A DNA stretch of 64,000 nucleotides from NCBI RefSeq assembly GCF_029582805.1, contig NZ_JAKKUT010000007.1:1-64000 (forward strand). Reading direction: 5' to 3'. Shown here piece by piece: positions 1 through 64,000 of this stretch (the stretch's first letter is position 1; the number at the start of each line of letters is the position of its first letter). Below the pieces are notes generated by a model, which was not told the DNA's origin, made no database searches, and saw only the letters and a list, made by a program, of their open reading frames with translations. The translations under genes were made by a program, and so were the position numbers. This DNA is from Candidatus Synechococcus calcipolaris G9. Its GTDB lineage: Bacteria > Cyanobacteriota > Cyanobacteriia > Thermosynechococcales > Thermosynechococcaceae.

Positions 1-2220
1 TAACTGAGCAACGCTGATCACGTTGCCCTCCTCGTCTTTTGGTTGCCAGCCAGGAATCTGTAAAGCATTGTCTAGCAGAAATAGGATTGAGATTCCCAAA
101 TTTCTAGATAGCATCGCCCCATTATGTAGGGTAGTGATCAAGGTTAGATAATTGGTCACGCGATCAAAGTGAAGCCTTTGGCTAATGGTGTTTAGGAATT
201 GTTGGGCCTTCTTTAACCCCGTCATGATCGCCTTACCCGTTGAGTTAGTGGTTAGGGTGACATCTACGGCATTCTTGGCCACTGCTACCGCCGGATCGCC
301 TGTAACCTCATCAAATGTTTCTATTGACCGGGGGAATGTGTGCAACCCTTGACGAAATGCCACCGCCCCAATGATTCCGGTAATGAGGCCGGCAATTCCC
401 AATACTTGAATATTTCCGGGGTTCTCACCATCTGGGGCCATCTGATCTATGGATTGCCTAACCTGTTGTTCAGGGGCGATCACCGCTTGGTGATTCTCAT
501 TAAAAATCGTGCCGCCGCCTAACAATTCGTAGGTTTTCCGGGAATAGTCGCCCGGATCAACTAATGCCCATTGGGCCGTTTGGTTAAAATCTTGAATCGT
601 AGCGGCCGGTACTGTCCCCGGCAAGACTTGAAACTGGTGGCTTTGCAGTTGCCGACTACCACTTGACCCCGTAACGTAGGCTAACTGAACTTGTTCTAAC
701 TGGGGCCCATTGGCCGCCCCTTGTTCATCCTCCTTATTCAAGGCCTCCAGAATTTTGTTTAGGAGGGTCATAATTAACCCGTATGGCCCTAACTCAAACC
801 GACACGCGCTTGCTGAGTTTGTTGGATTTTCCGGGCCGGGGGTGAATTGATAATTTGGGTTGGGGCTAGGGTTGGGGTTATCTTGGCCTTGCGGGTTGGG
901 GTCAGTGGTGGATGTAACCTGTTCTCCAGGGATGGGAGATGTGATCGGTAGGGGTTGGGGTTGGGGGGATGGTTGCCTAGATGTTCCCGCGTTTTCTGTA
1001 GCGGCCGGGATGGGGTTGGGGTTAGACGGTGTTACCGTTTCTGTTGGCGGATCACCTAATGGCTGATCCGGATTAAATGGATTGGGGCTGGCCGGGCTAT
1101 GGGGTGAATGGGGCGTGTTGGGGTTGTATTCCGGTGGATTGTTGGGGTACGCCGGATCATGGGGCCTTTCTGGGTTAGGGGAGGATGGCCAGGCCGGCGG
1201 GCTTGCATCGCCTGGAATTGGTACGGGCCGATTATTGGGGCCGGCCGGCGGTACGGGATTATTAGGGTTGGCGGCGGGGGCTTCTGGTTGGGGTCTGGGT
1301 AGGGGACTGGCCGGGGATGCTCCAGGTACGGCCGGCGGCCGGGTTTGGGGACTGGCCGGGGTAGCTCCAGGAGATGGCCTAGGGGTTGGGGGGAAGCGAT
1401 CTTTAAGTGGTAGTTCAGGCTGACCTACGGGCGAAAATGAAACATCACCGCCTTGAATATCGTTCAGAACACCGGCTTGGGTGACTCCAGAAACAAACCA
1501 AGTAGAGCCGGCCCCGTTTCTCATATACCAGCCAGTGCGGCCTACAACTTTTTCAAACCGCAGTGAAATAGGCCCTACCGCGTTCCCCCATGTGCCACCG
1601 TTTGTTAACGGAGTCCAATTCCAAGATGTACCGCTTTGCCTATATAGTGTCTTGCTGAATTTGACCGTATAGGTAATGGCCTCACTGGCCTCAGTGGGAT
1701 AATAGGGGCCATTTTCGCCAGGGGGATATTTGATCGGTGGATTTAGGCCAACTAATGGCATCCCCAAAGCGGTGCGAGTGACTACATCCCGAAAATTAGC
1801 TAAGGGTGAGCCATCGTTAGCGTCCCTTAGTTTTTTGTTATAGAAGTCTTCAAGCTCTCGCTGTCTAGCTTGACGTTGACGGGATATATCCTCTAGCTTG
1901 CCAACCTCATCAATCAAGGCGGGAACGGCAAGGGCCGGCCCTAGCAATTTTCCTAGGCCACCTAAGCCGCTAGGCGGCTTGGGTAGTTTGGGCAGTTTGG
2001 GAATTTTAGGGAGTGGAATTTTAGGGGATGTTGGGGCCGGAGTTTGGGGGGTAAGGGGGCCGGGATGGGGGGCCGGTGGTTGGCCCGGGCCATTACCTAA
2101 GTCAACCAGGGGCCGGTTAGCGGACTCTTGGATCTGTTTCTGTTTTAGGGCCTCGGCCGCCGCGATCGCGGCCTCATGGTATTGGGGGGGGATTCTGGCC
2201 AGAGTTGAAGGGGATAGCAT
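1..2220 (-). CDS. Large proline-rich protein of the mobile element, partial (C-terminus beyond left edge)
   Basis: Reading the minus strand from ATG at 2220 gives 740 codons without a stop up to base 1, so the gene continues out of the window. I do not recognise the family. Visible layout: residues 1-40 charged and Ala-rich; 40-80 Pro/Lys-rich; about 115-240 a globular stretch with many aromatic residues (WNWTPL, GWYMRNGAG); about 245-445 a low-complexity linker of Pro, Asn, Ser and Ala with PNPN-type runs; then a second globular part with hydrophobic segments near residues 615-635 and 700-725. Globular head, Pro-rich linker and hydrophobic C-terminal part recall adsorption proteins of filamentous phages, but this is only an analogy. 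The start lies 4 bp after the stop of the small upstream gene, so the two are probably cotranscribed. Confidence 0.75.
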   Translation of the reverse strand, partial: MLSPSTLARIPPQYHEAAIAAAEALKQKQIQESANRPLVDLGNGPGQPPAPHPGPLTPQTPAPTSPKIPLPKIPKLPKLPKPPSGLGGLGKLLGPALAVPALIDEVGKLEDISRQRQARQRELEDFYNKKLRDANDGSPLANFRDVVTRTALGMPLVGLNPPIKYPPGENGPYYPTEASEAITYTVKFSKTLYRQSGTSWNWTPLTNGGTWGNAVGPISLRFEKVVGRTGWYMRNGAGSTWFVSGVTQAGVLNDIQGGDVSFSPVGQPELPLKDRFPPTPRPSPGATPASPQTRPPAVPGASPASPLPRPQPEAPAANPNNPVPPAGPNNRPVPIPGDASPPAWPSSPNPERPHDPAYPNNPPEYNPNTPHSPHSPASPNPFNPDQPLGDPPTETVTPSNPNPIPAATENAGTSRQPSPQPQPLPITSPIPGEQVTSTTDPNPQGQDNPNPSPNPNYQFTPGPENPTNSASACRFELGPYGLIMTLLNKILEALNKEDEQGAANGPQLEQVQLAYVTGSSGSRQLQSHQFQVLPGTVPAATIQDFNQTAQWALVDPGDYSRKTYELLGGGTIFNENHQAVIAPEQQVRQSIDQMAPDGENPGNIQVLGIAGLITGIIGAVAFRQGLHTFPRSIETFDEVTGDPAVAVAKNAVDVTLTTNSTGKAIMTGLKKAQQFLNTISQRLHFDRVTNYLTLITTLHNGAMLSRNLGISILFLLDNALQIPGWQPKDEEGNVISVAQL

Positions 2221-2224
2221 TACC

Positions 2225-2533
2225 CTAATTGGATGTATAGCTGGTTGGTAATGCCGTCGCTGACAATTCGCCTACCCCATTACTCCAAATTTTGCCTTGA
2301 CCCCGCCAACCAGCAACCAAGGGGAGATATAGGACGATCGCTAATCGCTCTGGGTTGGTTGATTGGTTCTCAAAAAAGACACTCTGGACATTGGCACTGC
2401 GGGCCGCTTGTCCTGGAGCTACCACGATCGTTGCCGATGGGTTGACCTCAGCTAGGGCCGATGCTGCCCATGCTGCCAATTCTTCAAGAGTGTTTACATT
2501 ACTAGGAATATTTGCGGTGCTAAAAGCTGTCAT
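2225..2533 (-). CDS. Small protein of unknown function, first gene of the minus-strand operon
   Basis: A 102-residue protein with no family I recognise. The start is set at ATG 2533, which has AAGGA about 10 bases upstream; a TTG 9 bases earlier is less likely. It has an N-terminal Ala-rich helix-like segment (LEELAAWAASALAEV), then an alternating hydrophobic stretch that looks beta-rich, and no membrane segment or Cys. It ends 4 bp before the large proline-rich gene, so the two are very likely translated from one mRNA. Position suggests a structural or assembly partner of the large protein, but nothing in the sequence proves a function. Confidence 0.65.
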   Translation of the reverse strand: MTAFSTANIPSNVNTLEELAAWAASALAEVNPSATIVVAPGQAARSANVQSVFFENQSTNPERLAIVLYLPLVAGWRGQGKIWSNGVGELSATALPTSYTSN

Positions 2534-2628
2534 TTTTGACAATCCTTAAGGGTTGGATACTGTCAGATTAGACCGCCGTTAAAGCCATGACAATTAACGT
2601 ATTTTAGATAGAATACGATGGGATAGAA

Positions 2629-2658
2629 AAACCTAGAACCTTTACAGGAACTAGGTTT
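2629..2658. repeat. Perfect hairpin upstream of the tyrosine recombinase
   Basis: AAACCTAG (2629-2636) and CTAGGTTT (2651-2658) are exact inverted repeats. Inside them, after an AA/AA internal loop, CCT and AGG pair again around a TTAC loop. No T-run follows on either strand, so it is not an ordinary terminator. It lies between the divergent minus-strand operon and the recombinase and could be a recombination site, a replication origin hairpin or an mRNA leader structure. Confidence 0.6.
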
Positions 2659-2726
2659 AGCGTGTGCAACTAAAAGGAGATTATCTTAGGCATTCGTATT
2701 ATAAATCAATGAATTACTAATTACTA

Positions 2727-3284
2727 ATGAAAATTCTACGATCTGGACAAGCTGAACCGTTAAACCCTGAAACTTTTTTAAGGCTTTATCAGGAATTGAA
2801 ACCGCCCCATAATTTTATTTTAGGGGTGACTTGGTACTGTGCTGAACGGGTTGGGGCCGTTTGCCAACTACGGCGGGCCAATGTTTACGATCGCAAGGGG
2901 AAACCCCTAGATGCTGTGGTAATTCCCGGGGCCAGTAGAAAGGATCGGTGTACCAGGGAAGTATCAGTTACCCCTAAACTGCGAAAATTATTAATCCAGA
3001 TTCCTAAATCTGATTCAGAGTGGCTCTTTCCAAGCCAGTTAAACCCTAAGAAACATATTCATCCTGATTGCTATAAGGCCGCGCTCTCTAGGGCCTGCAA
3101 ACGATTGGGCCTTGTGGGTTACTCTAGCCATTCTGCTAGACGTGGGGCCATCACTCATTTAGCGCGTTCTGGAATATCTGTTAGGGTCATTCAACAAATA
3201 TCGGGCCATAAATCCTTGGCCAGTGTCCAGCGGTATATTGACTTTGATTCGATAGAAGTTAGGGGAGGCCTAGAGCTTCTATAG
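2727..3284 (+). CDS. Minimal tyrosine recombinase (catalytic domain only)
   Basis: A 185-residue protein that is essentially only the catalytic domain of the phage-integrase/XerCD superfamily. The expected active-site set is visible: an Arg in the AERVGAVCQL helix, a Lys in the SRKDR beta-hairpin, HSARR (HxxR), GHKS (the second His) and the nucleophile Tyr in the following QRYID. The N-terminal SAM-like DNA-binding domain that makes normal integrases 300-400 residues long is absent, and no upstream frame supplies it. It could be a truncated but active integrase or resolve element multimers. It ends at 3284, overlapping the 3' end of the convergent 137-residue gene by 6 bp. Confidence 0.85.
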   Translation: MKILRSGQAEPLNPETFLRLYQELKPPHNFILGVTWYCAERVGAVCQLRRANVYDRKGKPLDAVVIPGASRKDRCTREVSVTPKLRKLLIQIPKSDSEWLFPSQLNPKKHIHPDCYKAALSRACKRLGLVGYSSHSARRGAITHLARSGISVRVIQQISGHKSLASVQRYIDFDSIEVRGGLELL

Positions 3285-3692
3285 GGTCTTGCCTATATAT
3301 TTGCTCCTGGTCTTGCCATCCTGTTTCCAGAATCCATACCAGTATGGGCCATGGGGGCATCGTTTACAGCCTGATTTTCCGCAGTATACCCCTTTTAGTT
3401 GGTAGGTCATGGTGGGGCCTGCCATTGGGTTCTTATCTAACCCGTTTTCCGTGGTTGGGGATGAATCGGTTAGATAAGATGCCTTAGAGCTTTCTAAGGC
3501 ATCCGCTTTACGTTTAGGTTTTGCGGCTTCCAGGGGTTGAGGAGTATTTAGGGAATCGGCGATCGGTGCCATGGAATTATTTAGGTCTTGCCGATCGCTG
3601 GACTGATTGCGATCGCCGCCGGCCTGGTTGCGATCGCTTTGAAGGTAAAAATCAAAGGTTAATTGCCGTGGATCATCCCAATGATCATCCAT
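3279..3692 (-). CDS. Small Cys-rich protein with a CGKSGC-RCPHGPYWY motif (DUF6788-like)
   Basis: 137 residues. The N-terminal two thirds is hydrophilic and looks disordered; the last 40 residues hold a compact motif, Y-CGKSGCKRCPHGPYWYGFWK followed by KYIGKTL, which resembles the small Cys/His domain called DUF6788 in mobile elements of cyanobacteria and archaea. Three Cys and one His could bind zinc. Its ATG overlaps the stop of the HTH gene by 8 bp, so the two are translationally coupled and probably act together in control of the element. The family name is from memory of the motif and should be treated as tentative. Confidence 0.65.
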   Translation of the reverse strand: MDDHWDDPRQLTFDFYLQSDRNQAGGDRNQSSDRQDLNNSMAPIADSLNTPQPLEAAKPKRKADALESSKASYLTDSSPTTENGLDKNPMAGPTMTYQLKGVYCGKSGCKRCPHGPYWYGFWKQDGKTRSKYIGKTL

Positions 3693-3927
3693 TTATCTGA
3701 TGGATCCGCTTGATATTCTCCAGGGCTTCTACCAATTCAGCTAGAGAGCAGTTTAGAAGATGGCAAAGCTTCTGCATTTCAGAAGGATTAAGAGTAGGCA
3801 TAGACCTTCCATTCTCCCATTCAGAGATAGTCTGACGGGTGACTCCTAGAAGTTCCCCTAGCTGTTCTTGGCTAAGGCTTACTTTTTGTCTGAGCATCTT
3901 AAAAGTTACCAGATCATCTTTTGCCAT
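3685..3927 (-). CDS. Cro/C1-type helix-turn-helix repressor
   Basis: An 80-residue XRE-family protein. The HTH is clear at about residues 14-45: LSQEQLGELLGVTRQTISEWE, followed by the conserved NGRSMPTL stretch, and a C-terminal helix that probably dimerises. It is divergent from the 78-residue gene at 4099, and the 170-bp space between them contains a near-perfect palindrome plus an extra half site, the layout of an autoregulating lysogeny or copy-control switch. Its stop overlaps the start of the downstream Cys-rich gene. Function as a repressor of the element is inferred from family and context. Confidence 0.9.
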   Translation of the reverse strand: MAKDDLVTFKMLRQKVSLSQEQLGELLGVTRQTISEWENGRSMPTLNPSEMQKLCHLLNCSLAELVEALENIKRIHQING

Positions 3928-3939
3928 TGTAAGGTTGAC

Positions 3940-3988
3940 CCGACATTATTGTGTGTGTATGATTGCTATGTCGGCTTAACCCGACATA
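3940..3988. promoter_or_regulatory. Putative operator of the HTH repressor
   Basis: TATGTCGG (3967-3974) and CCGACATA (3981-3988) are exact inverted repeats separated by CTTAAC. A third half site, CCGACAT, sits at 3940-3946, just upstream of the repressor start codon at 3927. A dyad plus a half site between divergent promoters fits binding of the adjacent Cro/C1-type protein and autorepression. Binding is inferred. Confidence 0.7.
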
Positions 3989-4098
3989 TTGCAAAAAACA
4001 AACAAAGCGATCGCCGGTTGGCAATCGCTCAGGGAGTTTTCATCTTTTTTTCACCCTAACGCGATCGCGGCCAATAACCGGCGATCGCTAATTCCCCC

Positions 4099-4335
4099 AT
4101 GCCTAACTTTATATTTCTGCCTAGGATTCAAACAACGTTCAACCTTGAACACTTAGTAAGGATTGAGTGGATAGATTCTGAGATTCAGATTGTACGTTTA
4201 GACTTTGTGGACGGCGATCCCCTGTTTATCGAAATGGCAGAGGCCCTAGAGCTTGAGAAATGGATCGAGGAATACTTTCCAGTGTTTTCGGTCAGGGCCG
4301 TAAATCCTCCACAAGATAAACCAGATAATCTTTAA
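4099..4335 (+). CDS. Hypothetical 78-residue acidic protein
   Basis: A short ORF divergent from the repressor and therefore possibly under its operator. The protein is acidic, with alternating hydrophobic and charged residues in the first half (beta-like) and an amphipathic helix around AEALELEKWIEEYF. No motif is recognised. The opposite strand also holds an 81-codon frame over part of it, but this one has the better start position relative to the operator and a more protein-like composition. It may be an early regulator of the element. Confidence 0.5.
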   Translation: MPNFIFLPRIQTTFNLEHLVRIEWIDSEIQIVRLDFVDGDPLFIEMAEALELEKWIEEYFPVFSVRAVNPPQDKPDNL

Positions 4336-4606
4336 TCCGCCTGATGAGGCCCCATGAAGCCAGGGGCCGAAATCGCTCCAAGACCAGGAGCGATCGCGGA
4401 TCGGCTTCCAACCCCGATCAGCGCGTTTTTCCCTTAGATTCCAGTGCCTACAGACTGTCGTAAGCTTCGGCTTTAATTTTGACCTAGGCACGGTCTAGGG
4501 GGAAACGCTAAACCTACTCGGGCCTATAGGGTGCCGTGAGTTCTGTCGCGGGTGTGACGCAGGCTAAGTAGGTTATCAAAATTTAGTCACACAAAGGGAA
4601 AAATAA
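4336..4606 (+). ncRNA. Structured leader upstream of the IS110 recombinase; candidate bridge-type RNA
   Basis: 271 bp without a convincing ORF lie directly before the IS110 gene, where IS110-group elements encode their bridge RNA. Visible structure: CCTAG (4483-4487) pairing with CTAGG (4495-4499) around a 7-nt loop, and AACCTACT (4511-4518) pairing exactly with AGTAGGTT (4567-4574) around a 48-nt interior. TCTAGGGGG at 4494-4502 is the exact reverse complement of 5920-5928 at the right flank of the element, which is what a guide loop would show, although nine bases may match by chance. The RNA itself is an inference from position and pairing. Confidence 0.4.
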
Positions 4607-5866
4607 ATGAAAGTTCTAGGGATTGACATCTGCTCAAGCTCCATAGTTTGCTGCGTCTTGAATGAACTTCCTGAAGATGTGCAAACGTATTATTTAGAGA
4701 ATGAGCCGATCATTTTGGAATCTGGCTGGGATGCAATTAAAGCGATCGCTGAAATTGATCCAGATGTTGCGGTGTATGAGCCTACGGGAGAATGTTACTC
4801 AAGGCAATGGGTTGAACGCCTGGGAGAATTAGGAATTGAGACTAAAGGGGTAGATCACAAGCGATTAAGGAGCTACAGGATCGGGCTAGGATTGCCTGAC
4901 AAGGATGACTTTGCAGACGCGATAGCCATGGCTTGTTATGCCCTTGATCCTCTGAAAAGTAAGGCGAGATTCGCCTTTCTAAAGCACCGCAGTCCTGAAA
5001 TTAGGGAAATTAGGGCATTAGTCCTACGATTACAACATCTAGATCGGATAAAGAACCCGATAGGTAATCGCCTGAAGCAAGACTTAGCGATCGCGATGCC
5101 TGAACACCAAAATAAAACCATTGATGATGCACCGCTATTTTGGGGCTGGCTGGCCGGTCTAAGAAAATCGGCCCGCTATGACCGCGACCTCGATAACACC
5201 GTGGGTCTAGGGCTTCTACCAGAAACCAGGATAGAGGCCGGGCTTTTGACTCAGATTCTCAAGGAAGAACAACGGATCACCGCTAAATTAGGCCCATTGG
5301 TCAATCAACCCCAATTTTCAGCATATAACAGGGTATTTTCTCGGTATGGCTTCGGACTAAAGATCGGTGCTTTGCTGTTGTCTCAGATATATCCCATCCA
5401 GGACTTTCTAGGGCCGGATGGCAAGCCAGAGATTATCCGCAGGAAGGGCAAAAACAGTGGAAAGCAAACAACGCGCTACCTATCAGAGAGACGTTTTCTG
5501 AAATGTTTGGGGCTTGCTCCAGTGCGAGAATACAGCGGCAAAAGCAAGAAATCTAAGAAGGGTGGATCGGAGCTATGCCGCAAAGCCTTGTGGCAATGGT
5601 GTCATACCCGCGTTGAGCCTAGGACGCGATGGGGCAAAGAGAAAAATATGATCATCAGACAATGGCAAATTTTGTATGGACAGGCTTTAGAGAATTTCAG
5701 CACCAAGGCTGAATTAATTGCTGCTCAAGAAACAGAAAAGAAGCTAAGGCCGGGTGGGATTAAGGTAAAAATGGCCCGGGCCTGGTTAAGAAGACGGGTA
5801 GGGTTAGCTCTATTCCATGATCTAGTAGATTCTGTGAGCCAGGAATCAACGAAGGGGATGGAATAA
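4607..5866 (+). CDS. IS110-family DEDD transposase/recombinase
   Basis: 419 residues, normal for the family. The N-terminal RuvC-like domain shows Asp7 (GIDICSS), Glu58 (YEPTGE) and the Asp cluster at residues 98-104 (DKDDFAD); the C-terminal Transposase_20 domain shows GLAPVREYSGKSKK with the candidate catalytic Ser near residue 310. IS110 enzymes, including the Piv invertases, join DNA through this combined active site, and some are guided by a bridge RNA. Nothing is broken: the gene has an SD-like AAAGGGA before ATG and no frameshift. It is the last gene before the core genome, so it may be the integrase of the whole element or a separate insertion sequence. Confidence 0.9.
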   Translation: MKVLGIDICSSSIVCCVLNELPEDVQTYYLENEPIILESGWDAIKAIAEIDPDVAVYEPTGECYSRQWVERLGELGIETKGVDHKRLRSYRIGLGLPDKDDFADAIAMACYALDPLKSKARFAFLKHRSPEIREIRALVLRLQHLDRIKNPIGNRLKQDLAIAMPEHQNKTIDDAPLFWGWLAGLRKSARYDRDLDNTVGLGLLPETRIEAGLLTQILKEEQRITAKLGPLVNQPQFSAYNRVFSRYGFGLKIGALLLSQIYPIQDFLGPDGKPEIIRRKGKNSGKQTTRYLSERRFLKCLGLAPVREYSGKSKKSKKGGSELCRKALWQWCHTRVEPRTRWGKEKNMIIRQWQILYGQALENFSTKAELIAAQETEKKLRPGGIKVKMARAWLRRRVGLALFHDLVDSVSQESTKGME

Positions 5867-5882
5867 AAAAAAAGCCATAAAA

Positions 5883-5930
5883 TCTCTAGGGTGTCAAAAT
5901 AAAGAACAGGTCATCATCACCCCCTAGAGA
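5883..5930. repeat. Inverted repeat between the IS110 gene and the cysK start codon
   Basis: TCTCTAGGG (5883-5891) and CCCTAGAGA (5922-5930) are exact inverted repeats with a 30-nt loop. The right arm ends directly against the ATG of cysK and takes up the position of its ribosome binding site. It may be the recombination site that forms the element's right end, a terminator-like structure for the transposase transcript, or a translational switch for cysK. Confidence 0.6.
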
Positions 5931-6926
5931 ATGGATATTAAAAACGGATTTGTTGCCACCATTGGTCAGACTCCCCTGATTCGTCTCAACAGTTTTAGTG
6001 AGGCAACGGGCTGTGAAATTTTAGGGAAGGCGGAGTTTCTCAACCCTGGCGGTTCCGTCAAGGATCGGGCAGCTCTGTACATCATTGAAGATGCCGAGCG
6101 GCGGGGGCAGTTAAAGCCTGGGGGCACTGTAGTGGAAGGCACTGCTGGCAATACTGGCATTGGCCTTGCCCATATTTGCAACGCGAAGGGGTACAAATGC
6201 CTGATTATTATTCCCAATACCCAATCCCAGGAGAAAATTGAGACCCTGCGAACCTTAGGGGCGGAAGTCCGTACTGTCCCCGCCGTTCCCTACAAAGACC
6301 CCAATAACTACGTCAAACTCTCGGGACGAGTCGCAGCGGAAATGGACAATGCTATCTGGGCCAACCAATTTGATAATCTCGCCAACCGTCAAGCCCATTA
6401 CGAAACCACAGGGCCAGAACTATGGCAGCAAACTGAGGGTAAGATTGATGGCTGGGTTGCAGCAACGGGGACGGGGGGAACCTATGCCGGGGTTGCACTG
6501 TATCTAAAAGAGAAAAATCCCAATATTCAGACGGTCGTGGCGGATCCTATGGGTAGTGCCCTCTATAGCTATGCCAAAACTGGAGAATTAACCTCCAGCG
6601 GCAATTCCATCACCGAAGGGATTGGCAATAGTCGCGTTACCGCTAATCTTGAGGGTGCCCCCATGGATGATGGGATTCAAATCCATGATCAGGACTGTTT
6701 AGAGGTGATCTATCAGTTGCTCCACCGGGATGGTTTATTCATGGGAGGGTCGGTGGGCATTAATGTGGGTGCAGCAGTTGCACTAGCGAAAAAGTTGGGC
6801 CCGGGCCACACCATTGTGACCGTATTATGCGATAGTGGCTCCCGCTATCAATCTCGGTTATTTAATCGGGAGTGGTTAGAGACAAAGGGATTGAGAATGC
6901 CGACCCTATCAGATACAGCAGGCTAG
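5931..6926 (+). CDS. cysK: Cysteine synthase A (O-acetylserine sulfhydrylase)
   Basis: PLP-dependent enzyme that makes cysteine from O-acetylserine and sulfide in the cytosol. 331 residues, as usual. The PLP lysine lies in GGSVKDRAA (near residue 42), the substrate loop reads EGTAGNTGIGLA, a variant of TSGNTG shared with a branch of cyanobacterial and fungal enzymes, and the phosphate-binding loop is GTGGTYAGV. The start codon directly follows an inverted repeat and has only a weak AGAGA upstream; native 5' sequence may have been displaced by the mobile element on its left. Confidence 0.93.
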   Translation: MDIKNGFVATIGQTPLIRLNSFSEATGCEILGKAEFLNPGGSVKDRAALYIIEDAERRGQLKPGGTVVEGTAGNTGIGLAHICNAKGYKCLIIIPNTQSQEKIETLRTLGAEVRTVPAVPYKDPNNYVKLSGRVAAEMDNAIWANQFDNLANRQAHYETTGPELWQQTEGKIDGWVAATGTGGTYAGVALYLKEKNPNIQTVVADPMGSALYSYAKTGELTSSGNSITEGIGNSRVTANLEGAPMDDGIQIHDQDCLEVIYQLLHRDGLFMGGSVGINVGAAVALAKKLGPGHTIVTVLCDSGSRYQSRLFNREWLETKGLRMPTLSDTAG

Positions 6927-7072
6927 TTCATTGATTCTCGTGTTTGCATGACAGTGAAATAGATTTTGCAAAAATAACAATTTCAGCTGCCATAAACCTA
7001 TCTTTCATAACTTGCAATAAAAAAAGTAAATAAAATGTTACATTTAGACATAAACGCTTAAATATAAATTTA

Positions 7073-8098
7073 GTGTCGCATGTCGTGATTAACTCTCCCC
7101 TGCTTCGATTTAACTCCCCAGCGATCGCCAAGCTGCTATTAATCGCCCCATTTTTCTTTTGGGGAACAGCGATGGTGGCCATGAAGCAGGTGATGCCCCA
7201 TACTACTCCCTTTTTTGTAGCAGGGGTACGACTCCTCCCCGCCGGGCTTATCGTCCTTGCCTTTGCGATCGCCCTAGGGAAGCCCCAACCCCAAGGATGG
7301 CGCGCCTGGGCCTGGATTAGTCTATTTGCCCTAGTGGATGGTCTCCTCTTCCAGGGATGTTTAGCTCTGGGTTTAGAACGAACGGGAGCCGGTCTTGGTT
7401 CAGTAATGATTGATTCCCAACCCTTGGCGGTTGCCCTACTCTCTCGCTGGCTGTATCGAGAGCGGGTGGGAGGCTGGGGCTGGTTGGGCCTGTTCTTGGG
7501 CATCGTCGGCATTAGTTGCATTGGTCTGCCCCAGGACAGTTGGGCCGATTTATTCCAAGGGAACCTGACGGGCTTCACCTGGGAGAGTCTGAGTCAGCGG
7601 GGCGAACCCTGGATGCTGATGGCAGCCCTAGCCATGGCGGTGGGAACCATTGTCATGCAGCCCCTATCTCACTATAGTGATCCGGTTATGGCGACGGGTT
7701 GGCACATGGTTTTGGGGGGAATCCCCTTGCTGTTCATGGCGATTTGGACACCAGATGCTCCCTGGATCGGGTTAACTACGCTAGATTGGTTGAACTTAGG
7801 CTACGCCACCCTTTTTGGGAGTGCCCTGGCCTATGGTTTATTTTTCTATTTTGCCTCCAAGGGAAATCTCACTAGCCTCAGTTCCCTGACATTTTTGACC
7901 CCTATTTTTGCCCTCAGCTTTGGCAATCTGATTCTGGAGGAAACCCTGAGCCGCTTACAGCTTTTGGGCGTGGGTCTGACCTTGATCAGTATCTACTTGA
8001 TTAATCAACGCCAGGTGATGGGCCAATGGGTTCAGTCATTACCTCTCTCTGGTAGGGTGAGGAAAGAAGCCTCGGTGACAGTGAAGGTCTCCGATTAA
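7073..8098 (+). CDS. EamA/DMT-family membrane transporter
   Basis: 341 residues with about ten hydrophobic segments and two EamA repeats, the fold of drug/metabolite exporters in the inner membrane. The first repeat starts with LLLIAPFFFWGTAMVAMKQVMP, the second after residue 170. Substrate unknown; many relatives export amino acids or related metabolites. The start chosen is GTG 7073; another GTG lies 12 bases downstream. It is followed closely by an amino acid permease in the same direction, so the two may be coexpressed. Confidence 0.85.
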   Translation: MSHVVINSPLLRFNSPAIAKLLLIAPFFFWGTAMVAMKQVMPHTTPFFVAGVRLLPAGLIVLAFAIALGKPQPQGWRAWAWISLFALVDGLLFQGCLALGLERTGAGLGSVMIDSQPLAVALLSRWLYRERVGGWGWLGLFLGIVGISCIGLPQDSWADLFQGNLTGFTWESLSQRGEPWMLMAALAMAVGTIVMQPLSHYSDPVMATGWHMVLGGIPLLFMAIWTPDAPWIGLTTLDWLNLGYATLFGSALAYGLFFYFASKGNLTSLSSLTFLTPIFALSFGNLILEETLSRLQLLGVGLTLISIYLINQRQVMGQWVQSLPLSGRVRKEASVTVKVSD

Positions 8099-8129
8099 CC
8101 CCTCCCCCCCATTGTTTGATGTTCGTTTG

Positions 8130-9398
8130 ATGTTAAAACGGGAACTAGGATTGACCGGGGCGGTTCTTACTGGCCTTGGTTCCATTATTGGTACCGGTGT
8201 TTTTGTCAGCATTGGCATTGCCACCGGCGTGGCCGGGCCAGGGGTATTGATTGCCCTAGTGTTGGCAGCAATCATTGCCACCTGTAATGGACTCAGTAGT
8301 GCCCAACTGGCCGCCAGTCATCCCGTCAGTGGGGGAACCTATGAATATGGCTACCGTTATCTCAATTCCTATCTAGGCTTTACCGCCGGTTGGACTTTTC
8401 TCTTAGCAAAGAGTGCCTCCGCCGCCACTGCCGCCCTGGGATTTGTCGGGTATCTCCTCAATCTATTCTCAGTAGACTCATTTCTGGGCCAAAACCTTTT
8501 AGGGGTGGGGGTGGTCATTGGTCTGACATTCGTCGTTTTGCAGGGAATTCGCCGCTCCAATTGGCTGAATACATTTATTCTCTGTTTGAGTCTGCTAGGT
8601 TTAGGGACGTTTATTCTCAGTGGGATACTCTACGGCCAAGCCAATGGCTGGATCGGCTTTACCTGGGGGTGGGATCGCTTGAATCTGCCGGATTTGCTGC
8701 AAGCAACGGCCCTGATGTTTGTTGCCTATAGTGGTTACGCCCGCATTACGGTGTTGGGGGAAGAAGTTAAGCAGCCAGAGCAAACGATTCCCAAGGCAAT
8801 TTTAATCACCCTAGCCATAACCTTGATTCTTTATGTTGCCGTGGCTGGGGTTGGCATTGGCACTGTGGGAGCTACTGCCCTAGGGCAAGCGGCATTGGAT
8901 CAAGCGGCTCCTTTGCAGGTGATTGCCGCCAGTTTTCCGATTCCGGGTACGGGTCTATTGGTGGCCCTAGGGGCGATCGCCGCCATGATTGGCATTTTAT
9001 TAAATCTAATTTTGGGCCTGTCTCGGGTCATCTTGTCCATGGCCCGTCGGGGAGATGTACCCAAATATTTAGCTCGACTCAACCCTCGGCAAACGACCCC
9101 CGTTCCTGCGGTACTCACCGTTGCTGTCATTATTGCCCTCCTGACCCTGATCGGCAATGTCAAGACGACCTGGTCATTTAGTGCCTTTAGTGTTTTGATT
9201 TACTATGCCATTACCAACTTAGCCGCATTGAAACTCCCCCCGGAGCAATGTTTTTGCCCCCGCTGGTTAGCCTATCTAGGATTATATGGTTGCCTAGGTC
9301 TAGCCTTTTGGGTGGAACCCCTAGTGTGGTTGACCGGCCTGAGTTTCATTGCCCTGGGTTGTCTCTGGCATCGGTGGCGGTTGGGCCAAAGAGCCTAG
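8130..9398 (+). CDS. APC-family amino acid permease
   Basis: 422 residues with about 12 transmembrane helices. The first helix has the APC signature GLGSIIGTGVFVSIG with the broken-helix glycines that bind the amino acid backbone. ATG 8130 is chosen because the protein then starts MLKRELGLTGAV, as in relatives; an in-frame TTG at 8112 would add six residues. It probably imports or exchanges an amino acid across the inner membrane; specificity cannot be read from the sequence. It lies 31 bp after the EamA gene. Confidence 0.88.
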   Translation: MLKRELGLTGAVLTGLGSIIGTGVFVSIGIATGVAGPGVLIALVLAAIIATCNGLSSAQLAASHPVSGGTYEYGYRYLNSYLGFTAGWTFLLAKSASAATAALGFVGYLLNLFSVDSFLGQNLLGVGVVIGLTFVVLQGIRRSNWLNTFILCLSLLGLGTFILSGILYGQANGWIGFTWGWDRLNLPDLLQATALMFVAYSGYARITVLGEEVKQPEQTIPKAILITLAITLILYVAVAGVGIGTVGATALGQAALDQAAPLQVIAASFPIPGTGLLVALGAIAAMIGILLNLILGLSRVILSMARRGDVPKYLARLNPRQTTPVPAVLTVAVIIALLTLIGNVKTTWSFSAFSVLIYYAITNLAALKLPPEQCFCPRWLAYLGLYGCLGLAFWVEPLVWLTGLSFIALGCLWHRWRLGQRA

Positions 9399-9508
9399 GG
9401 AGAGCAAACTTTTTACCGGCGATTCGCACTTAAATAAATGAACCGATGAATGCTTGAAACCCTCTGTTAGGATGGGGGGATTAGAGCTAGAACGATCCTA
9501 TCGACACC

Positions 9509-10087
9509 ATGGTAGTTGCCGCAAATTCAACCCCAATTCTGACCTTGGCAGAGTACCTCAACTACGACAATGGTACAGAGGCGCGCCATGAATTGGAGAA
9601 TGGGAAATTAGTCCAGATGCCGCCAGAGAGTGAACTGAATGTTCGGATTACCTCTTTTCTCTTTGCGTTTTTCCTGAATCAAGGCATTCCCAGCTATCGC
9701 GTCAGGATGGGGACTGAAATTGTCGTCACTGGTGCGCGAGCCACAACCCGCTTCCCGGATCTAATGGTGTTATCAGAGGAACTGGCCACCGCATTAGTCG
9801 GAGCCACCCGATCCACTGTGATGCCAGATATGCCACCCCCAGCCTTAGTGGTTGAAATTGTCAGCCCTGGCCAGGAAAAGCGAGACTATCGGTACAAGCG
9901 ATCGGAATACGCAGCCCGGGGAATTGGCGAATATTGGATTGTGGATGGTAGTCAGGAAAAGGTCACAATTCTGACATGGGTAGATGGCCTCTATGAGGAG
10001 CAGGTATATACAGGCGATAGGGCGATCGCCTCGTCCTTGCTGGGGGTATTAGATCTGACGGCGCGAAAAATCTTCCAGGGAACCTAA
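9509..10087 (+). CDS. Uma2-family (DUF820) putative restriction-endonuclease-fold protein
   Basis: 192 residues of the Uma2 family, which is strongly expanded in cyanobacteria and has a PD-(D/E)XK nuclease-like fold. Seen here: the N-terminal LTLAEYLNYDNGTEARHELENGKLV, the central FPDLMVLS with an acidic residue, and VVEIVSPGQEKRDYRYKRSEYAARGIGEYWIVD, which carries the E-x-S/Lys motif and the conserved EYWIVD. Biological role unknown; some members may be domesticated nucleases. Its last 4 bases overlap the convergent VOC gene. Confidence 0.9.
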   Translation: MVVAANSTPILTLAEYLNYDNGTEARHELENGKLVQMPPESELNVRITSFLFAFFLNQGIPSYRVRMGTEIVVTGARATTRFPDLMVLSEELATALVGATRSTVMPDMPPPALVVEIVSPGQEKRDYRYKRSEYAARGIGEYWIVDGSQEKVTILTWVDGLYEEQVYTGDRAIASSLLGVLDLTARKIFQGT

Positions 10088-10653
10088 CTGGGATTAATTT
10101 CCGCCATTTCAATGACCTGACCTTGGTAATCCTTGACTAAAAAGTTTAGGGGTTTATCCCGGCGAATTTTATAGCGGAGATGGCGACGCTGAATCCGTAG
10201 GAGTAATTGCTCTAGGCATTCCCGATCAAAACAAACATGGCGATCGCGGTTTTTCTCTCCCTGGCTGGCACCACTAATAATGTGTAACTGGGTACTTTTT
10301 TTGAGTTGGTACCACAATCCATCGGAGGGACTGGGACGCTTGGGGGCACCATAGCTGAGGGCCGAGGGAATATAGAGGGGATCCATTGAGGCCACCCCCA
10401 GGGTTTGCTCATAGTTGTAATAGTAGTGCAGGGGCACATCCGCTAGGGGCAATTGCAAGTCATTTTCGTAGAATTGCCGTGCCTGCTCCAAATCCGACAC
10501 CATGACCGTAAAAACCTTTGGCGCACCGGATAAAAAAAGCCACATGGCCCCACCATAGGCAACCAAGAGCATAATCATAATGCCTTGGGTTGAAAATAAG
10601 CCATCCCAGGGGAGGTCAAGCCAAGCAAAAAGTCCGTGGGCCGATGGGATCAT
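10084..10653 (-). CDS. Membrane-anchored glyoxalase/VOC-like protein
   Basis: 189 residues. One transmembrane segment lies near residues 24-44 (GIMIMLLVAYGGAMWLFL), then a domain like the vicinal-oxygen-chelate fold: KVFTVMVSDLEQARQFYENDLQLPL is the typical first beta-alpha unit, and HVCFDRECLEQLL and FLVKDYQGQVIEMAEI match the later strands. Metal ligands are not clearly conserved, so enzymatic activity is doubtful. Conserved in cyanobacteria as far as I recall; role unknown. Convergent with the Uma2 gene by 4 bp and divergent from ruvC. Confidence 0.75.
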   Translation of the reverse strand: MIPSAHGLFAWLDLPWDGLFSTQGIMIMLLVAYGGAMWLFLSGAPKVFTVMVSDLEQARQFYENDLQLPLADVPLHYYYNYEQTLGVASMDPLYIPSALSYGAPKRPSPSDGLWYQLKKSTQLHIISGASQGEKNRDRHVCFDRECLEQLLLRIQRRHLRYKIRRDKPLNFLVKDYQGQVIEMAEINPS

Positions 10654-10738
10654 AGCAATTACAATTCAAATACTTAAAGAATGGACTGGAGAGAATGAAC
10701 TGAGAGTATATTGTATTCGTTAACTAAAGCATAGCAAT

Positions 10739-10786
10739 TTTGATATTTACAGTTTGATATTTGCAGTTTACCAGTCTTACCAGTCT
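10739..10786. repeat. Two short tandem duplications in front of ruvC
   Basis: TTTGATATTTACAG (10739-10752) is followed directly by TTTGATATTTGCAG (10753-10766), then TACCAGTCT occurs twice in tandem (10769-10777 and 10778-10786). The second copy runs into the TTG start codon of ruvC. No SD sequence is visible, so these duplications may have reshaped the start region. Confidence 0.8.
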
Positions 10787-11268
10787 TGATCGAGAAACGG
10801 ATTTTAGGCATTGATCCTGGCCTAGCCACCTTGGGTTACGGCTGTCTCACCCTAGTCGCTGATACCCAGCAGATTCCAACCTTGCTGGACTTTGGTGTGA
10901 TTACCACCCCAGCCCACACCCCCATGGGCGATCGCCTTGGTATGATCTATGACGACTTGCATACCCTCTTGCCTCGACTAGAGCCGGATCTGGTGGCCTT
11001 AGAAAAGTTATTTTTCTATAAGATGAGCCATACCATTTCCGTTGCCCAGGCCCGGGGAATCGTCTTACTGGTCTTGAGTCAACTGTCGATTCCCCTTGTG
11101 GAATTTACCCCAGCCCAAATTAAGCAGGCCCTCACTGGCTATGGGAATGCGGGCAAGGAGGAGGTTCAACAGGCGGTACAGCGAGAACTGGCCCTAGATT
11201 ACCTGCCTAAACCCGATGACGCGGCCGATGCCCTGGCGATCGCCCTAACGGCCGGACGATTCAACTGA
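10786..11268 (+). CDS. ruvC: Crossover junction endodeoxyribonuclease RuvC
   Basis: Holliday-junction resolvase; cuts branched DNA made during recombination repair, acting with RuvAB. 160 residues, normal. Catalytic acidic residues are all present: Asp10 (LGIDPG), Glu73 (ALEKLFF) and Asp144/145/148 (PDDAADALA). The TTG start at 10786 gives the expected N-terminus just before the first beta strand; there is no better upstream start, and the leader consists of tandem duplications. Stands alone, followed by a hairpin. Confidence 0.95.
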
Positions 11269-11309
11269 GGGTAATATGAGGATTGTTGGATTTTTCCCAA
11301 CTTACCCTC
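11267..11309. terminator. Two-part hairpin after ruvC
   Basis: GAGGGTAA (11267-11274), overlapping the ruvC stop codon, pairs exactly with TTACCCTC (11302-11309); inside, GTTGG pairs with CCAAC. There is no T-run after it, so it may stabilise the 3' end rather than terminate on its own. Confidence 0.5.
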
Positions 11310-11384
11310 CGTCGCTCCTATTCCCAACCCCCGTGTCCTCAGTTCATTCCCCCCTAATTTTCGTTATCCTCTCCCTTTAACCCC

Positions 11385-13166
11385 ATGCCCTATCAAACCC
11401 TACAACGACGGACAAAGATTGTAGCTACCGTTGGCCCTGCGGTCAGTAGTCCAGAAATGCTGCGGGCGATTATTCAAGCAGGAGCGACAACCCTCCGCCT
11501 CAATTTTTCCCACGGCACCCACGAGGATCACCAACGCAGTATCCGCCTAATTCGGCAAATTGCCTACGAACTGAGTCAACCGGTGGCGATTCTCCAGGAT
11601 CTCCAGGGGCCGAAAATTCGCCTCGGTCGCTTTGAGAATGGATCCATTGCCTTAAAACGGGGAGACCCCTTTACCCTGACCAGCCGAATTTTAATGGGAA
11701 ATAGCACCATTAGCTCCATCACCTATCCCCCCCTAGCCCAAGAAGTACCGGCAGGTGCGACGATTTTACTGGATGATGGCAAAGTCGAAATGATTGTAGA
11801 GCGGGTGGATAAGGAAGAAGGCGAACTGCATTGTCGGGTGGTGGTGGGCGGCCCCCTCTCCAATTCCAAGGGAGTAAATTTCCCTGGTGTGTACCTCTCC
11901 ATTAAGGCCCTCACGGAAAAAGATCGGGCGGACTTAATGTTTGGTCTGAGTCAGGGGGTGGATTGGGTGGCCCTGAGTTTTGTCCGCAATCCCCAGGATC
12001 TCCTAGAGATCAAAGAACTCATTGCCGAGGCGGGAAAACAGATCCCGGTGATTGCCAAGATTGAAAAACACGAGGCGATCGAGCAAATGGATGCGGTTCT
12101 CTCCATGTGTGATGGGGTAATGGTAGCCCGGGGAGATCTGGGGGTAGAACTGCCCGCTGAAGATGTACCGATTTTACAAAAACGCTTGATTGCCGCCGCC
12201 AACCGCTTGGGCATTCCGGTGATTACGGCCACGCAAATGCTCGATAGTATGGTCAAAAGTCCCCGGCCCACTCGGGCTGAAATTTCCGATGTGGCCAATG
12301 CCATTCTGGATGGAACCGATGCAGTAATGCTCTCCAATGAAACCGCTATGGGAGAATATCCGGTGGAAGCCGTAGCCACCATGGCCAAGATTGCCATTCG
12401 TATGGATACCCAACCCCAACTGCGTAAAAATTTGGCAGAGGTCATTCCTGGGCGATCCATTCCCAATGCCATTAGTCAATCCGTGGGCCAGGTGGCGATC
12501 CAACTCCATGCCAAGGCAATTATTACCCAAACGAAAACTGGGGCAACAGCCCGGAACGTCTCTAAATTTCGTCCCCCCATTCCCATTTTGGCGGCAACCC
12601 CTCACATTGAAGTGGCGCGGCGATTACAGGTGGTATGGGGGGTAGAACCCCTGTTGACCCTGAACCATCCATCCATGCGTCAATCCTTTCAGGCGGCGAT
12701 TCATACGGCCCAGGATCGGGGGTTCCTCAGTGAGGGGGATCTCGTGGTCATGACCGCCGGAACCTTGCAGGGGGTCTCCGGTTCCACGGATATGCTCAAA
12801 GTGGAATTAGTAACATCCATTATGGGCCGGGGCTGTGGGGTTGGCCATGGCTCCGTCAGTGGGCCAGCCCGGGTGGTACAGGAAGGCAATACCATTCGCA
12901 CCTTTAATTCGGGAGAAATTTTAGTGGTTCCCCGTACCAGTGCGGAATTTGTTGGGGCCATTCGCAAGGCGGCGGGCATCATTACCGAGGAAGATAGCTT
13001 AACTAGTCACGCGGCCGTCCTGGGACTGCGGCTTGGCATCCCGGTCATTGTCGGCGTTAAAAATGCCACGGATTTGATTCGAGAGGGAACCATTTTAACC
13101 ATGGATGTGGAGCGGGGGTTGGTCTATTCCGGTGCCGCTGCATCTTCCCATAATGGCATTGCCTAG
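11385..13166 (+). CDS. pyk: Pyruvate kinase with C-terminal phosphohistidine-type domain
   Basis: Last step of glycolysis: phosphoenolpyruvate plus ADP to pyruvate plus ATP. 593 residues, about 110 longer than the classic enzyme. The barrel shows TLRLNFSHGTHEDH, LQDLQGPKIRLG, the catalytic Lys in PVIAKIEKHEA and the signature MVARGDLGVEL. The extension from about residue 480 is a PEP-utiliser mobile domain ending in EEDSLTSHAAV with His542, as in some Bacillus and cyanobacterial enzymes. This domain may affect regulation or stability rather than catalysis. It starts ATG 11385 with no strong SD. Confidence 0.97.
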   Translation: MPYQTLQRRTKIVATVGPAVSSPEMLRAIIQAGATTLRLNFSHGTHEDHQRSIRLIRQIAYELSQPVAILQDLQGPKIRLGRFENGSIALKRGDPFTLTSRILMGNSTISSITYPPLAQEVPAGATILLDDGKVEMIVERVDKEEGELHCRVVVGGPLSNSKGVNFPGVYLSIKALTEKDRADLMFGLSQGVDWVALSFVRNPQDLLEIKELIAEAGKQIPVIAKIEKHEAIEQMDAVLSMCDGVMVARGDLGVELPAEDVPILQKRLIAAANRLGIPVITATQMLDSMVKSPRPTRAEISDVANAILDGTDAVMLSNETAMGEYPVEAVATMAKIAIRMDTQPQLRKNLAEVIPGRSIPNAISQSVGQVAIQLHAKAIITQTKTGATARNVSKFRPPIPILAATPHIEVARRLQVVWGVEPLLTLNHPSMRQSFQAAIHTAQDRGFLSEGDLVVMTAGTLQGVSGSTDMLKVELVTSIMGRGCGVGHGSVSGPARVVQEGNTIRTFNSGEILVVPRTSAEFVGAIRKAAGIITEEDSLTSHAAVLGLRLGIPVIVGVKNATDLIREGTILTMDVERGLVYSGAAASSHNGIA

Positions 13167-13198
13167 ATGGGGGTATTGCCTAGATTGGGGATTGTTCC

Positions 13199-14419
13199 CT
13201 ATTCCATTTGAGCGACCCATGTTTTAGCCGAAGGCTCATCCTCAAAAACCGCCAACTGAATCTTTAGACCCTCGGCAAGCCGGATTAAAAAGGCTTCTGG
13301 TACTAGGGTTTGGGCGTGTTCTAAGTCCTCGGGATTATTGTAGGGGGCAACAATATAGTAGTGACCATTGGGCATTTGCAGGATGCTCATATCCAAGCTG
13401 GCGTTATTGTCACGAGTATTGCTTGTATTACTTGTCCTAGGACTAGCCGACTCATTCTCAGGCTTGGCTGGAACCGTTGGATCTGATGGGGAATTGGTGG
13501 CCGCTGGGGTAGGTTTCAATTGGGAGAGGGTTTTGGGGTTGACCTCTGTAAACTCGCGGGCAGTCAAATCGGGCCCCCCCGGAATGGCCTCACTAGAACG
13601 GGAAGCCGAACCGGAAATATTGGACTGGGATGGGGAGTTGGCCTGGGGTTGGGAAACCTCGCTGGATAAAGCGTCGGGTTGCTCTGGCAAGGAGCGATCG
13701 CCCCGGAGCAGCATATAGACCCCTAGGGCTGCAGCCAATCCCCCCAAAACACCCACCACCATGAGCCAGCGTTGGACATGGTTGATACCCCCAGGATGGC
13801 GATCGCCCCCTTGGACATTTTTCAGTAACTCCCGGGTGGAAGCCATGGGCCGTTTCACCGCTGTTGTGGGAAGAACCTCACCACTGGCATTAGTTCCAGA
13901 GTTGGCGGCATTGGTTCCATGGGCATGGGCAAAGGCCTGGGGCAGGAGTCCAGCGAGTTCGGCCGCATCAAAGCTGAAATCATCCACTTCAAACTCATGG
14001 GAATCATCCTCCTTGTTACTCGCGTCATGGTTACTCGTAGCATGGGGATAGGATTCTGGTGTGGAAACGGGCAGGGATGGGGGAATGGGAGACATTTCTG
14101 TGGCTGTCGGATCCATGGGGTTCTGAACCATGGGGTTTGGGGTGGTGGGTTCCGGAGCTGACACCACGGGAGTAATGGCAAAACTGGTCTGGGAGTGGAC
14201 AGCGGCGGCATCCGTCATTGCTGCTAGTTCCGCAAATTCAGGAAAGTCGTCCTCCGGCTCCGCAGTCGATTGATGTTCATCTTCGCCACCAAAGGGAGGG
14301 GCCCCTGTCACCATCCGATGGCAGCGATATTGGGTCAGTTCTGCCTCTAGACTCAGATTCAGGCAGGCTAAGGCTGCTTTGAGACGATTTTGAACATCAG
14401 TGGCATTGGCGGTGGTCAT
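13199..14419 (-). CDS. Single-pass membrane protein with SPOR-like C-terminus
   Basis: 406 residues. Residues 1-35 form a helical N-terminus; 40-210 is acidic and Pro/Ser-rich, probably disordered; one transmembrane helix lies near 218-240 (WLMVVGVLGGLAAALGVYML); a second Ser/Pro-rich linker follows; the last 60 residues (GHYYIVAPYNNPEDLEHAQTLV ... AVFEDEPSAKTWVAQM) have the beta-alpha-beta pattern of SPOR peptidoglycan-binding domains. Such proteins often sit at the division site, so a cell-envelope role is plausible but not shown. Convergent with pyk, 32 bp apart. Confidence 0.7.
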   Translation of the reverse strand: MTTANATDVQNRLKAALACLNLSLEAELTQYRCHRMVTGAPPFGGEDEHQSTAEPEDDFPEFAELAAMTDAAAVHSQTSFAITPVVSAPEPTTPNPMVQNPMDPTATEMSPIPPSLPVSTPESYPHATSNHDASNKEDDSHEFEVDDFSFDAAELAGLLPQAFAHAHGTNAANSGTNASGEVLPTTAVKRPMASTRELLKNVQGGDRHPGGINHVQRWLMVVGVLGGLAAALGVYMLLRGDRSLPEQPDALSSEVSQPQANSPSQSNISGSASRSSEAIPGGPDLTAREFTEVNPKTLSQLKPTPAATNSPSDPTVPAKPENESASPRTSNTSNTRDNNASLDMSILQMPNGHYYIVAPYNNPEDLEHAQTLVPEAFLIRLAEGLKIQLAVFEDEPSAKTWVAQME

Positions 14420-14597
14420 AGTCTAGGCCCTTAGCGAGTGGTGCAGTAGGATAGATGAACAATGATTCAAGGCATTGCCATTGGCTGAGAATGTCAGACC
14501 CAGGACAATCCCCGGACTGGACTAATACCTTAAGCCTTCGCCCCAGGCACCCCATCTATGCAAACTTGTTGATGAGAATTTTGAGGTACAGGAATCC

Positions 14598-15191
14598 ATG
14601 GGCTTAACGGGTATTAAAATCCTAGTTCAGCAGGCTCAGACCACGCCCTCTTGGCAAAATGTGCAGCAGTTTCTCCAGTTAGCCAAGCAATGGCCCCAGA
14701 TCGTTGGCGGGGTGGTGGCCCAGCAGTCCCGGCCGATCGCCCTGACAGATCAGGGCATTTTGCGAGTTGCCGTATCCAGTGCGGTGTGGGCCCAGACCCT
14801 AACCTTTGAGCGGCCCAGGATTCTGCTAAAACTCCAAGACCAGTACCAACTCCCCATTCAGGATATTCATTTCTCTAGTCGGGATTGGCGCAGTCAGGGA
14901 TTCAAGCCTAAGCCTAAGTCCAACTCCAACGCCGCCTCCAAATTATCCTCCGCTGCCGGTATCTCCCCCAATTCTGGCGATGCTATCCAGCCCCCTGCTC
15001 CCCAAACCGCCAAGGAGGCCTTTGAGCAGTGGCAGCAAACCCTGCAAAGGAGAGCGCAGAAATTGAATTGTTGTCCCCAGTGTCACTGTCCTACCCCCCA
15101 GGGAGAACTGGATCAATGGCAGCGGTGTAGTCTCTGCCATGCCCGACAAAAGCTGATTAATATTTCGCAAAATATTTTAGAAAACCCTTGA
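14598..15191 (+). CDS. DUF721/DciA-like protein with C-terminal zinc ribbon
   Basis: 197 residues. The N-terminal 100 residues are a DUF721 domain (WPQIVGGVVAQQSRPIAL and LRVAVSSAVWAQTLTFERPRILLKL), the family of DciA, which loads the replicative helicase DnaB in bacteria that lack DnaC/DnaI. After a Ser/Pro linker comes CCPQCHCP ... CSLCHARQ, a four-Cys zinc-ribbon pattern not found in short DciA proteins. Its position 92 bp before gyrA also suggests DNA replication. Family assignment is good; the helicase-loader role is inferred. Confidence 0.85.
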   Translation: MGLTGIKILVQQAQTTPSWQNVQQFLQLAKQWPQIVGGVVAQQSRPIALTDQGILRVAVSSAVWAQTLTFERPRILLKLQDQYQLPIQDIHFSSRDWRSQGFKPKPKSNSNAASKLSSAAGISPNSGDAIQPPAPQTAKEAFEQWQQTLQRRAQKLNCCPQCHCPTPQGELDQWQRCSLCHARQKLINISQNILENP

Positions 15192-15237
15192 TAATTCAGG
15201 GTTAGAGCCTTTTTGAAACGGTCGAAAAGCCCTTAAA

Positions 15238-15246
15238 TGCTATACT
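15238..15246 (+). promoter_or_regulatory. Extended -10 promoter of gyrA
   Basis: TGCTATACT is an extended -10 element (TG-n-TATACT) 38 bp before the gyrA start. A TTGAAA lies upstream but at 22 bp spacing, so the extended -10 probably compensates. Inferred from consensus only. Confidence 0.45.
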
Positions 15247-15283
15247 GAAAAATATTATTTTCGGTGTTGTTGCGGAGTCCTGT

Positions 15284-17860
15284 ATGACCTTTTCGCCAGA
15301 GGCGGTGCCAGAGCGAATTATTCCCACCGAATTGCGGGAGGAAATTTCCCGCTCGTACCTGGAATACGCCATGAGCGTGATTGTCGGGCGGGCCTTGCCA
15401 GATGCGCGGGATGGACTCAAACCCGTACACCGCCGTATTCTCTACGCCATGCACGAGTTGGGCTTGAGTGCCGATCGCCCCTTTCGCAAATGTGCGCGGG
15501 TGGTGGGGGAAGTGCTGGGTAAATATCACCCCCATGGCGACTCTGCTGTTTATGATGCCCTGGTGCGGATGGCCCAGGACTTTTCGATGCGCCATCCCCT
15601 CGTTAATGGTCATGGAAATTTTGGCTCCATTGACAATGACCCACCGGCGGCGATGCGGTATACCGAATGTCGCCTACAGGCCTTGGCCAGTGATGCCCTC
15701 CTTCAGGATATTGAGCAGGAAACCGTTGACTTTGGCGACAATTTTGATGGCTCCCAGCAAGAACCCCTTGTATTGCCGGCCCGGTTGCCCCAACTCCTTC
15801 TCAATGGTTCCTCTGGAATTGCCGTGGGCATGGCCACGAATATTCCCCCCCACAATTTAGGGGAACTGGTGGATGGGGTGATTGCCCTGATTCATCGGCC
15901 TGACCTGAGCGATCGCGACCTGATGCAGTATATTCCTGGCCCTGATTTTCCCACCGGGGGCCATATCCTGGGTCGGGGTGGAATCCGGGATGCCTACACC
16001 ACAGGGCGTGGCTCCATTACCCTGCGGGCGATCGCCAGTATTGAAACCCTAGAAGCTCCGGGTCGCCCCCCCAGAGAAGCCATTATTATTACCGAACTTC
16101 CCTACCAGACCAATAAATCAGCCTTGATGGAAAAAATTGCTGAGTTGGTCAACGATAAAAAAATTGATGGCATTTCGGATCTGCGGGACGAGAGCGATCG
16201 GGATGGCATTCGGGTGGTGATTGAATTAAAACGGGATGCCTACCCCCGCGTTGTCCTCAATAATCTCTACAAACAAACCCCCCTCCAGATTAATTTTGGT
16301 GCCAATATGTTGGCGATCGTGAATGGGGAGCCGCAATTGCTCACCCTGAAGCGATTTTTAGAGGTCTTTTTAGAATTTCGAGAAGAGGCGATCGCCCGTC
16401 GGACTCGCTACAATCTCCGCAAAGCGGAAGAACGAGATCATTTATTACAGGGGTTGCTCATTGCCCTCGATCATTTAGACGCAGTGATTCATCTAATTCG
16501 CCAGGCCAGTGATACCACCTTAGCCCGCCAAGAACTTATGGCCACCTACAGCCTGAGTGAACTCCAGGCCGATGCCATTTTACAAATGCAACTGCGGCGA
16601 CTGACTGCCCTGGAAGCGGAGAAAATTCAGCGGGAACATGAGGATCTGCAACGTCAAATTGCGGATCTCAATGATATTTTGGCCCATCGGCAACGGGTTC
16701 TAGAGATCATTGAAACGGAAGTTACCCAACTGAAAACCAAGTTTGCCACCCCGCGTCGTTCGGAAATCATTCAAGATGATGGCGACATTACCGATATGGA
16801 TCTGATTGCCAATGAAAAATCGGTGATTTTGGTAACTCAGCAGGGCTACATCAAACGCATGGCCGTAGATACCTTTGAAAGCCAGAGTCGGGATGGTCGG
16901 GGCCGCAAGGGGGCGCAAATCAAAGAGGATGACCAGGTCGAGCATTTCTTTGGTTGTAACGATCACGATCGCATTTTGTTCTTCAGCGATCGCGGCGTTG
17001 CCTATGCCCTGCCGGCCTACCAAATTCCAACGGGATCTCGGAATGCTCGGGGGACACCCATTGTCCAACTCCTACCAATCCCCAGGGAAGAAAAAATTAC
17101 CTCGGTGATTGCGGTACAGGAATTCAGTGAAGATGAATACCTTGTAATGCTCACCCGCAAGGGATTTATTAAAAAAACAGCCCTGTCTGCCTTTAGTAAT
17201 ATTCGCACCAATGGATTGATTGCCATTTCCCTAGAAGATGCCGATGAACTGCGTTGGGTGCGGCGCACTCGGGAGGAGGACAGCATCATTATTGGTTCTC
17301 GCAAGGGAATGGCCATTCATTTTCGGGCCAGTCACGATCAGTTGCGGCCCCTGAGTCGGGCCACCCGGGGAGTCAAGTCCATGAATTTACGGGCGGGGGA
17401 TGAACTGGTGGGGATGGATATTCTACCGGCGGCGATCGTGAACACCTTTGCCCATTCCCCGGAGGCAGAGGAGATGGAGGATATCGATGAAACCCTGGAA
17501 ACGGACACCAGTGATGGCCCCTGGGTGCTGGTGATTACCACCAATGGTTTTGGTAAACGGGTTCCGGTGCAGCAATTCCGGCTGCAAAATCGGGCGGGTA
17601 TGGGCTTGACGGCCACCAAATTCAAGGCCAAGAGTGAAGAGGATCAACTGGCGGCCCTGCGGATTGTCAATGCCGAGGATGAATTGATGATCGTCACCAG
17701 CCGGGGGATTATTATTCGGCAATCCGTGGTTGCCATTTCATCCCAATCCCGCTCTGCCACTGGCGTGCGCCTGCAACGGCTCGATGAGGATGATGCCATT
17801 GTCACCGCCGCAATTTTACCCCCCGGCACCATGGAAGATGGGGAGGAGGACGACCATTGA
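15284..17860 (+). CDS. gyrA: DNA gyrase subunit A
   Basis: Breakage-reunion subunit of gyrase, which introduces negative supercoils with GyrB. 858 residues, normal. The N-terminus has [30 protein letters not shown], the quinolone-region [13 protein letters not shown] and the catalytic Tyr in [10 protein letters not shown]. The C-terminal beta-pinwheel is present, and its first GyrA-box is [12 protein letters not shown]. It carries an acidic tail (MEDGEEDDH). It overlaps the next gene, raf1, by 4 bp (TTGA), so the two are probably translated together. Confidence 0.98.
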
Positions 17861-18957
17861 GTATAGAGCCGGATGATCTCACCCCTGAGGGGGCGATTGA
17901 TACCGTTGCCCTCCTCCAAGCCCTTCGCAGGAAAGAAGGCTCTTGGGTAGATTGGGGCCAGGCCTGTCAGCAACTCCAAAAAGCTGGTTTAAGCCCCCAG
18001 GGAATTTTTGAGGAAACGGGTTTTGAACCAATCCAACAAAACCAAATTACCATTGCTGCCCAGGTGTATGAAAGTCTGAGGGCGGCGGAAACGGATCCCG
18101 AGGTCTTGAGTCATTTTCAACAGCGGGGAAGTGATCTTCTCTACGAATTTCGCATCCTTGCCCAGGGCGATCGCCAGCAGGCTGCAACCCTGGCCTGGCA
18201 AAAGAAGCTAGATGTGGATGGGGCCCACGACATTGCCAAGGCGATTAAAAACTATTCCCGCTTAACCAGTCTCCCCTCCGGATTCACTCAGGAGATGGGA
18301 GATGTCATTGCCCATTATTATTGGCAACTGGCCCGTCAACAACGGGATTTAGCCCAACGCTCCCGTTTAATTGCCCAAGGATTTAGCTACGTAGTGTCGG
18401 AAACGGCCCGCCGAGAATTGGAAAAACTGCTCACTGATTTAAGTGTAGTCAAGGGCCAAGGTCAGCCGCGTTTGCCCCTCTATCGCCTTGACTCAGAGGA
18501 GGAATTACCCCGGATCATTCCCTTGATCTGCGATTTTCCTGTGCCCTTGGCAACCTTTCATGATGTACCCTCAATCTCGGCGATCGCCCCCTTTAATGCG
18601 ATTCAATCTGCGGCCCCAATGACCTGGGTTCCCCTACCAGGTTGGCAAGTGATTTTGAAGGCGATGGATCCGCTGGGTTTTCTTTGTCCGGCGGAGAAGT
18701 TACCAGCGGATCTGCCCAATCAAGAGACTCACTTCGATGAATCCTTGGCGAGCAAGACGGTTTTAATTGTAATCGATCGCGGTCAAACTGCCTGGCAGGG
18801 CGATCGCTACTTTTTAGTCAATCAAGATGGGCTAGAACTGCAATGGTTTCCAGAACCACCAGATATTCCGTTACTTGGGCAATTGGTTTTAGTCCTCCGT
18901 CCGAAGAAAGTGTTGGATGAAACAGTGATTCTAGAGCCGTGGCTACTGGAGGAATAG
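17857..18957 (+). CDS. raf1: Rubisco accumulation factor 1
   Basis: Chaperone that helps assemble the large Rubisco subunits into the octamer; found in cyanobacteria and plants. 366 residues, as usual. It shows the N-terminal alpha domain with a helix-turn-helix-like part ([43 protein letters not shown] is the family core, from about residue 31), then the [17 protein letters not shown] region, and a C-terminal beta domain from about residue 200. TTG at 17857 overlaps the gyrA stop; no better start is near. Cotranscription with gyrA is likely. Confidence 0.93.
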
Positions 18958-19053
18958 AAATAGCCTTAACTTTATAAAATGATGCTAGGCAGTGATCTAA
19001 AAGCGGATTAACTCGGTTCTAAATTTTCTACACTAGCTTTGCTAACGTCACCG

Positions 19054-20340
19054 TTAGTCGGCAACCTCTTGCCACCGTCGTAAAATATCCTCCGCAAATG
19101 CTTCCTCCCATGTGGGGCACGTCTTCTGGGTGATTTCGTGGGCTAATTCTCCCATGGTGCGCCGGTAATGGGGATCCTTGAGCAGGGGGGCGATCGCCCG
19201 GGCCCAATCTTGCGGTTCGCGGCTAGAGACAGCAATCCCATCCTCGCCATTGGTTGCAATGAACTTTGCCCCAGTATCAAAACCCGAAATTACCACAGGT
19301 AATCCCGCCGCCCGCGCTTCCACCACAACGTTGGGGCCCGTTTCCGATTCGGAGGGAAAAACAAATAGATCACTACTTGCATAGATCATCCCTAGGCGAT
19401 CCTGGGGAACATGGCCGATCAGGGTAACGGCATCTCCCAAACAATCTTCAACCTGACTCGATTGGGCTCCCTCACCCGCTACGAGGACGTGAAACCCATA
19501 CCCCTGATCAAGTAAGCATCGGGCCGCTTGGGCCATGAGGAGGACATTTTTACTTTCATCGACCCGACCGACAAACAACAGTAGGGGAACCTGGGGGGGT
19601 AAACCATAGAGCTGGCGAAGGTGTTCGGGCTGGCGTTGATCGGGATGGAATCGATGGCGATCGATGCCCCGACGAAACCAACCTATACGTTCAGGGGGCA
19701 TAAACGATGTCAGCCAATCATAATCCTGTCGCCGGGAAATTAAAATGCGATCGCTGGCTACCATAAAGCCCTTTAACTTTTGGGTGGCTTGATGCACAAA
19801 TAGGCGATTGATTTGCAGCCAATCTAGCCAAAACCGTTGCCAAAATTTTCCCCAAGGGCTGTTGCCACTCATACGAATAATAATTTCTCGGGAATAGGTG
19901 CGGGTCAATAGGGGTAAATCGGTATGCAGGGAACTGACCAAGGGCCGCCTATGGCGACGGCAAAACTGACGCACGGTGTGGGCAAAACTAAAGGTATCGG
20001 TGAGATGGAAGACATGGTGTTGTTCTAGGTAGGAGCGTAAGCGGTGATGGTACGTGGCCACGTCCGTATTTCCCCCCCCCTGACGCAAAATTTCCAGGCG
20101 AGCCGTACTAAATTGGGGGGGCAGCAGACGATAGCGAACATTCTCGGCAATGGGAATTTCTGCCTCCTTTTCGCCAAGAAAGTAGAGGGTTAAATCCAGG
20201 CGATCGCCCAAATGGGTGGCAGCCTCAGCGTAGCGTTCCCAGCATTTCACATGGCCCCCCGCCTTGGGATGCCATTCCAAACAGATAAAAACTCCCACGG
20301 ATAGGGGGCGTTGATCCTCAGGATTGGGAGCGATTACCAA
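19054..20340 (-). CDS. GT4-family glycosyltransferase
   Basis: 428 residues, two Rossmann halves. The acceptor half begins LSVGVFICLEWHPKAGGHVKC; the donor half has LLFVGRVDESKNV and the nucleotide-sugar motif FVFPSESETGPNVVVEARAAGLPVV, with the E-x7-E arrangement of retaining GT4 enzymes. The TTG start at 20340 has AGGAGG six bases upstream. Divergent from the UDP-glucuronate decarboxylase gene, so it may use UDP-xylose or a related sugar to build envelope polysaccharide or glycolipid; that is inference from context. Confidence 0.85.
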   Translation of the reverse strand: MVIAPNPEDQRPLSVGVFICLEWHPKAGGHVKCWERYAEAATHLGDRLDLTLYFLGEKEAEIPIAENVRYRLLPPQFSTARLEILRQGGGNTDVATYHHRLRSYLEQHHVFHLTDTFSFAHTVRQFCRRHRRPLVSSLHTDLPLLTRTYSREIIIRMSGNSPWGKFWQRFWLDWLQINRLFVHQATQKLKGFMVASDRILISRRQDYDWLTSFMPPERIGWFRRGIDRHRFHPDQRQPEHLRQLYGLPPQVPLLLFVGRVDESKNVLLMAQAARCLLDQGYGFHVLVAGEGAQSSQVEDCLGDAVTLIGHVPQDRLGMIYASSDLFVFPSESETGPNVVVEARAAGLPVVISGFDTGAKFIATNGEDGIAVSSREPQDWARAIAPLLKDPHYRRTMGELAHEITQKTCPTWEEAFAEDILRRWQEVAD

Positions 20341-20565
20341 GATGGCCCTCCTCTGGGCGTGGAATTAAGGGTCAAAATCTCTATTCACAGGAGCAATGAA
20401 CGGCCCCACGGCATCGACGGACAGGGAGTTTTGTGGAAAAAGTTATAAAAAACTTAAAATCCCATGGGAATCCTGAGCCACAAAGGGGTAGGCTGGTTAA
20501 GGATATTTCCACCCCCCCCAAGGGGTAAACCTCTATTAACTTAATCGGGATCAGCGTTTGAAGCA

Positions 20566-21519
20566 ATGCGTATCTTAGTGACTGGTGGAACCGGATTTAT
20601 TGGCTCTCATTTGGTCGATCGCCTGATGGAGGCGGGCCATGAAGTCCTATGCTTGGACAATTACTACACGGGTAGCAAGAAAAACATTCTCCATTGGCTA
20701 GGTCATCCCAACTTTGAATTGATTCGCCATGATGTCACGGAGCCGATTCGGCTAGAAGTTGAGCAAATTTACCATTTAGCTTGCCCGGCATCCCCAGTGC
20801 ATTATCAATTTAACCCGGTTAAAACCATTAAGACCAATGTGATGGGTACGCTGAATATGCTGGGCTTGGCAAAACGCACCAAAGCTCGGTTTTTTTTAGC
20901 GTCAACCTCCGAAGTTTACGGCGATCCCTTGGTTCATCCCCAAACGGAAGACTACTGGGGGAATGTGAATCCCATTGGAATTCGTTCCTGCTATGACGAA
21001 GGAAAGCGGGTGGCAGAAACCCTCACCTTTGACTACCACCGCCAAAATAACGTCAATGTTTGTGTCGCCCGCATCTTTAATACCTATGGGCCCCGGATGC
21101 AGGTGAATGATGGCCGGGTTGTGAGTAATTTTATTGTTCAGGCCCTCCAAGGCATTCCCCTCACGGTGTATGGAGATGGCTCCCAGACCCGCAGTTTTTG
21201 TTATGTCGCCGATTTAGTAGAGGGCTTTATCCAGCTGATGAATAGTGAGCACCAAGGCCCGATCAACCTGGGTAATCCAGATGAATACACGGTGCTAGAA
21301 CTCGCAGAGAAAATTCAAGCCCTAATCAATCCTACGGCGGAGGTTCAGTACAAACCTTTACCCTCCGATGACCCACAGCGGCGGCGACCGGATATTACCC
21401 GTGCGCGTAATCTGCTGGAATGGCAGCCAAAAATTCCCCTCATGGATGGTTTGCAGCGAACTATTCCTGATTTCGCAGAGCGGCTAGGTGTGACCTACAA
21501 CAAGGTGGTTCAAGTTTAA
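20566..21519 (+). CDS. uxs: UDP-glucuronate decarboxylase (UDP-xylose synthase)
   Basis: Converts UDP-glucuronate to UDP-xylose with bound NAD+. 317 residues, an extended short-chain dehydrogenase. The NAD loop is [10 protein letters not shown] at the N-terminus; the Thr/Ser and Tyr-Lys of the active site are in STSEVYGDP and [11 protein letters not shown]; the [19 protein letters not shown] motif is typical of nucleotide-sugar epimerases and Uxs. The next gene makes its substrate, UDP-glucuronate, which supports the assignment. The pair are 38 bp apart and probably one operon. Confidence 0.95.
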
Positions 21520-21557
21520 GTCAGTTAAAGTCAAGTCAAGGGCATGGGAGAAGACGT

Positions 21558-22937
21558 ATGCGCGTTTGTGTCATTGGGACGGGATATGTGGGGCTAGTGA
21601 CGGGGGCCTGCTTGGCTCACATTGGCCATGATGTCATCTGCATTGATAACAATATTGAAAAGGTGAAACTGCTCCAAAGTGGCCAGTCGCCCATCTATGA
21701 ACCCGGATTGACGGATATTCTGCGCCAGGTCATTGATAGCGGCAATATTAAATTTACCAGCGACCTGGCCCAGGGCATTAACCATGGGGATATTTTATTT
21801 ATTGCGGTGGGAACCCCAGCCCTAGCCACCGGAGAAACGGATACCCGCTATGTGGAGGCCGTTGCTAAAGGAATTGGTGCCCACTTAAATGAGGGCTATA
21901 AGGTCATTGTCAATAAATCCACGGTTCCCATTGGTTCGGGAGACTGGGTGCGGATGTTGGTCTTGGATGGGGTGGCCGAGCGGGATAATACCCTAGTTGA
22001 AGCCATTAAAAGTAATGCGACCTATCCTCCCTTAAATTTTGATGTGGTGAGTAATCCTGAGTTTCTGCGGGAAGGTTCAGCGGTTTATGACACGTTTAAC
22101 CCCGATCGCATTGTTTTAGGGGGGAGTAGTGATAAGGCGATCGCCCTGATGAAAGAGCTTTACGCCCCTATCATTAATCGCACCGTGGCAGCAGATCAAA
22201 CCCTACCCCCGGTGCCGGTATTGGTGACGGATCTAAGCTCGGCGGAGATGATCAAGTATGCAGCCAATGCTTTTTTGGCGACTAAAATTAGTTTTATTAA
22301 TGAAGTTGCCAATATTTGCGATCGCGTCGGTGCCGATGTGGTGCAGGTTGCCAAGGGCATTGGTTTAGATTCCCGGATTGGCAATAAATTTTTGCAGGCG
22401 GGGCTAGGTTGGGGGGGATCCTGTTTTCCCAAGGATGTTTCCGCCCTCATTCACACCGCCAATGACTATGGTTACGAGGCAGAACTCCTCAACTCCGCCG
22501 TTCACGTCAACCATAAGCAACGCTACATTGTGATTGAAAAATTGCAGCGGGTTCTCAAAATTCTCAAGGGGAAAACCGTGGGACTCTTGGGATTGACCTT
22601 TAAGCCCAATACCGATGATCTGCGCGATGCCCCAGCCCTAAATCTGATTGAAGAATTGAATCGCCTTGGGGCAAAGGTGAAGGCCTACGATCCCTTAGTG
22701 TCCCAGTCAGGACTACGCTCCGGCCTGTCCAATGTGATTGTGGAAACCGATGTTTTCCAACTAGCGGATGGCTGTGATGCCTTAGTTTTAGTGACGGATT
22801 GGCAACAGTTTTTAGATCTGGACTATGGAAAAATTGCCACGTTAATGGAGCAGCCGATTATGATTGATGGCCGTAACTTCTTAGATCGCAAGGCGTTAGA
22901 AGAATTGGGATTCAATTATGTGGGGGTGGGCCACTAG
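21558..22937 (+). CDS. ugd: UDP-glucose 6-dehydrogenase
   Basis: Oxidises UDP-glucose to UDP-glucuronate in two NAD+-dependent steps. 459 residues, normal. NAD-binding GTGYVGLVTGACLA at the N-terminus; catalytic Cys in GGSCFPKDVSAL; the C-terminal domain has GLTFKPNTDDLRDAPA. SD-like GGGAGAAG precedes the ATG. Together with the decarboxylase upstream it forms the route UDP-glucose to UDP-xylose, feeding surface polysaccharide synthesis. Confidence 0.97.
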   Translation: MRVCVIGTGYVGLVTGACLAHIGHDVICIDNNIEKVKLLQSGQSPIYEPGLTDILRQVIDSGNIKFTSDLAQGINHGDILFIAVGTPALATGETDTRYVEAVAKGIGAHLNEGYKVIVNKSTVPIGSGDWVRMLVLDGVAERDNTLVEAIKSNATYPPLNFDVVSNPEFLREGSAVYDTFNPDRIVLGGSSDKAIALMKELYAPIINRTVAADQTLPPVPVLVTDLSSAEMIKYAANAFLATKISFINEVANICDRVGADVVQVAKGIGLDSRIGNKFLQAGLGWGGSCFPKDVSALIHTANDYGYEAELLNSAVHVNHKQRYIVIEKLQRVLKILKGKTVGLLGLTFKPNTDDLRDAPALNLIEELNRLGAKVKAYDPLVSQSGLRSGLSNVIVETDVFQLADGCDALVLVTDWQQFLDLDYGKIATLMEQPIMIDGRNFLDRKALEELGFNYVGVGH

Positions 22938-22969
22938 GGCGCGTCAATTTCTGGAGATGGACACAACAT

Positions 22970-23794
22970 CTAGGGATTCATAGCTCCCAGGGCGATCGCC
23001 AGCCAGAGAACGGTTCCTAGGCCAAAGCGATACCAGACAAAGACCCAGGTCGATCGCTGTTGTAGATACCGCAGCAGCCAGGCAATGGCCAAATAGGAAA
23101 AAACACAGGTGGAGGCGATCGCCAGGAGTAAGGGAAAAATCAAATCCCCTTGATCAATCACATCCTTCGCCTGCACTAACGTGGCGATCGTCAGGGTGGG
23201 AATTCCTAAAAGGAATGAAAAACGGGCTGCCGTTTGCCGTTGCAGTCCCAAAAATAGCGCTGTTGTCAGAGTTGACCCCGAACGAGAAGAACCAGGCAAC
23301 AGGGCGATCGTTTGTCCTAATCCCACCAAAATGCCATCCTGAATCGTGAGTTGGTCAAAATTACGCTTTCGTGAGCCAATCTTTTCCGCAAGGGCCAACA
23401 GAGCTGCCATCACCAGAGACATAGTGGCAATTAGTCCGGCACTATCAAGTTCCACCCCAGATTCCTTCAGGGCATACCCCACCGCCAATGCAGGAATCGT
23501 TCCCACAAAAATGCCCACAAAAATCTTCCACTCTTCCCGTTGCCAATCCCTGGAACGCCATGCCTGCCACGCCCCCACCGAAATATGACGAATATCCGAC
23601 CAAAAATAACTAAAGACAGCAATGACACTACCAAACTGAATGGCATCTAGGGCCGTTTTATCCCAAACATCTTTCCAGCCAAAAATGTCCGTAAAAATAA
23701 TGAGGTGGGCAGTGCTGCTGATGGGAAGAAATTCCGTAATTCCCTGCACCAAGCCTAAAACAATCGCTTGAAACCACTCAAATGGAGTCCCCAT
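22970..23794 (-). CDS. uppP: Undecaprenyl-diphosphatase
   Basis: Inner-membrane phosphatase that recycles undecaprenyl pyrophosphate for peptidoglycan and polysaccharide synthesis (BacA/UppP family). 274 residues with about eight transmembrane helices. Signature motifs are QGITEFLPISSTAHLII near the N-terminus and PGSSRSG in the middle. ATG 23794 is chosen because AAGGA lies at the right distance before it; an ATG seven codons earlier is less likely. Convergent with ugd, whose pathway also depends on the lipid carrier if used for surface polymers. Confidence 0.95.
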   Translation of the reverse strand: MGTPFEWFQAIVLGLVQGITEFLPISSTAHLIIFTDIFGWKDVWDKTALDAIQFGSVIAVFSYFWSDIRHISVGAWQAWRSRDWQREEWKIFVGIFVGTIPALAVGYALKESGVELDSAGLIATMSLVMAALLALAEKIGSRKRNFDQLTIQDGILVGLGQTIALLPGSSRSGSTLTTALFLGLQRQTAARFSFLLGIPTLTIATLVQAKDVIDQGDLIFPLLLAIASTCVFSYLAIAWLLRYLQQRSTWVFVWYRFGLGTVLWLAIALGAMNP

Positions 23795-23890
23795 ATCTGC
23801 TTCCTTGACACACATCTCCCCATATTCCCATGGTTGGGGGGTGATATTGAGGTAAAGAGTGGGCTATGATAAAAAATGCGCTTTATTGTT

Positions 23891-23961
23891 GCGGGCATAG
23901 TTTAATGGTAAAACCCTAGCCTTCCAAGCTAATGTTGTCGGTTCGATTCCGTCTGCCCGCT
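23891..23961 (+). tRNA. tRNA-Gly (anticodon UCC)
   Basis: The acceptor arms GCGGGCA (23891-23897) and TGCCCGC (23954-23960) pair perfectly; the D loop contains TTTAATGGTAAAA, the anticodon loop reads CTTCCAA and the T arm GGTTCGATTCC is canonical. The CCA end is not encoded. Confidence 0.97.
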
Positions 23962-23978
23962 TCCACTTTTTCGAGACA

Positions 23979-23995
23979 AGGTCATGTCTTGACCT
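23979..23995. repeat. Short hairpin after tRNA-Gly
   Basis: AGGTCA (23979-23984) and TGACCT (23990-23995) pair around a 5-nt loop between the tRNA and the convergent 5'-nucleotidase gene. It may act as a weak terminator; no T-run follows. Confidence 0.4.
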
Positions 23996-24039
23996 GACAG
24001 GTAAACTCTGTGGATGTCGCACAGGCCAAATAGAGTCAG

Positions 24040-25032
24040 TTAACGTAAAGCTTCAGGGTGTAAAGCCGGCCAGTCGCCGGTACCTTCCTCTGGAGCAAGT
24101 TGCTCAATGGTTGTGTTGGCAATGCCAAAGGGAATGTGAACCATGGGTATATCACCTGCCTCCGATTCAAGATGACTTCTTTGGTCATCAAAGAACATAT
24201 GCGGTTTGAACCGAGTAAGAATTCGATCCTTTTTCATTCCGCCCAAGAAGAACGTTGCGTTTGCGCTTACCCCCCAGTGTTCTAGGGTTGTTATCACTCT
24301 TTCGTGTGTGGGCGCACTTCGGGCCGTAATAATTGCTGTCCGAATAATTCGTTTGTAATCTCTGTCCTTCTCTTCCTCATCGTCTTCAAGCTTTTGCATC
24401 AATGAAAGCTTCTGAAAAAGGCTTGCAAGAGGCCCGGGATTGTGAGGAATGTGGGCATTGGCAACTTCATAAGTGTTAAACCCAGGTAAGTCGCCTCCTT
24501 TATAAACAGCTTCAGACTCATCATCAGCAATAACGCCATCGAAGTCGAAGGCTATCCGAAGTTCTTCTTCTGATTCGTCATCATTAACCTTGCTGGGGAG
24601 AACAATGCCAGCAGGGTAGTTGCTGCTTATGGCCTTCTTTACATCCTCCTCGTTGGCTGATAAAAATAGGGACGCATTGAATGCTGGAATGTATTCATAT
24701 GGAGACTCTCCCTCCATAAAAGCTGCGCGTGTAATGTCTAGGGCATAGTGTGTGATTGAATGAAAAACTCTCCTCCCTGTGACGGCTGAATTTCTAGATA
24801 AAAGAACCACTTCTACAGGGGACTGCTTCGGGAAGCGTTTATTAATGTTTAAGAAACGTCGAACAAAGGGGAAGGCAACTCCTTTGTCAAGGATTTTATT
24901 TAAGTTGGCTTCCTGAAATTCCTTATACGCCTTCGGCCCCTTCTCAATGAAAACGGCATGGGATTCAGAAAGATCAAAAAGCGCACTTGAAGAGACAGCG
25001 ACAACAAGTTTTTTTTCAATAGGATATGGCAT
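24040..25032 (-). CDS. Cytosolic-type 5'-nucleotidase
   Basis: 330 residues matching the 5'-nucleotidase family that includes animal cytosolic NT5C1 enzymes and bacterial relatives, which dephosphorylate nucleoside monophosphates. Seen: VVAVSSSALFDLSESHAVF at the start, VEVVLLSRNSAVTGRRVFHSI, YALDITRAAFMEGESPYEY, and the HAD-like core IAFDFDGVIADDESEAVY with later AIITARSAP and FFLGGMKKDRI. The two Asp of DFDGV are the expected nucleophile and acid. It stands alone between a tRNA and a 660-bp gap, has no HIP1 site and codon choice that looks different from its neighbours, so acquisition by transfer is plausible. Confidence 0.85.
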   Translation of the reverse strand: MPYPIEKKLVVAVSSSALFDLSESHAVFIEKGPKAYKEFQEANLNKILDKGVAFPFVRRFLNINKRFPKQSPVEVVLLSRNSAVTGRRVFHSITHYALDITRAAFMEGESPYEYIPAFNASLFLSANEEDVKKAISSNYPAGIVLPSKVNDDESEEELRIAFDFDGVIADDESEAVYKGGDLPGFNTYEVANAHIPHNPGPLASLFQKLSLMQKLEDDEEEKDRDYKRIIRTAIITARSAPTHERVITTLEHWGVSANATFFLGGMKKDRILTRFKPHMFFDDQRSHLESEAGDIPMVHIPFGIANTTIEQLAPEEGTGDWPALHPEALR

Positions 25033-25691
25033 CTGTCACCTTGGAGTACCTCGATGAATTCGCAAATGCAGTCTCAATACAGCAAATTCTCTACTAAGTT
25101 GATACACTTTATTTTACTCAACCCCTATCACCACTGGAAAAATTATTTTACTCACTGCTGCTACCGTGCCAGTCAGTCATGAAAACCGCTGTATGAAGCC
25201 ATGCTAGAGAAGATATAGCTATCGTTACCTAGGTTAGGACGGGGTGCAGGGGTGGAACCCCTGGCTGGAGGCGAGAGCCAACACACCCCCTTATCAGAAA
25301 TGTTCTAAGAGAAGAAGCGACAGCTATAGAACCAGAAGAATGGAATCTTGTTACAAAGCTTTACATCAATGAGTTTGGAGTCTCCCTTCCGTTCAATAGG
25401 TGAAATTGAGGGTTTCCCTCTTTTCATGAAAGTGTAATGATCTCCTAACGTTACTTCCATAGCAGTTCAGAAAAACTTGCTTAAACCAAGCTCACGTTAA
25501 TTACACCAAGTCCCAACTCCCAAAATGAAGGAACGCCTGCCCACACTCCATTGACTCAAACAGGAAAATAACCCCACCAGTACGATGAACATGATGGACA
25601 GCAATGCAATATACCCCAAAACTGGCTATCCAAGTATCAGGTTGATGAGTATAGAGGCGATGGCAGACGTGTGATCAGTCGGGAGTTTATC
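25033..25691. other. 659-bp gap with a MITE-like repeat and coding remnants
   Basis: No intact gene is seen. The gap holds the 115-bp repeat at 25214-25328, a frame open to TGA 25401 that reads EPEEWNLVTKLYINEFGV just after the repeat, and a frame starting after TAA 25571 that reads protein-like (NWLSKYQVDEYRGDGRRV) but has no start codon. Both could be remains of genes lost from this site. The rest shows only short palindromes such as TTTCATGAAA. Confidence 0.5.
25214..25328 (+). repeat. MITE-like 115-bp repeat, copy 1
   Basis: The ends TATAGCTATCG and CGACAGCTATA are imperfect terminal inverted repeats. The interior contains GGGGTGCAGGGGTGGAACCC and a GC-rich stem, and matches copy 2 at 42446-42560 in the same orientation and at exactly the same length. 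No transposase is inside, so it would be mobilised in trans. It ends in a gene-free gap. Confidence 0.75.
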
Positions 25692-26462
25692 TCAACCTTT
25701 CTTCTTTTTAGAACGCGAGGTTGTAGAGCGAGGCTTTTTCGCTGTCGTGGCCTTCGGTGGAGCCGGATCCGGTTCAGGGGGTGCAGCTTCCACAGGGGGC
25801 GTTGAGGCTGTTTGGGTTTGGGCTGCAACCTCCGCCGCTAGGTTAGACTCCTGCTTTTCAATCCCCTCACCAAGAATAAAGCGATTAAAGCGACGAATGC
25901 GGATATTCTCGCCTAATTCAGCGATGTGCTCTTTTACCAGTTCCTCAACGGTTTTTGCCTGATCCCGAATGAAGGGCTGATTCAGGAGAGACATTTCCTG
26001 CAAGGTTTTCTTCAACTTACCTTCAACAATTTTTTCCTTCACCTCCTGGGGTTTCCCCTGAAGGGCATCGGAGCCGAGGGCAATTTGTCGCTCTTTTTCA
26101 ATCAGATCAGCGGGAATGTCTTCAACGGAAACGTACTCGACATTTTGGCAGGCCGCAATTTGCTTGGCAATATCCTGCACCAAGGCCTTGAACTTTTCAT
26201 TTCGGGCCACAAAGTCAGTTTCGCAGTTGACTTCAACCAGCACGCCAATACGACCACCGGTGTGGATATAACTATCCACCAGTCCTTCGGCGGTTTGGCG
26301 GCCTGCCTTTTTACCTGCGGATGCAAGACCTTTTTGGCGCAACCAACCCACCGCCTGCTCCACATCTCCCTCAGATTCGGTGAGGGCTTTTTTGCAGTCC
26401 ATCATGCCGGCCCCGGTCTTATCGCGCAATTCCTTGACCAACTTGGCGGAAATTTCAGCCAT
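25692..26462 (-). CDS. tsf: Elongation factor Ts
   Basis: Nucleotide exchange factor that reloads EF-Tu with GTP during translation. 256 residues. The N-terminal UBA-like part reads [22 protein letters not shown] and the exchange core includes [15 protein letters not shown], both highly conserved. The short form typical of cyanobacteria is followed by a Pro/Ala-rich tail ending in lysines (KKKKG) from about residue 210. It lies 18 bp after rpsB, the usual rpsB-tsf operon. Confidence 0.97.
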
Positions 26463-26480
26463 GGTTATCTTCCCCTTGCT

Positions 26481-27329
26481 TTAGGCATCAGTTTCAGTCT
26501 TTGTGTCTTGAGCATCCGCATCCGGATCATCACTACTGCCCTCTGAAGGCGTAGCATCATCCAAGTCGGGGAAATCATCATTTTCATCTGATTCATCAGA
26601 AAATGCCCCATCCTCATCGGACATCTCGCCCTCTGCGTCATCTACTTGACCATGGCGGCCTTCATAGATGGCATCGGCAAGTTTCCCCACAATCAGCTTA
26701 ATCGAACGGATGGCATCATCGTTAGCAGGAATGGGAATATCCACCTGATTAGGATCGCAGTTGGTATCTAGCAACGCCACAATGGGAATACCTAGCTTTT
26801 GACATTCCTGGACGGCATTGTACTCACGCTTGACATCCACAATTAGGGCAATATCAGGCAACCGCCGCATTTGCTTGATGCCACCTAGGTATTTTTGCAG
26901 ACGGGATAATTCACGGCGGAGTACGGACGCTTCTTGTTTAGGCCGGAGGTGAATCAGGCCATTCTCTTCCATATATTCCAGTTCCTTGAGCCGCTCAACC
27001 CGCATTTTAATCGTATTCCAGTTGGTCAGCATTCCCCCCAACCAGCGTTGGTTGACGAAATAACTGCCACACCGGCTGGCTTCTTGGTGGACAATTCCGG
27101 CGGCTTGACGCTTTGTGCCAATAAATAAAAACCGTTTCCCAGATTCAGAGGATTCGCGCACATAATGATAGGCCTCATCAACCAACTGGGCCGTTTGCAC
27201 CAGATCAATAATGTGAACGCCATTGCGAACGGTGAAAATGTACTGAGACATACGGGGATTCCACCGCCGAGCTTGGTGCCCGAAGTGAACCCCTGCCTCG
27301 AGCATCTGAGCGAGACTGAGTACCGACAT
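26481..27329 (-). CDS. rpsB: 30S ribosomal protein S2
   Basis: Component of the small ribosomal subunit. 282 residues starting [22 protein letters not shown] 27329 is preceded by a strong AGGAG, so the 25-codon upstream extension in the same frame is not used. Conserved [15 protein letters not shown] and [10 protein letters not shown] are present. After residue 230 a highly acidic Asp/Glu/Ser-rich tail of about 50 residues follows, longer than in E. coli S2. First gene of the rpsB-tsf operon. Confidence 0.97.
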
Positions 27330-27446
27330 TGAGTTTTCTCCTGTGGGTTTAACCTCCATCCAAGTAAGCCTTGATTGAGTGGAAATGTTCTTCCCGCTCA
27401 CCAAGACACCCCAAGACCTTGGATGTGTGATTTTTTGTGCTTTACG

Positions 27447-27455
27447 ATTCTAGCA
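27447..27455 (-). promoter_or_regulatory. Extended -10 promoter for rpsB-tsf
   Basis: On the minus strand TGCTAGAAT is an extended -10 element about 115 bases upstream of the rpsB start codon. A TTGTAG lies upstream but at 21 bp spacing. Inferred from consensus. Confidence 0.4.
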
Positions 27456-27531
27456 AGGTTTGCTATTGCTACGCTACAAACCCAAAAAAATCAGGAGAAA
27501 AATATAGAGGACAATTAAGCGAAATAAAATA

Positions 27532-28059
27532 TTAATCGAAATAAAATAGGGTGACAACTTTGTGCTGTTCTTCAGCCACTTGACAGGTTTGTAAAAGGGT
27601 GTGGCTATCATGGAAGGCAAAGCAAATAAGTTGCTGACAGCGGGAAATAATCTCTTGATTGCAGAGGGTACTGGCTTCGGCGAGGGGTAATTGATCGTTT
27701 TCCGGCTTTTCCACCAGATGCATAACCTTGTCGAGTTGTTGTCGTGATTCGCGGGGTTGCCGCTCCATGCTTTGGGGTAAGACTACGGTCAACAGGTTGG
27801 GGTCGGCTCGCATGGCACCACGAATGGCCGCCGCATTGGTTCCCATGGAGCCGGAGGTCATCAGGCGATTGCCAGCAAGGACGAGGGCGTAGCTCATCAT
27901 CTCAATCAGATGTTGGTGGGTAATAGGCACATGACGAGAGCCTAGTAGAGCAATACGCTTTGGCCCAATATTTTGAATTGTGGCTAGCTCTTGCAGAAAC
28001 TCATCTACCCGAGGGGAATCAATGGCAGAAAGATCAGTCGCCTGACTCAAGGCTGTCAC
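27532..28059 (-). CDS. DprA/SLOG-like Rossmann-fold protein
   Basis: 175 residues. The core IALLGSRHVPITHQHLIEMMSYALVLAGNRLMTSGSMGTNAAAIRGAM matches the nucleotide-binding half of DprA/Smf and the SLOG superfamily: GSR, then a Gly-rich TSGSMGTNAAA loop. The C-terminal winged helix of DprA is absent. Cyanobacterial members are often called DNA recombination-mediator protein A; a role in DNA uptake or in nucleotide sensing is possible but not shown. The GTG start at 28059 is used; it stands alone. Confidence 0.75.
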   Translation of the reverse strand: MTALSQATDLSAIDSPRVDEFLQELATIQNIGPKRIALLGSRHVPITHQHLIEMMSYALVLAGNRLMTSGSMGTNAAAIRGAMRADPNLLTVVLPQSMERQPRESRQQLDKVMHLVEKPENDQLPLAEASTLCNQEIISRCQQLICFAFHDSHTLLQTCQVAEEQHKVVTLFYFD

Positions 28060-28179
28060 TCATTGGCTATAGAACGGAGCTATTGTAACATTTCAGCGGT
28101 TGCAGAATATCATGATCACGGCTAAAGACAGGAAAAGTGCTACACTGGAGTTTAATGAGAATTATTCCTAGCTGCTTCT

Positions 28180-28764
28180 ATGAACGTCTCCTATACGCCT
28201 AGCCTATGTCGGTTTGCCTTGGATGGGATGGTTACGGACATTGATCTTAAACCCGGTGAGCATCCTAGGGCAGTATGCCTTAAGGTGGACGGGGGAGAAA
28301 CCTATTACATCAAGCTACACAAGCGAGTCTGGCGGGAATTAGTTATCTGGCCCAGTGTGGGCGATCGCCTGCGGGTAATGGGAGAGCGGGTCTATAAACC
28401 GAAAAAACAGGACTATCGTTACAAGGCAGACTATGTAGAAATTTTAGCAAAAGCTGCGGAGCAACCTCTGGATCAAAGCCCCTCGGTTACCCAGGACAAG
28501 AAACCTCAGGATAAGGGGTGCAAGGACAAAATACTCGTGTGTCAAAAGTCTTCCTGTTGTCGGCGGGGGGGCAAGGAGCTATGGCAAGCCCTTGAACAGA
28601 ATCTTGTTGCAGCTAATCTCCATGATCAGGTCAGTCTTAAGGCAACGGGATGTATGGGACAGTGCAAGCGTGGCCCAGTGATGGTTGTAGCTAAAAAACG
28701 TTACACCCAGGTCAAGCCCAATCAGGTCAAGCCCTTGCTGGATACCCTAAATAGCAAAAAATAA
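28180..28764 (+). CDS. Thioredoxin-like [2Fe-2S] ferredoxin-domain protein
   Basis: 194 residues. The N-terminal 90 residues look like a small beta-barrel (FALDGMVTDIDLKP ... VGDRLRVMGERVYKP), followed by a Lys/Gln-rich linker. The C-terminal domain has ILVCQKSSCCRRGG and KATGCMGQCKRGPVMVV: the two Cys pairs of thioredoxin-like [2Fe-2S] ferredoxins such as the NuoE/HoxE fold. It may carry electrons or sense redox. Convergent with the pentapeptide gene, 16 bp apart. Confidence 0.85.
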   Translation: MNVSYTPSLCRFALDGMVTDIDLKPGEHPRAVCLKVDGGETYYIKLHKRVWRELVIWPSVGDRLRVMGERVYKPKKQDYRYKADYVEILAKAAEQPLDQSPSVTQDKKPQDKGCKDKILVCQKSSCCRRGGKELWQALEQNLVAANLHDQVSLKATGCMGQCKRGPVMVVAKKRYTQVKPNQVKPLLDTLNSKK

Positions 28765-28780
28765 TAAGTTAGTTAGTAGG

Positions 28781-30160
28781 CTAATCGAGTTCATTAATTT
28801 CGCCGAGTTCCTCTAGGGGAATGGGTTGCCCTTGGTAGAGGCAGCGAATATTTTCGCCTTCAATGCAGAGTTCTCCCACGGTGGTTTGGATCCGCAGGAC
28901 TCCAGTTTTGTAGGTAATGACCTCCCCTAGGAGCAGCCAATCCGGTTCTACTTGAGTAGGCTCAACTTCTGACTCGTCATTTTCGGTATCAGTGGCAAGG
29001 AAGGCAGAGGGTAGCTCGTCAATTTTTTGAATCCAGACAATGTTGACATCGGTGGGGAGAATGACATCGGCTTCAGGCGATCGCTTGATGAGAATATCGC
29101 CCTGGGGTTGGGCCACAAAACTAATCTCTTGGACGGGGTACCATTGATTATTCTCTAAAATTTGTAGATCGGGAATGATGTCATCGGGTTGATCCTTGAG
29201 GGTCATCCACCAGGTTTTCCAGAGTTGGCGACTGGTTCCGTAGGTGGCCTGATAGTTGGGGTCAACGGCTACATAATGATAGACATCATCGGCTTGGGAG
29301 CTATGGGGCTGGGTGGGGTGGGGATAGAAGTGATGCTGGATCAGGGCTTCGGCAACGGCATCCCTAAAGGGGGTATCAGCATATAATCTGACACGCTGGG
29401 CATCTCCATCTTTTTCAAGGAGAGCAATGACTTGGCCAGAAATGGTACTGAGTTGCCAGCGATCGCCCCCCAGGGTTTGTAATTGCAGATCGCCATTATG
29501 AAAGGCGGCAGAGGGAAATTCCTTTGGGTCTAAGAAAGCATCAATCAGTGACTCGTTGTCCCAATCGGGTTGGGTGATGGAGGTGGGATGACCCTCAGCA
29601 TCCAAGTCTAAGACATGATTCTCAGAAAATTCCGTTTCAATGGTATAGGCAGGATCAAGTACCTCCTGGCCATTGGGCAAAATCGCCCCAATGAGTTGGG
29701 CTTCCTCTAAATCCGTTTGGCGGGCATCGGCACCATACAAATCCGTGGAGGATAGATCCGCCCCCACCAAATTAATACCCTGTAATTTACTATCCCGGAG
29801 TACGGCTCCAGTGAGAATGGCACCGCTGAGGACGGCTTTTTGGAGATTGGCCCGGGAAAGATAGGCACCGACGAGAATAGCTCCACTGAGGATAGCTTCT
29901 TCCAGGTTGGCATCCACGAGATTGGCACCACTGAGATCCGCGCCAATGAGCTTTGCACCCCGCAGATTTGCCCGACTGAGATTGGCTTTAATTAAGTCTG
30001 CACCACTCCAATTGATATTCTCGAGGTTGGCTCCGACCAGGTCGATATGGCTAAACTGCACGAGGGGAAACTGACTACCTTTCAGATCAACGCCACGAAA
30101 ACTACGGATACCACGGGCAAACTGAGCAACAACCTGATCTAGGGTTAGGGGTTTACTCAT
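28781..30160 (-). CDS. Pentapeptide-repeat protein
   Basis: 459 residues. Residues 30-165 contain about two dozen A(D/N)LxX repeats (ANLRGAKLIGADLSGANL and so on), which form a right-handed quadrilateral beta-helix. The remaining 290 residues are non-repetitive and acidic, beta-rich, without a known domain (for example QLSTISGQVIALLEKDGD). Pentapeptide proteins are abundant in cyanobacteria; most have no known role. No signal peptide, so probably cytosolic. Confidence 0.9.
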   Translation of the reverse strand: MSKPLTLDQVVAQFARGIRSFRGVDLKGSQFPLVQFSHIDLVGANLENINWSGADLIKANLSRANLRGAKLIGADLSGANLVDANLEEAILSGAILVGAYLSRANLQKAVLSGAILTGAVLRDSKLQGINLVGADLSSTDLYGADARQTDLEEAQLIGAILPNGQEVLDPAYTIETEFSENHVLDLDAEGHPTSITQPDWDNESLIDAFLDPKEFPSAAFHNGDLQLQTLGGDRWQLSTISGQVIALLEKDGDAQRVRLYADTPFRDAVAEALIQHHFYPHPTQPHSSQADDVYHYVAVDPNYQATYGTSRQLWKTWWMTLKDQPDDIIPDLQILENNQWYPVQEISFVAQPQGDILIKRSPEADVILPTDVNIVWIQKIDELPSAFLATDTENDESEVEPTQVEPDWLLLGEVITYKTGVLRIQTTVGELCIEGENIRCLYQGQPIPLEELGEINELD

Positions 30161-30296
30161 GACACGGATTCTCCAAAGTGGAACAGTGGGCTGTCAACGG
30201 GACGATGCTTTGTGATTCTAGCGTTTTGCTAGTTTCGGATTTTATGATTACCTTTATTCTCTCGCGTTTATCAGAGAACTTCTAGGGGGGCGATCG

Positions 30297-30923
30297 ATGT
30301 TGACGGGATTTGTGGCGGGACTGACCTTGATTTCGATTTCCGAATTGGGGGATAAGTCTTTTTTTATTGCCATGATTCTGGCGAGTCGCCATGGTAAACG
30401 CTGGGTGTTTTTGGGGGCCTTGCTTGCCCTGACATTCATGACTGTTTTGGCAGTGTTAGCGGGCCAAGTTTTTGGCCTTTTGCCGCCACTGTATACCCAC
30501 TATGGGGCGATCGCCCTGTTTACCTTTTTTGGTCTCCGGCTGCTATACCGAGGTTGGATGATGAAGAACACCCTTCTTAGTGACGATTCTGAGGAAATTG
30601 TGGAAGCGGAAGCAGCGGTGGAAAAAGCAGAAGTACAGGGACAGCAGTGGCGAGATCACCCTATTTTCGGAATTATTTTCGAGGCCTTTGGTTTAACCTT
30701 TGTCGCAGAATGGGGCGATCGCACCCAATTTGCCACAATTACTATGGCCGCCACCTACAATCCCTGGGGCGTTGCCGCTGGCGCGATTCTAGGCCATGCT
30801 TTATGTCTATTGATTGCGGTTTGGGGTGGTCATCTCATGGCCAGACAACTGTCTGAGCGCACATTGACCCTTTTAGGGGGAGGATTATTCCTATTCTTTG
30901 GTGTGTTGACGGCGGGGATATAA
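30297..30923 (+). CDS. mnx: GDT1/TMEM165-family manganese exporter
   Basis: 208 residues with six or more transmembrane helices and the two family motifs: ELGDKSF near residue 16 and EWGDRTQ near residue 140, both with the Glu and Asp that bind the cation. The cyanobacterial family member Mnx moves manganese from the cytosol into the thylakoid lumen or periplasm and protects from Mn excess. A hydrophilic Glu-rich loop separates the halves. The ATG at 30297 has GGGGGG-type SD and follows a 5-bp hairpin at 30218-30232. Confidence 0.88.
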   Translation: MLTGFVAGLTLISISELGDKSFFIAMILASRHGKRWVFLGALLALTFMTVLAVLAGQVFGLLPPLYTHYGAIALFTFFGLRLLYRGWMMKNTLLSDDSEEIVEAEAAVEKAEVQGQQWRDHPIFGIIFEAFGLTFVAEWGDRTQFATITMAATYNPWGVAAGAILGHALCLLIAVWGGHLMARQLSERTLTLLGGGLFLFFGVLTAGI

Positions 30924-30959
30924 TAAAAAATATATCGCCAACTAAATAATTTCCCTTGA

Positions 30960-32138
30960 ATGTCCATGTTCCCCCTTGCCGATCGCCTCGCTAACTTAGA
31001 AGGAAATGTCTTTGCGGGGATGGATCGGGTCAAGGCCGTGGCCCGTCAGTCTGGACAGGACATTATTGATCTATCCTTGGGGTCGGCGGATATAGCCGTT
31101 GCCGATGAGATTTTGGCAGAGATCCAGTTGGCCCTATGGGATCCCCAAAGCCATGGCTACCAACTCTTTCAGAGTACCCGTCCCTTTCGGGAGGCGGCGG
31201 CCCAGTGGTATCAGCGGCGATTTGGCCTAGAAATGGATCCGGAAACCGAAGTGCTGGCCTTGATTGGTTCCCAGGAAGGAACGGCCCATTTTCCCCTAGC
31301 CCTTTTGAATCCGGGGGATTATGCCCTAGTCCTGGATCCGGGATACCCATCCCATGCCGGCGGGGTGCATTTAGCCGGGGGCCGCATCTATCCGATGCCC
31401 TTGCGGCCAGAAAATGACTTTTTACCCATGTTGAGCGATGTTCCCGCAACCATCCTTGCCCAGGCAAAACTCCTCATCCTCAGCTATCCCCATAATCCCA
31501 CCACAGCGATCGCCCCCCTCAGTTTTTTCCAAGAGGCGGTTCAATTTTGCCAGCGTCATGGTCTTGTCCTCGTCCATGATTTTCCCTACGTGGATTTGGT
31601 CTTTGACGCGCCCCCTGCACCTTCTATTTTTCAAGCCGATCGCGATCGCTCCTGTAGTATTGAATTTTTTAGCCTATCCAAGTCCTACAACATGGGGGGA
31701 TTTCGGCTGGGGTTTGCCATCGGCCGGGCCCAGTTGATCCAAGCCTTAGCTCAGATTAAGTCCGTCATTGATTTTAATCAGTACGCTGGCATTTTACGGG
31801 GGGGCATTATCGCCCTCAACAGCCCTCATCATCAAATTCAAGCTACCATAGACACCTTTCGCGATCGCCGCGATCGCTTTATTGAAGTTCTTCAGGATCA
31901 GGGCTGGCCCGTGACAACGCCGCCAGCAACCATGTATATTTGGGCCCCCTTGCCTGACCCCTGGCACCATAATTCCCTGGGCTTTTGCCAAGAATTACTC
32001 CTCCATACGGGGGTGGCCGCCTCCCCCGGTTCTGGCTTTGGCCCCACTGGGGAGGGATTTGTCCGCTTTGCCCTTGTGCGCGATCGCCAGACCCTAACTC
32101 TGGCCGCAGAGCGTATCATGGATTTTCTTAAGAATTAA
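30960..32138 (+). CDS. Class I/II aminotransferase (LL-diaminopimelate aminotransferase-like)
   Basis: 392 residues of the PLP-dependent fold-type I family. Visible: IDLSLGSADIAVAD, HGYQLFQSTRPFREAAAQWY, YPHNPTTAIAP (contains the usual Asn), the Asp in VHDFPYVDLVFD and the PLP-Lys in FSLSKSYNMGGFRLGFAIG. This branch is commonly annotated as LL-diaminopimelate or aspartate aminotransferase in cyanobacteria, but the substrate cannot be decided from sequence alone. Start ATG 30960; a second Met two codons later is possible. Confidence 0.82.
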   Translation: MSMFPLADRLANLEGNVFAGMDRVKAVARQSGQDIIDLSLGSADIAVADEILAEIQLALWDPQSHGYQLFQSTRPFREAAAQWYQRRFGLEMDPETEVLALIGSQEGTAHFPLALLNPGDYALVLDPGYPSHAGGVHLAGGRIYPMPLRPENDFLPMLSDVPATILAQAKLLILSYPHNPTTAIAPLSFFQEAVQFCQRHGLVLVHDFPYVDLVFDAPPAPSIFQADRDRSCSIEFFSLSKSYNMGGFRLGFAIGRAQLIQALAQIKSVIDFNQYAGILRGGIIALNSPHHQIQATIDTFRDRRDRFIEVLQDQGWPVTTPPATMYIWAPLPDPWHHNSLGFCQELLLHTGVAASPGSGFGPTGEGFVRFALVRDRQTLTLAAERIMDFLKN

Positions 32139-32182
32139 GAGTCTGAAGAATTAAAAGTCTTAAAAATTAAAGGTTCAGACTC
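32139..32182. terminator. Inverted repeat after the aminotransferase gene
   Basis: GAGTCTGAA (32139-32147) starts directly after the stop codon and pairs exactly with TTCAGACTC (32174-32182) around an AT-rich 26-nt loop. No T-run follows; it may protect the mRNA 3' end. Confidence 0.45.
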
Positions 32183-32330
32183 GAGTATGAAGAGTTGGGA
32201 ATAAAGTAACGGAAAAATATTCGGAATATCCGTATTTATACGCTAGTTTTCCGCCTATACCCTCTGCCAAGATTAAAGTATTAAGAAAAATTTCTTGATC
32301 GGTGCTTTGTGCTTTCTTGATTGGTGCTTT

Positions 32331-32555
32331 ATGATGCCGTCCGGTTCCCTTTTATTTTCCCCTGGGCAAACAAATCCTTCCACCTTAGAGAAGGCTTTCT
32401 CCCACCTGTCACCCACAGAACAAATTCGTTTACTGGTATCCCATCCCTACTTTACGGGCCGCTGTCCCCATTGCCGTCGTCCCATCCCCCTCTCCCAGGC
32501 CCAGATGGGTCAATGCACCTGTTCCCACTGTGGTTGGCAGGATCGGCAGATTTAA
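32331..32555 (+). CDS. Small zinc-ribbon-like protein
   Basis: 74 residues starting at the ATGATG pair at 32331; an in-frame TTG 12 codons earlier is not supported by an SD. The C-terminal half contains CPHCRRPIPL and CTCSHCGW, giving CxxC pairs that would bind one zinc ion. Similar small zinc-ribbon proteins exist in cyanobacteria, without known function. It lies 57 bp before leuB and could be cotranscribed with it. Confidence 0.6.
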   Translation: MMPSGSLLFSPGQTNPSTLEKAFSHLSPTEQIRLLVSHPYFTGRCPHCRRPIPLSQAQMGQCTCSHCGWQDRQI

Positions 32556-32612
32556 CGCCGAAAAATTGCGGTAAAATGTCACTTTGGTTTCACTACATTT
32601 ACCGACGTTTTT

Positions 32613-33698
32613 ATGGCATACACCTATCGCATTACGGTTTTAGCTGGAGATGGTATCGGCCCGGAAATTATGGCCGTGGCCGTGGATGTACTCCAAGCGA
32701 TCGCCCCCCGCTTTAACTTAACCTTTGAGTTTACGCCGGCCCTGATGGGAGGCTGTGCCATTGATGCCGTTGGGGTTCCCCTGCCGGAAGAAACCCTAGA
32801 GACCTGCAAAAATAGTGATGCCGTCCTCCTTGCGGCCATTGGCGGCACAAAATGGGATACCTTGCCCCGCCACCTGCGGCCGGAAACGGGATTATTGGCC
32901 CTGCGATCGGGCTTGGGTCTCTTTGCAAACTTGCGTCCGGCGCGGATCCTACCCCAGTTAATTGGGGCCTCTTCCTTAAAGCCGGAGGTGATTGACGGGG
33001 TAGATTTGATGGTGGTACGGGAACTCACCGGCGGTATCTATTTTGGCCAGCCCAAGGGAGTATTTGCCTCGGAAACGGGGGAGAAGCGGGGGGTGAATAC
33101 TATGGCCTATAGCGAATCGGAAATCGATCGCATTGGTCGGGTCGCCTTTGAAACTGCCCGTAAGCGCAATAAAAAACTATGCTCCGTCGATAAGGCCAAT
33201 GTTCTCGAAGTCTCCCAACTCTGGCGCGATCGCCTCACGGCCCTGAGTGCGGACTACCCGGACGTGGAACTGAGCCATCTATACGTGGATAATGCCGCCA
33301 TGCAATTGGTACGTTGGCCCAAGCAGTTTGACACCATTGTGACGGGGAACCTATTTGGGGATATTTTGTCCGATGCGGCCGCCATGCTCACCGGCAGTAT
33401 TGGTATGTTACCTTCCGCCAGTTTGGGGGCTACGGGGCCCGGGGTCTTTGAACCCGTCCATGGTTCCGCCCCGGACATTGCTGGGCAAAATAAGGCCAAT
33501 CCCTTGGCGATGGTTTTAAGTGGGGCGATGATGTTGCGCTATGGCTTAAATCAACCAGCGGCGGCAGATGCCATTGAAACAGCGGTGCTGAGTATTTTAG
33601 ATCAGGGGTATCGCACGGCGGATTTGGCTGCTCCAGACACGACCATCCTGGGGTGCCAAGAAATGGGAGAAGCGTTACTTAAATTACTTTGCCAATGA
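32613..33698 (+). CDS. leuB: 3-isopropylmalate dehydrogenase
   Basis: Third step of leucine synthesis, oxidative decarboxylation of 3-isopropylmalate with NAD+. 361 residues, normal. It has [13 protein letters not shown] at the N-terminus, the substrate arginines in [11 protein letters not shown] and [12 protein letters not shown], the Lys in SVDKANVLE, the metal Asp in [12 protein letters not shown] and the NAD-binding [17 protein letters not shown]. The MEKHLA gene starts inside its stop codon (ATGA). Confidence 0.97.
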
Positions 33699-34171
33699 AA
33701 TTGATTCCTCCCTGGCAAGACAAGTGGGTGATTCACCATAGTTTGCGGCTTTGCCAGAGTTTTTATCACTGGACGGGGCGATCGCTGCTGCCGGATCATT
33801 ACCCCACGGATCAAGCCCTAGGGGAGGCTCTTTTTACCTTGCCCCAACCGGTGTTATCCCACGGCATAGAGCCAGATCCTATTCTCAACTACGGCAATCA
33901 GGCGGCCCTAAACCTGTGGCAACTGGATTGGCCAACCCTGCGGCAGATGCCCTCCCGTTTGACGGCGGAACCCCTATTGCAGGCCGAACGTCAGCAACGT
34001 TTAGCCGCAGCGGCCGCCCAAGGCTACACCGAGAATTATTCGGGAGTACGCATCTCCACCACGGGGCAACGCTTTCAAATTGAGAATGCTTGTATTTGGG
34101 TGGTATTGGATGAACAGGGGCAACGAATTGGCCAGGCAGCCACGTTTAAGGACTGGAGATTTTTGTCATAA
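33695..34171 (+). CDS. MEKHLA-domain (PAS-like) protein
   Basis: 158 residues covering one MEKHLA domain, a PAS-related module first named in plant HD-ZIP III proteins and also found alone in cyanobacteria. Typical parts: [19 protein letters not shown], the central [18 protein letters not shown], and [26 protein letters not shown] at the end. It may sense redox or a small ligand; no output domain is attached. ATG at 33695 overlaps the leuB stop (ATGA), so translational coupling is likely. Confidence 0.9.
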
Positions 34172-34230
34172 TTGTCATAGTCACATTGTCATAGCTATAT
34201 CGCCATAGTCAAACTGTCAAAATTGCCATA
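34163..34230 (+). promoter_or_regulatory. Tandem TTGTCATA-type repeats upstream of pstB
   Basis: Six related octamers start at 34163, 34172, 34186, 34200, 34214 and 34223: TTGTCATA three times, then TCGCCATA, CTGTCAAA and TTGCCATA. Spacings are 9, 14, 14, 14 and 9. They begin inside the MEKHLA stop codon and end 35 bp before pstB. The unit resembles the CTGTCATA half site of the enteric Pho box, which would fit phosphate control of pstB, but the 14-bp period is unlike the 11-bp period of known sites. Confidence 0.5.
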
Positions 34231-34264
34231 ATGCCGATCACTCCCCTCCTCTCGTTCTGATGCC

Positions 34265-35080
34265 ATGATCTTTGCTCCTGTACAGCCCGGTTCGGAAACC
34301 TGCTCTGAAATTGTTTTGCGGGCCGAGAACTTGAGGGTTTACTACGGCGATCGCCTAGTGGTACGGGATGTAACGATTGGGATTCCTAAAAACGATATTG
34401 TTGCCTTCATTGGCCCCTCCGGGTGTGGTAAAACCAGTATTTTACGCAGCTTTAACCGCCTGAATGAACTGATTCCGGGAGCCAGGGTCGGGGGCAATCT
34501 CAGCTATCGGGGTCAGGATCTCAATGATCCCCATTGGGATGTGATAGATATTCGCTGTCGCATTGGCATGGTCTTTCAAAAACCCAATCCTTTTCCAATG
34601 TCGGTCTACGAGAATGTTGCCTTTGGTGCGCGAATCAATGGCTATGCTGGGGATATGGATGAGTTGGTGGAACATTCACTCCAGCAGGTTGTTCTTTGGG
34701 ATGAGGTGAAGGATAAACTCAATGAAAATGGCCTCAATCTCTCCGGTGGCCAACAACAACGGCTCTGTATTGCCCGGGCGATCGCCATTCAGCCCGATGT
34801 GATTTTAATGGATGAACCCTGTTCCTTTTTAGACCCCATTGCCACCCTGAAGGTAGAAGAACTCTTCCATCGCCTCAAACAAACCTATACCCTAGTCATT
34901 GCCACCCATAACATGCAGCAGGCGGCCCGGGTATCAAATTTGACGGCTTTTTTCAATGTGGAACTAACCCCTGAAGGGCAGAAAGTGGGCTATTTAGTGG
35001 AATACGATCGCACCTCAAAGATTTTCCAGGCCCCGACCCACCCCATCACCCATGATTATGTCAGCGGCCGCTTTGGTTGA
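34265..35080 (+). CDS. pstB: Phosphate ABC transporter ATP-binding protein
   Basis: ATPase of the high-affinity phosphate importer PstSCAB. 271 residues. Walker [18 protein letters not shown]-loop [18 protein letters not shown] (the PNPFP signature of PstB), signature [14 protein letters not shown], Walker [14 protein letters not shown] and the switch His in IATHNMQQA are all present. The usual EPCSALDP has Phe for Ala. The permease and binding-protein genes pstSCA are not next to it, so it is a solitary or second copy. Repeats that look like Pho half sites precede it. Confidence 0.95.
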
Positions 35081-35086
35081 GTTTGG

Positions 35087-37042
35087 TTAAGCCTTGATCG
35101 GATAAAATCGCCATTGCTGATCCTCTGCGGCAATTTCTAAAACATAGGTGTGGTACTGCAGTAAGCTCTCGCGGTGGCCCACACTGATGAAGTTCCGGGT
35201 GGTGGCCTGAATATGCTCATAGACCCGCCTTTCATTGCCTAAGTCTAGGGCACTGGTGGCTTCATCCAAAATGGCATAGGGGCTGTGATTCAGCAAGAGT
35301 CGGGCAATGCCTAATCGCTGTTGTTCCCCCAGGGATAAAATATCGGCCCAGTCTAGGGTGACATCAAAGCCGCCGACCCGATCGGGCAAACTACCTAAAT
35401 TCACCTCCCGCAGGGCAGCCAACATTTTTTCTTCAGTGGTATTCACATCTCCGTGGGGATAGAGTAGCTGGGTGCGCAGGGAACCGAGAACCATGTAGGG
35501 CCGTTGGGGCAAAAAGAGCACATCCTCTGCCCGGGGCCGGATAATTTCGCCGCGACCAGCCTGCCAAAGACCGGCGATCGCCCGGAGGAGGGAGCTTTTG
35601 CCCACACCACTGGGGCCCATAATCACTAACCCTTCCCCCGGCTCTAGGGCAAAGGAAATATCCTGGACTAAACGCCGCTCATAATTAGGGGTTTCCACGG
35701 TGACATTTTGAAGGGCAAACCGAGGAGCTTCCGTTAAGGTAATCGTCGTTTGCGCCTCAGTGAGGGTGGGCTGATGATTCAAAACCTCCGTAAAGCCCGC
35801 CAGACGCTCAACTCCGGCAATAAAACCACTTAAATTACTAAACTGATTCACAATTAAGGATAGGGCACCCAACACCTGGCTAAAGGCGAAACTGGCCTGA
35901 CTAATGGCCCCAAAATCAATGTCTCCGGCAAAATAGCGGGGTGCCACCAAGGCCGCGGGCACAATAATCACAAAATAATTATAGCCCGTGGTAAAAAACT
36001 CCAGGTTTCGTTGCCAGCCAATGAGTAGGTTATAGTTCTTCAAAACCTCCATAAACCGCTGCCGGACTTGGAGGGATTCTTGCATTTCCCCGCGATAAAA
36101 GGCAATGGACTCGGCATTATCGCGCACATGGACGAGGCCATAGCGAAAATCGGCTTCGCGGCGGAGTTGATTAAAGTTCAGGCGAATTAAACGCTGTCCC
36201 AAAAACACCGTAACTACGGTGCCCACCAGCGCATAGCCAATCAGGGTGAGGGTAAGGGTGCGGGAGATCGTCCAGAGAATGCCGGTAAAGGCAATGAGAT
36301 CAATGAGGGAACCTAAAATAATGAGTAGAAATTGCAGAGATGTTTGGGTAAAGGAGCGAATATCCTCAGAAATCCGTTGATCCGGGTTATCAATATCAAC
36401 TTGATTTTCAATTTTGTAGTAGGCCCGATCATTAAAATAGCGATCTAGAAAATATCGGGTCAACCAATCTCGCCAGCGTAGCCCCAGGTATTCCCGCACA
36501 TAACGGTAAATCACCACAATGGGTGTACCGACCACAAACACCCCCGCATAGACAAACAGGTACCGCCAATAGGTGGCTTCCTGCCGCTCCGCTAGGGCTG
36601 TTTGAAAAAAGCGGCCGACAAAACTAATGATCACATTTAAGCCACTCACCGACAGGGACAGCATCAGTAGTAAGCCCAACAATGTCCAGGCTTGCCAGCG
36701 GGGGAGCATTTGCGGTCTCAGTAAAAAGAAAATAGCTGCCGGAATCACCAATGTGCCCGCCATGACCGTCCCCAAAACCGGCGATCTCAGGATTCCCTGA
36801 GTGGTTGCCACCAGTCCCTCCACAATCGGGCCCATCACGTCTGGGAATAGGGCTTTGAGTCCCCAACTCACACCCGCAGTCAGAAAAAATAGCACCCCAA
36901 ACATGAAGACAATGACCAAGAGCAGCAGAACCAAAAAGAGAACCGTACTGCCGCGGCGATCGCGGGGGAAAAAGTAGGGCTGGGCGATCTCCAGGAACTG
37001 TTGCCAGACACGGGCGTTAAACTTATGGGTAGGCTGAGCCAT
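35087..37042 (-). CDS. SbmA/ABCD-type ABC transporter (permease fused to ATPase)
   Basis: 651 residues. The N-terminal half has about six transmembrane helices and the conserved EEATYWRYLFVYAGV and RWRDWLTRYFLDRYFNDRAYY region of the SbmA/BacA-YddA/ABCD family, with NPDQRISEDIRSFTQ (the loop typical of this family). The ATPase half shows Walker A GPSGVGKSSLLRA, signature LSLGEQQRLGIARLL, Walker B YAILDEATSALD and the switch His in VGHRES. Relatives move vitamin B12, peptides or very-long-chain acyl groups; the cargo here is unknown. ATG 37042 is preferred over GTG two codons earlier. Confidence 0.88.
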   Translation of the reverse strand: MAQPTHKFNARVWQQFLEIAQPYFFPRDRRGSTVLFLVLLLLVIVFMFGVLFFLTAGVSWGLKALFPDVMGPIVEGLVATTQGILRSPVLGTVMAGTLVIPAAIFFLLRPQMLPRWQAWTLLGLLLMLSLSVSGLNVIISFVGRFFQTALAERQEATYWRYLFVYAGVFVVGTPIVVIYRYVREYLGLRWRDWLTRYFLDRYFNDRAYYKIENQVDIDNPDQRISEDIRSFTQTSLQFLLIILGSLIDLIAFTGILWTISRTLTLTLIGYALVGTVVTVFLGQRLIRLNFNQLRREADFRYGLVHVRDNAESIAFYRGEMQESLQVRQRFMEVLKNYNLLIGWQRNLEFFTTGYNYFVIIVPAALVAPRYFAGDIDFGAISQASFAFSQVLGALSLIVNQFSNLSGFIAGVERLAGFTEVLNHQPTLTEAQTTITLTEAPRFALQNVTVETPNYERRLVQDISFALEPGEGLVIMGPSGVGKSSLLRAIAGLWQAGRGEIIRPRAEDVLFLPQRPYMVLGSLRTQLLYPHGDVNTTEEKMLAALREVNLGSLPDRVGGFDVTLDWADILSLGEQQRLGIARLLLNHSPYAILDEATSALDLGNERRVYEHIQATTRNFISVGHRESLLQYHTYVLEIAAEDQQWRFYPIKA

Positions 37043-37142
37043 GGACACAGAAACCGTAAATGTGCACAGGCTTATATTGTCTATCGCAGCTTACCCCTTC
37101 GGCAATGAAAAATTTATTTATGTCTAATTCCTAACTTTCACC

Positions 37143-37913
37143 ATGGAATCGACCAATACTGCCCCCTTAATCGAACTCTTTTCTGCCATTCAGGGGGAAG
37201 GGGCGAATGTGGGAACTCGGCAATTGTTCATCCGTTTTGCTGGCTGTGATCTCCGTTGTCGCTACTGTGATAGTGCCCACACCTGGCATCCTCCCCGTCA
37301 ATGCCAAATTGAACTCACCCCAGGAGAGCGGGATTTTATTTCTGTGCCGAATCCCGTCACCCTTGAGCAACTACTGACCTGGTGCGATCGCCAAAATCAT
37401 CCTGGCTTGCACGATAGTATTAGCCTCACGGGGGGGGAACCCCTATTACAGGCAAAATTTCTTAGCCAACTCCTACCCCGCCTTAAGCAACGCACCAGCT
37501 TACCCCTCTATCTGGAAACGGGGGGGCACCATCCCGATGCCTTGCCCCCCCTATTGCCCTACCTAGACAGTATTGGCATGGATATCAAACTACCCAGTGT
37601 GAGCGGTGAATGTCATTGGTCAGCCCATCGCACCTTTTTAGAACTGTGCCACCAGGCCAAAGTGGATGTCTTTTGCAAAGTCATTATTTCCCATGCCACC
37701 AGCGACCGGGATCGAGAACAGCTACGGTCACTGATTGCCGCTATCGATCCCCATATCCCCATCTTTCTCCAACCTGTAACACCCATTGGTACGGGTCGCC
37801 ATACCCTTCCCCCGGATCCAGGGCAGGTTTTACTGTGGCAGGCTGCATTGAAGGAACACCTCAGGATCGTTCGCGTCATTCCCCAAACCCATAAATTTAT
37901 TCAGCAACGCTAG
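37143..37913 (+). CDS. queE: 7-carboxy-7-deazaguanine synthase
   Basis: Radical-SAM enzyme of the queuosine/7-deazaguanine pathway that contracts the ring of 6-carboxytetrahydropterin. 256 residues. The cluster motif is CDLRCRYC (the CxxxCxxC type) near residue 30, preceded by IQGEGANVGTRQLFIRFAGC; GGEPLL and the ETGG-type loop bind SAM. QueC/QueD are not in the window. Divergent from the ABC transporter with a 100-bp AT-rich space. Confidence 0.92.
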   Translation: MESTNTAPLIELFSAIQGEGANVGTRQLFIRFAGCDLRCRYCDSAHTWHPPRQCQIELTPGERDFISVPNPVTLEQLLTWCDRQNHPGLHDSISLTGGEPLLQAKFLSQLLPRLKQRTSLPLYLETGGHHPDALPPLLPYLDSIGMDIKLPSVSGECHWSAHRTFLELCHQAKVDVFCKVIISHATSDRDREQLRSLIAAIDPHIPIFLQPVTPIGTGRHTLPPDPGQVLLWQAALKEHLRIVRVIPQTHKFIQQR

Positions 37914-38074
37914 GGGAACCATAGGGGCAAATACAGAACGACCCAGTTGGCCGGAATTCCCTTAACCATGTTAGAGTTTGGCAGAATAGGTGTGTTGTTG
38001 GGAGTGAACGATGCGATCGCTAAGGGGACAGGTCACTGCCTCCACTATTGGAGATGCAAGCCATGGGTCGAGTA

Positions 38075-38104
38075 GTTGGCACTTCCACGCTTGAGTGGTG
38101 CAAC
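38075..38104 (+). promoter_or_regulatory. Hairpin directly before the TolC-like start codon
   Basis: CCAC (38085-38088) pairs with GTGG (38095-38098) and GTTG (38075-38078) with CAAC (38101-38104), with an internal loop. It ends two bases before the ATG at 38106 and leaves no free SD, so it might limit translation initiation. Confidence 0.35.
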
Positions 38105-38105
38105 C

Positions 38106-40202
38106 ATGACCAAACAGTCCATCCTTACCTGGAAACATATTTCTCTTTGCTGGCTAGCGATTACCGTTATGGGAATTGGAATTTGGCCCCTGCGTGTTCT
38201 TTGGGCAGCCCCGTTAGCATTTAGGGAGTTACCTAAAGAACGGCGGACGTCTATCCCAGATATTCAACCCACACCCGAAGCCGACCTCCAATGGGATGCA
38301 GCCGACCATACCAAGCCCGAGCCCATAAAACCCCTGGATGGCCGTGCCCTTCTGGATATCGTGCGCCTCAGTTTGCAGGTCGCCAATGATTTCGTTGATC
38401 CTGCCATCCATCCAGAACAAGTCAACCCGGCCCTAGACAAACCGAGTATCACAAGTATCAATGATCTAGAGCTACCCGAAACCGAACCCCTACAGTCCGC
38501 CGGGAATCTTGCCCAAGCTGACGCACCACCCAATCCCTCTTCCCCTGCCACCACTGCCGTAGACCTGATTCCCCTTAACCCCGACCCGGATCTTCTCAGT
38601 TTGCCCACCCAGGGGGAGGACTTCAGAACGGATCTCAATCAGCCTATTACCCTGGTTGAAGCCCTACAACTGGCGGTACGAAATAACCTGACCCTGAGAA
38701 TTAGTGAACTGCAACTGGAGCAACAGCAGGCCCAACTCCGCCAAGCCTTGGGTCGTCTCTATCCAACCCTGTCTCTGCAAACCAGTTTGGGGCAAAATAC
38801 CAGCCCGGCAGGTCAGCCCGTTTATTTACCCCTCAATCTTCAACAGCAGCAACAACTCCAACTGCAACAGCGACAACAGTCCCAACAACAACTCCTCGGC
38901 CAGGAGCAGGAAGCCAGCCGAATTTTGACCACCCAGATCAATCGCCTTCAGCAACGCTTCCAGGGGCCCCAACTGACCAGTTTTAATGATCAACAAAACC
39001 TAGAACTACAGCAGCAAATTCAACAACTCCAAACCAGTGCCACGGTGGCCGCTACGCCACCAATCTTCCAGCCCATTACCCTGGATCCGGTTTCCAACTT
39101 GAATTTGACTAACTTTTTTACCAATGTCTTTGGGGCCACCAGTGGGGCAACCTTTAATAGTGCCCTATCCCTGAACTACGCCATTTTTACATCGGGTAAT
39201 CGCTCCGCCACCATTCGGGCAGCCCGGGATCAGGTTCGGTTCAGTGAACTGGAGGTGCAACGGCAACTGGATCAGCTTATTCTGGATGTGAGTAATGCCT
39301 ACTACCTGGCCCAACAGGCAGAGGTTCAGGTGCAAATTGCGGAGGCGGCGGTGGCCAATGCGTCAGTCAGTCTCCGGGATGCGGTGGCCTTTGAGCGGGC
39401 CGGGTTGGGAACCCTCTTTGATGTCCTCCAGGCGGAGGTGAATCTGGCCAATGCCCAGCAAAATCTGAATCAGGCCGAAAATCTGCAATTGACGAGTCGG
39501 CGACAGTTAGCCCAAATCCTCAATATTTCAGAAACGGCGGATGTGAGTTTGGCGGATCAGGTGGGAGAGGACGGCACCTGGGAACTGTCTTTGGATGACA
39601 CGATTATTCTTGCCTTTGGGAATCGGGTGGAGTTGGAGCAACGACTTCTGCAACGGAATATTGCCCTCCAAAATCGCCGGGCTGCCCTAGCGACAATTTT
39701 GCCGCAGTTGAGTTTCTTTGCCAATGCCAATGTTCTAGATAAGGTGGCGGATAGCTTAAACCCAAGGGTGGGCTATGCCTTTGGCATACAAGTACAGGTT
39801 GCTCTGTTTGATGGGGGCAATGCCCGGGCTAGTGCAGCCCGCCAGGAAGCAGCGGCGGCGATCGCCGAGGAGCAATTTGCCAATACCAAGGACGAGATTC
39901 GCCTAGCGGTCGAGGATGCCTACATTAATCTGCGATCGAACCAGACGAATATTTCAACGGCGCGGACGGCTGTGACCCAGGCAACGGAAGGGCTTCGTTT
40001 GGCGCGACTGCGATTTCAGGCGGGGGTGGGTACCCAACAGGATGTGACCAATGCGGAGGTGGATTTAACCCAGGCCCAGGGCAATTTACTGGCGGCAATC
40101 CTAAACTATAACCGGGCTTTAGCGGCTCTGAAGCGATCGGTGGGTTATGTGGATGACCTCCATCGTCGCATTCCCAGTACGTTCCCCCGGAGCAATCCCT
40201 AA
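38106..40202 (+). CDS. TolC-family outer-membrane efflux channel
   Basis: 698 residues; ATG 38106 is chosen over an earlier in-frame start because it is followed by a basic/hydrophobic export signal (LTWKHISLCWLAITVMGIGIWPLRVLW). After a Pro-rich linker (about 50-190) there are two OEP repeats rich in Ala, Gln and Asn: LVEALQLAVRNNLTLRISELQ marks the first; DVSNAYYLAQQAEVQVQIAEAAV and VEDAYINLRSNQTNISTARTAV are the coiled-coil arms. A Gln-rich block (about 250-330) is unusual. It works as trimeric exit duct for a transporter or type I secretion. Confidence 0.9.
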   Translation: MTKQSILTWKHISLCWLAITVMGIGIWPLRVLWAAPLAFRELPKERRTSIPDIQPTPEADLQWDAADHTKPEPIKPLDGRALLDIVRLSLQVANDFVDPAIHPEQVNPALDKPSITSINDLELPETEPLQSAGNLAQADAPPNPSSPATTAVDLIPLNPDPDLLSLPTQGEDFRTDLNQPITLVEALQLAVRNNLTLRISELQLEQQQAQLRQALGRLYPTLSLQTSLGQNTSPAGQPVYLPLNLQQQQQLQLQQRQQSQQQLLGQEQEASRILTTQINRLQQRFQGPQLTSFNDQQNLELQQQIQQLQTSATVAATPPIFQPITLDPVSNLNLTNFFTNVFGATSGATFNSALSLNYAIFTSGNRSATIRAARDQVRFSELEVQRQLDQLILDVSNAYYLAQQAEVQVQIAEAAVANASVSLRDAVAFERAGLGTLFDVLQAEVNLANAQQNLNQAENLQLTSRRQLAQILNISETADVSLADQVGEDGTWELSLDDTIILAFGNRVELEQRLLQRNIALQNRRAALATILPQLSFFANANVLDKVADSLNPRVGYAFGIQVQVALFDGGNARASAARQEAAAAIAEEQFANTKDEIRLAVEDAYINLRSNQTNISTARTAVTQATEGLRLARLRFQAGVGTQQDVTNAEVDLTQAQGNLLAAILNYNRALAALKRSVGYVDDLHRRIPSTFPRSNP

Positions 40203-40226
40203 TCTTCATCGCTTTGGCATGGGTGT

Positions 40227-41657
40227 ATGTCCTCTAAAAAATTAGTTCTTTCTTTTTTAACCCTGTTAGTGGGGTTCCTCATTAGCATCTCGCTCCTAGG
40301 AAGTTTTCTAGAACCACCAACCCAAAGCCAAATTGGTCTGTATCAAACGGATCTAATTTTGCAAGCCTCGGAGCACCATGGGTTCGACCAAGGGGAATCG
40401 GTGTGGCAATCTATTTTGGAGGAAAATCCCCAGGCGACGGCGATCTCTGCCTATGAAAAAGTGATCAAAGGAGCCCTACCCGCGGATTCCAGTGGCACTC
40501 CCCCCAACCGTTTCCTAGAACTCAATCTGCGTCTGGGCCTCCTCTACGCCAGTCAAGATCAGGTGGATCAGGCTATCCCCCTTTGGCAGCGGGTATCCAG
40601 CCAAGGCCAGGGCCAACTGAAGGCGACAACGGATATTTTGCTGGGTCTGTGGCAAACGCCGCCCCAAATCCTACCGGAGGCGGAACCCATGCTGAAGGCG
40701 AACCTAGGGGGATGGTTCCGCTATCGTGCCTTAGACCAACTCTATACGTTGCAACAACGGATCGCCGATCTGGATAGCCTCGATCGCCAGGCCCAGGATT
40801 CTGCCAATGCAGCCCTGACCCGTTTAACCTTGGTGGGGGTTTTACCCCTAGCGGGGGGATTGGTGGGTGTGATTCTCCTGGGTTTTTGGATCTATCAACA
40901 CCTGCAACAGCGATTCAGCGAACCAGAGAGGGAACCCGTTCCCTGGGGCCTGTTGACGATTTGGGAAGTGATGGTGGTCTGGTTTGCGGCCTTTTTTGGC
41001 ATCAGTTTGGTGGTAATGCCCCTAGTGCGGCAACTCATTCCCCTGCCCTTTTTCCAGACAACGGCCCTGGGCCAAGCCCTCTATGCCCTGATTACCTACC
41101 TAGTCATGATGGTGGCTGGCTTTAGTATTTTGGTCATCTGCCTCCGCCCCTTTGGCGATCGCCCCTGGAAATGGCTCCGGTGGCACCGGGGGTCTAAGGC
41201 AGTTCTCTGGGCGATACAGGGCTATTTTGTCGCCCTCCCCTTGGTGTTGGCAACATCCCTCCTCAGTCAGCGACTTTTACCCAATCAGGGAGGCGGGAAT
41301 CCCTTGCTAGAGATTATTCTCCAGAGTCAGGACTATACGACCTTTGCCCTACTGTTTTTGATGGTGGCAGTGTTAGCCCCCATTTTCGAGGAAGTCCTCT
41401 TTCGTGGCTTTTTATTTTCATCCCTCCTAGAGGTGATGGTTCCTTGGCAGGCCATGGCCCTCACCGGGGTCGTTTTTGCCGTAGCCCACTTAAACTTGGC
41501 GGATGTGTTGCCCTTAACAGTGCTGGGAACTATTTTGAGCTACGTCTACTGGCGATCGCAAAACTTAGTTTCCGTCATGCTCCTCCACGGCTTCTGGAAC
41601 ACCGGCTCTTTTATTGGTCTTCTTTTACTCAGCGGGGGGACGGAAACGGGGTTCTAG
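40227..41657 (+). CDS. CPBP-family intramembrane metalloprotease
   Basis: 476 residues. The C-terminal 200 residues are a CPBP (CAAX-protease/bacteriocin-processing) domain with all motifs: FEEVLFRGFLF (EExxxR), FAVAHLN (FxxxH) and HGFWNTGSF (HxxxN/B). It has about seven transmembrane helices. The N-terminal 190 residues are an extracytoplasmic or cytosolic helical region with TPR-like character (DQVDQAIPLWQRVSSQ). Substrate unknown. Its 3' end overlaps the convergent SDR gene by 33 bp. Confidence 0.92.
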   Translation: MSSKKLVLSFLTLLVGFLISISLLGSFLEPPTQSQIGLYQTDLILQASEHHGFDQGESVWQSILEENPQATAISAYEKVIKGALPADSSGTPPNRFLELNLRLGLLYASQDQVDQAIPLWQRVSSQGQGQLKATTDILLGLWQTPPQILPEAEPMLKANLGGWFRYRALDQLYTLQQRIADLDSLDRQAQDSANAALTRLTLVGVLPLAGGLVGVILLGFWIYQHLQQRFSEPEREPVPWGLLTIWEVMVVWFAAFFGISLVVMPLVRQLIPLPFFQTTALGQALYALITYLVMMVAGFSILVICLRPFGDRPWKWLRWHRGSKAVLWAIQGYFVALPLVLATSLLSQRLLPNQGGGNPLLEIILQSQDYTTFALLFLMVAVLAPIFEEVLFRGFLFSSLLEVMVPWQAMALTGVVFAVAHLNLADVLPLTVLGTILSYVYWRSQNLVSVMLLHGFWNTGSFIGLLLLSGGTETGF

Positions 41658-42407
41658 CTGGGCCACTAACCATTCCCGGGGGGCAAACCGGCCTGCTAGG
41701 GCAATCAGGCGATTGGATAGCTGCCCGGTGATCACACAGGAGCGTTTTTGTTCTAGGGCTGCGAGGCTTTCCCGCACCACAATCTCTGGATGATCTTGAC
41801 TCGTCATCAGGTCTGGATTCCGCTTCATTTCCGCCGCATGGAAAAAGTCCGTCGTCGTCGGCCCTGGACATACAGCCATGACCGTTACCCCTTTTTGCCG
41901 ATTTTCTGCCCAGAGGGCCTCGCTGAACTGGAGGACAAAGGCCTTGGTTGCCCCATAGACCGCCAGGTAGGGAACGGCTTGGAAGCCACCAATGGAACTC
42001 AGATTAATAATGCTGCCCTGGCCCCGCTGCTGCATCTGGGGCAAAAATAAATGGGTCAACTCCATCAAGGCCAAAATATTCACCTGAATCATGGCCGTAA
42101 GTTTGCTGCGACCGCGCTGGGCAAATTCGCCGTAGTCGCCAAAGCCGGCATTATTAATGAGTAAATCAATACTCAACCCCCAGGACTGAACCTGATCGTA
42201 GATGCGTTGGGCGGCCCCAGGTTGACTCAAATCCTCACTAAAAAAACGAATGGGTACACCGTAGGTTTGGCCTAATTGGGCAACAATTGTCTGCATGTGG
42301 TCATAGGAACGGGCCGTGAGAACGAGGCTGTATCCCTTTTCGGCTAAAACCTGGGCATAGACGGCTCCAATTCCCTTTGAAGCTCCGGTGATCAAGGCAG
42401 TTGGCAT
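41625..42407 (-). CDS. Short-chain dehydrogenase/reductase
   Basis: 260 residues of the classical SDR family. Cofactor loop GASKGIGAVYAQ, the NNAG motif (NNAGFG), catalytic Ser in IINLSSIGG and YxxxK in YGATKAF are all present. The start is ATG 42407; the 36 codons further upstream in the same frame are mostly translated from the 115-bp repeat and are not part of the protein. Substrate unknown; similar cyanobacterial proteins are annotated as oxidoreductases. NADP(H) preference is likely but not proven. Confidence 0.92.
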   Translation of the reverse strand: MPTALITGASKGIGAVYAQVLAEKGYSLVLTARSYDHMQTIVAQLGQTYGVPIRFFSEDLSQPGAAQRIYDQVQSWGLSIDLLINNAGFGDYGEFAQRGRSKLTAMIQVNILALMELTHLFLPQMQQRGQGSIINLSSIGGFQAVPYLAVYGATKAFVLQFSEALWAENRQKGVTVMAVCPGPTTTDFFHAAEMKRNPDLMTSQDHPEIVVRESLAALEQKRSCVITGQLSNRLIALAGRFAPREWLVAQLEPRFRPPAE

Positions 42408-42445
42408 AGGGGTGGGGATCCTCAGGATTGATGGGTTATTGATGC

Positions 42446-42560
42446 TATAGCTATCGTTACCTAGTTTAGGACGGGGTGCAGGGGTGGAACCCCTAGCTGG
42501 GGGCGAAGCTCCCACACCCCTTATATCCGTAATGTTTCAAGGAAACAGGCCACAGCTACA
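42446..42560 (+). repeat. MITE-like 115-bp repeat, copy 2
   Basis: Same orientation and length as the copy at 25214-25328, and highly similar over ACGGGGTGCAGGGGTGGAAC and the flanking stem. The left end TATAGCTATCG is kept; the right end AGCTACA has drifted. It lies between the divergent SDR and ispH genes and extends the SDR reading frame upstream by chance. Confidence 0.75.
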
Positions 42561-42662
42561 TTGATGGACAGTTAGGCAAACGGGTAAAGGTAAAGACAAA
42601 TGACCCTTTTTATAGCCCTAGCCATCTAGGGTAGAATGCAAGCAACGACCGGTGGAGGAACC

Positions 42663-43871
42663 ATGGATACTCGAGCATTTAAGCGATCGCTACACGATTC
42701 CGGCAACTACCATCGTAAAGGGTTTGGCCACAGTGAAGATGTCAATCAAAAGCTTCAGGGCGAGTATCAAAGTTCTCTGATTCAACAGATCCGCGATCGC
42801 GGCTACACCTGGCAGGAGGGGGATGTCACCATTCGCCTGGCAGAGGCCTTTGGTTTTTGTTGGGGGGTGGAGCGGGCCGTGGCCCTAGCCTACGAAACCC
42901 GGCAGCATTTCCCCACGGAACGGATTTGGATTACCAATGAAATTATCCACAACCCCTCCGTAAATCAACAATTGCGCCAGATGCAGGTGGAATTTATTCC
43001 CGTGATCAATGGCATCAAAGATTTCTCCGAGGTTCAGTCTGGGGATGTGGTGATTTTGCCGGCCTTTGGGGCCAGTGTCCAGGAAATGCAACTCCTCAAC
43101 GATCGCCGTTGCACCATTGTGGATACCACCTGCCCCTGGGTCTCCAAGGTCTGGCATAGCGTTGAAAAACATAAAAAGGTTGAATTCACATCCATTATTC
43201 ACGGCAAGTATAACCACGAAGAAACTATTGCCACCAGTTCCTTTGCCGGAACCTACCTGATTGTCCTGAATCTGGAACAGGCCCAATACGTCTGTGATTA
43301 CATTCTCCAGGGGGGCGATCGCCAGGACTTTTTAGCAAAATTTGCCAATGCCCACTCCGACGGCTTTGATCCCGACGTGGATTTAGAGCGAATTGGGGTA
43401 GCTAACCAAACCACCATGCTCAAGGGAGAAACGGAACAGATTGGCAAATTATTTGAGCGCACCCTTATCCGCAAGTATGGCCCGGATCAGATTAACGCCC
43501 ATTTCCAAAGTTTTAATACCATCTGTGATGCCACCCAAGAGCGACAGGATGCCATGTTTGAACTGGTGGATGAAGCCCTAGACCTCATGGTCGTCATAGG
43601 CGGCTATAACTCTTCCAATACCACTCACCTCCAAGAAATTGCCATTGAACGGGGGATTCCCTCCTACCACATTGATGGTGCCGATCGCATTGGCCCTGGC
43701 AACCAGGTCGAGCATAAACCCCTGAACCAATCCCTAATCGTCACCGAGGATTGGCTACCACCGGGGCCCCTCACCCTGGGGATCACCTCCGGAGCCTCTA
43801 CGCCTGACAAAGTGGTGGCCGATGTGTTGGAGAAAATTTTTGCCCTGAAAGCGTCACCTCTGCCCGTGTAG
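42663..43871 (+). CDS. ispH: 4-hydroxy-3-methylbut-2-enyl diphosphate reductase
   Basis: Last step of the MEP isoprenoid pathway; makes IPP and DMAPP from HMBPP with a [4Fe-4S] cluster. 402 residues, the long cyanobacterial/plant-type form. The three cluster Cys are in [15 protein letters not shown] and [10 protein letters not shown]; the substrate residues include HGKYNHEE and [11 protein letters not shown] 42663 with a strong GGAGGA before it matches relatives ([10 protein letters not shown]); nine earlier in-frame codons are not used. Confidence 0.97.
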
Positions 43872-44116
43872 ATCCCCTATAAATCCTTAAGAATTATTAA
43901 GATTTCTCGAAAAATCCATCGCTTTGTGTAGTTTTCTATACTATGTTTAAGCATAAGCGGCCCATTTGGGATCATTTCCAGCCGGGGATCACTGGCTTCC
44001 CCTAAAAATCCATACATTGGTTAGTCTCACCGATGTTATGTAAATGGGATTACCAAACGACTGGTTGAGAGCAATGGTGTACCGTAGGTCTTAAGGTTAG
44101 AGGCGAAATACGTCTT

Positions 44117-45853
44117 GTGATTTCTACATCTACAGTTCCCGCCCCTCCTCCCCAGGAGAATGCCCCACCCACCCCCAGGGTGCCACCGCGACGTTACGAT
44201 GCCGATGCGATCGCGGCCTACTATAATTTCCGTCCTTGGTTGATTCTGGGACGAATGCTACGGATTGCCACATTATTTCTCGTCTTTTGGCTGCGTCTCC
44301 AGTGGGATCATTGGGCGCAACGCACGGAACAGAACATTGGCCTAAGGGCGATGCAGTTACGACAGTTGCTCATTTCCCTTGGCCCCACCTTCATTAAAAT
44401 TGGTCAGGCTCTCTCCACCCGGCCCGATCTGATCCGCCGGAACTACCTGGAAGAATTAACCCTACTTCAAGATAAATTGCCCCCCTTTGACAATGATCTG
44501 GCGATCGCCATTATTGAGCGTGAGCTAAATCAAAACCTGGGGGATATTTACGCCGAGTTTTCACCCCAGCCGGTGGCCGCCGCCAGTCTAGGGCAAGTGT
44601 ATCGGGCCCGCCTCCACAGTGGCGAAGATGTGGCTGTCAAGGTGCAGCGGCCCCATTTACTGCCGGTGATCACCCGAGATTTATACCTGATTCGCTTACT
44701 CATTACCTGGGTGGGTCCCTGGCTACCCCTAAATCTGGGCCACGATCTACGGGATGTCATTGACGAATTTGGGCGCAAGCTCTTTGAAGAAATTGACTAC
44801 TTGAACGAAGGCCGGAATGCGGAAAAGTTTGCCGCTAATTTCCGGGAGGATCCCACCGTCAAAGTGCCCGCCATTTATTGGCCCTATACCAGTGAACGGG
44901 TGTTGACCCTAGAGTGGATTCAGGGCATTAAGCTCACCCGCACCGAATGCATGGTGGCGGCGGGGGTGGATCCGGATCAGTTGATTCGAGTGGGAGTCAT
45001 TTCCGGTCTACGCCAGTTGCTTGAATTTGGCTTTTTCCACGCCGATCCCCACCCCGGTAACCTGTTTGCCATGGCCGATGGTCGCATGGCCTACATTGAC
45101 TTCGGCATGATGGATCAGCTAGAGGAAGATACGAAGGAATCCCTGGTGGATGCGGTGGTTCATCTCGTCAATAAGGACTATATTCACCTAGCCCAAGATT
45201 TTATTCACCTAGGTTTTCTGAGTCCAGATACGGATATTATGCCGATTGTGCCCGCCCTAGAATGCGTTTTGGATGAAGTCCTTGACTCCAGTGTCCAAGA
45301 GTTTAACTTCAAGACCGTTACCGATCGCTTCTCCGAGTTAATGTACGAGTACCCCTTCCGAGTGCCGGCCAAGTTTGCCCTGATCATTCGTTCCTTGGTC
45401 ACCCAGGAAGGCATTGCCCTCTGTCTCAATCCTGATTTTCGGATTGTGGATGTCAGCTATCCCTACATTGCTCGGCGGCTGCTCCAGGGAGAGTCGGCCC
45501 AACTGCGGCGACGGTTATTAGATGTTCTGTTCAAGGAGGATCGTCTTCAGTGGCAACGGCTAGAAAATTTGATTGCGATCGCCCGCACGGATCAGCACTT
45601 TAATTTAGCACCCACAGCTACCTTGGGGTTACAGTATCTTTTCTCAGAGGAAGGGCAGTTTTTGCGGCGACAAATCGTGTTAGCCTTAACCGAAGATGAT
45701 CGCTTACATACGGAAGAGGTGCAGCGACTCTGGAACCTAATCAAGTCCGATCTGCGTCCCCTCTTTTTTATTGATGTTGCCTGGGGTGCTCTGAAGGCCT
45801 CCGTTAGTCAAACCTTGGCTAAGGATGAAGAAGTCGTGGCTATCGCCCGTTAG
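44117..45853 (+). CDS. AarF/UbiB (ABC1K) atypical kinase
   Basis: 578 residues. After a Pro-rich start and one hydrophobic segment (ILGRMLRIATLFLVFWLR) the conserved KxGQ motif appears in FIKIGQALSTRPDL; then SLGQVYRARL, VAVKVQRP (ATP-site Lys), the DPHPGNLF catalytic loop and YIDFGMMDQL (DFG). ABC1K proteins support quinone and prenyl-lipid metabolism in plastids and cyanobacteria. GTG 44117 is the first usable start. Role here inferred from family only. Confidence 0.92.
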   Translation: MISTSTVPAPPPQENAPPTPRVPPRRYDADAIAAYYNFRPWLILGRMLRIATLFLVFWLRLQWDHWAQRTEQNIGLRAMQLRQLLISLGPTFIKIGQALSTRPDLIRRNYLEELTLLQDKLPPFDNDLAIAIIERELNQNLGDIYAEFSPQPVAAASLGQVYRARLHSGEDVAVKVQRPHLLPVITRDLYLIRLLITWVGPWLPLNLGHDLRDVIDEFGRKLFEEIDYLNEGRNAEKFAANFREDPTVKVPAIYWPYTSERVLTLEWIQGIKLTRTECMVAAGVDPDQLIRVGVISGLRQLLEFGFFHADPHPGNLFAMADGRMAYIDFGMMDQLEEDTKESLVDAVVHLVNKDYIHLAQDFIHLGFLSPDTDIMPIVPALECVLDEVLDSSVQEFNFKTVTDRFSELMYEYPFRVPAKFALIIRSLVTQEGIALCLNPDFRIVDVSYPYIARRLLQGESAQLRRRLLDVLFKEDRLQWQRLENLIAIARTDQHFNLAPTATLGLQYLFSEEGQFLRRQIVLALTEDDRLHTEEVQRLWNLIKSDLRPLFFIDVAWGALKASVSQTLAKDEEVVAIAR

Positions 45854-45940
45854 AATTGTCTTCTGTTAAGGGATGACCCGTGATGGTATCCATATTTGTC
45901 TAAAAATTAATGGGTCTAAAAGTTTCTCTAAAAAATTTTG

Positions 45941-46321
45941 GTGGCTGGTTTGTTTGATCCTCCGATTGTTTTATTGCTGGCAGGTCTTTTTATTGGCCTC
46001 ACCTGTGGCAGAGCCTTTGAAGCAACTCTCAAGGAAAAAGTGCAGGAGTGGAGTCGCACAAAATCCACCCGTGTTCTCAGTGAGCTACGGGGGCCCCAAT
46101 TATTTATTCCCTACCTCGGCATCTGTGCAGGAATCTGGCTATTTCTCAGTTCTGGCCTATGGACCTACGGCTTTCCAGCCCAGGCCAGTGGGATCATTTC
46201 CCTAGGGTTAACCATTGCCACCGCCGTCTTAATTTGGACCCAGTTGGGTAAACTCCTCACCATTTTGGCGAAGGGTGGTTCCCAGGCCTTAGATTTGGAT
46301 GCCCTAGAAGCAAAAGAATAG
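45941..46321 (+). CDS. Conserved small membrane protein, unknown function
   Basis: 126 residues with three hydrophobic segments (IVLLLAGLFIGLTCGRAF, FIPYLGICAGIWLFLSSGLW, GIISLGLTIATAVLIW) and a short charged C-terminal tail. I recognise the pattern as conserved in cyanobacteria but not a function. The start is GTG 45941; TTG one codon earlier is also possible. It follows the AarF-like gene in the same direction at 87 bp. A second frame covering the same DNA is judged a shadow. Confidence 0.65.
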   Translation: MAGLFDPPIVLLLAGLFIGLTCGRAFEATLKEKVQEWSRTKSTRVLSELRGPQLFIPYLGICAGIWLFLSSGLWTYGFPAQASGIISLGLTIATAVLIWTQLGKLLTILAKGGSQALDLDALEAKE

Positions 46322-46464
46322 CAGTTCTCTATTTTCTCTTAATTTTGTGTTGTCTGATTTAGCCATGGCCTGTCTAGAATAGTTCTACCGATGCCCCTGC
46401 GGCTCTGGATTGGCTGAAAGGGAATAAATGGGGCATCATAGTCGTGCGATCGCTATTCATCTCT

Positions 46465-47607
46465 ATGACTAAGCCCCAGCCTTCCCCACCGGTATCAATG
46501 GAGCAATTAACCTTTCCCTGGTTAGTCGCCGATAGTCCGTCTTCTGATCCTGTCAATGCCCCCCTAGGAGATCAATATCAACCATTGCCGACTAATATTT
46601 CGCCTCAAGATCATGATCAGTCCCAGGACTACTCACACAAACGGATTCTTCACCTTGAACAGGCCTTGGATCAATGCCAGAGCTATATTCAAGAGCTAAA
46701 ACAACAACTGAGTGAGCAACGATTTTTGGAGGAAATACTAGCTCAGACCGAAGAAACAAGCCATATTCAGCAGCAGGCAATTTTAACCCTGAAGCAGCAA
46801 CTGGAACAGCAGCAGTCCTGTCAACAGGAATTAAGTGAAACCGCTGCTGTGCGTGAATCCTTAGAAAATATTTTAGTCACGGCCCAGGCGGAAATTCAAA
46901 ATTTACATCAGGAAATTGATGATCTAACCCAGGCCCAAGAGGCCCTAGAAAAGAAACTCGTTGATAGTCATATCCATGGACGACAATACCAGCATGAACT
47001 GGAATTAGTGCAATCCCAGTTGCGTCAAAGTCACGACCAAAATAGTCTCTATCAATCCCAAATTCATCAGCTTGAATCTCAATTAGAGGAACGGCAACAC
47101 ACTCTGAATGACCTAGAAGTTCGACTTCAGCGATCCAATGGCATGATTTTGACCCATCAAGACATGATTAATGCCCTACAGGAAGCCCAGGGATCGGAGT
47201 CGAATAAAAATAAGGTGATTCAAGGTCTGAGTAAAACCCTGTTAAATACTCAAAATAAGCTGCGGGAGATTGACACAAACTATGCCAACCAACATCTCCA
47301 GCAAGCAAAACTCCAACATTATGCCCAGGAAATTGAGGATCGCTCTAGCCAGCAACAGGTAAGAATTCAAACCCTAGAGCGACAGGTCGCAGAAATGCAA
47401 GAACAAATTTTGCACCAAGCTCAACTGGCTCGGGAACAGGAAACTGCTGTTCAACATTGGAAAGATCGGTACTATGCCTCGGAGCAGATGATTGATCAAT
47501 TACGGTGTGTTGTTGCCAAACTCCTAGGGGATATACCAGATCATCCGTCCATCTCCATAGACAATGAACTGCCCCAAAGCAGTGGGATACCGATCCCACC
47601 CTGTTAG
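46465..47607 (+). CDS. Long coiled-coil protein, unknown function
   Basis: 380 residues; ATG 46465 is preferred to a GTG seven codons earlier. After a 50-residue Pro/Ser-rich start, residues 60-350 are almost entirely Gln/Glu/Leu heptads (QQLEQQQSCQQELSET, LEKKLVDSHIHGRQYQHELE), predicting a long parallel coiled coil. No head or motor domain. It could be a scaffold, like other cyanobacterial cytoskeletal coiled-coil proteins, but that is inference. Its stop is 24 bp from a convergent small gene. Confidence 0.7.
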   Translation: MTKPQPSPPVSMEQLTFPWLVADSPSSDPVNAPLGDQYQPLPTNISPQDHDQSQDYSHKRILHLEQALDQCQSYIQELKQQLSEQRFLEEILAQTEETSHIQQQAILTLKQQLEQQQSCQQELSETAAVRESLENILVTAQAEIQNLHQEIDDLTQAQEALEKKLVDSHIHGRQYQHELELVQSQLRQSHDQNSLYQSQIHQLESQLEERQHTLNDLEVRLQRSNGMILTHQDMINALQEAQGSESNKNKVIQGLSKTLLNTQNKLREIDTNYANQHLQQAKLQHYAQEIEDRSSQQQVRIQTLERQVAEMQEQILHQAQLAREQETAVQHWKDRYYASEQMIDQLRCVVAKLLGDIPDHPSISIDNELPQSSGIPIPPC

Positions 47608-47631
47608 GACAGCGTTAGGACGGTGGGGGTG

Positions 47632-47973
47632 TCAATACTCATCTCCCGTAGTTTCCATAAATAACCATTCCTCAATGGCGCGGTTATCGTCACCCAAAAT
47701 CTCGATCGCCTCGGTAAATCGATCCCGTTGATGCTGAGCTAATTTAGTGCGCTCACTAAAGGTAGACAGGAGTAGATAGGGGGAACTTTCCGAGGTTTGG
47801 ACATAGGCCTCCACACCATCCACATCGGGGTGCTGACAAAAGAAATCCTTCAGAGCGATCGCCTGGGCCAAGGTCTCACAATCCACCAGTCCGAGGGTGC
47901 GGGTTAGGGCATCCCACAACTGTTCATCGCGATCGCTAAAGGTCACTTCTAGGAAATACTCTAGAGGAGACAT
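47632..47973 (-). CDS. Hypothetical 113-residue acidic protein
   Basis: Starts at ATG 47973 (MSPLEYFLEVTF) and ends in MAET-type acidic residues. It has alternating helical and strand patterns (DEQLWDALTRTLGLVDCETLAQAIALKDFF, from about residue 16) and no recognised domain or membrane segment. Its start codon is directly preceded by the duplicated 44-bp leader also found upstream of the PHP gene. Function unknown. Confidence 0.65.
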   Translation of the reverse strand: MSPLEYFLEVTFSDRDEQLWDALTRTLGLVDCETLAQAIALKDFFCQHPDVDGVEAYVQTSESSPYLLLSTFSERTKLAQHQRDRFTEAIEILGDDNRAIEEWLFMETTGDEY

Positions 47974-47980
47974 AATATAT

Positions 47981-48024
47981 ATTACCAAATATTAAGCTCT
48001 GCCGCCTCCTAATATAAACTTTAT
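47981..48024 (-). repeat. 44-bp duplicated leader, copy A
   Basis: Identical to copy B at 51451-51494 at 41 of 44 bases and in the same orientation. Both lie directly upstream of a minus-strand start codon and contain, on that strand, TATATT that could be a -10 box and an AGGAGG about 30 bases from the ATG. Elsewhere in the window no third copy was seen. Confidence 0.8.
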
Positions 48025-48063
48025 CCAGAACTGACGTTAACAATTTGATCAGGGTTAGGTGGA

Positions 48064-50757
48064 ATGATGGATAGCTCAGTAACATCCAATATTTTGCGGC
48101 TGCTGGTTCTGAGCATAGCCGGACTATGTACACTGCCTCTGGGGGTGATGGCTCAAAATGAGTCCCAGGAGTTACGGGACATTATGCAACGGCTCGATAC
48201 CCTTCAACAGAGTTACACAACCGTAGTTGATGAGTTGGATGTCATTCGCCAAACCTCCTTTGGCCCGGATAGCAGCAATGTCATTGCTCTGACAAATACC
48301 ATTGAGCAACTGCAAAAGCAGGGTAACTATGGTGCCGCGGTCCCCCCTTCAAAGGAGTTAGTGGCGATCGCCCAACGGGTCTTGGGGCCAGAGCATCCTA
48401 CGGTGGCAGCTACCCTCAATAACTTAGCCGTCCTCTACAAAGAGTTGGGACGCTTTAGTGAGGCGGTTCCCCTCTACCAGAGCAGCCTAGGGATTCGCGA
48501 AAAAGCCCTTGGCTCCAATCATCCCGATGTGGCCAGCAGTCTCAATAACCTAGCCAACCTCTACGGCGAACAAGGGAATTATGGCGAGGCGTTGCCCCTC
48601 TATCAACGCAGTTTGCAGATTCGGGAGCAGGCCCTCAGTCCGAATCACCCTGATGTGGGGTTAAGTGTGCATAACCTGGCCGTAATGTACCATCTGCAAG
48701 GCAATCTCCCCGTAGCTTTGCCGCTCTATCAACGCAGCATGAACATCCTCGAAACCACCCTCGGCGGGGATCACCCCATCGTGGCAACCCTACTGAATAA
48801 TCTTGGCGAGCTTTACCGCACCCAAGGTAACTATGCCGCTGCCTTACCCTTGTATCAACGCAGTCTCAGCACTCGTGAGCGTGTTTTGGGTCAAGAGCAT
48901 CCCGATGTGGCCACCAGTCTCAATAATTTGGCAGAGTTGTACCGCATCCAAGGGAATTACAATGCCGCCCTGCCGCTGTATCAACGCAGTATCGCTCTTC
49001 GACAGCGTGGGTTAGGTGCGGAGCATCCCTACTTGGCCTTAAGTTTGGGCAATCTGGCCAAGGCCTACTGGGCCCAAGGGAACCTGAAGGAGTCCCTTGG
49101 GTTTCTGGATCGTTCCCTTGATATTGAAGAAACCAACCTCGGACGGAATCTGGTGGTGGGATCAGAAGAATATAAGCGCAACTATCTCAGCACCTTTCAG
49201 GAGTCCACAAATACAGCCATTTCGTTCCATTTGCAGGGCAACCCCCAAGAGTCGGCCGCAGCAACCATGGCCTTGACCACAATCCTGCGGCGGAAAGGAC
49301 GGTTACTGGATGTGCTAGCCGCAACTACAAGTCGTTTAAGGAATCAGTTAGACAACAACGGCCAACAACAACTGGATAAACTGATTGAGTTGCGAACCCA
49401 GATTGCGAGTCTCACATTTGTCAGCGATCGCCCCCCTCCAGTGAATCAAATTAGTCAACTTGAACAGCGGTCCGCCCAGATCGAAGGACAACTGGTGAGG
49501 GAAAATGCTAACTTTCGGGTGGAAGTCGCCCCGATTACCCTGACCACTGTTCAACAGGCTATTCCCACCAATGCTGTATTACTGGAATTTATCCAGTACG
49601 TTCCCTACAATCCCCAAACCAATCGATGGCAAGCTCCCCGCTACGCCCTCTATGCCCTAAAAGCCAGCGGTGCGCCTCAATGGCGGGATTTGGGGACAGT
49701 TGCCGAAATTGATGGGTTGATCAACACCGCCCGCCAGCAAGTTTCAGACCCCCGTTTGACCCCCAACAGTATTAAACCGTCCCTCAAAGCAGTATATGAA
49801 CGAGTGATCGGGCCGCTGGAGCCGTTTTTAGCTGGGAGTACCCACTTGCTTGTGGCACCGGATGGACAATTGAATACGATTCCCTTTGAGGCACTGATGG
49901 ATCGCCAAGATCGCTATCTGATTGAGTCCTATACTATTACCTTGCTTACTTCCGGTCGGGATTTGATTCGCTTGCAGCAGCGGGGGAGATCGCCAAACCC
50001 ACCCCTTATTGTTGGTAATCCTACGTTCAACCAAGGCAATCGTTCTTCAGTCCCCAGCGGCCAGCGAGGAACCGCGACCCGCGACCTCGATTTACGCAAT
50101 CTCACGTTTAACGATCTACCAGGGACGGCGACGGAAGTCAAAACCCTAGGGACTCTCTTTCCCCAAGCTCAAGTATTGACGGGGAGCAATGCGACGGAAA
50201 CGGCCATTAAACAGGCTAACCGTCCCCACATTTTACACTTGGCCACCCACGGTTTCTTTCTGGAAAGCCCACCCCTCAGTCCCCAAGACCTGCAAAACAA
50301 TCGCGGTTTGAATGTCAATGTCCCCTTTGCCGGTGAAAATCCCCTACTCCGCTCTGGCTTAGCAATGGCCGGATTTAATCAACGCCAAAGTGGCGAGGAT
50401 GATGGAGTGCTCACGGCCCTTGAGGTCACCAGCCTGAATTTGGAGGGGACAGAGCTAGTGGTAATGTCCGCCTGTGATACGGGACGGGGAGATATTCTTA
50501 ATGGAGATGGTGTGTACGGCTTGCGACGTGCTTTTACCCTCGCCGGTGCCCACACCCAAGTCAGTTCCCTGTGGAAAGTGGACGATTCAACCACCCAACA
50601 GTTAATGGTGGCCTTTTATCAGAATCTTGCGGCGGGCAAAGGTCGCAGTGAGGCGCTACGGCAAGCGCAATTGGCATTGATGCAAGAGAATAGTAGGCAA
50701 ATTCCCTATTTTTGGGCCGCCTTTGTCAGCAGTGGCGAATGGCGATCGCTCAAGTAG
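48064..50757 (+). CDS. Secreted TPR-CHAT protein (caspase-like protease)
   Basis: 897 residues. An export signal at 1-30 (LRLLVLSIAGLCTLPLGVMA then Q) is followed by a short coiled segment and six 42-residue TPR repeats (NNLAxLYxxQGNYxxALPLYQRSL...HPDVA), then a helical linker and a C-terminal CHAT domain of the caspase superfamily with His729 (HLATHGFF) and Cys804 (SACDTGRG), both catalytic residues present. CHAT proteins in cyanobacteria are many; known bacterial TPR-CHAT proteases act in defence, but with a signal peptide this one would work outside the cytosol. No CRISPR genes are near. Target unknown. Confidence 0.93.
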   Translation: MMDSSVTSNILRLLVLSIAGLCTLPLGVMAQNESQELRDIMQRLDTLQQSYTTVVDELDVIRQTSFGPDSSNVIALTNTIEQLQKQGNYGAAVPPSKELVAIAQRVLGPEHPTVAATLNNLAVLYKELGRFSEAVPLYQSSLGIREKALGSNHPDVASSLNNLANLYGEQGNYGEALPLYQRSLQIREQALSPNHPDVGLSVHNLAVMYHLQGNLPVALPLYQRSMNILETTLGGDHPIVATLLNNLGELYRTQGNYAAALPLYQRSLSTRERVLGQEHPDVATSLNNLAELYRIQGNYNAALPLYQRSIALRQRGLGAEHPYLALSLGNLAKAYWAQGNLKESLGFLDRSLDIEETNLGRNLVVGSEEYKRNYLSTFQESTNTAISFHLQGNPQESAAATMALTTILRRKGRLLDVLAATTSRLRNQLDNNGQQQLDKLIELRTQIASLTFVSDRPPPVNQISQLEQRSAQIEGQLVRENANFRVEVAPITLTTVQQAIPTNAVLLEFIQYVPYNPQTNRWQAPRYALYALKASGAPQWRDLGTVAEIDGLINTARQQVSDPRLTPNSIKPSLKAVYERVIGPLEPFLAGSTHLLVAPDGQLNTIPFEALMDRQDRYLIESYTITLLTSGRDLIRLQQRGRSPNPPLIVGNPTFNQGNRSSVPSGQRGTATRDLDLRNLTFNDLPGTATEVKTLGTLFPQAQVLTGSNATETAIKQANRPHILHLATHGFFLESPPLSPQDLQNNRGLNVNVPFAGENPLLRSGLAMAGFNQRQSGEDDGVLTALEVTSLNLEGTELVVMSACDTGRGDILNGDGVYGLRRAFTLAGAHTQVSSLWKVDDSTTQQLMVAFYQNLAAGKGRSEALRQAQLALMQENSRQIPYFWAAFVSSGEWRSLK

Positions 50758-50774
50758 ACAGGAGTCAATAAGAC

Positions 50775-51452
50775 TTAAATCCGCACCAGAATGTTACTTC
50801 CATGGGTGTCTGTGCCACAGGTCTGCAAGAGATGGTACATGGCGGCTAGATTCCCCACCGTGAGAGTTGTATCTGAGGTAGGTTGCCAGGGGTGGGCATT
50901 TCCATAGCAGTAGAAGGTTTCTACGCCATCAATGCCACGGTGAACCGCTGCTTCAATCAGTTCTGGAGCCGACCGTTTATAGCGGGCAGGATGGGCAAGA
51001 ATCGCAATACCCTGGGCTTGATGGAGGGCCGAAATCACCGCAGATGCCTCTGCCTCCTGGCCCATGGGAGACATCCGTTGTTGATAGGGGATTAGACTAG
51101 GGTGCTCTGGCTCAAAGCCGTAGCCCAAAATATGCACCTCAACCCCTAAAAGTTGGGCCGTAATTTCAATACCGCTGTAGAGGGTGGGCGGGCAGGGAAC
51201 CTTTAGATGGGCTAAATAACGGGATGCGGCCAAGTAACCTCGCACCGAATGGTGATCCGTAATGGCTAGGCCTTTTAAGCCAATGGCGATCGCCTGGTCA
51301 ATGATTTGCTCTGGGGTAAGTTGACCATCGGAGCAGATGGTATGGAGATGGAAGTTATAGGAACGGGGGCAGCTAGCAGCGGATAACTGACGGAACAACG
51401 ACCGTAATTTTCCTGTGTCGGCCAGGGGCGGAGCAGCTAGGGTCATATACAT
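50775..51452 (-). CDS. PHP-domain phosphoesterase
   Basis: 225 residues with the PHP metal site: HLHTICSDGQLTPEQIIDQA, ITDHHSVRGY, GIEITA, and later ILAHPARY and GTDTHGS. This short form resembles RNase AM/TrpH (YciV), which removes nucleotides from RNA 5' ends or 3'-5' bisphosphonucleotides. Start ATG 51452 or 51446; the leader is shared with the 113-residue gene. Role inferred from family. Confidence 0.88.
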   Translation of the reverse strand: MYMTLAAPPLADTGKLRSLFRQLSAASCPRSYNFHLHTICSDGQLTPEQIIDQAIAIGLKGLAITDHHSVRGYLAASRYLAHLKVPCPPTLYSGIEITAQLLGVEVHILGYGFEPEHPSLIPYQQRMSPMGQEAEASAVISALHQAQGIAILAHPARYKRSAPELIEAAVHRGIDGVETFYCYGNAHPWQPTSDTTLTVGNLAAMYHLLQTCGTDTHGSNILVRI

Positions 51453-51494
51453 TACCAAATATTAAGCCCTTACGCCTCCTAATATAAACTTTAT
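51451..51494 (-). repeat. 44-bp duplicated leader, copy B
   Basis: Copy of 47981-48024 with three differences in the middle. It overlaps the start region of the PHP gene. The two copies flank the TPR-CHAT and PHP genes as direct repeats 3.47 kb apart. Confidence 0.8.
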
Positions 51495-51780
51495 TTACAA
51501 AAACGGCCGACCGACCGCCAGAGGTCAGCCCCTTGGGGTGATTACCATTTTCTGTGGCTTTATTTTCTGGGGATTAACCCAACCGTTGATTCAGGAATGA
51601 CAGCTTAACCAGGTAGGCAATAATTGCGCTAGTGATGAAAAAATGCCGTGACTGGTCAACTCTACGGGGAACAAGCTAAAGTGTCGATTAGGTGAGAAAC
51701 CTGAATGATGTCCCATTGATCTCATCTGCCATTGTACTCACGTCCCCGATCTAGGCCACCTTGATGTATTTCAACTGCCC
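51495..51780. other. Gene-free stretch upstream of the P-type ATPase-like gene
   Basis: With the adjoining leader repeat this gap exceeds 300 bases. It contains short palindromes near 51508-51540 (GACC/GGTC and CCCCTTGGGG) and otherwise no ORF, tRNA or long repeat that I can see. It must carry the promoter of the gene at 51781. Confidence 0.5.
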
Positions 51781-53622
51781 ATGAATTACCAAGTTGTCCA
51801 TGCCTCTCCAGGTCGATTCCGTATCCATGTGCCGCGTCTACGCCGCGATCGCCAGTATGGGCAAATCTTACAGCAATTGGTTTTGTCCTTAGCCTTGGTT
51901 CGTCAAGTTCGCATTAATCGTCAAGCCGCTTCTCTAATCGTTGAATATCAATTGGGCCTACTCTCAGGGGCAACGGTTCAGTCAAAGCTATTTAAGTGTA
52001 TTGAAAAAGCAGAGATCGCCACACCGAGTGCGCTCCCCCCTGGGGCTGGCGGTGCCGAAGCCAAGGCCGTTGATGTCTGGGAGTCGCAAATTGGAGCCGA
52101 TGCCCGCCTAGAGACGGATTGGGAACGGTTGGGTTTACCCTTTATTGCCGTGAGTATGTCCCTGCTGACGGTTCCCTTTGAACTACCGGCGGTGGTTGTG
52201 GGGGCAGCGGTGTTAGCCAGTGCTTGGCCCTGGTTTCATCGAACTGGCGATCATATTGTTCACAAGCAGCGACCCAGTGTTGAACTCTTGGATTCCCTCT
52301 GGATTGCGCTCCATACGGTCAATGGTCAGTTTATGGCTCCCGCCTTCAAAACAGGTCTGGTGGGAACCCGGGCTGACCTCCGCGATCGCCACACCCGTCA
52401 TGATCTGCAATACTATCCCAGTCTCTTGTTAGAACACCATAGTCACCTAAAAATTGAACGTCAGGGCGATCGCCAAAAAATTGAAATTCAGGACTTAGAA
52501 GCGGGGGATTACATCTGGTTGAATCCAGGGGACTTGGTTCCTGCCGATGGCTGCATTATTGAGGGAATCGCCCAACTCACACCGGCCCATCTAGGGGAAT
52601 TTGCCACCGTTGTATTATGTCGCCCCGGAGATTCCATCTATGCCGGTAGTCAAGTCCTTGAAGGGGCAATTCAGATTCAGGCAAAACGTACCGGATGGCA
52701 GACTCGGGTGGGCTTGGTTACGGAACTGATTCAATCAGAACCTGTCTACGATACTGAGATTGCAAAGGCCCAGGGAGAATTTGCGCTCCAAGCCGTCATT
52801 CCGGTGTTAGCCCTGAGTGTGGCCATTTTTGGTGTGGTGGGAGCCTACGGCCCGGCGATCGCCCCGATGCAATTGGATTTTGGCAGTGGCATTCAACTCT
52901 CGTTACGAACGGTGATGCTATCGGCACAAATTTTTGCAGCCCAAGAAGGGATTTATCTGCCCACCGCCGGAACCCTGGAAAAACTTGCCCAACTGGATAC
53001 CCTGATCATTGATTTAAGTAGTCCCCTCCCAGAACCAGAGCAAATGAAAGATGTCTTGGAAAAGCTACGCCAGCAGGGCCTCAAGCTCTATCTTTTGGGG
53101 GCAGAATCAGGGGATCAATCCCTGCTTGGGAACCTAGGGGGCGTTGAGGTTGTGACGACGGAAACCTGGCCCCAGCTTGTTACCTATCTTCAGGGCTGCC
53201 AGCGCAAGGTGGGTCTGATTCAGTCTCCCGACTCTTCCCATTCTGTGCCTGAGGGCTGGATTTCCATTCATATCAATCCAGAGGAAATTCATCTGGAAGC
53301 AAAAACCATCGTCCTATTGGAACCTAACTGGAATCTATTATTAGTGGCGATCGCCATTGCCCGCCATGCCCTAGAAATGACCTATCAAAACGCGGCGATA
53401 ATTTGCATTCCCAACTTGGCCGTCACCACCGCTGGTATATTCTTTGGCTTACATCCCATGGTTAATGTTTTAACCAACAATGCTACGGCCTTTATTGCCG
53501 AATTTATCCACAGCGATCGCCCCCGCTTCCGCACCAGCTTGCTACCCAGTGTCAGTCCATCACCGGCAGCAATGGCAGCAACTCCAACCACCCCTTCCCT
53601 AGATACCTATGCCTATACCTGA
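51781..53622 (+). CDS. Degenerate heavy-metal P-type ATPase homologue (probable pseudoenzyme)
   Basis: 613 residues, over 100 shorter than a working PIB-ATPase. The N-terminal 70 residues look like a heavy-metal-binding domain (YQVVHASPGRFRIHVPRL) but lack CxxC. The transmembrane and actuator regions can be followed (LEAGDYIWLNPGDLVPADGCIIEG), yet TGES reads HLGEF; the TM6 CPC is missing; Asp411 is in IDLSSPL instead of DKTGTLT; the nucleotide domain is largely gone; GDGxND is replaced. The last helices after EAKTIVLLEPNWNLL match the family. Frame and HIP1 use are intact, so it is under selection and probably regulatory or structural. Confidence 0.85.
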   Translation: MNYQVVHASPGRFRIHVPRLRRDRQYGQILQQLVLSLALVRQVRINRQAASLIVEYQLGLLSGATVQSKLFKCIEKAEIATPSALPPGAGGAEAKAVDVWESQIGADARLETDWERLGLPFIAVSMSLLTVPFELPAVVVGAAVLASAWPWFHRTGDHIVHKQRPSVELLDSLWIALHTVNGQFMAPAFKTGLVGTRADLRDRHTRHDLQYYPSLLLEHHSHLKIERQGDRQKIEIQDLEAGDYIWLNPGDLVPADGCIIEGIAQLTPAHLGEFATVVLCRPGDSIYAGSQVLEGAIQIQAKRTGWQTRVGLVTELIQSEPVYDTEIAKAQGEFALQAVIPVLALSVAIFGVVGAYGPAIAPMQLDFGSGIQLSLRTVMLSAQIFAAQEGIYLPTAGTLEKLAQLDTLIIDLSSPLPEPEQMKDVLEKLRQQGLKLYLLGAESGDQSLLGNLGGVEVVTTETWPQLVTYLQGCQRKVGLIQSPDSSHSVPEGWISIHINPEEIHLEAKTIVLLEPNWNLLLVAIAIARHALEMTYQNAAIICIPNLAVTTAGIFFGLHPMVNVLTNNATAFIAEFIHSDRPRFRTSLLPSVSPSPAAMAATPTTPSLDTYAYT

Positions 53623-53659
53623 AATTTCCGTGCAGTGCGTAGCTCTCCCACCGATTAAG

Positions 53660-55834
53660 CTAAAAATTATAGTGGCGTAGAGCTTCTAAAATTCCCCAAG
53701 AATAATGACCATCAGCAAAGTAAATATCCGAGCGATCGCGCAATTTTTCTAATTCAGGACTGTGATTGCCCACCACCACCGCCAGAGTATTCCCCGTGAG
53801 CATCTGCTCATCATTACCAGAGTCCCCCGCAACTAATAGCTTTTTCAGGGGGTATCCCCACTTCAGGGCAAAATAGCGCAATGCATCCCCCTTCGATGCC
53901 CGTAAGGGCAAAATATCTAGGAATTGTTCATGGGAAAAAATACCCCGCACCTGTAATTTCTGCTGCCGTAAATAGCGCAGAACCTGATCAATTTCTGGAG
54001 CAGCCGCTGGATCCACGATGTAACTAATTTTGTGGCGGCGTTGATTAACCTTAGGCTGTAGGACAATTCCAGCCATATTATTCATGACCTGCTGTACCCG
54101 TTGGGGTTGCCAGCGATAGTTAATATGTTGCTGCCAACTGGTATCCGGAACTAACTGGGGGCCATAGTGAATTTCACTTCCCACGGACGTAATTAAGACA
54201 TCTGGTAGGGGCACGCCCCATTCCTCTAGCACCATTAAGGTACTTTCAATATGTCGCCCCGTGGCCACCCCAAACCCCATACCGGGATGCTTTGCAATCT
54301 CCTCCATTAAGGCAATAAGGGCATCTTTATCACCAATTAGGGTGTTATCAATATCGCTAATGAGCAACCGATCCAGATCCAGGAGGCGATTGCGACTCGT
54401 ACTCACCGATGGAGGTGCGGCGGAGGCAGGGGTTGCCCAGATTTCTGGCTCCGTGCGGCGGGGACTCAAGATGGAAATGACGGATTTCTGGGCCAGGGTT
54501 TCAATCTTAGCGAGATAGTTCTCCACATGACTCTTCCATGAGTAGTGGGTTTCTATCCCTTTTAAGCCATTGGCTGCCCAGGTTTGCCATTGCACCTGAT
54601 CGGCAAAGGCGGCATGGAGGGCGCGGCGAATATCCTTGGGATCCAGGGGATCAAAGAGCAAGCCATTATCACAATTACCCAAAATATCTCGGGGGCCCCC
54701 GTCAGCGGTCGCTAATACGGGTAAACCACAGGCGGCCGCTTCAATGAGGGTCAGGCCAAAGGGTTCGGTCAGGGCTGGATTGATAAAAATACCCTGCTGC
54801 TGGGCGGCAAGGCGGTAGAGGTCGGGGACATCATCACTACTGTGGGCCTTAGGGTAGGCCACGCGACCATAGAGATCATAGCGATCGATGAGGGAAAATA
54901 GTTCACCAAACACCTGCCGCGGACTGGCTTCCATTTTACTAATGTCGGTGCGATTCCCCAAAATCAACACCAGATTAGCCCGTTCTTGTAATTCCCGATC
55001 TTCCCCGTAGACTTTCACAAGGGCCGATACATTTTTGCGGGGGACGGGCCGAGAAAGACAAAGAATAAAGGGTTTATAGGGTTGGTTCAGAAATCGACTT
55101 AAATCCTGGAAAATTGGCGGTGGCTGGTCTAATATTTTTATGGGATAAAAACGTTTTGTATCTACACCGGGGGGGATCACCGCCATGCGATGGGGTGAAT
55201 AGTTATCGTAAACCCGGTATTGATCATCCACTTCTTGGTGGGTACTGGCAATGACCACGGCGGCACTGGCTAGGGTGGTTTCTTCGGCTTCAATGCGGGT
55301 TTTGAAGTGATATTGTTCTTCGATCGCCTCGGGTTTGGAGCCATTATCTAGCATTCGTTGGCGTTTGACCCGGCCTAGGGAGTGGCCCGTATGAATGAGG
55401 GGAACCCCTAACCATCCTGCCACGCGACAGCCCACATACCCTGCATCGGCATAGTGACTATGGATCACATCGGGCATGCGACCACTTTGGCGAACATGGC
55501 GAAGCAGTTCATCGGCAAAAACATCTAAATAGGGCCAGAGAACTTCCTTGCGTAAATAACGCCGGGGACCACAGTTAATGCGGATAATTCGGGCCCGGTC
55601 GTTGAGCATTTCCACGGGTTCGGCGTAGTCTGGACTGACTTTATGATCATTGACCAGACGGGTAAATAAATCGACCCGTTCCACGTCGGGGTGCTGGGAA
55701 AGGACTTGGGCCAATTCAACCACATATTTAGTTTGACCGCCGGTATCGGCATCCCTGCCAAGTTCTAGATTTTGCCCCCGAATCAATCCATGGACACTGA
55801 TTAGGACAATGTACAGGCGTTTACTATCTGCCAT
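53660..55834 (-). CDS. sps: Sucrose-phosphate synthase fused to sucrose-phosphate phosphatase domain
   Basis: 724 residues. The first 480 are a GT4 glycosyltransferase (ISVHGLIRGQNLELGRDADTGGQTKYVVELA, DVIHSHYADAGYVG, LCLSRPVPRKNVSALV, ALTEPFGLTLIEAAACGLP), which makes sucrose-6-phosphate from UDP- or ADP-glucose and fructose-6-phosphate. The last 240 are a HAD domain with its nucleophile pair Asp494/Asp496 (SDIDNTLIGD), TSVGSEI, Lys in ASKGDALRY and GDSGNDEQM all kept, so the phosphatase step may be active, unlike in some cyanobacterial Sps whose HAD is dead. Makes the osmolyte and storage sugar sucrose. Confidence 0.95.
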   Translation of the reverse strand: MADSKRLYIVLISVHGLIRGQNLELGRDADTGGQTKYVVELAQVLSQHPDVERVDLFTRLVNDHKVSPDYAEPVEMLNDRARIIRINCGPRRYLRKEVLWPYLDVFADELLRHVRQSGRMPDVIHSHYADAGYVGCRVAGWLGVPLIHTGHSLGRVKRQRMLDNGSKPEAIEEQYHFKTRIEAEETTLASAAVVIASTHQEVDDQYRVYDNYSPHRMAVIPPGVDTKRFYPIKILDQPPPIFQDLSRFLNQPYKPFILCLSRPVPRKNVSALVKVYGEDRELQERANLVLILGNRTDISKMEASPRQVFGELFSLIDRYDLYGRVAYPKAHSSDDVPDLYRLAAQQQGIFINPALTEPFGLTLIEAAACGLPVLATADGGPRDILGNCDNGLLFDPLDPKDIRRALHAAFADQVQWQTWAANGLKGIETHYSWKSHVENYLAKIETLAQKSVISILSPRRTEPEIWATPASAAPPSVSTSRNRLLDLDRLLISDIDNTLIGDKDALIALMEEIAKHPGMGFGVATGRHIESTLMVLEEWGVPLPDVLITSVGSEIHYGPQLVPDTSWQQHINYRWQPQRVQQVMNNMAGIVLQPKVNQRRHKISYIVDPAAAPEIDQVLRYLRQQKLQVRGIFSHEQFLDILPLRASKGDALRYFALKWGYPLKKLLVAGDSGNDEQMLTGNTLAVVVGNHSPELEKLRDRSDIYFADGHYSWGILEALRHYNF

Positions 55835-55995
55835 GGTGACCTCGTAGTGACCTTAGTTTCATCTGTACCCTGTTAGGGTAGCAATCTATTTCCTGGCGAT
55901 CTCTGGGGCATCTCCCCCTGTCCAGAAAGGTATTCCTTGAATACGTGTTGCGTAGTGCAAAAATGGTTGCCATGGTAAATAGCTTACCGAAAATT

Positions 55996-56042
55996 GAGCG
56001 GGACGCTCGACTTCTTCACTAAGGTGAAGGGAATCCAGTCCC
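55996..56042. promoter_or_regulatory. Three consecutive small hairpins between sps and a GT2 gene
   Basis: GAGCG/CGCTC (55996-56008), CTTCAC/GTGAAG with a TAAG loop (56014-56029) and GGGA/TCCC (56029-56042) follow one another within 47 bases in the 286-bp space between divergent sps and GT2 genes. They may be a leader structure or transcription-attenuation region; no T-run follows. Confidence 0.4.
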
Positions 56043-56120
56043 CTAGTTTGGGTCACTCTTGCTACGCTATATCTAATCACTATCCAATCACCGCATCTCA
56101 TCACCCAAGGTGTCTGACCC

Positions 56121-57059
56121 GTGTTTTTATCTGTTGTTATTCCCACCTATAACCGCCTACCCATTTTACAAAAGTGTCTGATAGCCCTGGAAAACCAGCA
56201 ATTGAATCACCCCCAGATCACTGACTATGAGGTGATTGTGGTGGATGATGGCTCCACGGATGAAACGATCCCTTGGCTGATGGAGCATTCCTCTGAAGTT
56301 CCCCATGTGCGTCTGTTGCAGCAGGAACATGGTGGCCCGGCCATTGCCCGTAACTTGGGGATTCAGCAGTCCCAGGGAGACATTATTGTCTTTATTGATA
56401 GTGATTTAGTGGTTTTGAAAAACTTCCTGCAATGTCACGGGGAAGCCCTACTGGAGGCCCAGCGAACTCTGGGGAGCGATCGCTGTTTCACCTATGGAGC
56501 CGTCATTAATACCTCTAACTTTGAGAATCCAACGGCGGAACCCTATAAGATAACAGACTTTTCGGCAGCTTTTTTTGCCACTGGCAATGTGGCTATTCCC
56601 AAGCATTGGCTAGAAACCGCGGGACTGTTTGATCCCCAGTTTCAACTCTATGGCTGGGAGGATCTGGAGTTGGGGGTCAGGCTCAAGGCCTTAGGCTTAA
56701 AACTAATCAAATGTCCAAAGGCGGTAGGGTATCATTGGCATCCTCCCTTTACCCTGGATCAAATTCCTCATCTTATCGAGAAGGAAATTCAACGGGGGCG
56801 GATGGGGGTCTTATTTTATCAAAAGCATCCCACCTGGGATGTTCGTTTAATGATTCAAATGACCTGGCTCCATCGTCTGCTCTGGGGGGGGCTGTCCTTT
56901 GGCGGCAGCTTAAATGAAAAAACCCTAGCACCCTTACTGCAATGGCTCATTGATCGGGGTAAACCCCAGGTTGCCTCCGAAGTTGCCCGTATTTTCCTAA
57001 ACTGGTACAACGTCCAGGGGGTATATGCGGCCTATCGGGAGTCCTTATCCACAGGTTGA
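56121..57059 (+). CDS. Family 2 glycosyltransferase
   Basis: 312 residues, GT-A fold. SVVIPTYNRLPILQKCLIALE at the N-terminus, then VVDDGSTDETIPWL (nucleotide-sugar Asp pair), GGPAIARNLGI, VFIDSDLVV (the DxD-like motif) and later YGWEDLELGVRLKALG (ED acid motif). The GTG start at 56121 gives the standard N-terminus. It may work with the nearby membrane proteins in surface polysaccharide synthesis; the acceptor is unknown. Confidence 0.92.
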   Translation: MFLSVVIPTYNRLPILQKCLIALENQQLNHPQITDYEVIVVDDGSTDETIPWLMEHSSEVPHVRLLQQEHGGPAIARNLGIQQSQGDIIVFIDSDLVVLKNFLQCHGEALLEAQRTLGSDRCFTYGAVINTSNFENPTAEPYKITDFSAAFFATGNVAIPKHWLETAGLFDPQFQLYGWEDLELGVRLKALGLKLIKCPKAVGYHWHPPFTLDQIPHLIEKEIQRGRMGVLFYQKHPTWDVRLMIQMTWLHRLLWGGLSFGGSLNEKTLAPLLQWLIDRGKPQVASEVARIFLNWYNVQGVYAAYRESLSTG

Positions 57060-57125
57060 TGGGCTGGAGTCGGTTACGGGTTGCTGATAGGCTATGTTCT
57101 AGAGGATTGTTACTGAGTTTACAAA

Positions 57126-58388
57126 ATGTTGCCTTGGTCTCTTGCTCTTGGGCTTATTTTGATGGTGGCATTTGCCCGATTAGATGTTGGCCTTGATTCA
57201 TGGTTCCTGATCCTGGGCGGAGTCGGGGCTGTTGGCTACTGGTGGTTGAGATCGCCCCAATCCATACCCAAAACGGATTCAACACCTAACCTGCCCCTCA
57301 GTTCGGCCCATATCCGTGCAAGTTTAAGGGCAACGGAAACAACCCTAGAAGAAATTGCCAACCCGCAGGAACGGCACAACCTCCATCGCCAATGCCAACG
57401 GATTCAAGCAGATTTAGAGCGCACCACCCTAAGCATTGGAATTTTGGGCTTACCAGGGGTGGGAAAACAGCGTCTCCAGGAGGGTTTAGAGGCAGCCAAT
57501 TTAGGCGATTGCCAATTTCAGCAAGGAACCTTAGCCGCGCCGCCCACGGTGGATTTAGTATTATTTATGATCAATGGGGATTTGACGGCCACGGAAGTGG
57601 AATTCCTGGAGGTACTGCATCGTTACGGACAACGGCTAGTCCTGGTGTGGAATCAATTTAGTCTCTCCCATCCGGCGGATCTGATCCAAGTGAAACAGGC
57701 CCTAGGGCAACGACTTCAGGGGATCAGCTATCTAGGAACCCTGATTTCCCTGAATCTGCCCCCCCATTCTCCTGCCATAGCCGTTGAAACCATTGCCCCC
57801 GTTGTCACCGGATTGCGGCAAATTCTGGCTCAGGAACGAACTGCCTTGATTTTAGCGTCGGCCCATCGTCAGGCCAATGCGGTACAGAACCAAGCCAAAA
57901 TCGCCCTAGATCAAAGCCGTCGCGATCGCGCCTTGCCGGTTATTCAGCGGTATCAGTGGTTAGGGGCAGGAGCAGCGGCCATTAATCCCATTCCCCTGTT
58001 GGATTTAGTGGTGACGGGGGGATTGTTGGTGCGGCTAACCCTGGAACTGGGGCAAATTTATCAGCGACAGTTTAGTTTGACCCAGGCCCAACCCCTAGCC
58101 AAGGAGCTTTTGCAATTATTGGTGCAGTTGGGGGCGATCGAAGTGGGCAGCCAGTCCCTACTCCATTGGCTGAAGGGGAATAGTCTCACCTATCTGGCGG
58201 GCAGTTGCTTGCAGGGAGCCAGTGCCGCCTATTTAATTCAGGTGAGTGGTCTGAGCTTGATTGAGCATTTTCAAAGCCTCCCTGCCAATGAATCCCCCCA
58301 GAGTCGGGGGCATTTGCGCCGCAGTATTGAGCAGATTTTGGCCCAAGTGAAGTTGCAACCACTTTTGGGTTTGAATGGACAAGTGTGA
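57126..58388 (+). CDS. Membrane GTPase-like protein with altered P-loop and DUF697
   Basis: 420 residues. Two transmembrane helices at the N-terminus, a P-loop-like segment GLPGVGKQ (108-115) in which the usual Ser/Thr after GK is Gln, a weak G4 (LVLVWNQ), and a C-terminal DUF697 domain (QRYQWLGAGAAAINPIPLLDLVVTGGLLVRLT) that inserts in membranes. Nucleotide binding is therefore doubtful. It overlaps the following GTPase gene by 14 bp, so the two are made together, perhaps as a heteromeric pair. Conserved in cyanobacteria, role unknown. Confidence 0.85.
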   Translation: MLPWSLALGLILMVAFARLDVGLDSWFLILGGVGAVGYWWLRSPQSIPKTDSTPNLPLSSAHIRASLRATETTLEEIANPQERHNLHRQCQRIQADLERTTLSIGILGLPGVGKQRLQEGLEAANLGDCQFQQGTLAAPPTVDLVLFMINGDLTATEVEFLEVLHRYGQRLVLVWNQFSLSHPADLIQVKQALGQRLQGISYLGTLISLNLPPHSPAIAVETIAPVVTGLRQILAQERTALILASAHRQANAVQNQAKIALDQSRRDRALPVIQRYQWLGAGAAAINPIPLLDLVVTGGLLVRLTLELGQIYQRQFSLTQAQPLAKELLQLLVQLGAIEVGSQSLLHWLKGNSLTYLAGSCLQGASAAYLIQVSGLSLIEHFQSLPANESPQSRGHLRRSIEQILAQVKLQPLLGLNGQV

Positions 58389-59571
58389 TGGGGGTCAGCC
58401 CAACTCCCTCAGGGCGGATCCTCTGGGACTGACCCTAACCTGTTTAGGGGAATTAGTCGCTTGGCATGAAACCTACCACGCTGAATTTCTGGATGAATGG
58501 GCGGAGTTATATCGCTTGGGCGATCGCCTTGGCAATCCTGTATGGCAAATCAGTGTTTTGGGCCAGGTGAGTCGTGGCAAGTCGGCCCTGTTAAATGCCC
58601 TGTATGGTGAACCCGTTTTTCCCGTGGGGCCGCTCCACGGTGTCACCCAATGGCCCCGCACCGTGCGTTGGCAGGTAAGAATTGGCGAGCAGCACTATCC
58701 CGTGGATTTAACCGATACCCCAGGCTTAGATGAAGTCGCCGGCAATCAGCAAGCAGAGATGGCCTGGGCAACCACGGAAGCCGCCGATCTCATCCTTTTT
58801 GTGACAGCAGGCCCCTTGGGCGATCGCGAACTGGAAGCCCTCGGTCAACTCCAGGGGCAAAACTTACCGCTTTTTCTTGTGGCCAATAAACAGGATCTCT
58901 ACCCGGACTGGACAGCGGAAAAATTAACCCAACAAATGACAACGGCCGGTTTAGCCAGTATTTTGCAGTATCAGCTACCTATTTTTCTAACGACCCAGAA
59001 AACCAATCCGCCCCATCCAGGTCTAGAAAGCCTCAACTGCGCGATCGCCACCTGGGTACAGCAGGATGCCCCCCATCGTCGGGCCCGCCACATCCTGGAA
59101 CGGGCGATCGCTCTTGAAAAAAAGCTGGGATCTGCCCTAGGGGAAGCCAAAACCCCCGTACTCCACCAACGTCTTGTTCCCCTGCTCGGCTTCCAGGTGG
59201 GTTTAGTCATGATCTGTCCCTGGAATGGTCTGGATATTCTTTGGGGTCTCCTAGGCTATCTCCTGTTAATTCGGCGATTGTGTCAAGGCTATGCCATCCC
59301 CCTACCCCTGCATCAAGCTAAGACGTTAATGAGTACAATGTTTTTTGCCCTATCTTTGCTGTACTTAGTTGGTTGGGGTGAGCATTTTTTCAGTCTTCCC
59401 GGAGAAACCCAGGGGTTTTGGTCAGCCTCCTTTCTGCAAGCGGGTATTGTCGCCTGGGGCCATGTCCAACTCCGTCGCCGTTTAGAGAGCTATCTACGCC
59501 AAGGGTATCTCTGGGGACGACAGGGGCCAGAAAAACTATTGAGCCTTATGGAGCCTGAAATCCGCCCCTAA
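58375..59571 (+). CDS. Dynamin/Era-like membrane GTPase
   Basis: 398 residues with an intact G domain: G1 GQVSRGKSALLN (Ser70), G2 around VTQW, G3 DTPG (Asp114), G4 NKQD (171-174). After residue 260 two or three hydrophobic segments (GFQVGLVMICPWNGLDILWGLLGYLLLI; LMSTMFFALSLLYLVGW) anchor it. ATG 58375 lies inside the upstream gene (14-bp overlap). The 3' end overlaps the convergent membrane-protein gene by 26 bp. It may remodel membranes together with the degenerate partner upstream. Confidence 0.85.
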   Translation: MDKCDGGQPNSLRADPLGLTLTCLGELVAWHETYHAEFLDEWAELYRLGDRLGNPVWQISVLGQVSRGKSALLNALYGEPVFPVGPLHGVTQWPRTVRWQVRIGEQHYPVDLTDTPGLDEVAGNQQAEMAWATTEAADLILFVTAGPLGDRELEALGQLQGQNLPLFLVANKQDLYPDWTAEKLTQQMTTAGLASILQYQLPIFLTTQKTNPPHPGLESLNCAIATWVQQDAPHRRARHILERAIALEKKLGSALGEAKTPVLHQRLVPLLGFQVGLVMICPWNGLDILWGLLGYLLLIRRLCQGYAIPLPLHQAKTLMSTMFFALSLLYLVGWGEHFFSLPGETQGFWSASFLQAGIVAWGHVQLRRRLESYLRQGYLWGRQGPEKLLSLMEPEIRP

Positions 59572-61375
59572 ATCCTCGGCGGGTATCCTTCAATTCCACG
59601 GGACTGCGGCTTAAGTTGGGGGTGCAAGGCAGGGGGGCATACCAGCAGGTATCTCCTTGGGCTGGTGTAACGTAGGCAAAGGTTGCGGTCTGGTGCTGCA
59701 TTAAGGGGGGAGTCGGTAAAAGAGCAGGCCGCCACCAGCGATCGCCCCCCTGTTCTTGATCAAGCTCCAGGTGGGGAGACAAGTACAGGGTTTCTGCCAG
59801 TACATTGAGTTGATAGACGGCCAAAATGCTGAGACCCAGGAAAAATAACGTCCGGGATACTATGGGTCGCTTGGAGAGGTAAACAAGGGCATTGATGGCT
59901 AAAACAATCCCAATCAACTCCCATCGCCATGGACTGACCCCCATCCATAGATCCATGGCTAATAGGGATAGGGCCACGATTGTCAATCCCCCTAGGGGCG
60001 ATCGCCGGTGACAGACATCAGCCACCATTAAACTCGGCAATAAAACGAAGTAACCTAAGCCAAATCTAAGGGTGGGGGCGGAGATCAACACAAATGCCAT
60101 ACCGCCTAAGGCAACACTGCCAATCCAAAGGGATTGGGATGGGCGGCCATAGCCCCGACCTAAACCTAAGGTCAACACCACCATAGTCCAAAGGGTTAAA
60201 AAGGCTGCCTCCCCTTCGTAAAGAAACCAATGGAGCAGCCAAAAGCCAGCATTTTCCGGTTTAGGGCCCGACCACTGGGCCCATTCGCGAATTGCTTGGG
60301 TGATCATTGTCCCATCCTCAGCCCTGAGTCCCCAGGACACGGGTAAACAAATCGGTAGGGCGGGGAAAGCAATACACCCCGATGTCACCAGATTAACCCC
60401 CAACCAGATGAGCAGCGGCATGGCAATCACCATACTCACTTTCAGGATTTGCAGCCGCCGCCATTGCCATGATTTGAGATACCCATGGAGACCTAGGGCC
60501 CCAAAAAGGAGAGGAAAGGCACTTAATTTTAGGGCAACCGTAGCCGCAGCTAAACCCAACAAAAGTCCCGTTGGCATTGGATCGTTTTTAAGAAATCGAT
60601 ATTTTGTTATTAAGAGATTCCCCACCTGCACGATAAGAAGGACTAATAAAATGACTGGAAAATCAGGGGTTGCGGTTATGGGCATCTCCCAACGCAAAAT
60701 GGAGGGCAATACAAGGCATAGAAAGCTCAAGTTAAACCAATCAACCCACTGGGGGATACTAGACGGCTTTCTCCGCCAGAGTTTGGCAATCGTTAAACTG
60801 AACTGCAACAGAAATAACCAAAAAACAAAACCACCCAAAAAGCTATAGACCCGTCCCTGAAGTACCCCATGGTTGAATACAGCCGCTAAGGAAAACCAGG
60901 CGGAGGTGAAGGTAAATCGTTGGTGAATTAATCCCAATCCTGGAACCGTGCCGTAATCCGATAACCATTGAATCAAGCCAAAATGATAGAGTCCTAAATC
61001 ATAGATACTCGGCGTGAGGCTCACCATAGTGCGACTGGCATACATACTGGCCAATCCCCCCAGACCCAGGATTCCCAACCAATGCCCCCCGGACAACCGA
61101 TGATAATGGTGGTAGAGGTGGCGGCGGGTGTGGGGTAGGGCTAGGCTGCCGCAACTCCCTAAAACAGCAACGGCTAAGCCTAGGGGGAGGGATAGGGGCC
61201 ATACCAAGGAAAGACCGAGGAGAATGATGGCATAGCTCAGGAGGCCAACCCAGACAGAAAGCAGTAGATACCTAGGGGCGCAACGGCAAATAACTGGGGA
61301 GAACCATCCCAGAAGGGCCGACCCCCAAAGTTCACTGAAGATCAGCAGGCCCGACCACAATAAAAGTAGCAGCAC
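59546..61375 (-). CDS. Polytopic membrane protein of unknown function (LIC_10190-like)
   Basis: 609 residues, about 14 transmembrane helices and large loops; the conserved SLTPSIYDLGLYHFGLIQWLSDYG and RWEMPITATPDFPVILLVLL regions recall the GT-C-like membrane proteins annotated LIC_10190 family, which are thought to handle lipid-linked sugars. No catalytic motif is certain. GTG 61375 is the start. It shares the strand with the M48-like gene upstream, 48 bp away, so the two may be cotranscribed. Confidence 0.7.
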   Translation of the reverse strand: MLLLLLWSGLLIFSELWGSALLGWFSPVICRCAPRYLLLSVWVGLLSYAIILLGLSLVWPLSLPLGLAVAVLGSCGSLALPHTRRHLYHHYHRLSGGHWLGILGLGGLASMYASRTMVSLTPSIYDLGLYHFGLIQWLSDYGTVPGLGLIHQRFTFTSAWFSLAAVFNHGVLQGRVYSFLGGFVFWLFLLQFSLTIAKLWRRKPSSIPQWVDWFNLSFLCLVLPSILRWEMPITATPDFPVILLVLLIVQVGNLLITKYRFLKNDPMPTGLLLGLAAATVALKLSAFPLLFGALGLHGYLKSWQWRRLQILKVSMVIAMPLLIWLGVNLVTSGCIAFPALPICLPVSWGLRAEDGTMITQAIREWAQWSGPKPENAGFWLLHWFLYEGEAAFLTLWTMVVLTLGLGRGYGRPSQSLWIGSVALGGMAFVLISAPTLRFGLGYFVLLPSLMVADVCHRRSPLGGLTIVALSLLAMDLWMGVSPWRWELIGIVLAINALVYLSKRPIVSRTLFFLGLSILAVYQLNVLAETLYLSPHLELDQEQGGDRWWRPALLPTPPLMQHQTATFAYVTPAQGDTCWYAPLPCTPNLSRSPVELKDTRRGFRGGFQAP

Positions 61376-61423
61376 ATGAGTTGCCTGATATGTTTACTTA
61401 CCTAGTTACCCAATAACTTTAAT

Positions 61424-63532
61424 TCATAGCCCCCAAAACGTGAGTATTCCATAGATGATCAGGATGAAGGCGATCAACGTGGCCCAGTAGGGTGCGCCGC
61501 AGCGAAGGTAGGGCCGGTCGTCCTTTGTTTCTGTAACACAGGAGAGGCGATCCACTTCGACCCATGGACAATAGCTGCGGCGAAACCATCCCCGCAGGGT
61601 AACAATTTTGCCTAACCAACGCTGGGGAGAGGGTTGACCCAGGATAGTTACGTGCCAGAGAGGGCCCCACCACGCCAGGCAACGTAATCGCCACAGGCCA
61701 AAGGGACTGTCTAAAAAGAGATTTTGACCCAGGCAGTTTCTCAGACCAAGGGGGCCCAACAGTCGCCCTTGAAGCTGTACCGCTGAACTATCTAGGGGTA
61801 GGGCCAGGGATCGCCCTAGGAGTTGACTTAGGGGTGGCCCCATCTCTGAGGTGGGCCGCAGGGTGGGATAGTTGGCATTAATCCGTAGCAATATTCCCAG
61901 GCCCAAACCAATGGTGATAAACCCGGTTAGCATCACGGGTAACTCGCCAAACCACCAAAAGGGGTAGGCAAGGCGACCGGATTTGAGGGCAAATTGACCC
62001 CATTGCCAAAAGACAACGGCTAATATCAACCCGGCAGAGATTCCCCAGAAGGGGGTGAGTTGCAACCATCCCCGCTGCAAGGATGATTTTTTTGATCTGG
62101 GTGAAAAGTCAAGGTGGAACAGGGGTTCAAGGTTCCAATAGCGGGCATAGGCCATCAGTCCAAGGAGGCGACTACCAAAGGGGCGGTGGGATGCGGTTAA
62201 GCTCAACCAACCTCGCAGGGGGTGGTGATGATCCCAATGGACGATCGCCGGCCAATCCACGGGCAGTCGTCCCACCATGGCTCCTAGCCAGGGATCAATG
62301 GGTAGCAAAAGGGTGAATCGTTCAAGGAGAGCGGGCATTTGCCGTTGCTCTTTGACCGTACTGGCGGTGAGGGCCATGAGTTCTAACCAGGCGGTGGCAA
62401 TACCATTGGGATTTCCAGTCAGGGCAGCCCCTTGGCGATCGCCGTAGTAGTTGCGTACCCGATTTGACCAAAACATGAGTCCTTCTAGGGCCTTAAAAAT
62501 GAGATAGCTGGCGATCGCCACTAACCCTAGGATCAGATACAGAATTTTCCGTAGGATAAATAGCCCATGATCCTGTTTCTTTTGGGGAAGGAGGCGATCG
62601 CCCGCACCGGCAAACCATAGATAAAATTGATAGGGTAATTGCAGCGTCAAAACCATGGCGGAAGCAAGAACATTGTAGCCCCGACGCAAATTCATCAGTT
62701 CAATCCCGATCAAGCCAGCTAGGGCCCCATCAGGTAAAGCGTCTAGCAGCCCTTGACTGACAATGATCCGGCGATGGATATGGCCGTAGCTAAAAATGAG
62801 GGGAATGGGGGTGTCTAAACGGCCCCATTTGGGCTGCGGTTGTCGCCAATTCCAGGGCAACTGTCCGATGAGTGTGACGGCTTCGGGGCTGTATTGACTT
62901 AGAGCCTTGAGATCCATGGTTTCCATTGGGTAGTGCCAGCGTAGAAATAGATCCCAAAACCAGGGTAATCCACTCAGGAGAATCAAACCGATTACCCCAA
63001 CTAGGGCCCAAGCTAGGGAATTTTTCCAGGCAATGAGAATCCACAGGACACTCCAAAAGCGGCTGATCCACTCTAAAAATGGGGGGAGACCCGCCACAAT
63101 GAGTTGCTGTAACAGCCAGGCAATAACCCCAACCGTTAATACTTGAATGGCCATCAATCGCCACCCATGGACAGTTCGCAGGGATTGGCGAGTCCAATGG
63201 CGGCTGGGGAGAACAGGGGGGCTTTCTATGGGGGGGGAATCACTGTATTTTTCTTGAAGGATATTGAGGGTGCGGTTGGCCCAGGTTTTAACTTTGACCC
63301 TAGAACTTTGGCTTAGAACCTGACATAGGGCAGTGGCCCGCTGCAATTGCCCCGCCTTGGTATAGGCTTCCACTAAATGGAGTTGGGCTTTAATCCCTTG
63401 GGAACTATCCCCATGGGTTTCCCAAACCGCTTCAAAGGCAGCGATTGCCAGAGTATAATCCTCTCGATTGAGGGCTGCCAAGCCAGACAGAAAGCGAGGA
63501 TCCGCTGGAAATGAGGAGTCGTGTTTTGCCAT
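61424..63532 (-). CDS. TPR/M48-like membrane protein lacking the HExxH zinc motif
   Basis: 702 residues. TPR-like helices at 1-95, then several transmembrane segments, and an M48-type core: PLIFSYGHIHRRIIVSQGLLDALPDGALAGLIGIELMNLRRGYNVLA (from about residue 243) lines up with HtpX/Oma1 proteins, but at the position of HExxH it has IELMN (Glu278); both His are gone. It cannot be a normal zinc protease. C-terminal half: more helices and a SH3-like beta part ending in ITLRGWFRRSYCPWVEVDRL. Conserved in cyanobacteria as far as I can tell; perhaps a scaffold or lipid-binding protein. Confidence 0.8.
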   Translation of the reverse strand: MAKHDSSFPADPRFLSGLAALNREDYTLAIAAFEAVWETHGDSSQGIKAQLHLVEAYTKAGQLQRATALCQVLSQSSRVKVKTWANRTLNILQEKYSDSPPIESPPVLPSRHWTRQSLRTVHGWRLMAIQVLTVGVIAWLLQQLIVAGLPPFLEWISRFWSVLWILIAWKNSLAWALVGVIGLILLSGLPWFWDLFLRWHYPMETMDLKALSQYSPEAVTLIGQLPWNWRQPQPKWGRLDTPIPLIFSYGHIHRRIIVSQGLLDALPDGALAGLIGIELMNLRRGYNVLASAMVLTLQLPYQFYLWFAGAGDRLLPQKKQDHGLFILRKILYLILGLVAIASYLIFKALEGLMFWSNRVRNYYGDRQGAALTGNPNGIATAWLELMALTASTVKEQRQMPALLERFTLLLPIDPWLGAMVGRLPVDWPAIVHWDHHHPLRGWLSLTASHRPFGSRLLGLMAYARYWNLEPLFHLDFSPRSKKSSLQRGWLQLTPFWGISAGLILAVVFWQWGQFALKSGRLAYPFWWFGELPVMLTGFITIGLGLGILLRINANYPTLRPTSEMGPPLSQLLGRSLALPLDSSAVQLQGRLLGPLGLRNCLGQNLFLDSPFGLWRLRCLAWWGPLWHVTILGQPSPQRWLGKIVTLRGWFRRSYCPWVEVDRLSCVTETKDDRPYLRCGAPYWATLIAFILIIYGILTFWGL

Positions 63533-63570
63533 GGTGATGTCTAGAATAGCAGGCTATTTTGAACTGAATT

Positions 63571-64000
63571 TTAACAGCGCAAAACCAAAACCATCATTAA
63601 GCCTGCTGCGATTGGGTAAGCAGTGGCATTGCTAAATCCAGCCTCTTGACTATACTCAATTAGTTGCTGTGGCGGTGGAAATCGCTGGAGACTGGGCATC
63701 AAGTAGGCGTAGTCTTCCTTGAGTCCATACTGCTCTGCGGTTGGTACAACCAAGGTATCTAAATACCACGCCTGAAATTCCTTGAGCCAAGGGGCTTGCG
63801 GTTGGCAAAAATCCAGAATGGCGACCTTGCCCCCAGGTTTTAAGACTCGTTGCATTTCCCCTAGGGCCCGGGGGATATTCGTTAAATTTCGCAAACCATA
63901 GCCCATGGTGATGCCATCAAAGGCATGGGACGGAAAGGGTAGGGCCAGGGCATCTCCCTCGTGCCACTGAATTTGCGGGTACAATCCACTCCGTTCCCGG
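63571..64000 (-). CDS. menG: Demethylphylloquinone/ubiquinone methyltransferase MenG/UbiE, partial
   Basis: The C-terminal 142 codons of a UbiE/COQ5-type methyltransferase; the N-terminus with the SAM GxGxG loop is beyond the right edge. Seen: WHEGDALALPFPSHAFDGITMGYGLRNL, the family's second SAM motif region, ALGEMQRVLKPGGKVAILDFCQPQ and the conserved terminal TAYPIAAGLMMVLVL. In cyanobacteria the enzyme adds the methyl group in phylloquinone (vitamin K1) synthesis. The frame is open to base 64000. Confidence 0.92.
   Translation of the reverse strand, partial: RERSGLYPQIQWHEGDALALPFPSHAFDGITMGYGLRNLTNIPRALGEMQRVLKPGGKVAILDFCQPQAPWLKEFQAWYLDTLVVPTAEQYGLKEDYAYLMPSLQRFPPPQQLIEYSQEAGFSNATAYPIAAGLMMVLVLRC

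What the first reader, a model, noticed from the sequence alone, without database searches (positions are those of the whole stretch)
4336..5930. IS110 gene with a structured leader that matches its own right flank
The 271-bp non-coding leader carries two clean stems (4483-4499 and 4511-4574). TCTAGGGGG at 4494-4502, in the first stem, is the exact reverse complement of 5920-5928 next to cysK, and seven of these bases also match 5884-5891 directly. IS110 elements such as IS621 recognise DNA through a bridge RNA encoded in this position. The match is short, so chance is possible.
Basis: partly seen in the sequence, partly recalled or inferred. Interest (0 to 1): 0.6.

Follow-up and report, generated by a model that had tools for sequence, protein, structure and literature searches.

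The report
Ribozyme-capped guide RNA of IS110 element
In cyanobacteria, a jumping element that chooses its landing site with an RNA guide carries a self-cutting hammerhead ribozyme exactly where the guide RNA should begin, which suggests that RNA catalysis makes the guide and gives bacterial hammerheads a likely job.

Summary
TCTAGGGGG (4494-4502) lies in a closing stem; the guides are the internal-loop strands of two hairpins (4423-4508, 4511-4574). Across 39 relatives the right target guide matches each element's own right flank (0 of 20,000 permutations do as well), and uninterrupted target sites in about 20 relatives read left guide-core-right guide for two independent insertions. The surprise lies just upstream: 4335-4408 is a pseudoknotted type-I hammerhead ribozyme predicted to cut at 4395/4396, at the start of the bridge RNA. 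The same ribozyme precedes nearly every transposase of family NF051857 (82 distinct copies, core kept, stems and pseudoknot covarying). In 291 cyanobacterial genomes, 30 of 33 ribozyme hits sit just upstream of such a gene; ordinary IS110 loci have none. Rfam does not recognise it and no report was found. The elements measured are 10-19 kb with the guide at the right end, far from the left end whose junction promoter drives the IS621 guide. Best explanation: the hammerhead defines the guide's 5' end. Ribozyme activity and guide maturation are inferred, not assayed.

The parts
4335..4408 (+). Type-I hammerhead ribozyme: stem I 4335-4340/4396-4401, CUGAUGA 4341-4347, stem II 4348-4353/4363-4368, GAAA 4369-4372, stem III 4372-4379/4387-4394, C17 at 4395, predicted cut 4395^4396, pseudoknot 4356-4361 with 4403-4408
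   Evidence: Covariance model E=4.5e-13; 82 unique relatives with invariant core; covariation 0.550 vs 0.156 shuffled
4399..4419 (+). 5' stem-loop of the cleaved RNA (GAUCGG/CCGAUC); shares nucleotides with the ribozyme, so the two folds exclude each other
   Evidence: Fold; analogous pairing in many relatives, only partly conserved
4423..4508 (+). Target-binding hairpin of the bridge RNA
   Evidence: Folds
4451..4459 (+). Left target guide plus core, CAGACT-GTC
   Evidence: Matches left junction TAGACT-GTC on own contig C2; same strand verified in relatives by empty sites
4474..4483 (+). Right target guide, TAATTTTGAC (reverse complement GTCAAAATTA)
   Evidence: 9 of 10 to flank 5893-5902; permutation test in 39 relatives
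4511..4574 (+). Donor-binding hairpin of the bridge RNA
   Evidence: Folds
4524..4535 (+). Left donor guide CTATAGGGTGCC, matching the right end 5884-5895
   Evidence: 10 of 12 to CTCTAGGGTGTC; donor guide changes together with right end in relatives
4552..4558 (+). Right donor guide GTGTGAC (reverse complement GTCACAC)
   Evidence: Position in the donor loop; partly matches left end GTC-ACCCCA
4607..5866 (+). IS110-type recombinase, subgroup NF051857, 419 aa
5884..5895 (+). Right end of the element CTCTAGGGT plus core GTC (5893-5895)
   Evidence: Matches donor guide; followed by the guide-specified target half
5893..5902 (+). Core plus right half of the chromosomal target, GTCAAAATAA
4099..4335 (+). 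Small ORF, 78 aa; its stop codon touches ribozyme stem I
   Evidence: no Pfam match
3685..3927 (-). Cargo: HTH regulator
   Evidence: PF01381
3279..3692 (-). Cargo: small protein, weak DUF6788 similarity
2727..3284 (+). Short tyrosine recombinase, conserved in the other large elements
   Evidence: PF00589; tblastn to G148, G119, G274 elements
1..2220 (-). Large ORF running off the contig; part of the element shared with the C1 and C8 copies

Best explanation
4335-5895 is the right-hand end of a large mobile element moved by an RNA-guided IS110-type recombinase. Transcripts that run in from the upstream cargo genes contain a pseudoknot hammerhead ribozyme (4335-4408) that cuts itself at 4395^4396. 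The 3' product refolds: its first nucleotides leave the ribozyme and form a 5' stem-loop (4399-4419), followed by a target-binding hairpin (4423-4508) and a donor-binding hairpin (4511-4574), that is, a bridge RNA with a ribozyme-made 5' end. The recombinase uses it to join the element's circular right end-core-left end to a chromosomal target written in the target loop (here CAGACT-GTC-AAAAT). In IS621 the guide's 5' end is set by a promoter formed at the circle junction next to the left end. Here the guide sits 8-18 kb from the left end in the elements measured, behind cargo, so the hammerhead takes over the job of defining the 5' end and separating guide from cargo mRNA. Shown by comparative genomics: guides, target, core, both ends, ribozyme structure and its association with this recombinase family. 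Inferred: catalysis in cells, refolding, and that maturation of the guide is the purpose of the cut.
For: Hammerhead: invariant core and covarying stems and pseudoknot in 82 unique copies; 30 of 33 model hits in 291 genomes lie just upstream of NF051857 genes on the same strand, Fisher p=8e-23 by genome; 0 of 22 classic IS110 loci. Guides: own flank matched at 5 or more nt in 59% of 37 testable elements vs 0% of swapped pairings, 0/20,000 permutations. Targets: empty sites equal left guide-core-right guide for two insertions. Ends: left ends with TCCCCA after the core, elements of 13.1, 19.0 and about 10-11.5 kb. IS621 guide starts at the junction promoter in the left end (PMC11208160).
Against: No activity or RNA-end data. 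Seven of 46 subgroup members in the tree, in four places, lack a recognisable ribozyme and still have the two hairpins or parts of them, so it is not strictly required. Some copies have disrupted stem II (for example L021). The window's left end rests on one 9-10 nt guide match on another contig. The donor right guide matches the real left end only partly.
Confidence: 0.78

Rival explanations
1. The leader is a bridge RNA and the hammerhead is active, but the cut serves mainly to control mRNA (separating or destabilising cargo or transposase messages); guide maturation is incidental or done by other nucleases.
For: The ribozyme also lies in the 5' part of the transposase transcript; members without it exist. 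Other processing, likely by the transposase, was proposed for seekRNAs (PMC11187229).
Against: The cut falls at the base of the guide's 5' stem-loop, and the ribozyme-guide spacing is kept while upstream genes vary; the association is specific to this IS110 subgroup and absent from classic IS110.
Confidence: 0.17
2. The element is moved by its tyrosine recombinase, and the IS110 unit is a passenger inserted near its right end.
For: A short tyrosine recombinase is present in all elements compared.
Against: In G148 and G119 both ends of the 13-19 kb unit join at the core predicted by the IS110 guides, and the empty site equals left guide-core-right guide. A passenger IS110 would have its left end beside its own gene.
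Confidence: 0.04
3. One reading: TCTAGGGGG at 4494-4502 is the DNA-recognising segment pairing with 5920-5928.
For: Exact 9-nt complementarity.
Against: The segment is paired in a closing stem; its match lies about 25 nt past the junction; the same structural position is not a guide in relatives.
Confidence: 0.02

Closest known systems
IS621 and related IS110 elements with bridge RNA (PMC11208160, PMC11208158)
   Same: DEDD RuvC-like plus conserved-serine recombinase; RNA with a 5' stem-loop and two internal loops, each with left and right guides that pair with opposite strands; shared short core; circular donor joined at right end-core-left end.
   Different: Guide near the right end beside the gene instead of in the left end at the junction promoter; hammerhead ribozyme at its 5' end; elements of 10-19 kb with cargo; core GAA or GTC; recombinase only distantly similar (E about 1e-8 to 1e-11).
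seekRNA of IS1111/IS110 elements (PMC11187229)
   Same: Target-selecting RNA from a non-coding region of the element, long precursor thought to be processed.
   Different: Processing there is suggested to be by the transposase; no natural ribozyme reported (HDV ribozymes were only added to constructs).
Pseudoknot-containing hammerhead ribozymes (PMC3088659, PMC11300833)
   Same: Same catalytic core, three stems, loop-tail pseudoknot; in bacteria often near integrase genes and prophages.
   Different: No link to IS110 or guide RNAs in that report. This group is not detected by Rfam at gathering scores and hardly at all below them.

Membership tests
[quoted passage not shown]
   D8, E59, D103, D106 (L022 numbering) invariant or nearly so in 30 members; PF01548 E=6.9e-5 but below its cutoff for the window protein; profile matches IS621 and ISCro4 over this domain
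IS110 family recombinase | C-terminal Tnp_20 domain with conserved serine | tested here: met
   PF02371 27 bits, cutoff 21.3; S315 invariant
Bridge RNA | Two hairpins with internal loops in a non-coding region next to the gene | tested here: met
Bridge RNA | Target loop guides match the target site | tested here: met
Bridge RNA | Donor loop guides match the element's own ends | tested here: met
   Left donor guide matches and changes together with the right end; right donor guide matches the left end only partly
Bridge RNA | RNA encoded in the left end, from a promoter at the circle junction (IS621 type) | tested here: not met
   Left ends lie 10-19 kb from the right end, guide is beside the gene at the right
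Bridge RNA | Binds the recombinase and directs recombination | not testable with these tools
   Needs biochemistry
Hammerhead ribozyme | CUGANGA, GAAA, A15.1-U16.1, UH cleavage site and three stems | tested here: met
[quoted passage not shown]
   Pseudoknot covaries in all six pairs, 80% paired
Hammerhead ribozyme | Above Rfam gathering score | tested here: not met
   although catalytic core is complete; best sub-threshold hit 17.3 bits to RF00008
Hammerhead ribozyme | Self-cleavage | not testable with these tools
   Needs an in-vitro transcription assay

The most novel reading that the evidence does not exclude
A natural guide RNA of a programmable DNA recombinase is matured by a cis-acting hammerhead ribozyme, and the ribozyme-to-guide refolding makes the cut directional. 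Uncoupling the guide from the element end in this way let IS110 mobilise 10-19 kb cargo elements and allowed whole ribozyme-guide-recombinase cassettes to be swapped between otherwise nearly identical elements.
Probability: 0.65. Interest if true: 0.92.

Novelty: new variant of a known kind. Interest (0 to 1): 0.86.

Why it matters
The functions of bacterial hammerhead ribozymes were described as unproven in the 2011 survey (PMC3088659); here one is tied at nucleotide resolution to a defined partner, a guide RNA. It gives a directly testable answer to how a bridge RNA can get its end, a step left open in the seekRNA work (PMC11187229). It also shows IS110-type recombinases moving 10-19 kb natural cargo with short split guides (about 5 nt on the right plus a short core), a natural starting point for programmable insertion of large DNA.

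Tried and rejected
Permissive Rfam scans of the window leader gave only chance microRNA/snoRNA-type hits; the ribozyme was found by reading the sequence and then tested. I first took the repeat blocks shared between copies (2.4-3.7 kb) as whole elements; longer comparisons showed much larger mosaic units, and true left ends came only from empty sites. A search for left target half plus the left end predicted from the donor guide (TCACCC) failed because the real left end is TCCCCA. A homologue search with the window protein alone found nothing; a family alignment was needed. No relatives in viral contigs, two plasmid records. Conserved neighbourhood of the two window flanks was tested to confirm the left end, but the two genes are not adjacent in relatives, so the test is uninformative. 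Pattern search for the window's exact left junction with the wrong left-end letters gave only chance hits.

Full report
WHAT WAS CHECKED FIRST. The gene at 4607-5866 belongs to NCBIfam NF051857, a divergent IS110 subgroup. The profile of its family reaches ISCro4 and IS621 in the PDB, and the catalytic residues are conserved.

THE HAMMERHEAD. Reading 4335-4408 gives ATCCGC-CTGATGA-GGCCCC..GGGGCC-GAAA-TCGCTCC..GGAGCGA-TC^GCGGAT, a complete hammerhead, with loop II GAAGCC complementary to GGCTTC just after stem I. The two sibling copies in the same genome have compensatory changes. A descriptor scan then found it upstream of nearly all homologues. In 82 unique copies the catalytic nucleotides are kept (copies were required to have CTGANGA and GAAA, so the informative part is the pairing). 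On a 52-sequence alignment 88.2% of pair cells form standard pairs versus 68.5% in shuffles; the covariation score is 0.550 versus 0.156 shuffled and at most 0.135 with partners slid; five pairs of stem I, four of stem II, five of stem III and all six pseudoknot pairs show changes on both sides. A covariance model finds the window copy at E=4.5e-13. In the same 291 cyanobacterial genomes as the NF051857 search, the model gives 33 hits in 21 genomes. Thirty lie shortly upstream of an NF051857 gene on its strand; one more (G084) precedes the same type of leader at a contig end; two are elsewhere. At genome level 18 have both, 3 only the gene, 3 only the ribozyme, 267 neither (Fisher p=8e-23; related genomes are not independent, so this is a descriptive figure). 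The model hits 66 of 79 named loci, all cyanobacterial; several of the rest are cut by contig ends or are fragments. None of 22 classic IS110 loci has it by the descriptor scan. In the protein tree the ribozyme is spread through the whole subgroup and its seven absences fall in four places, consistent with an old feature lost a few times.

THE GUIDE RNA. After the predicted cut the window RNA folds into a 5' stem-loop, a hairpin with internal loop CAGACTGTCGT / TAATTTTGACC, and a hairpin with internal loop ATAGGGTG / GTGTGACGC. The consensus of 22 leaders gives the same two hairpins. Copies with known right ends end in CTAGA[CG]TGAA at or soon after the stop codon. The 5' strand of hairpin 2 carries that sequence (donor guide) and changes with it: GAGAATGAA with TAGAATGAA in one G123 copy where its sibling has GAGACTGAA with TAGACTGAA; GAGAGGGAA with TAGAGGGAA in the C8 copy of the window's genome. 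The 3' strand of hairpin 1 is the reverse complement of the flank that follows the core: of 37 testable elements 59% match at 5 or more consecutive nucleotides, against none of the swapped pairings, and 0 of 20,000 permutations reach the observed total. Sibling copies with different guides sit next to correspondingly different flanks.

TARGET SITES AND ENDS. Relatives lacking the insertion show the uninterrupted target. Nine loci related to G148 read TCAGGG-TGAA-CGAAAC or close variants, which is the left guide TCAGGGTGAA plus right guide GAACGAAAA. Eleven related to G119 read TTGTCT-GAA-TGGGC or close variants, its left guide TTTGTCTGAA plus right guide GAATGGGCG. Using the left flanks of these empty sites, left ends were found..TTGTCTGAA|TCCCCAGTG.. 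and ..TTAGGGTGAA|TCCCCAACG....TAAAAAGAA|TCCCCA.. occurs in both G274 copies. The elements are therefore about 13.1 kb, 19.0 kb and 10-11.5 kb. For the window the core is GTC: the right flank is GTCAAAATAA (5893-5902) against guide TAATTTTGAC, and a left junction TAGACT-GTC-ACCCCA lies near the start of contig C2; the guide reads CAGACT-GTC, one mismatch. The element thus appears to span C2 (reverse, up to about 1.42 kb) and C7:1-5895 with an assembly gap. This placement rests on the guide match alone, because neighbouring genes are not syntenic in relatives.

WHY A RIBOZYME. In IS621 the guide is made from a promoter formed at the circle junction and starts in the left end (PMC11208160). Here the guide is near the right end, many kilobases from the left end, directly after cargo genes; the stop codon of the 78-aa ORF at 4099-4335 touches ribozyme stem I. 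A self-cleaving RNA at the guide's start would define the 5' end whatever the promoter. The product's 5' stem-loop uses the ribozyme's own stem I and pseudoknot strands (4399-4408), so the two folds exclude each other; refolding after the cut would make it irreversible (inference; this pairing is only partly conserved across leaders). Pseudoknot hammerheads are known to be fast (PMC3088659, PMC11300833).

CARGO AND MODULARITY. The elements carry a short tyrosine recombinase and variable genes, including collagen-like or tail-fibre-like ORFs and HTH regulators. In the window's genome three elements share upstream blocks that are up to 96-98% identical, but their recombinases are only 37-39% identical to the window's and fall in different clades. 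The identity stops at 4343, inside the ribozyme core, so ribozyme-guide-recombinase appears to be exchanged as a cassette.

LITERATURE. Searches of the open-access library for hammerhead with IS110, bridge RNA, seekRNA, transposase or cyanobacteria found no report of this link. Preprints and most subscription papers were not searched, so description elsewhere cannot be excluded. Rfam does not score these ribozymes at its thresholds.

VERDICT. Bridge RNA: very likely (about 0.95). Functional hammerhead: likely (about 0.87). Hammerhead as the maker of the bridge RNA's 5' end: probable (about 0.75). The recombinase is an IS110 member by the features tested; the ribozyme-processed guide and the large element with an internal guide make it a new variant.

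Noticed in passing
window 4586-4592; leaders in alignment A4 just before the start codon: GTCACAC, complementary to the right donor guide GTGTGAC, sits just upstream of the transposase start; relatives with guide GGGTGATTC have GAACCACCC or similar there. It matches the guide better than the true left end does and may control translation or mimic a left end.
   Followed up: partly
window 4250-4343; L002, L003: Three elements of one genome share nearly identical upstream modules but carry divergent ribozyme-guide-recombinase cassettes; identity breaks inside the hammerhead core at 4343.
   Followed up: partly
L011, L030, L150, L156, L159, L162, L039: Subgroup members without a hammerhead; in L011 the site holds a long perfect hairpin that may be a ribozyme remnant, and Okeania copies have short leaders with two compact hairpins.
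   Followed up: partly
L268 (G113:C29:125446), L272 (G261:C36:18215): Two hammerhead model hits not next to an IS110-type gene; context not identified.
   Followed up: partly
L021/L059, L178, L181: Hammerheads with extra sequence inserted in the stem II region, some of it rich in GCGATCGC; the core is kept. Activity of these copies is doubtful.
   Followed up: no
L221:461-1417 (own contig C2): ORF with weak YkuD L,D-transpeptidase similarity whose stop codon lies at the presumed left end of the window's element.
   Followed up: partly
L184, L188, L189: Elements or their surroundings hold collagen-repeat or tail-fibre-like ORFs, and the elements keep a short tyrosine recombinase; why an RNA-guided element keeps one is unexplained.
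   Followed up: partly
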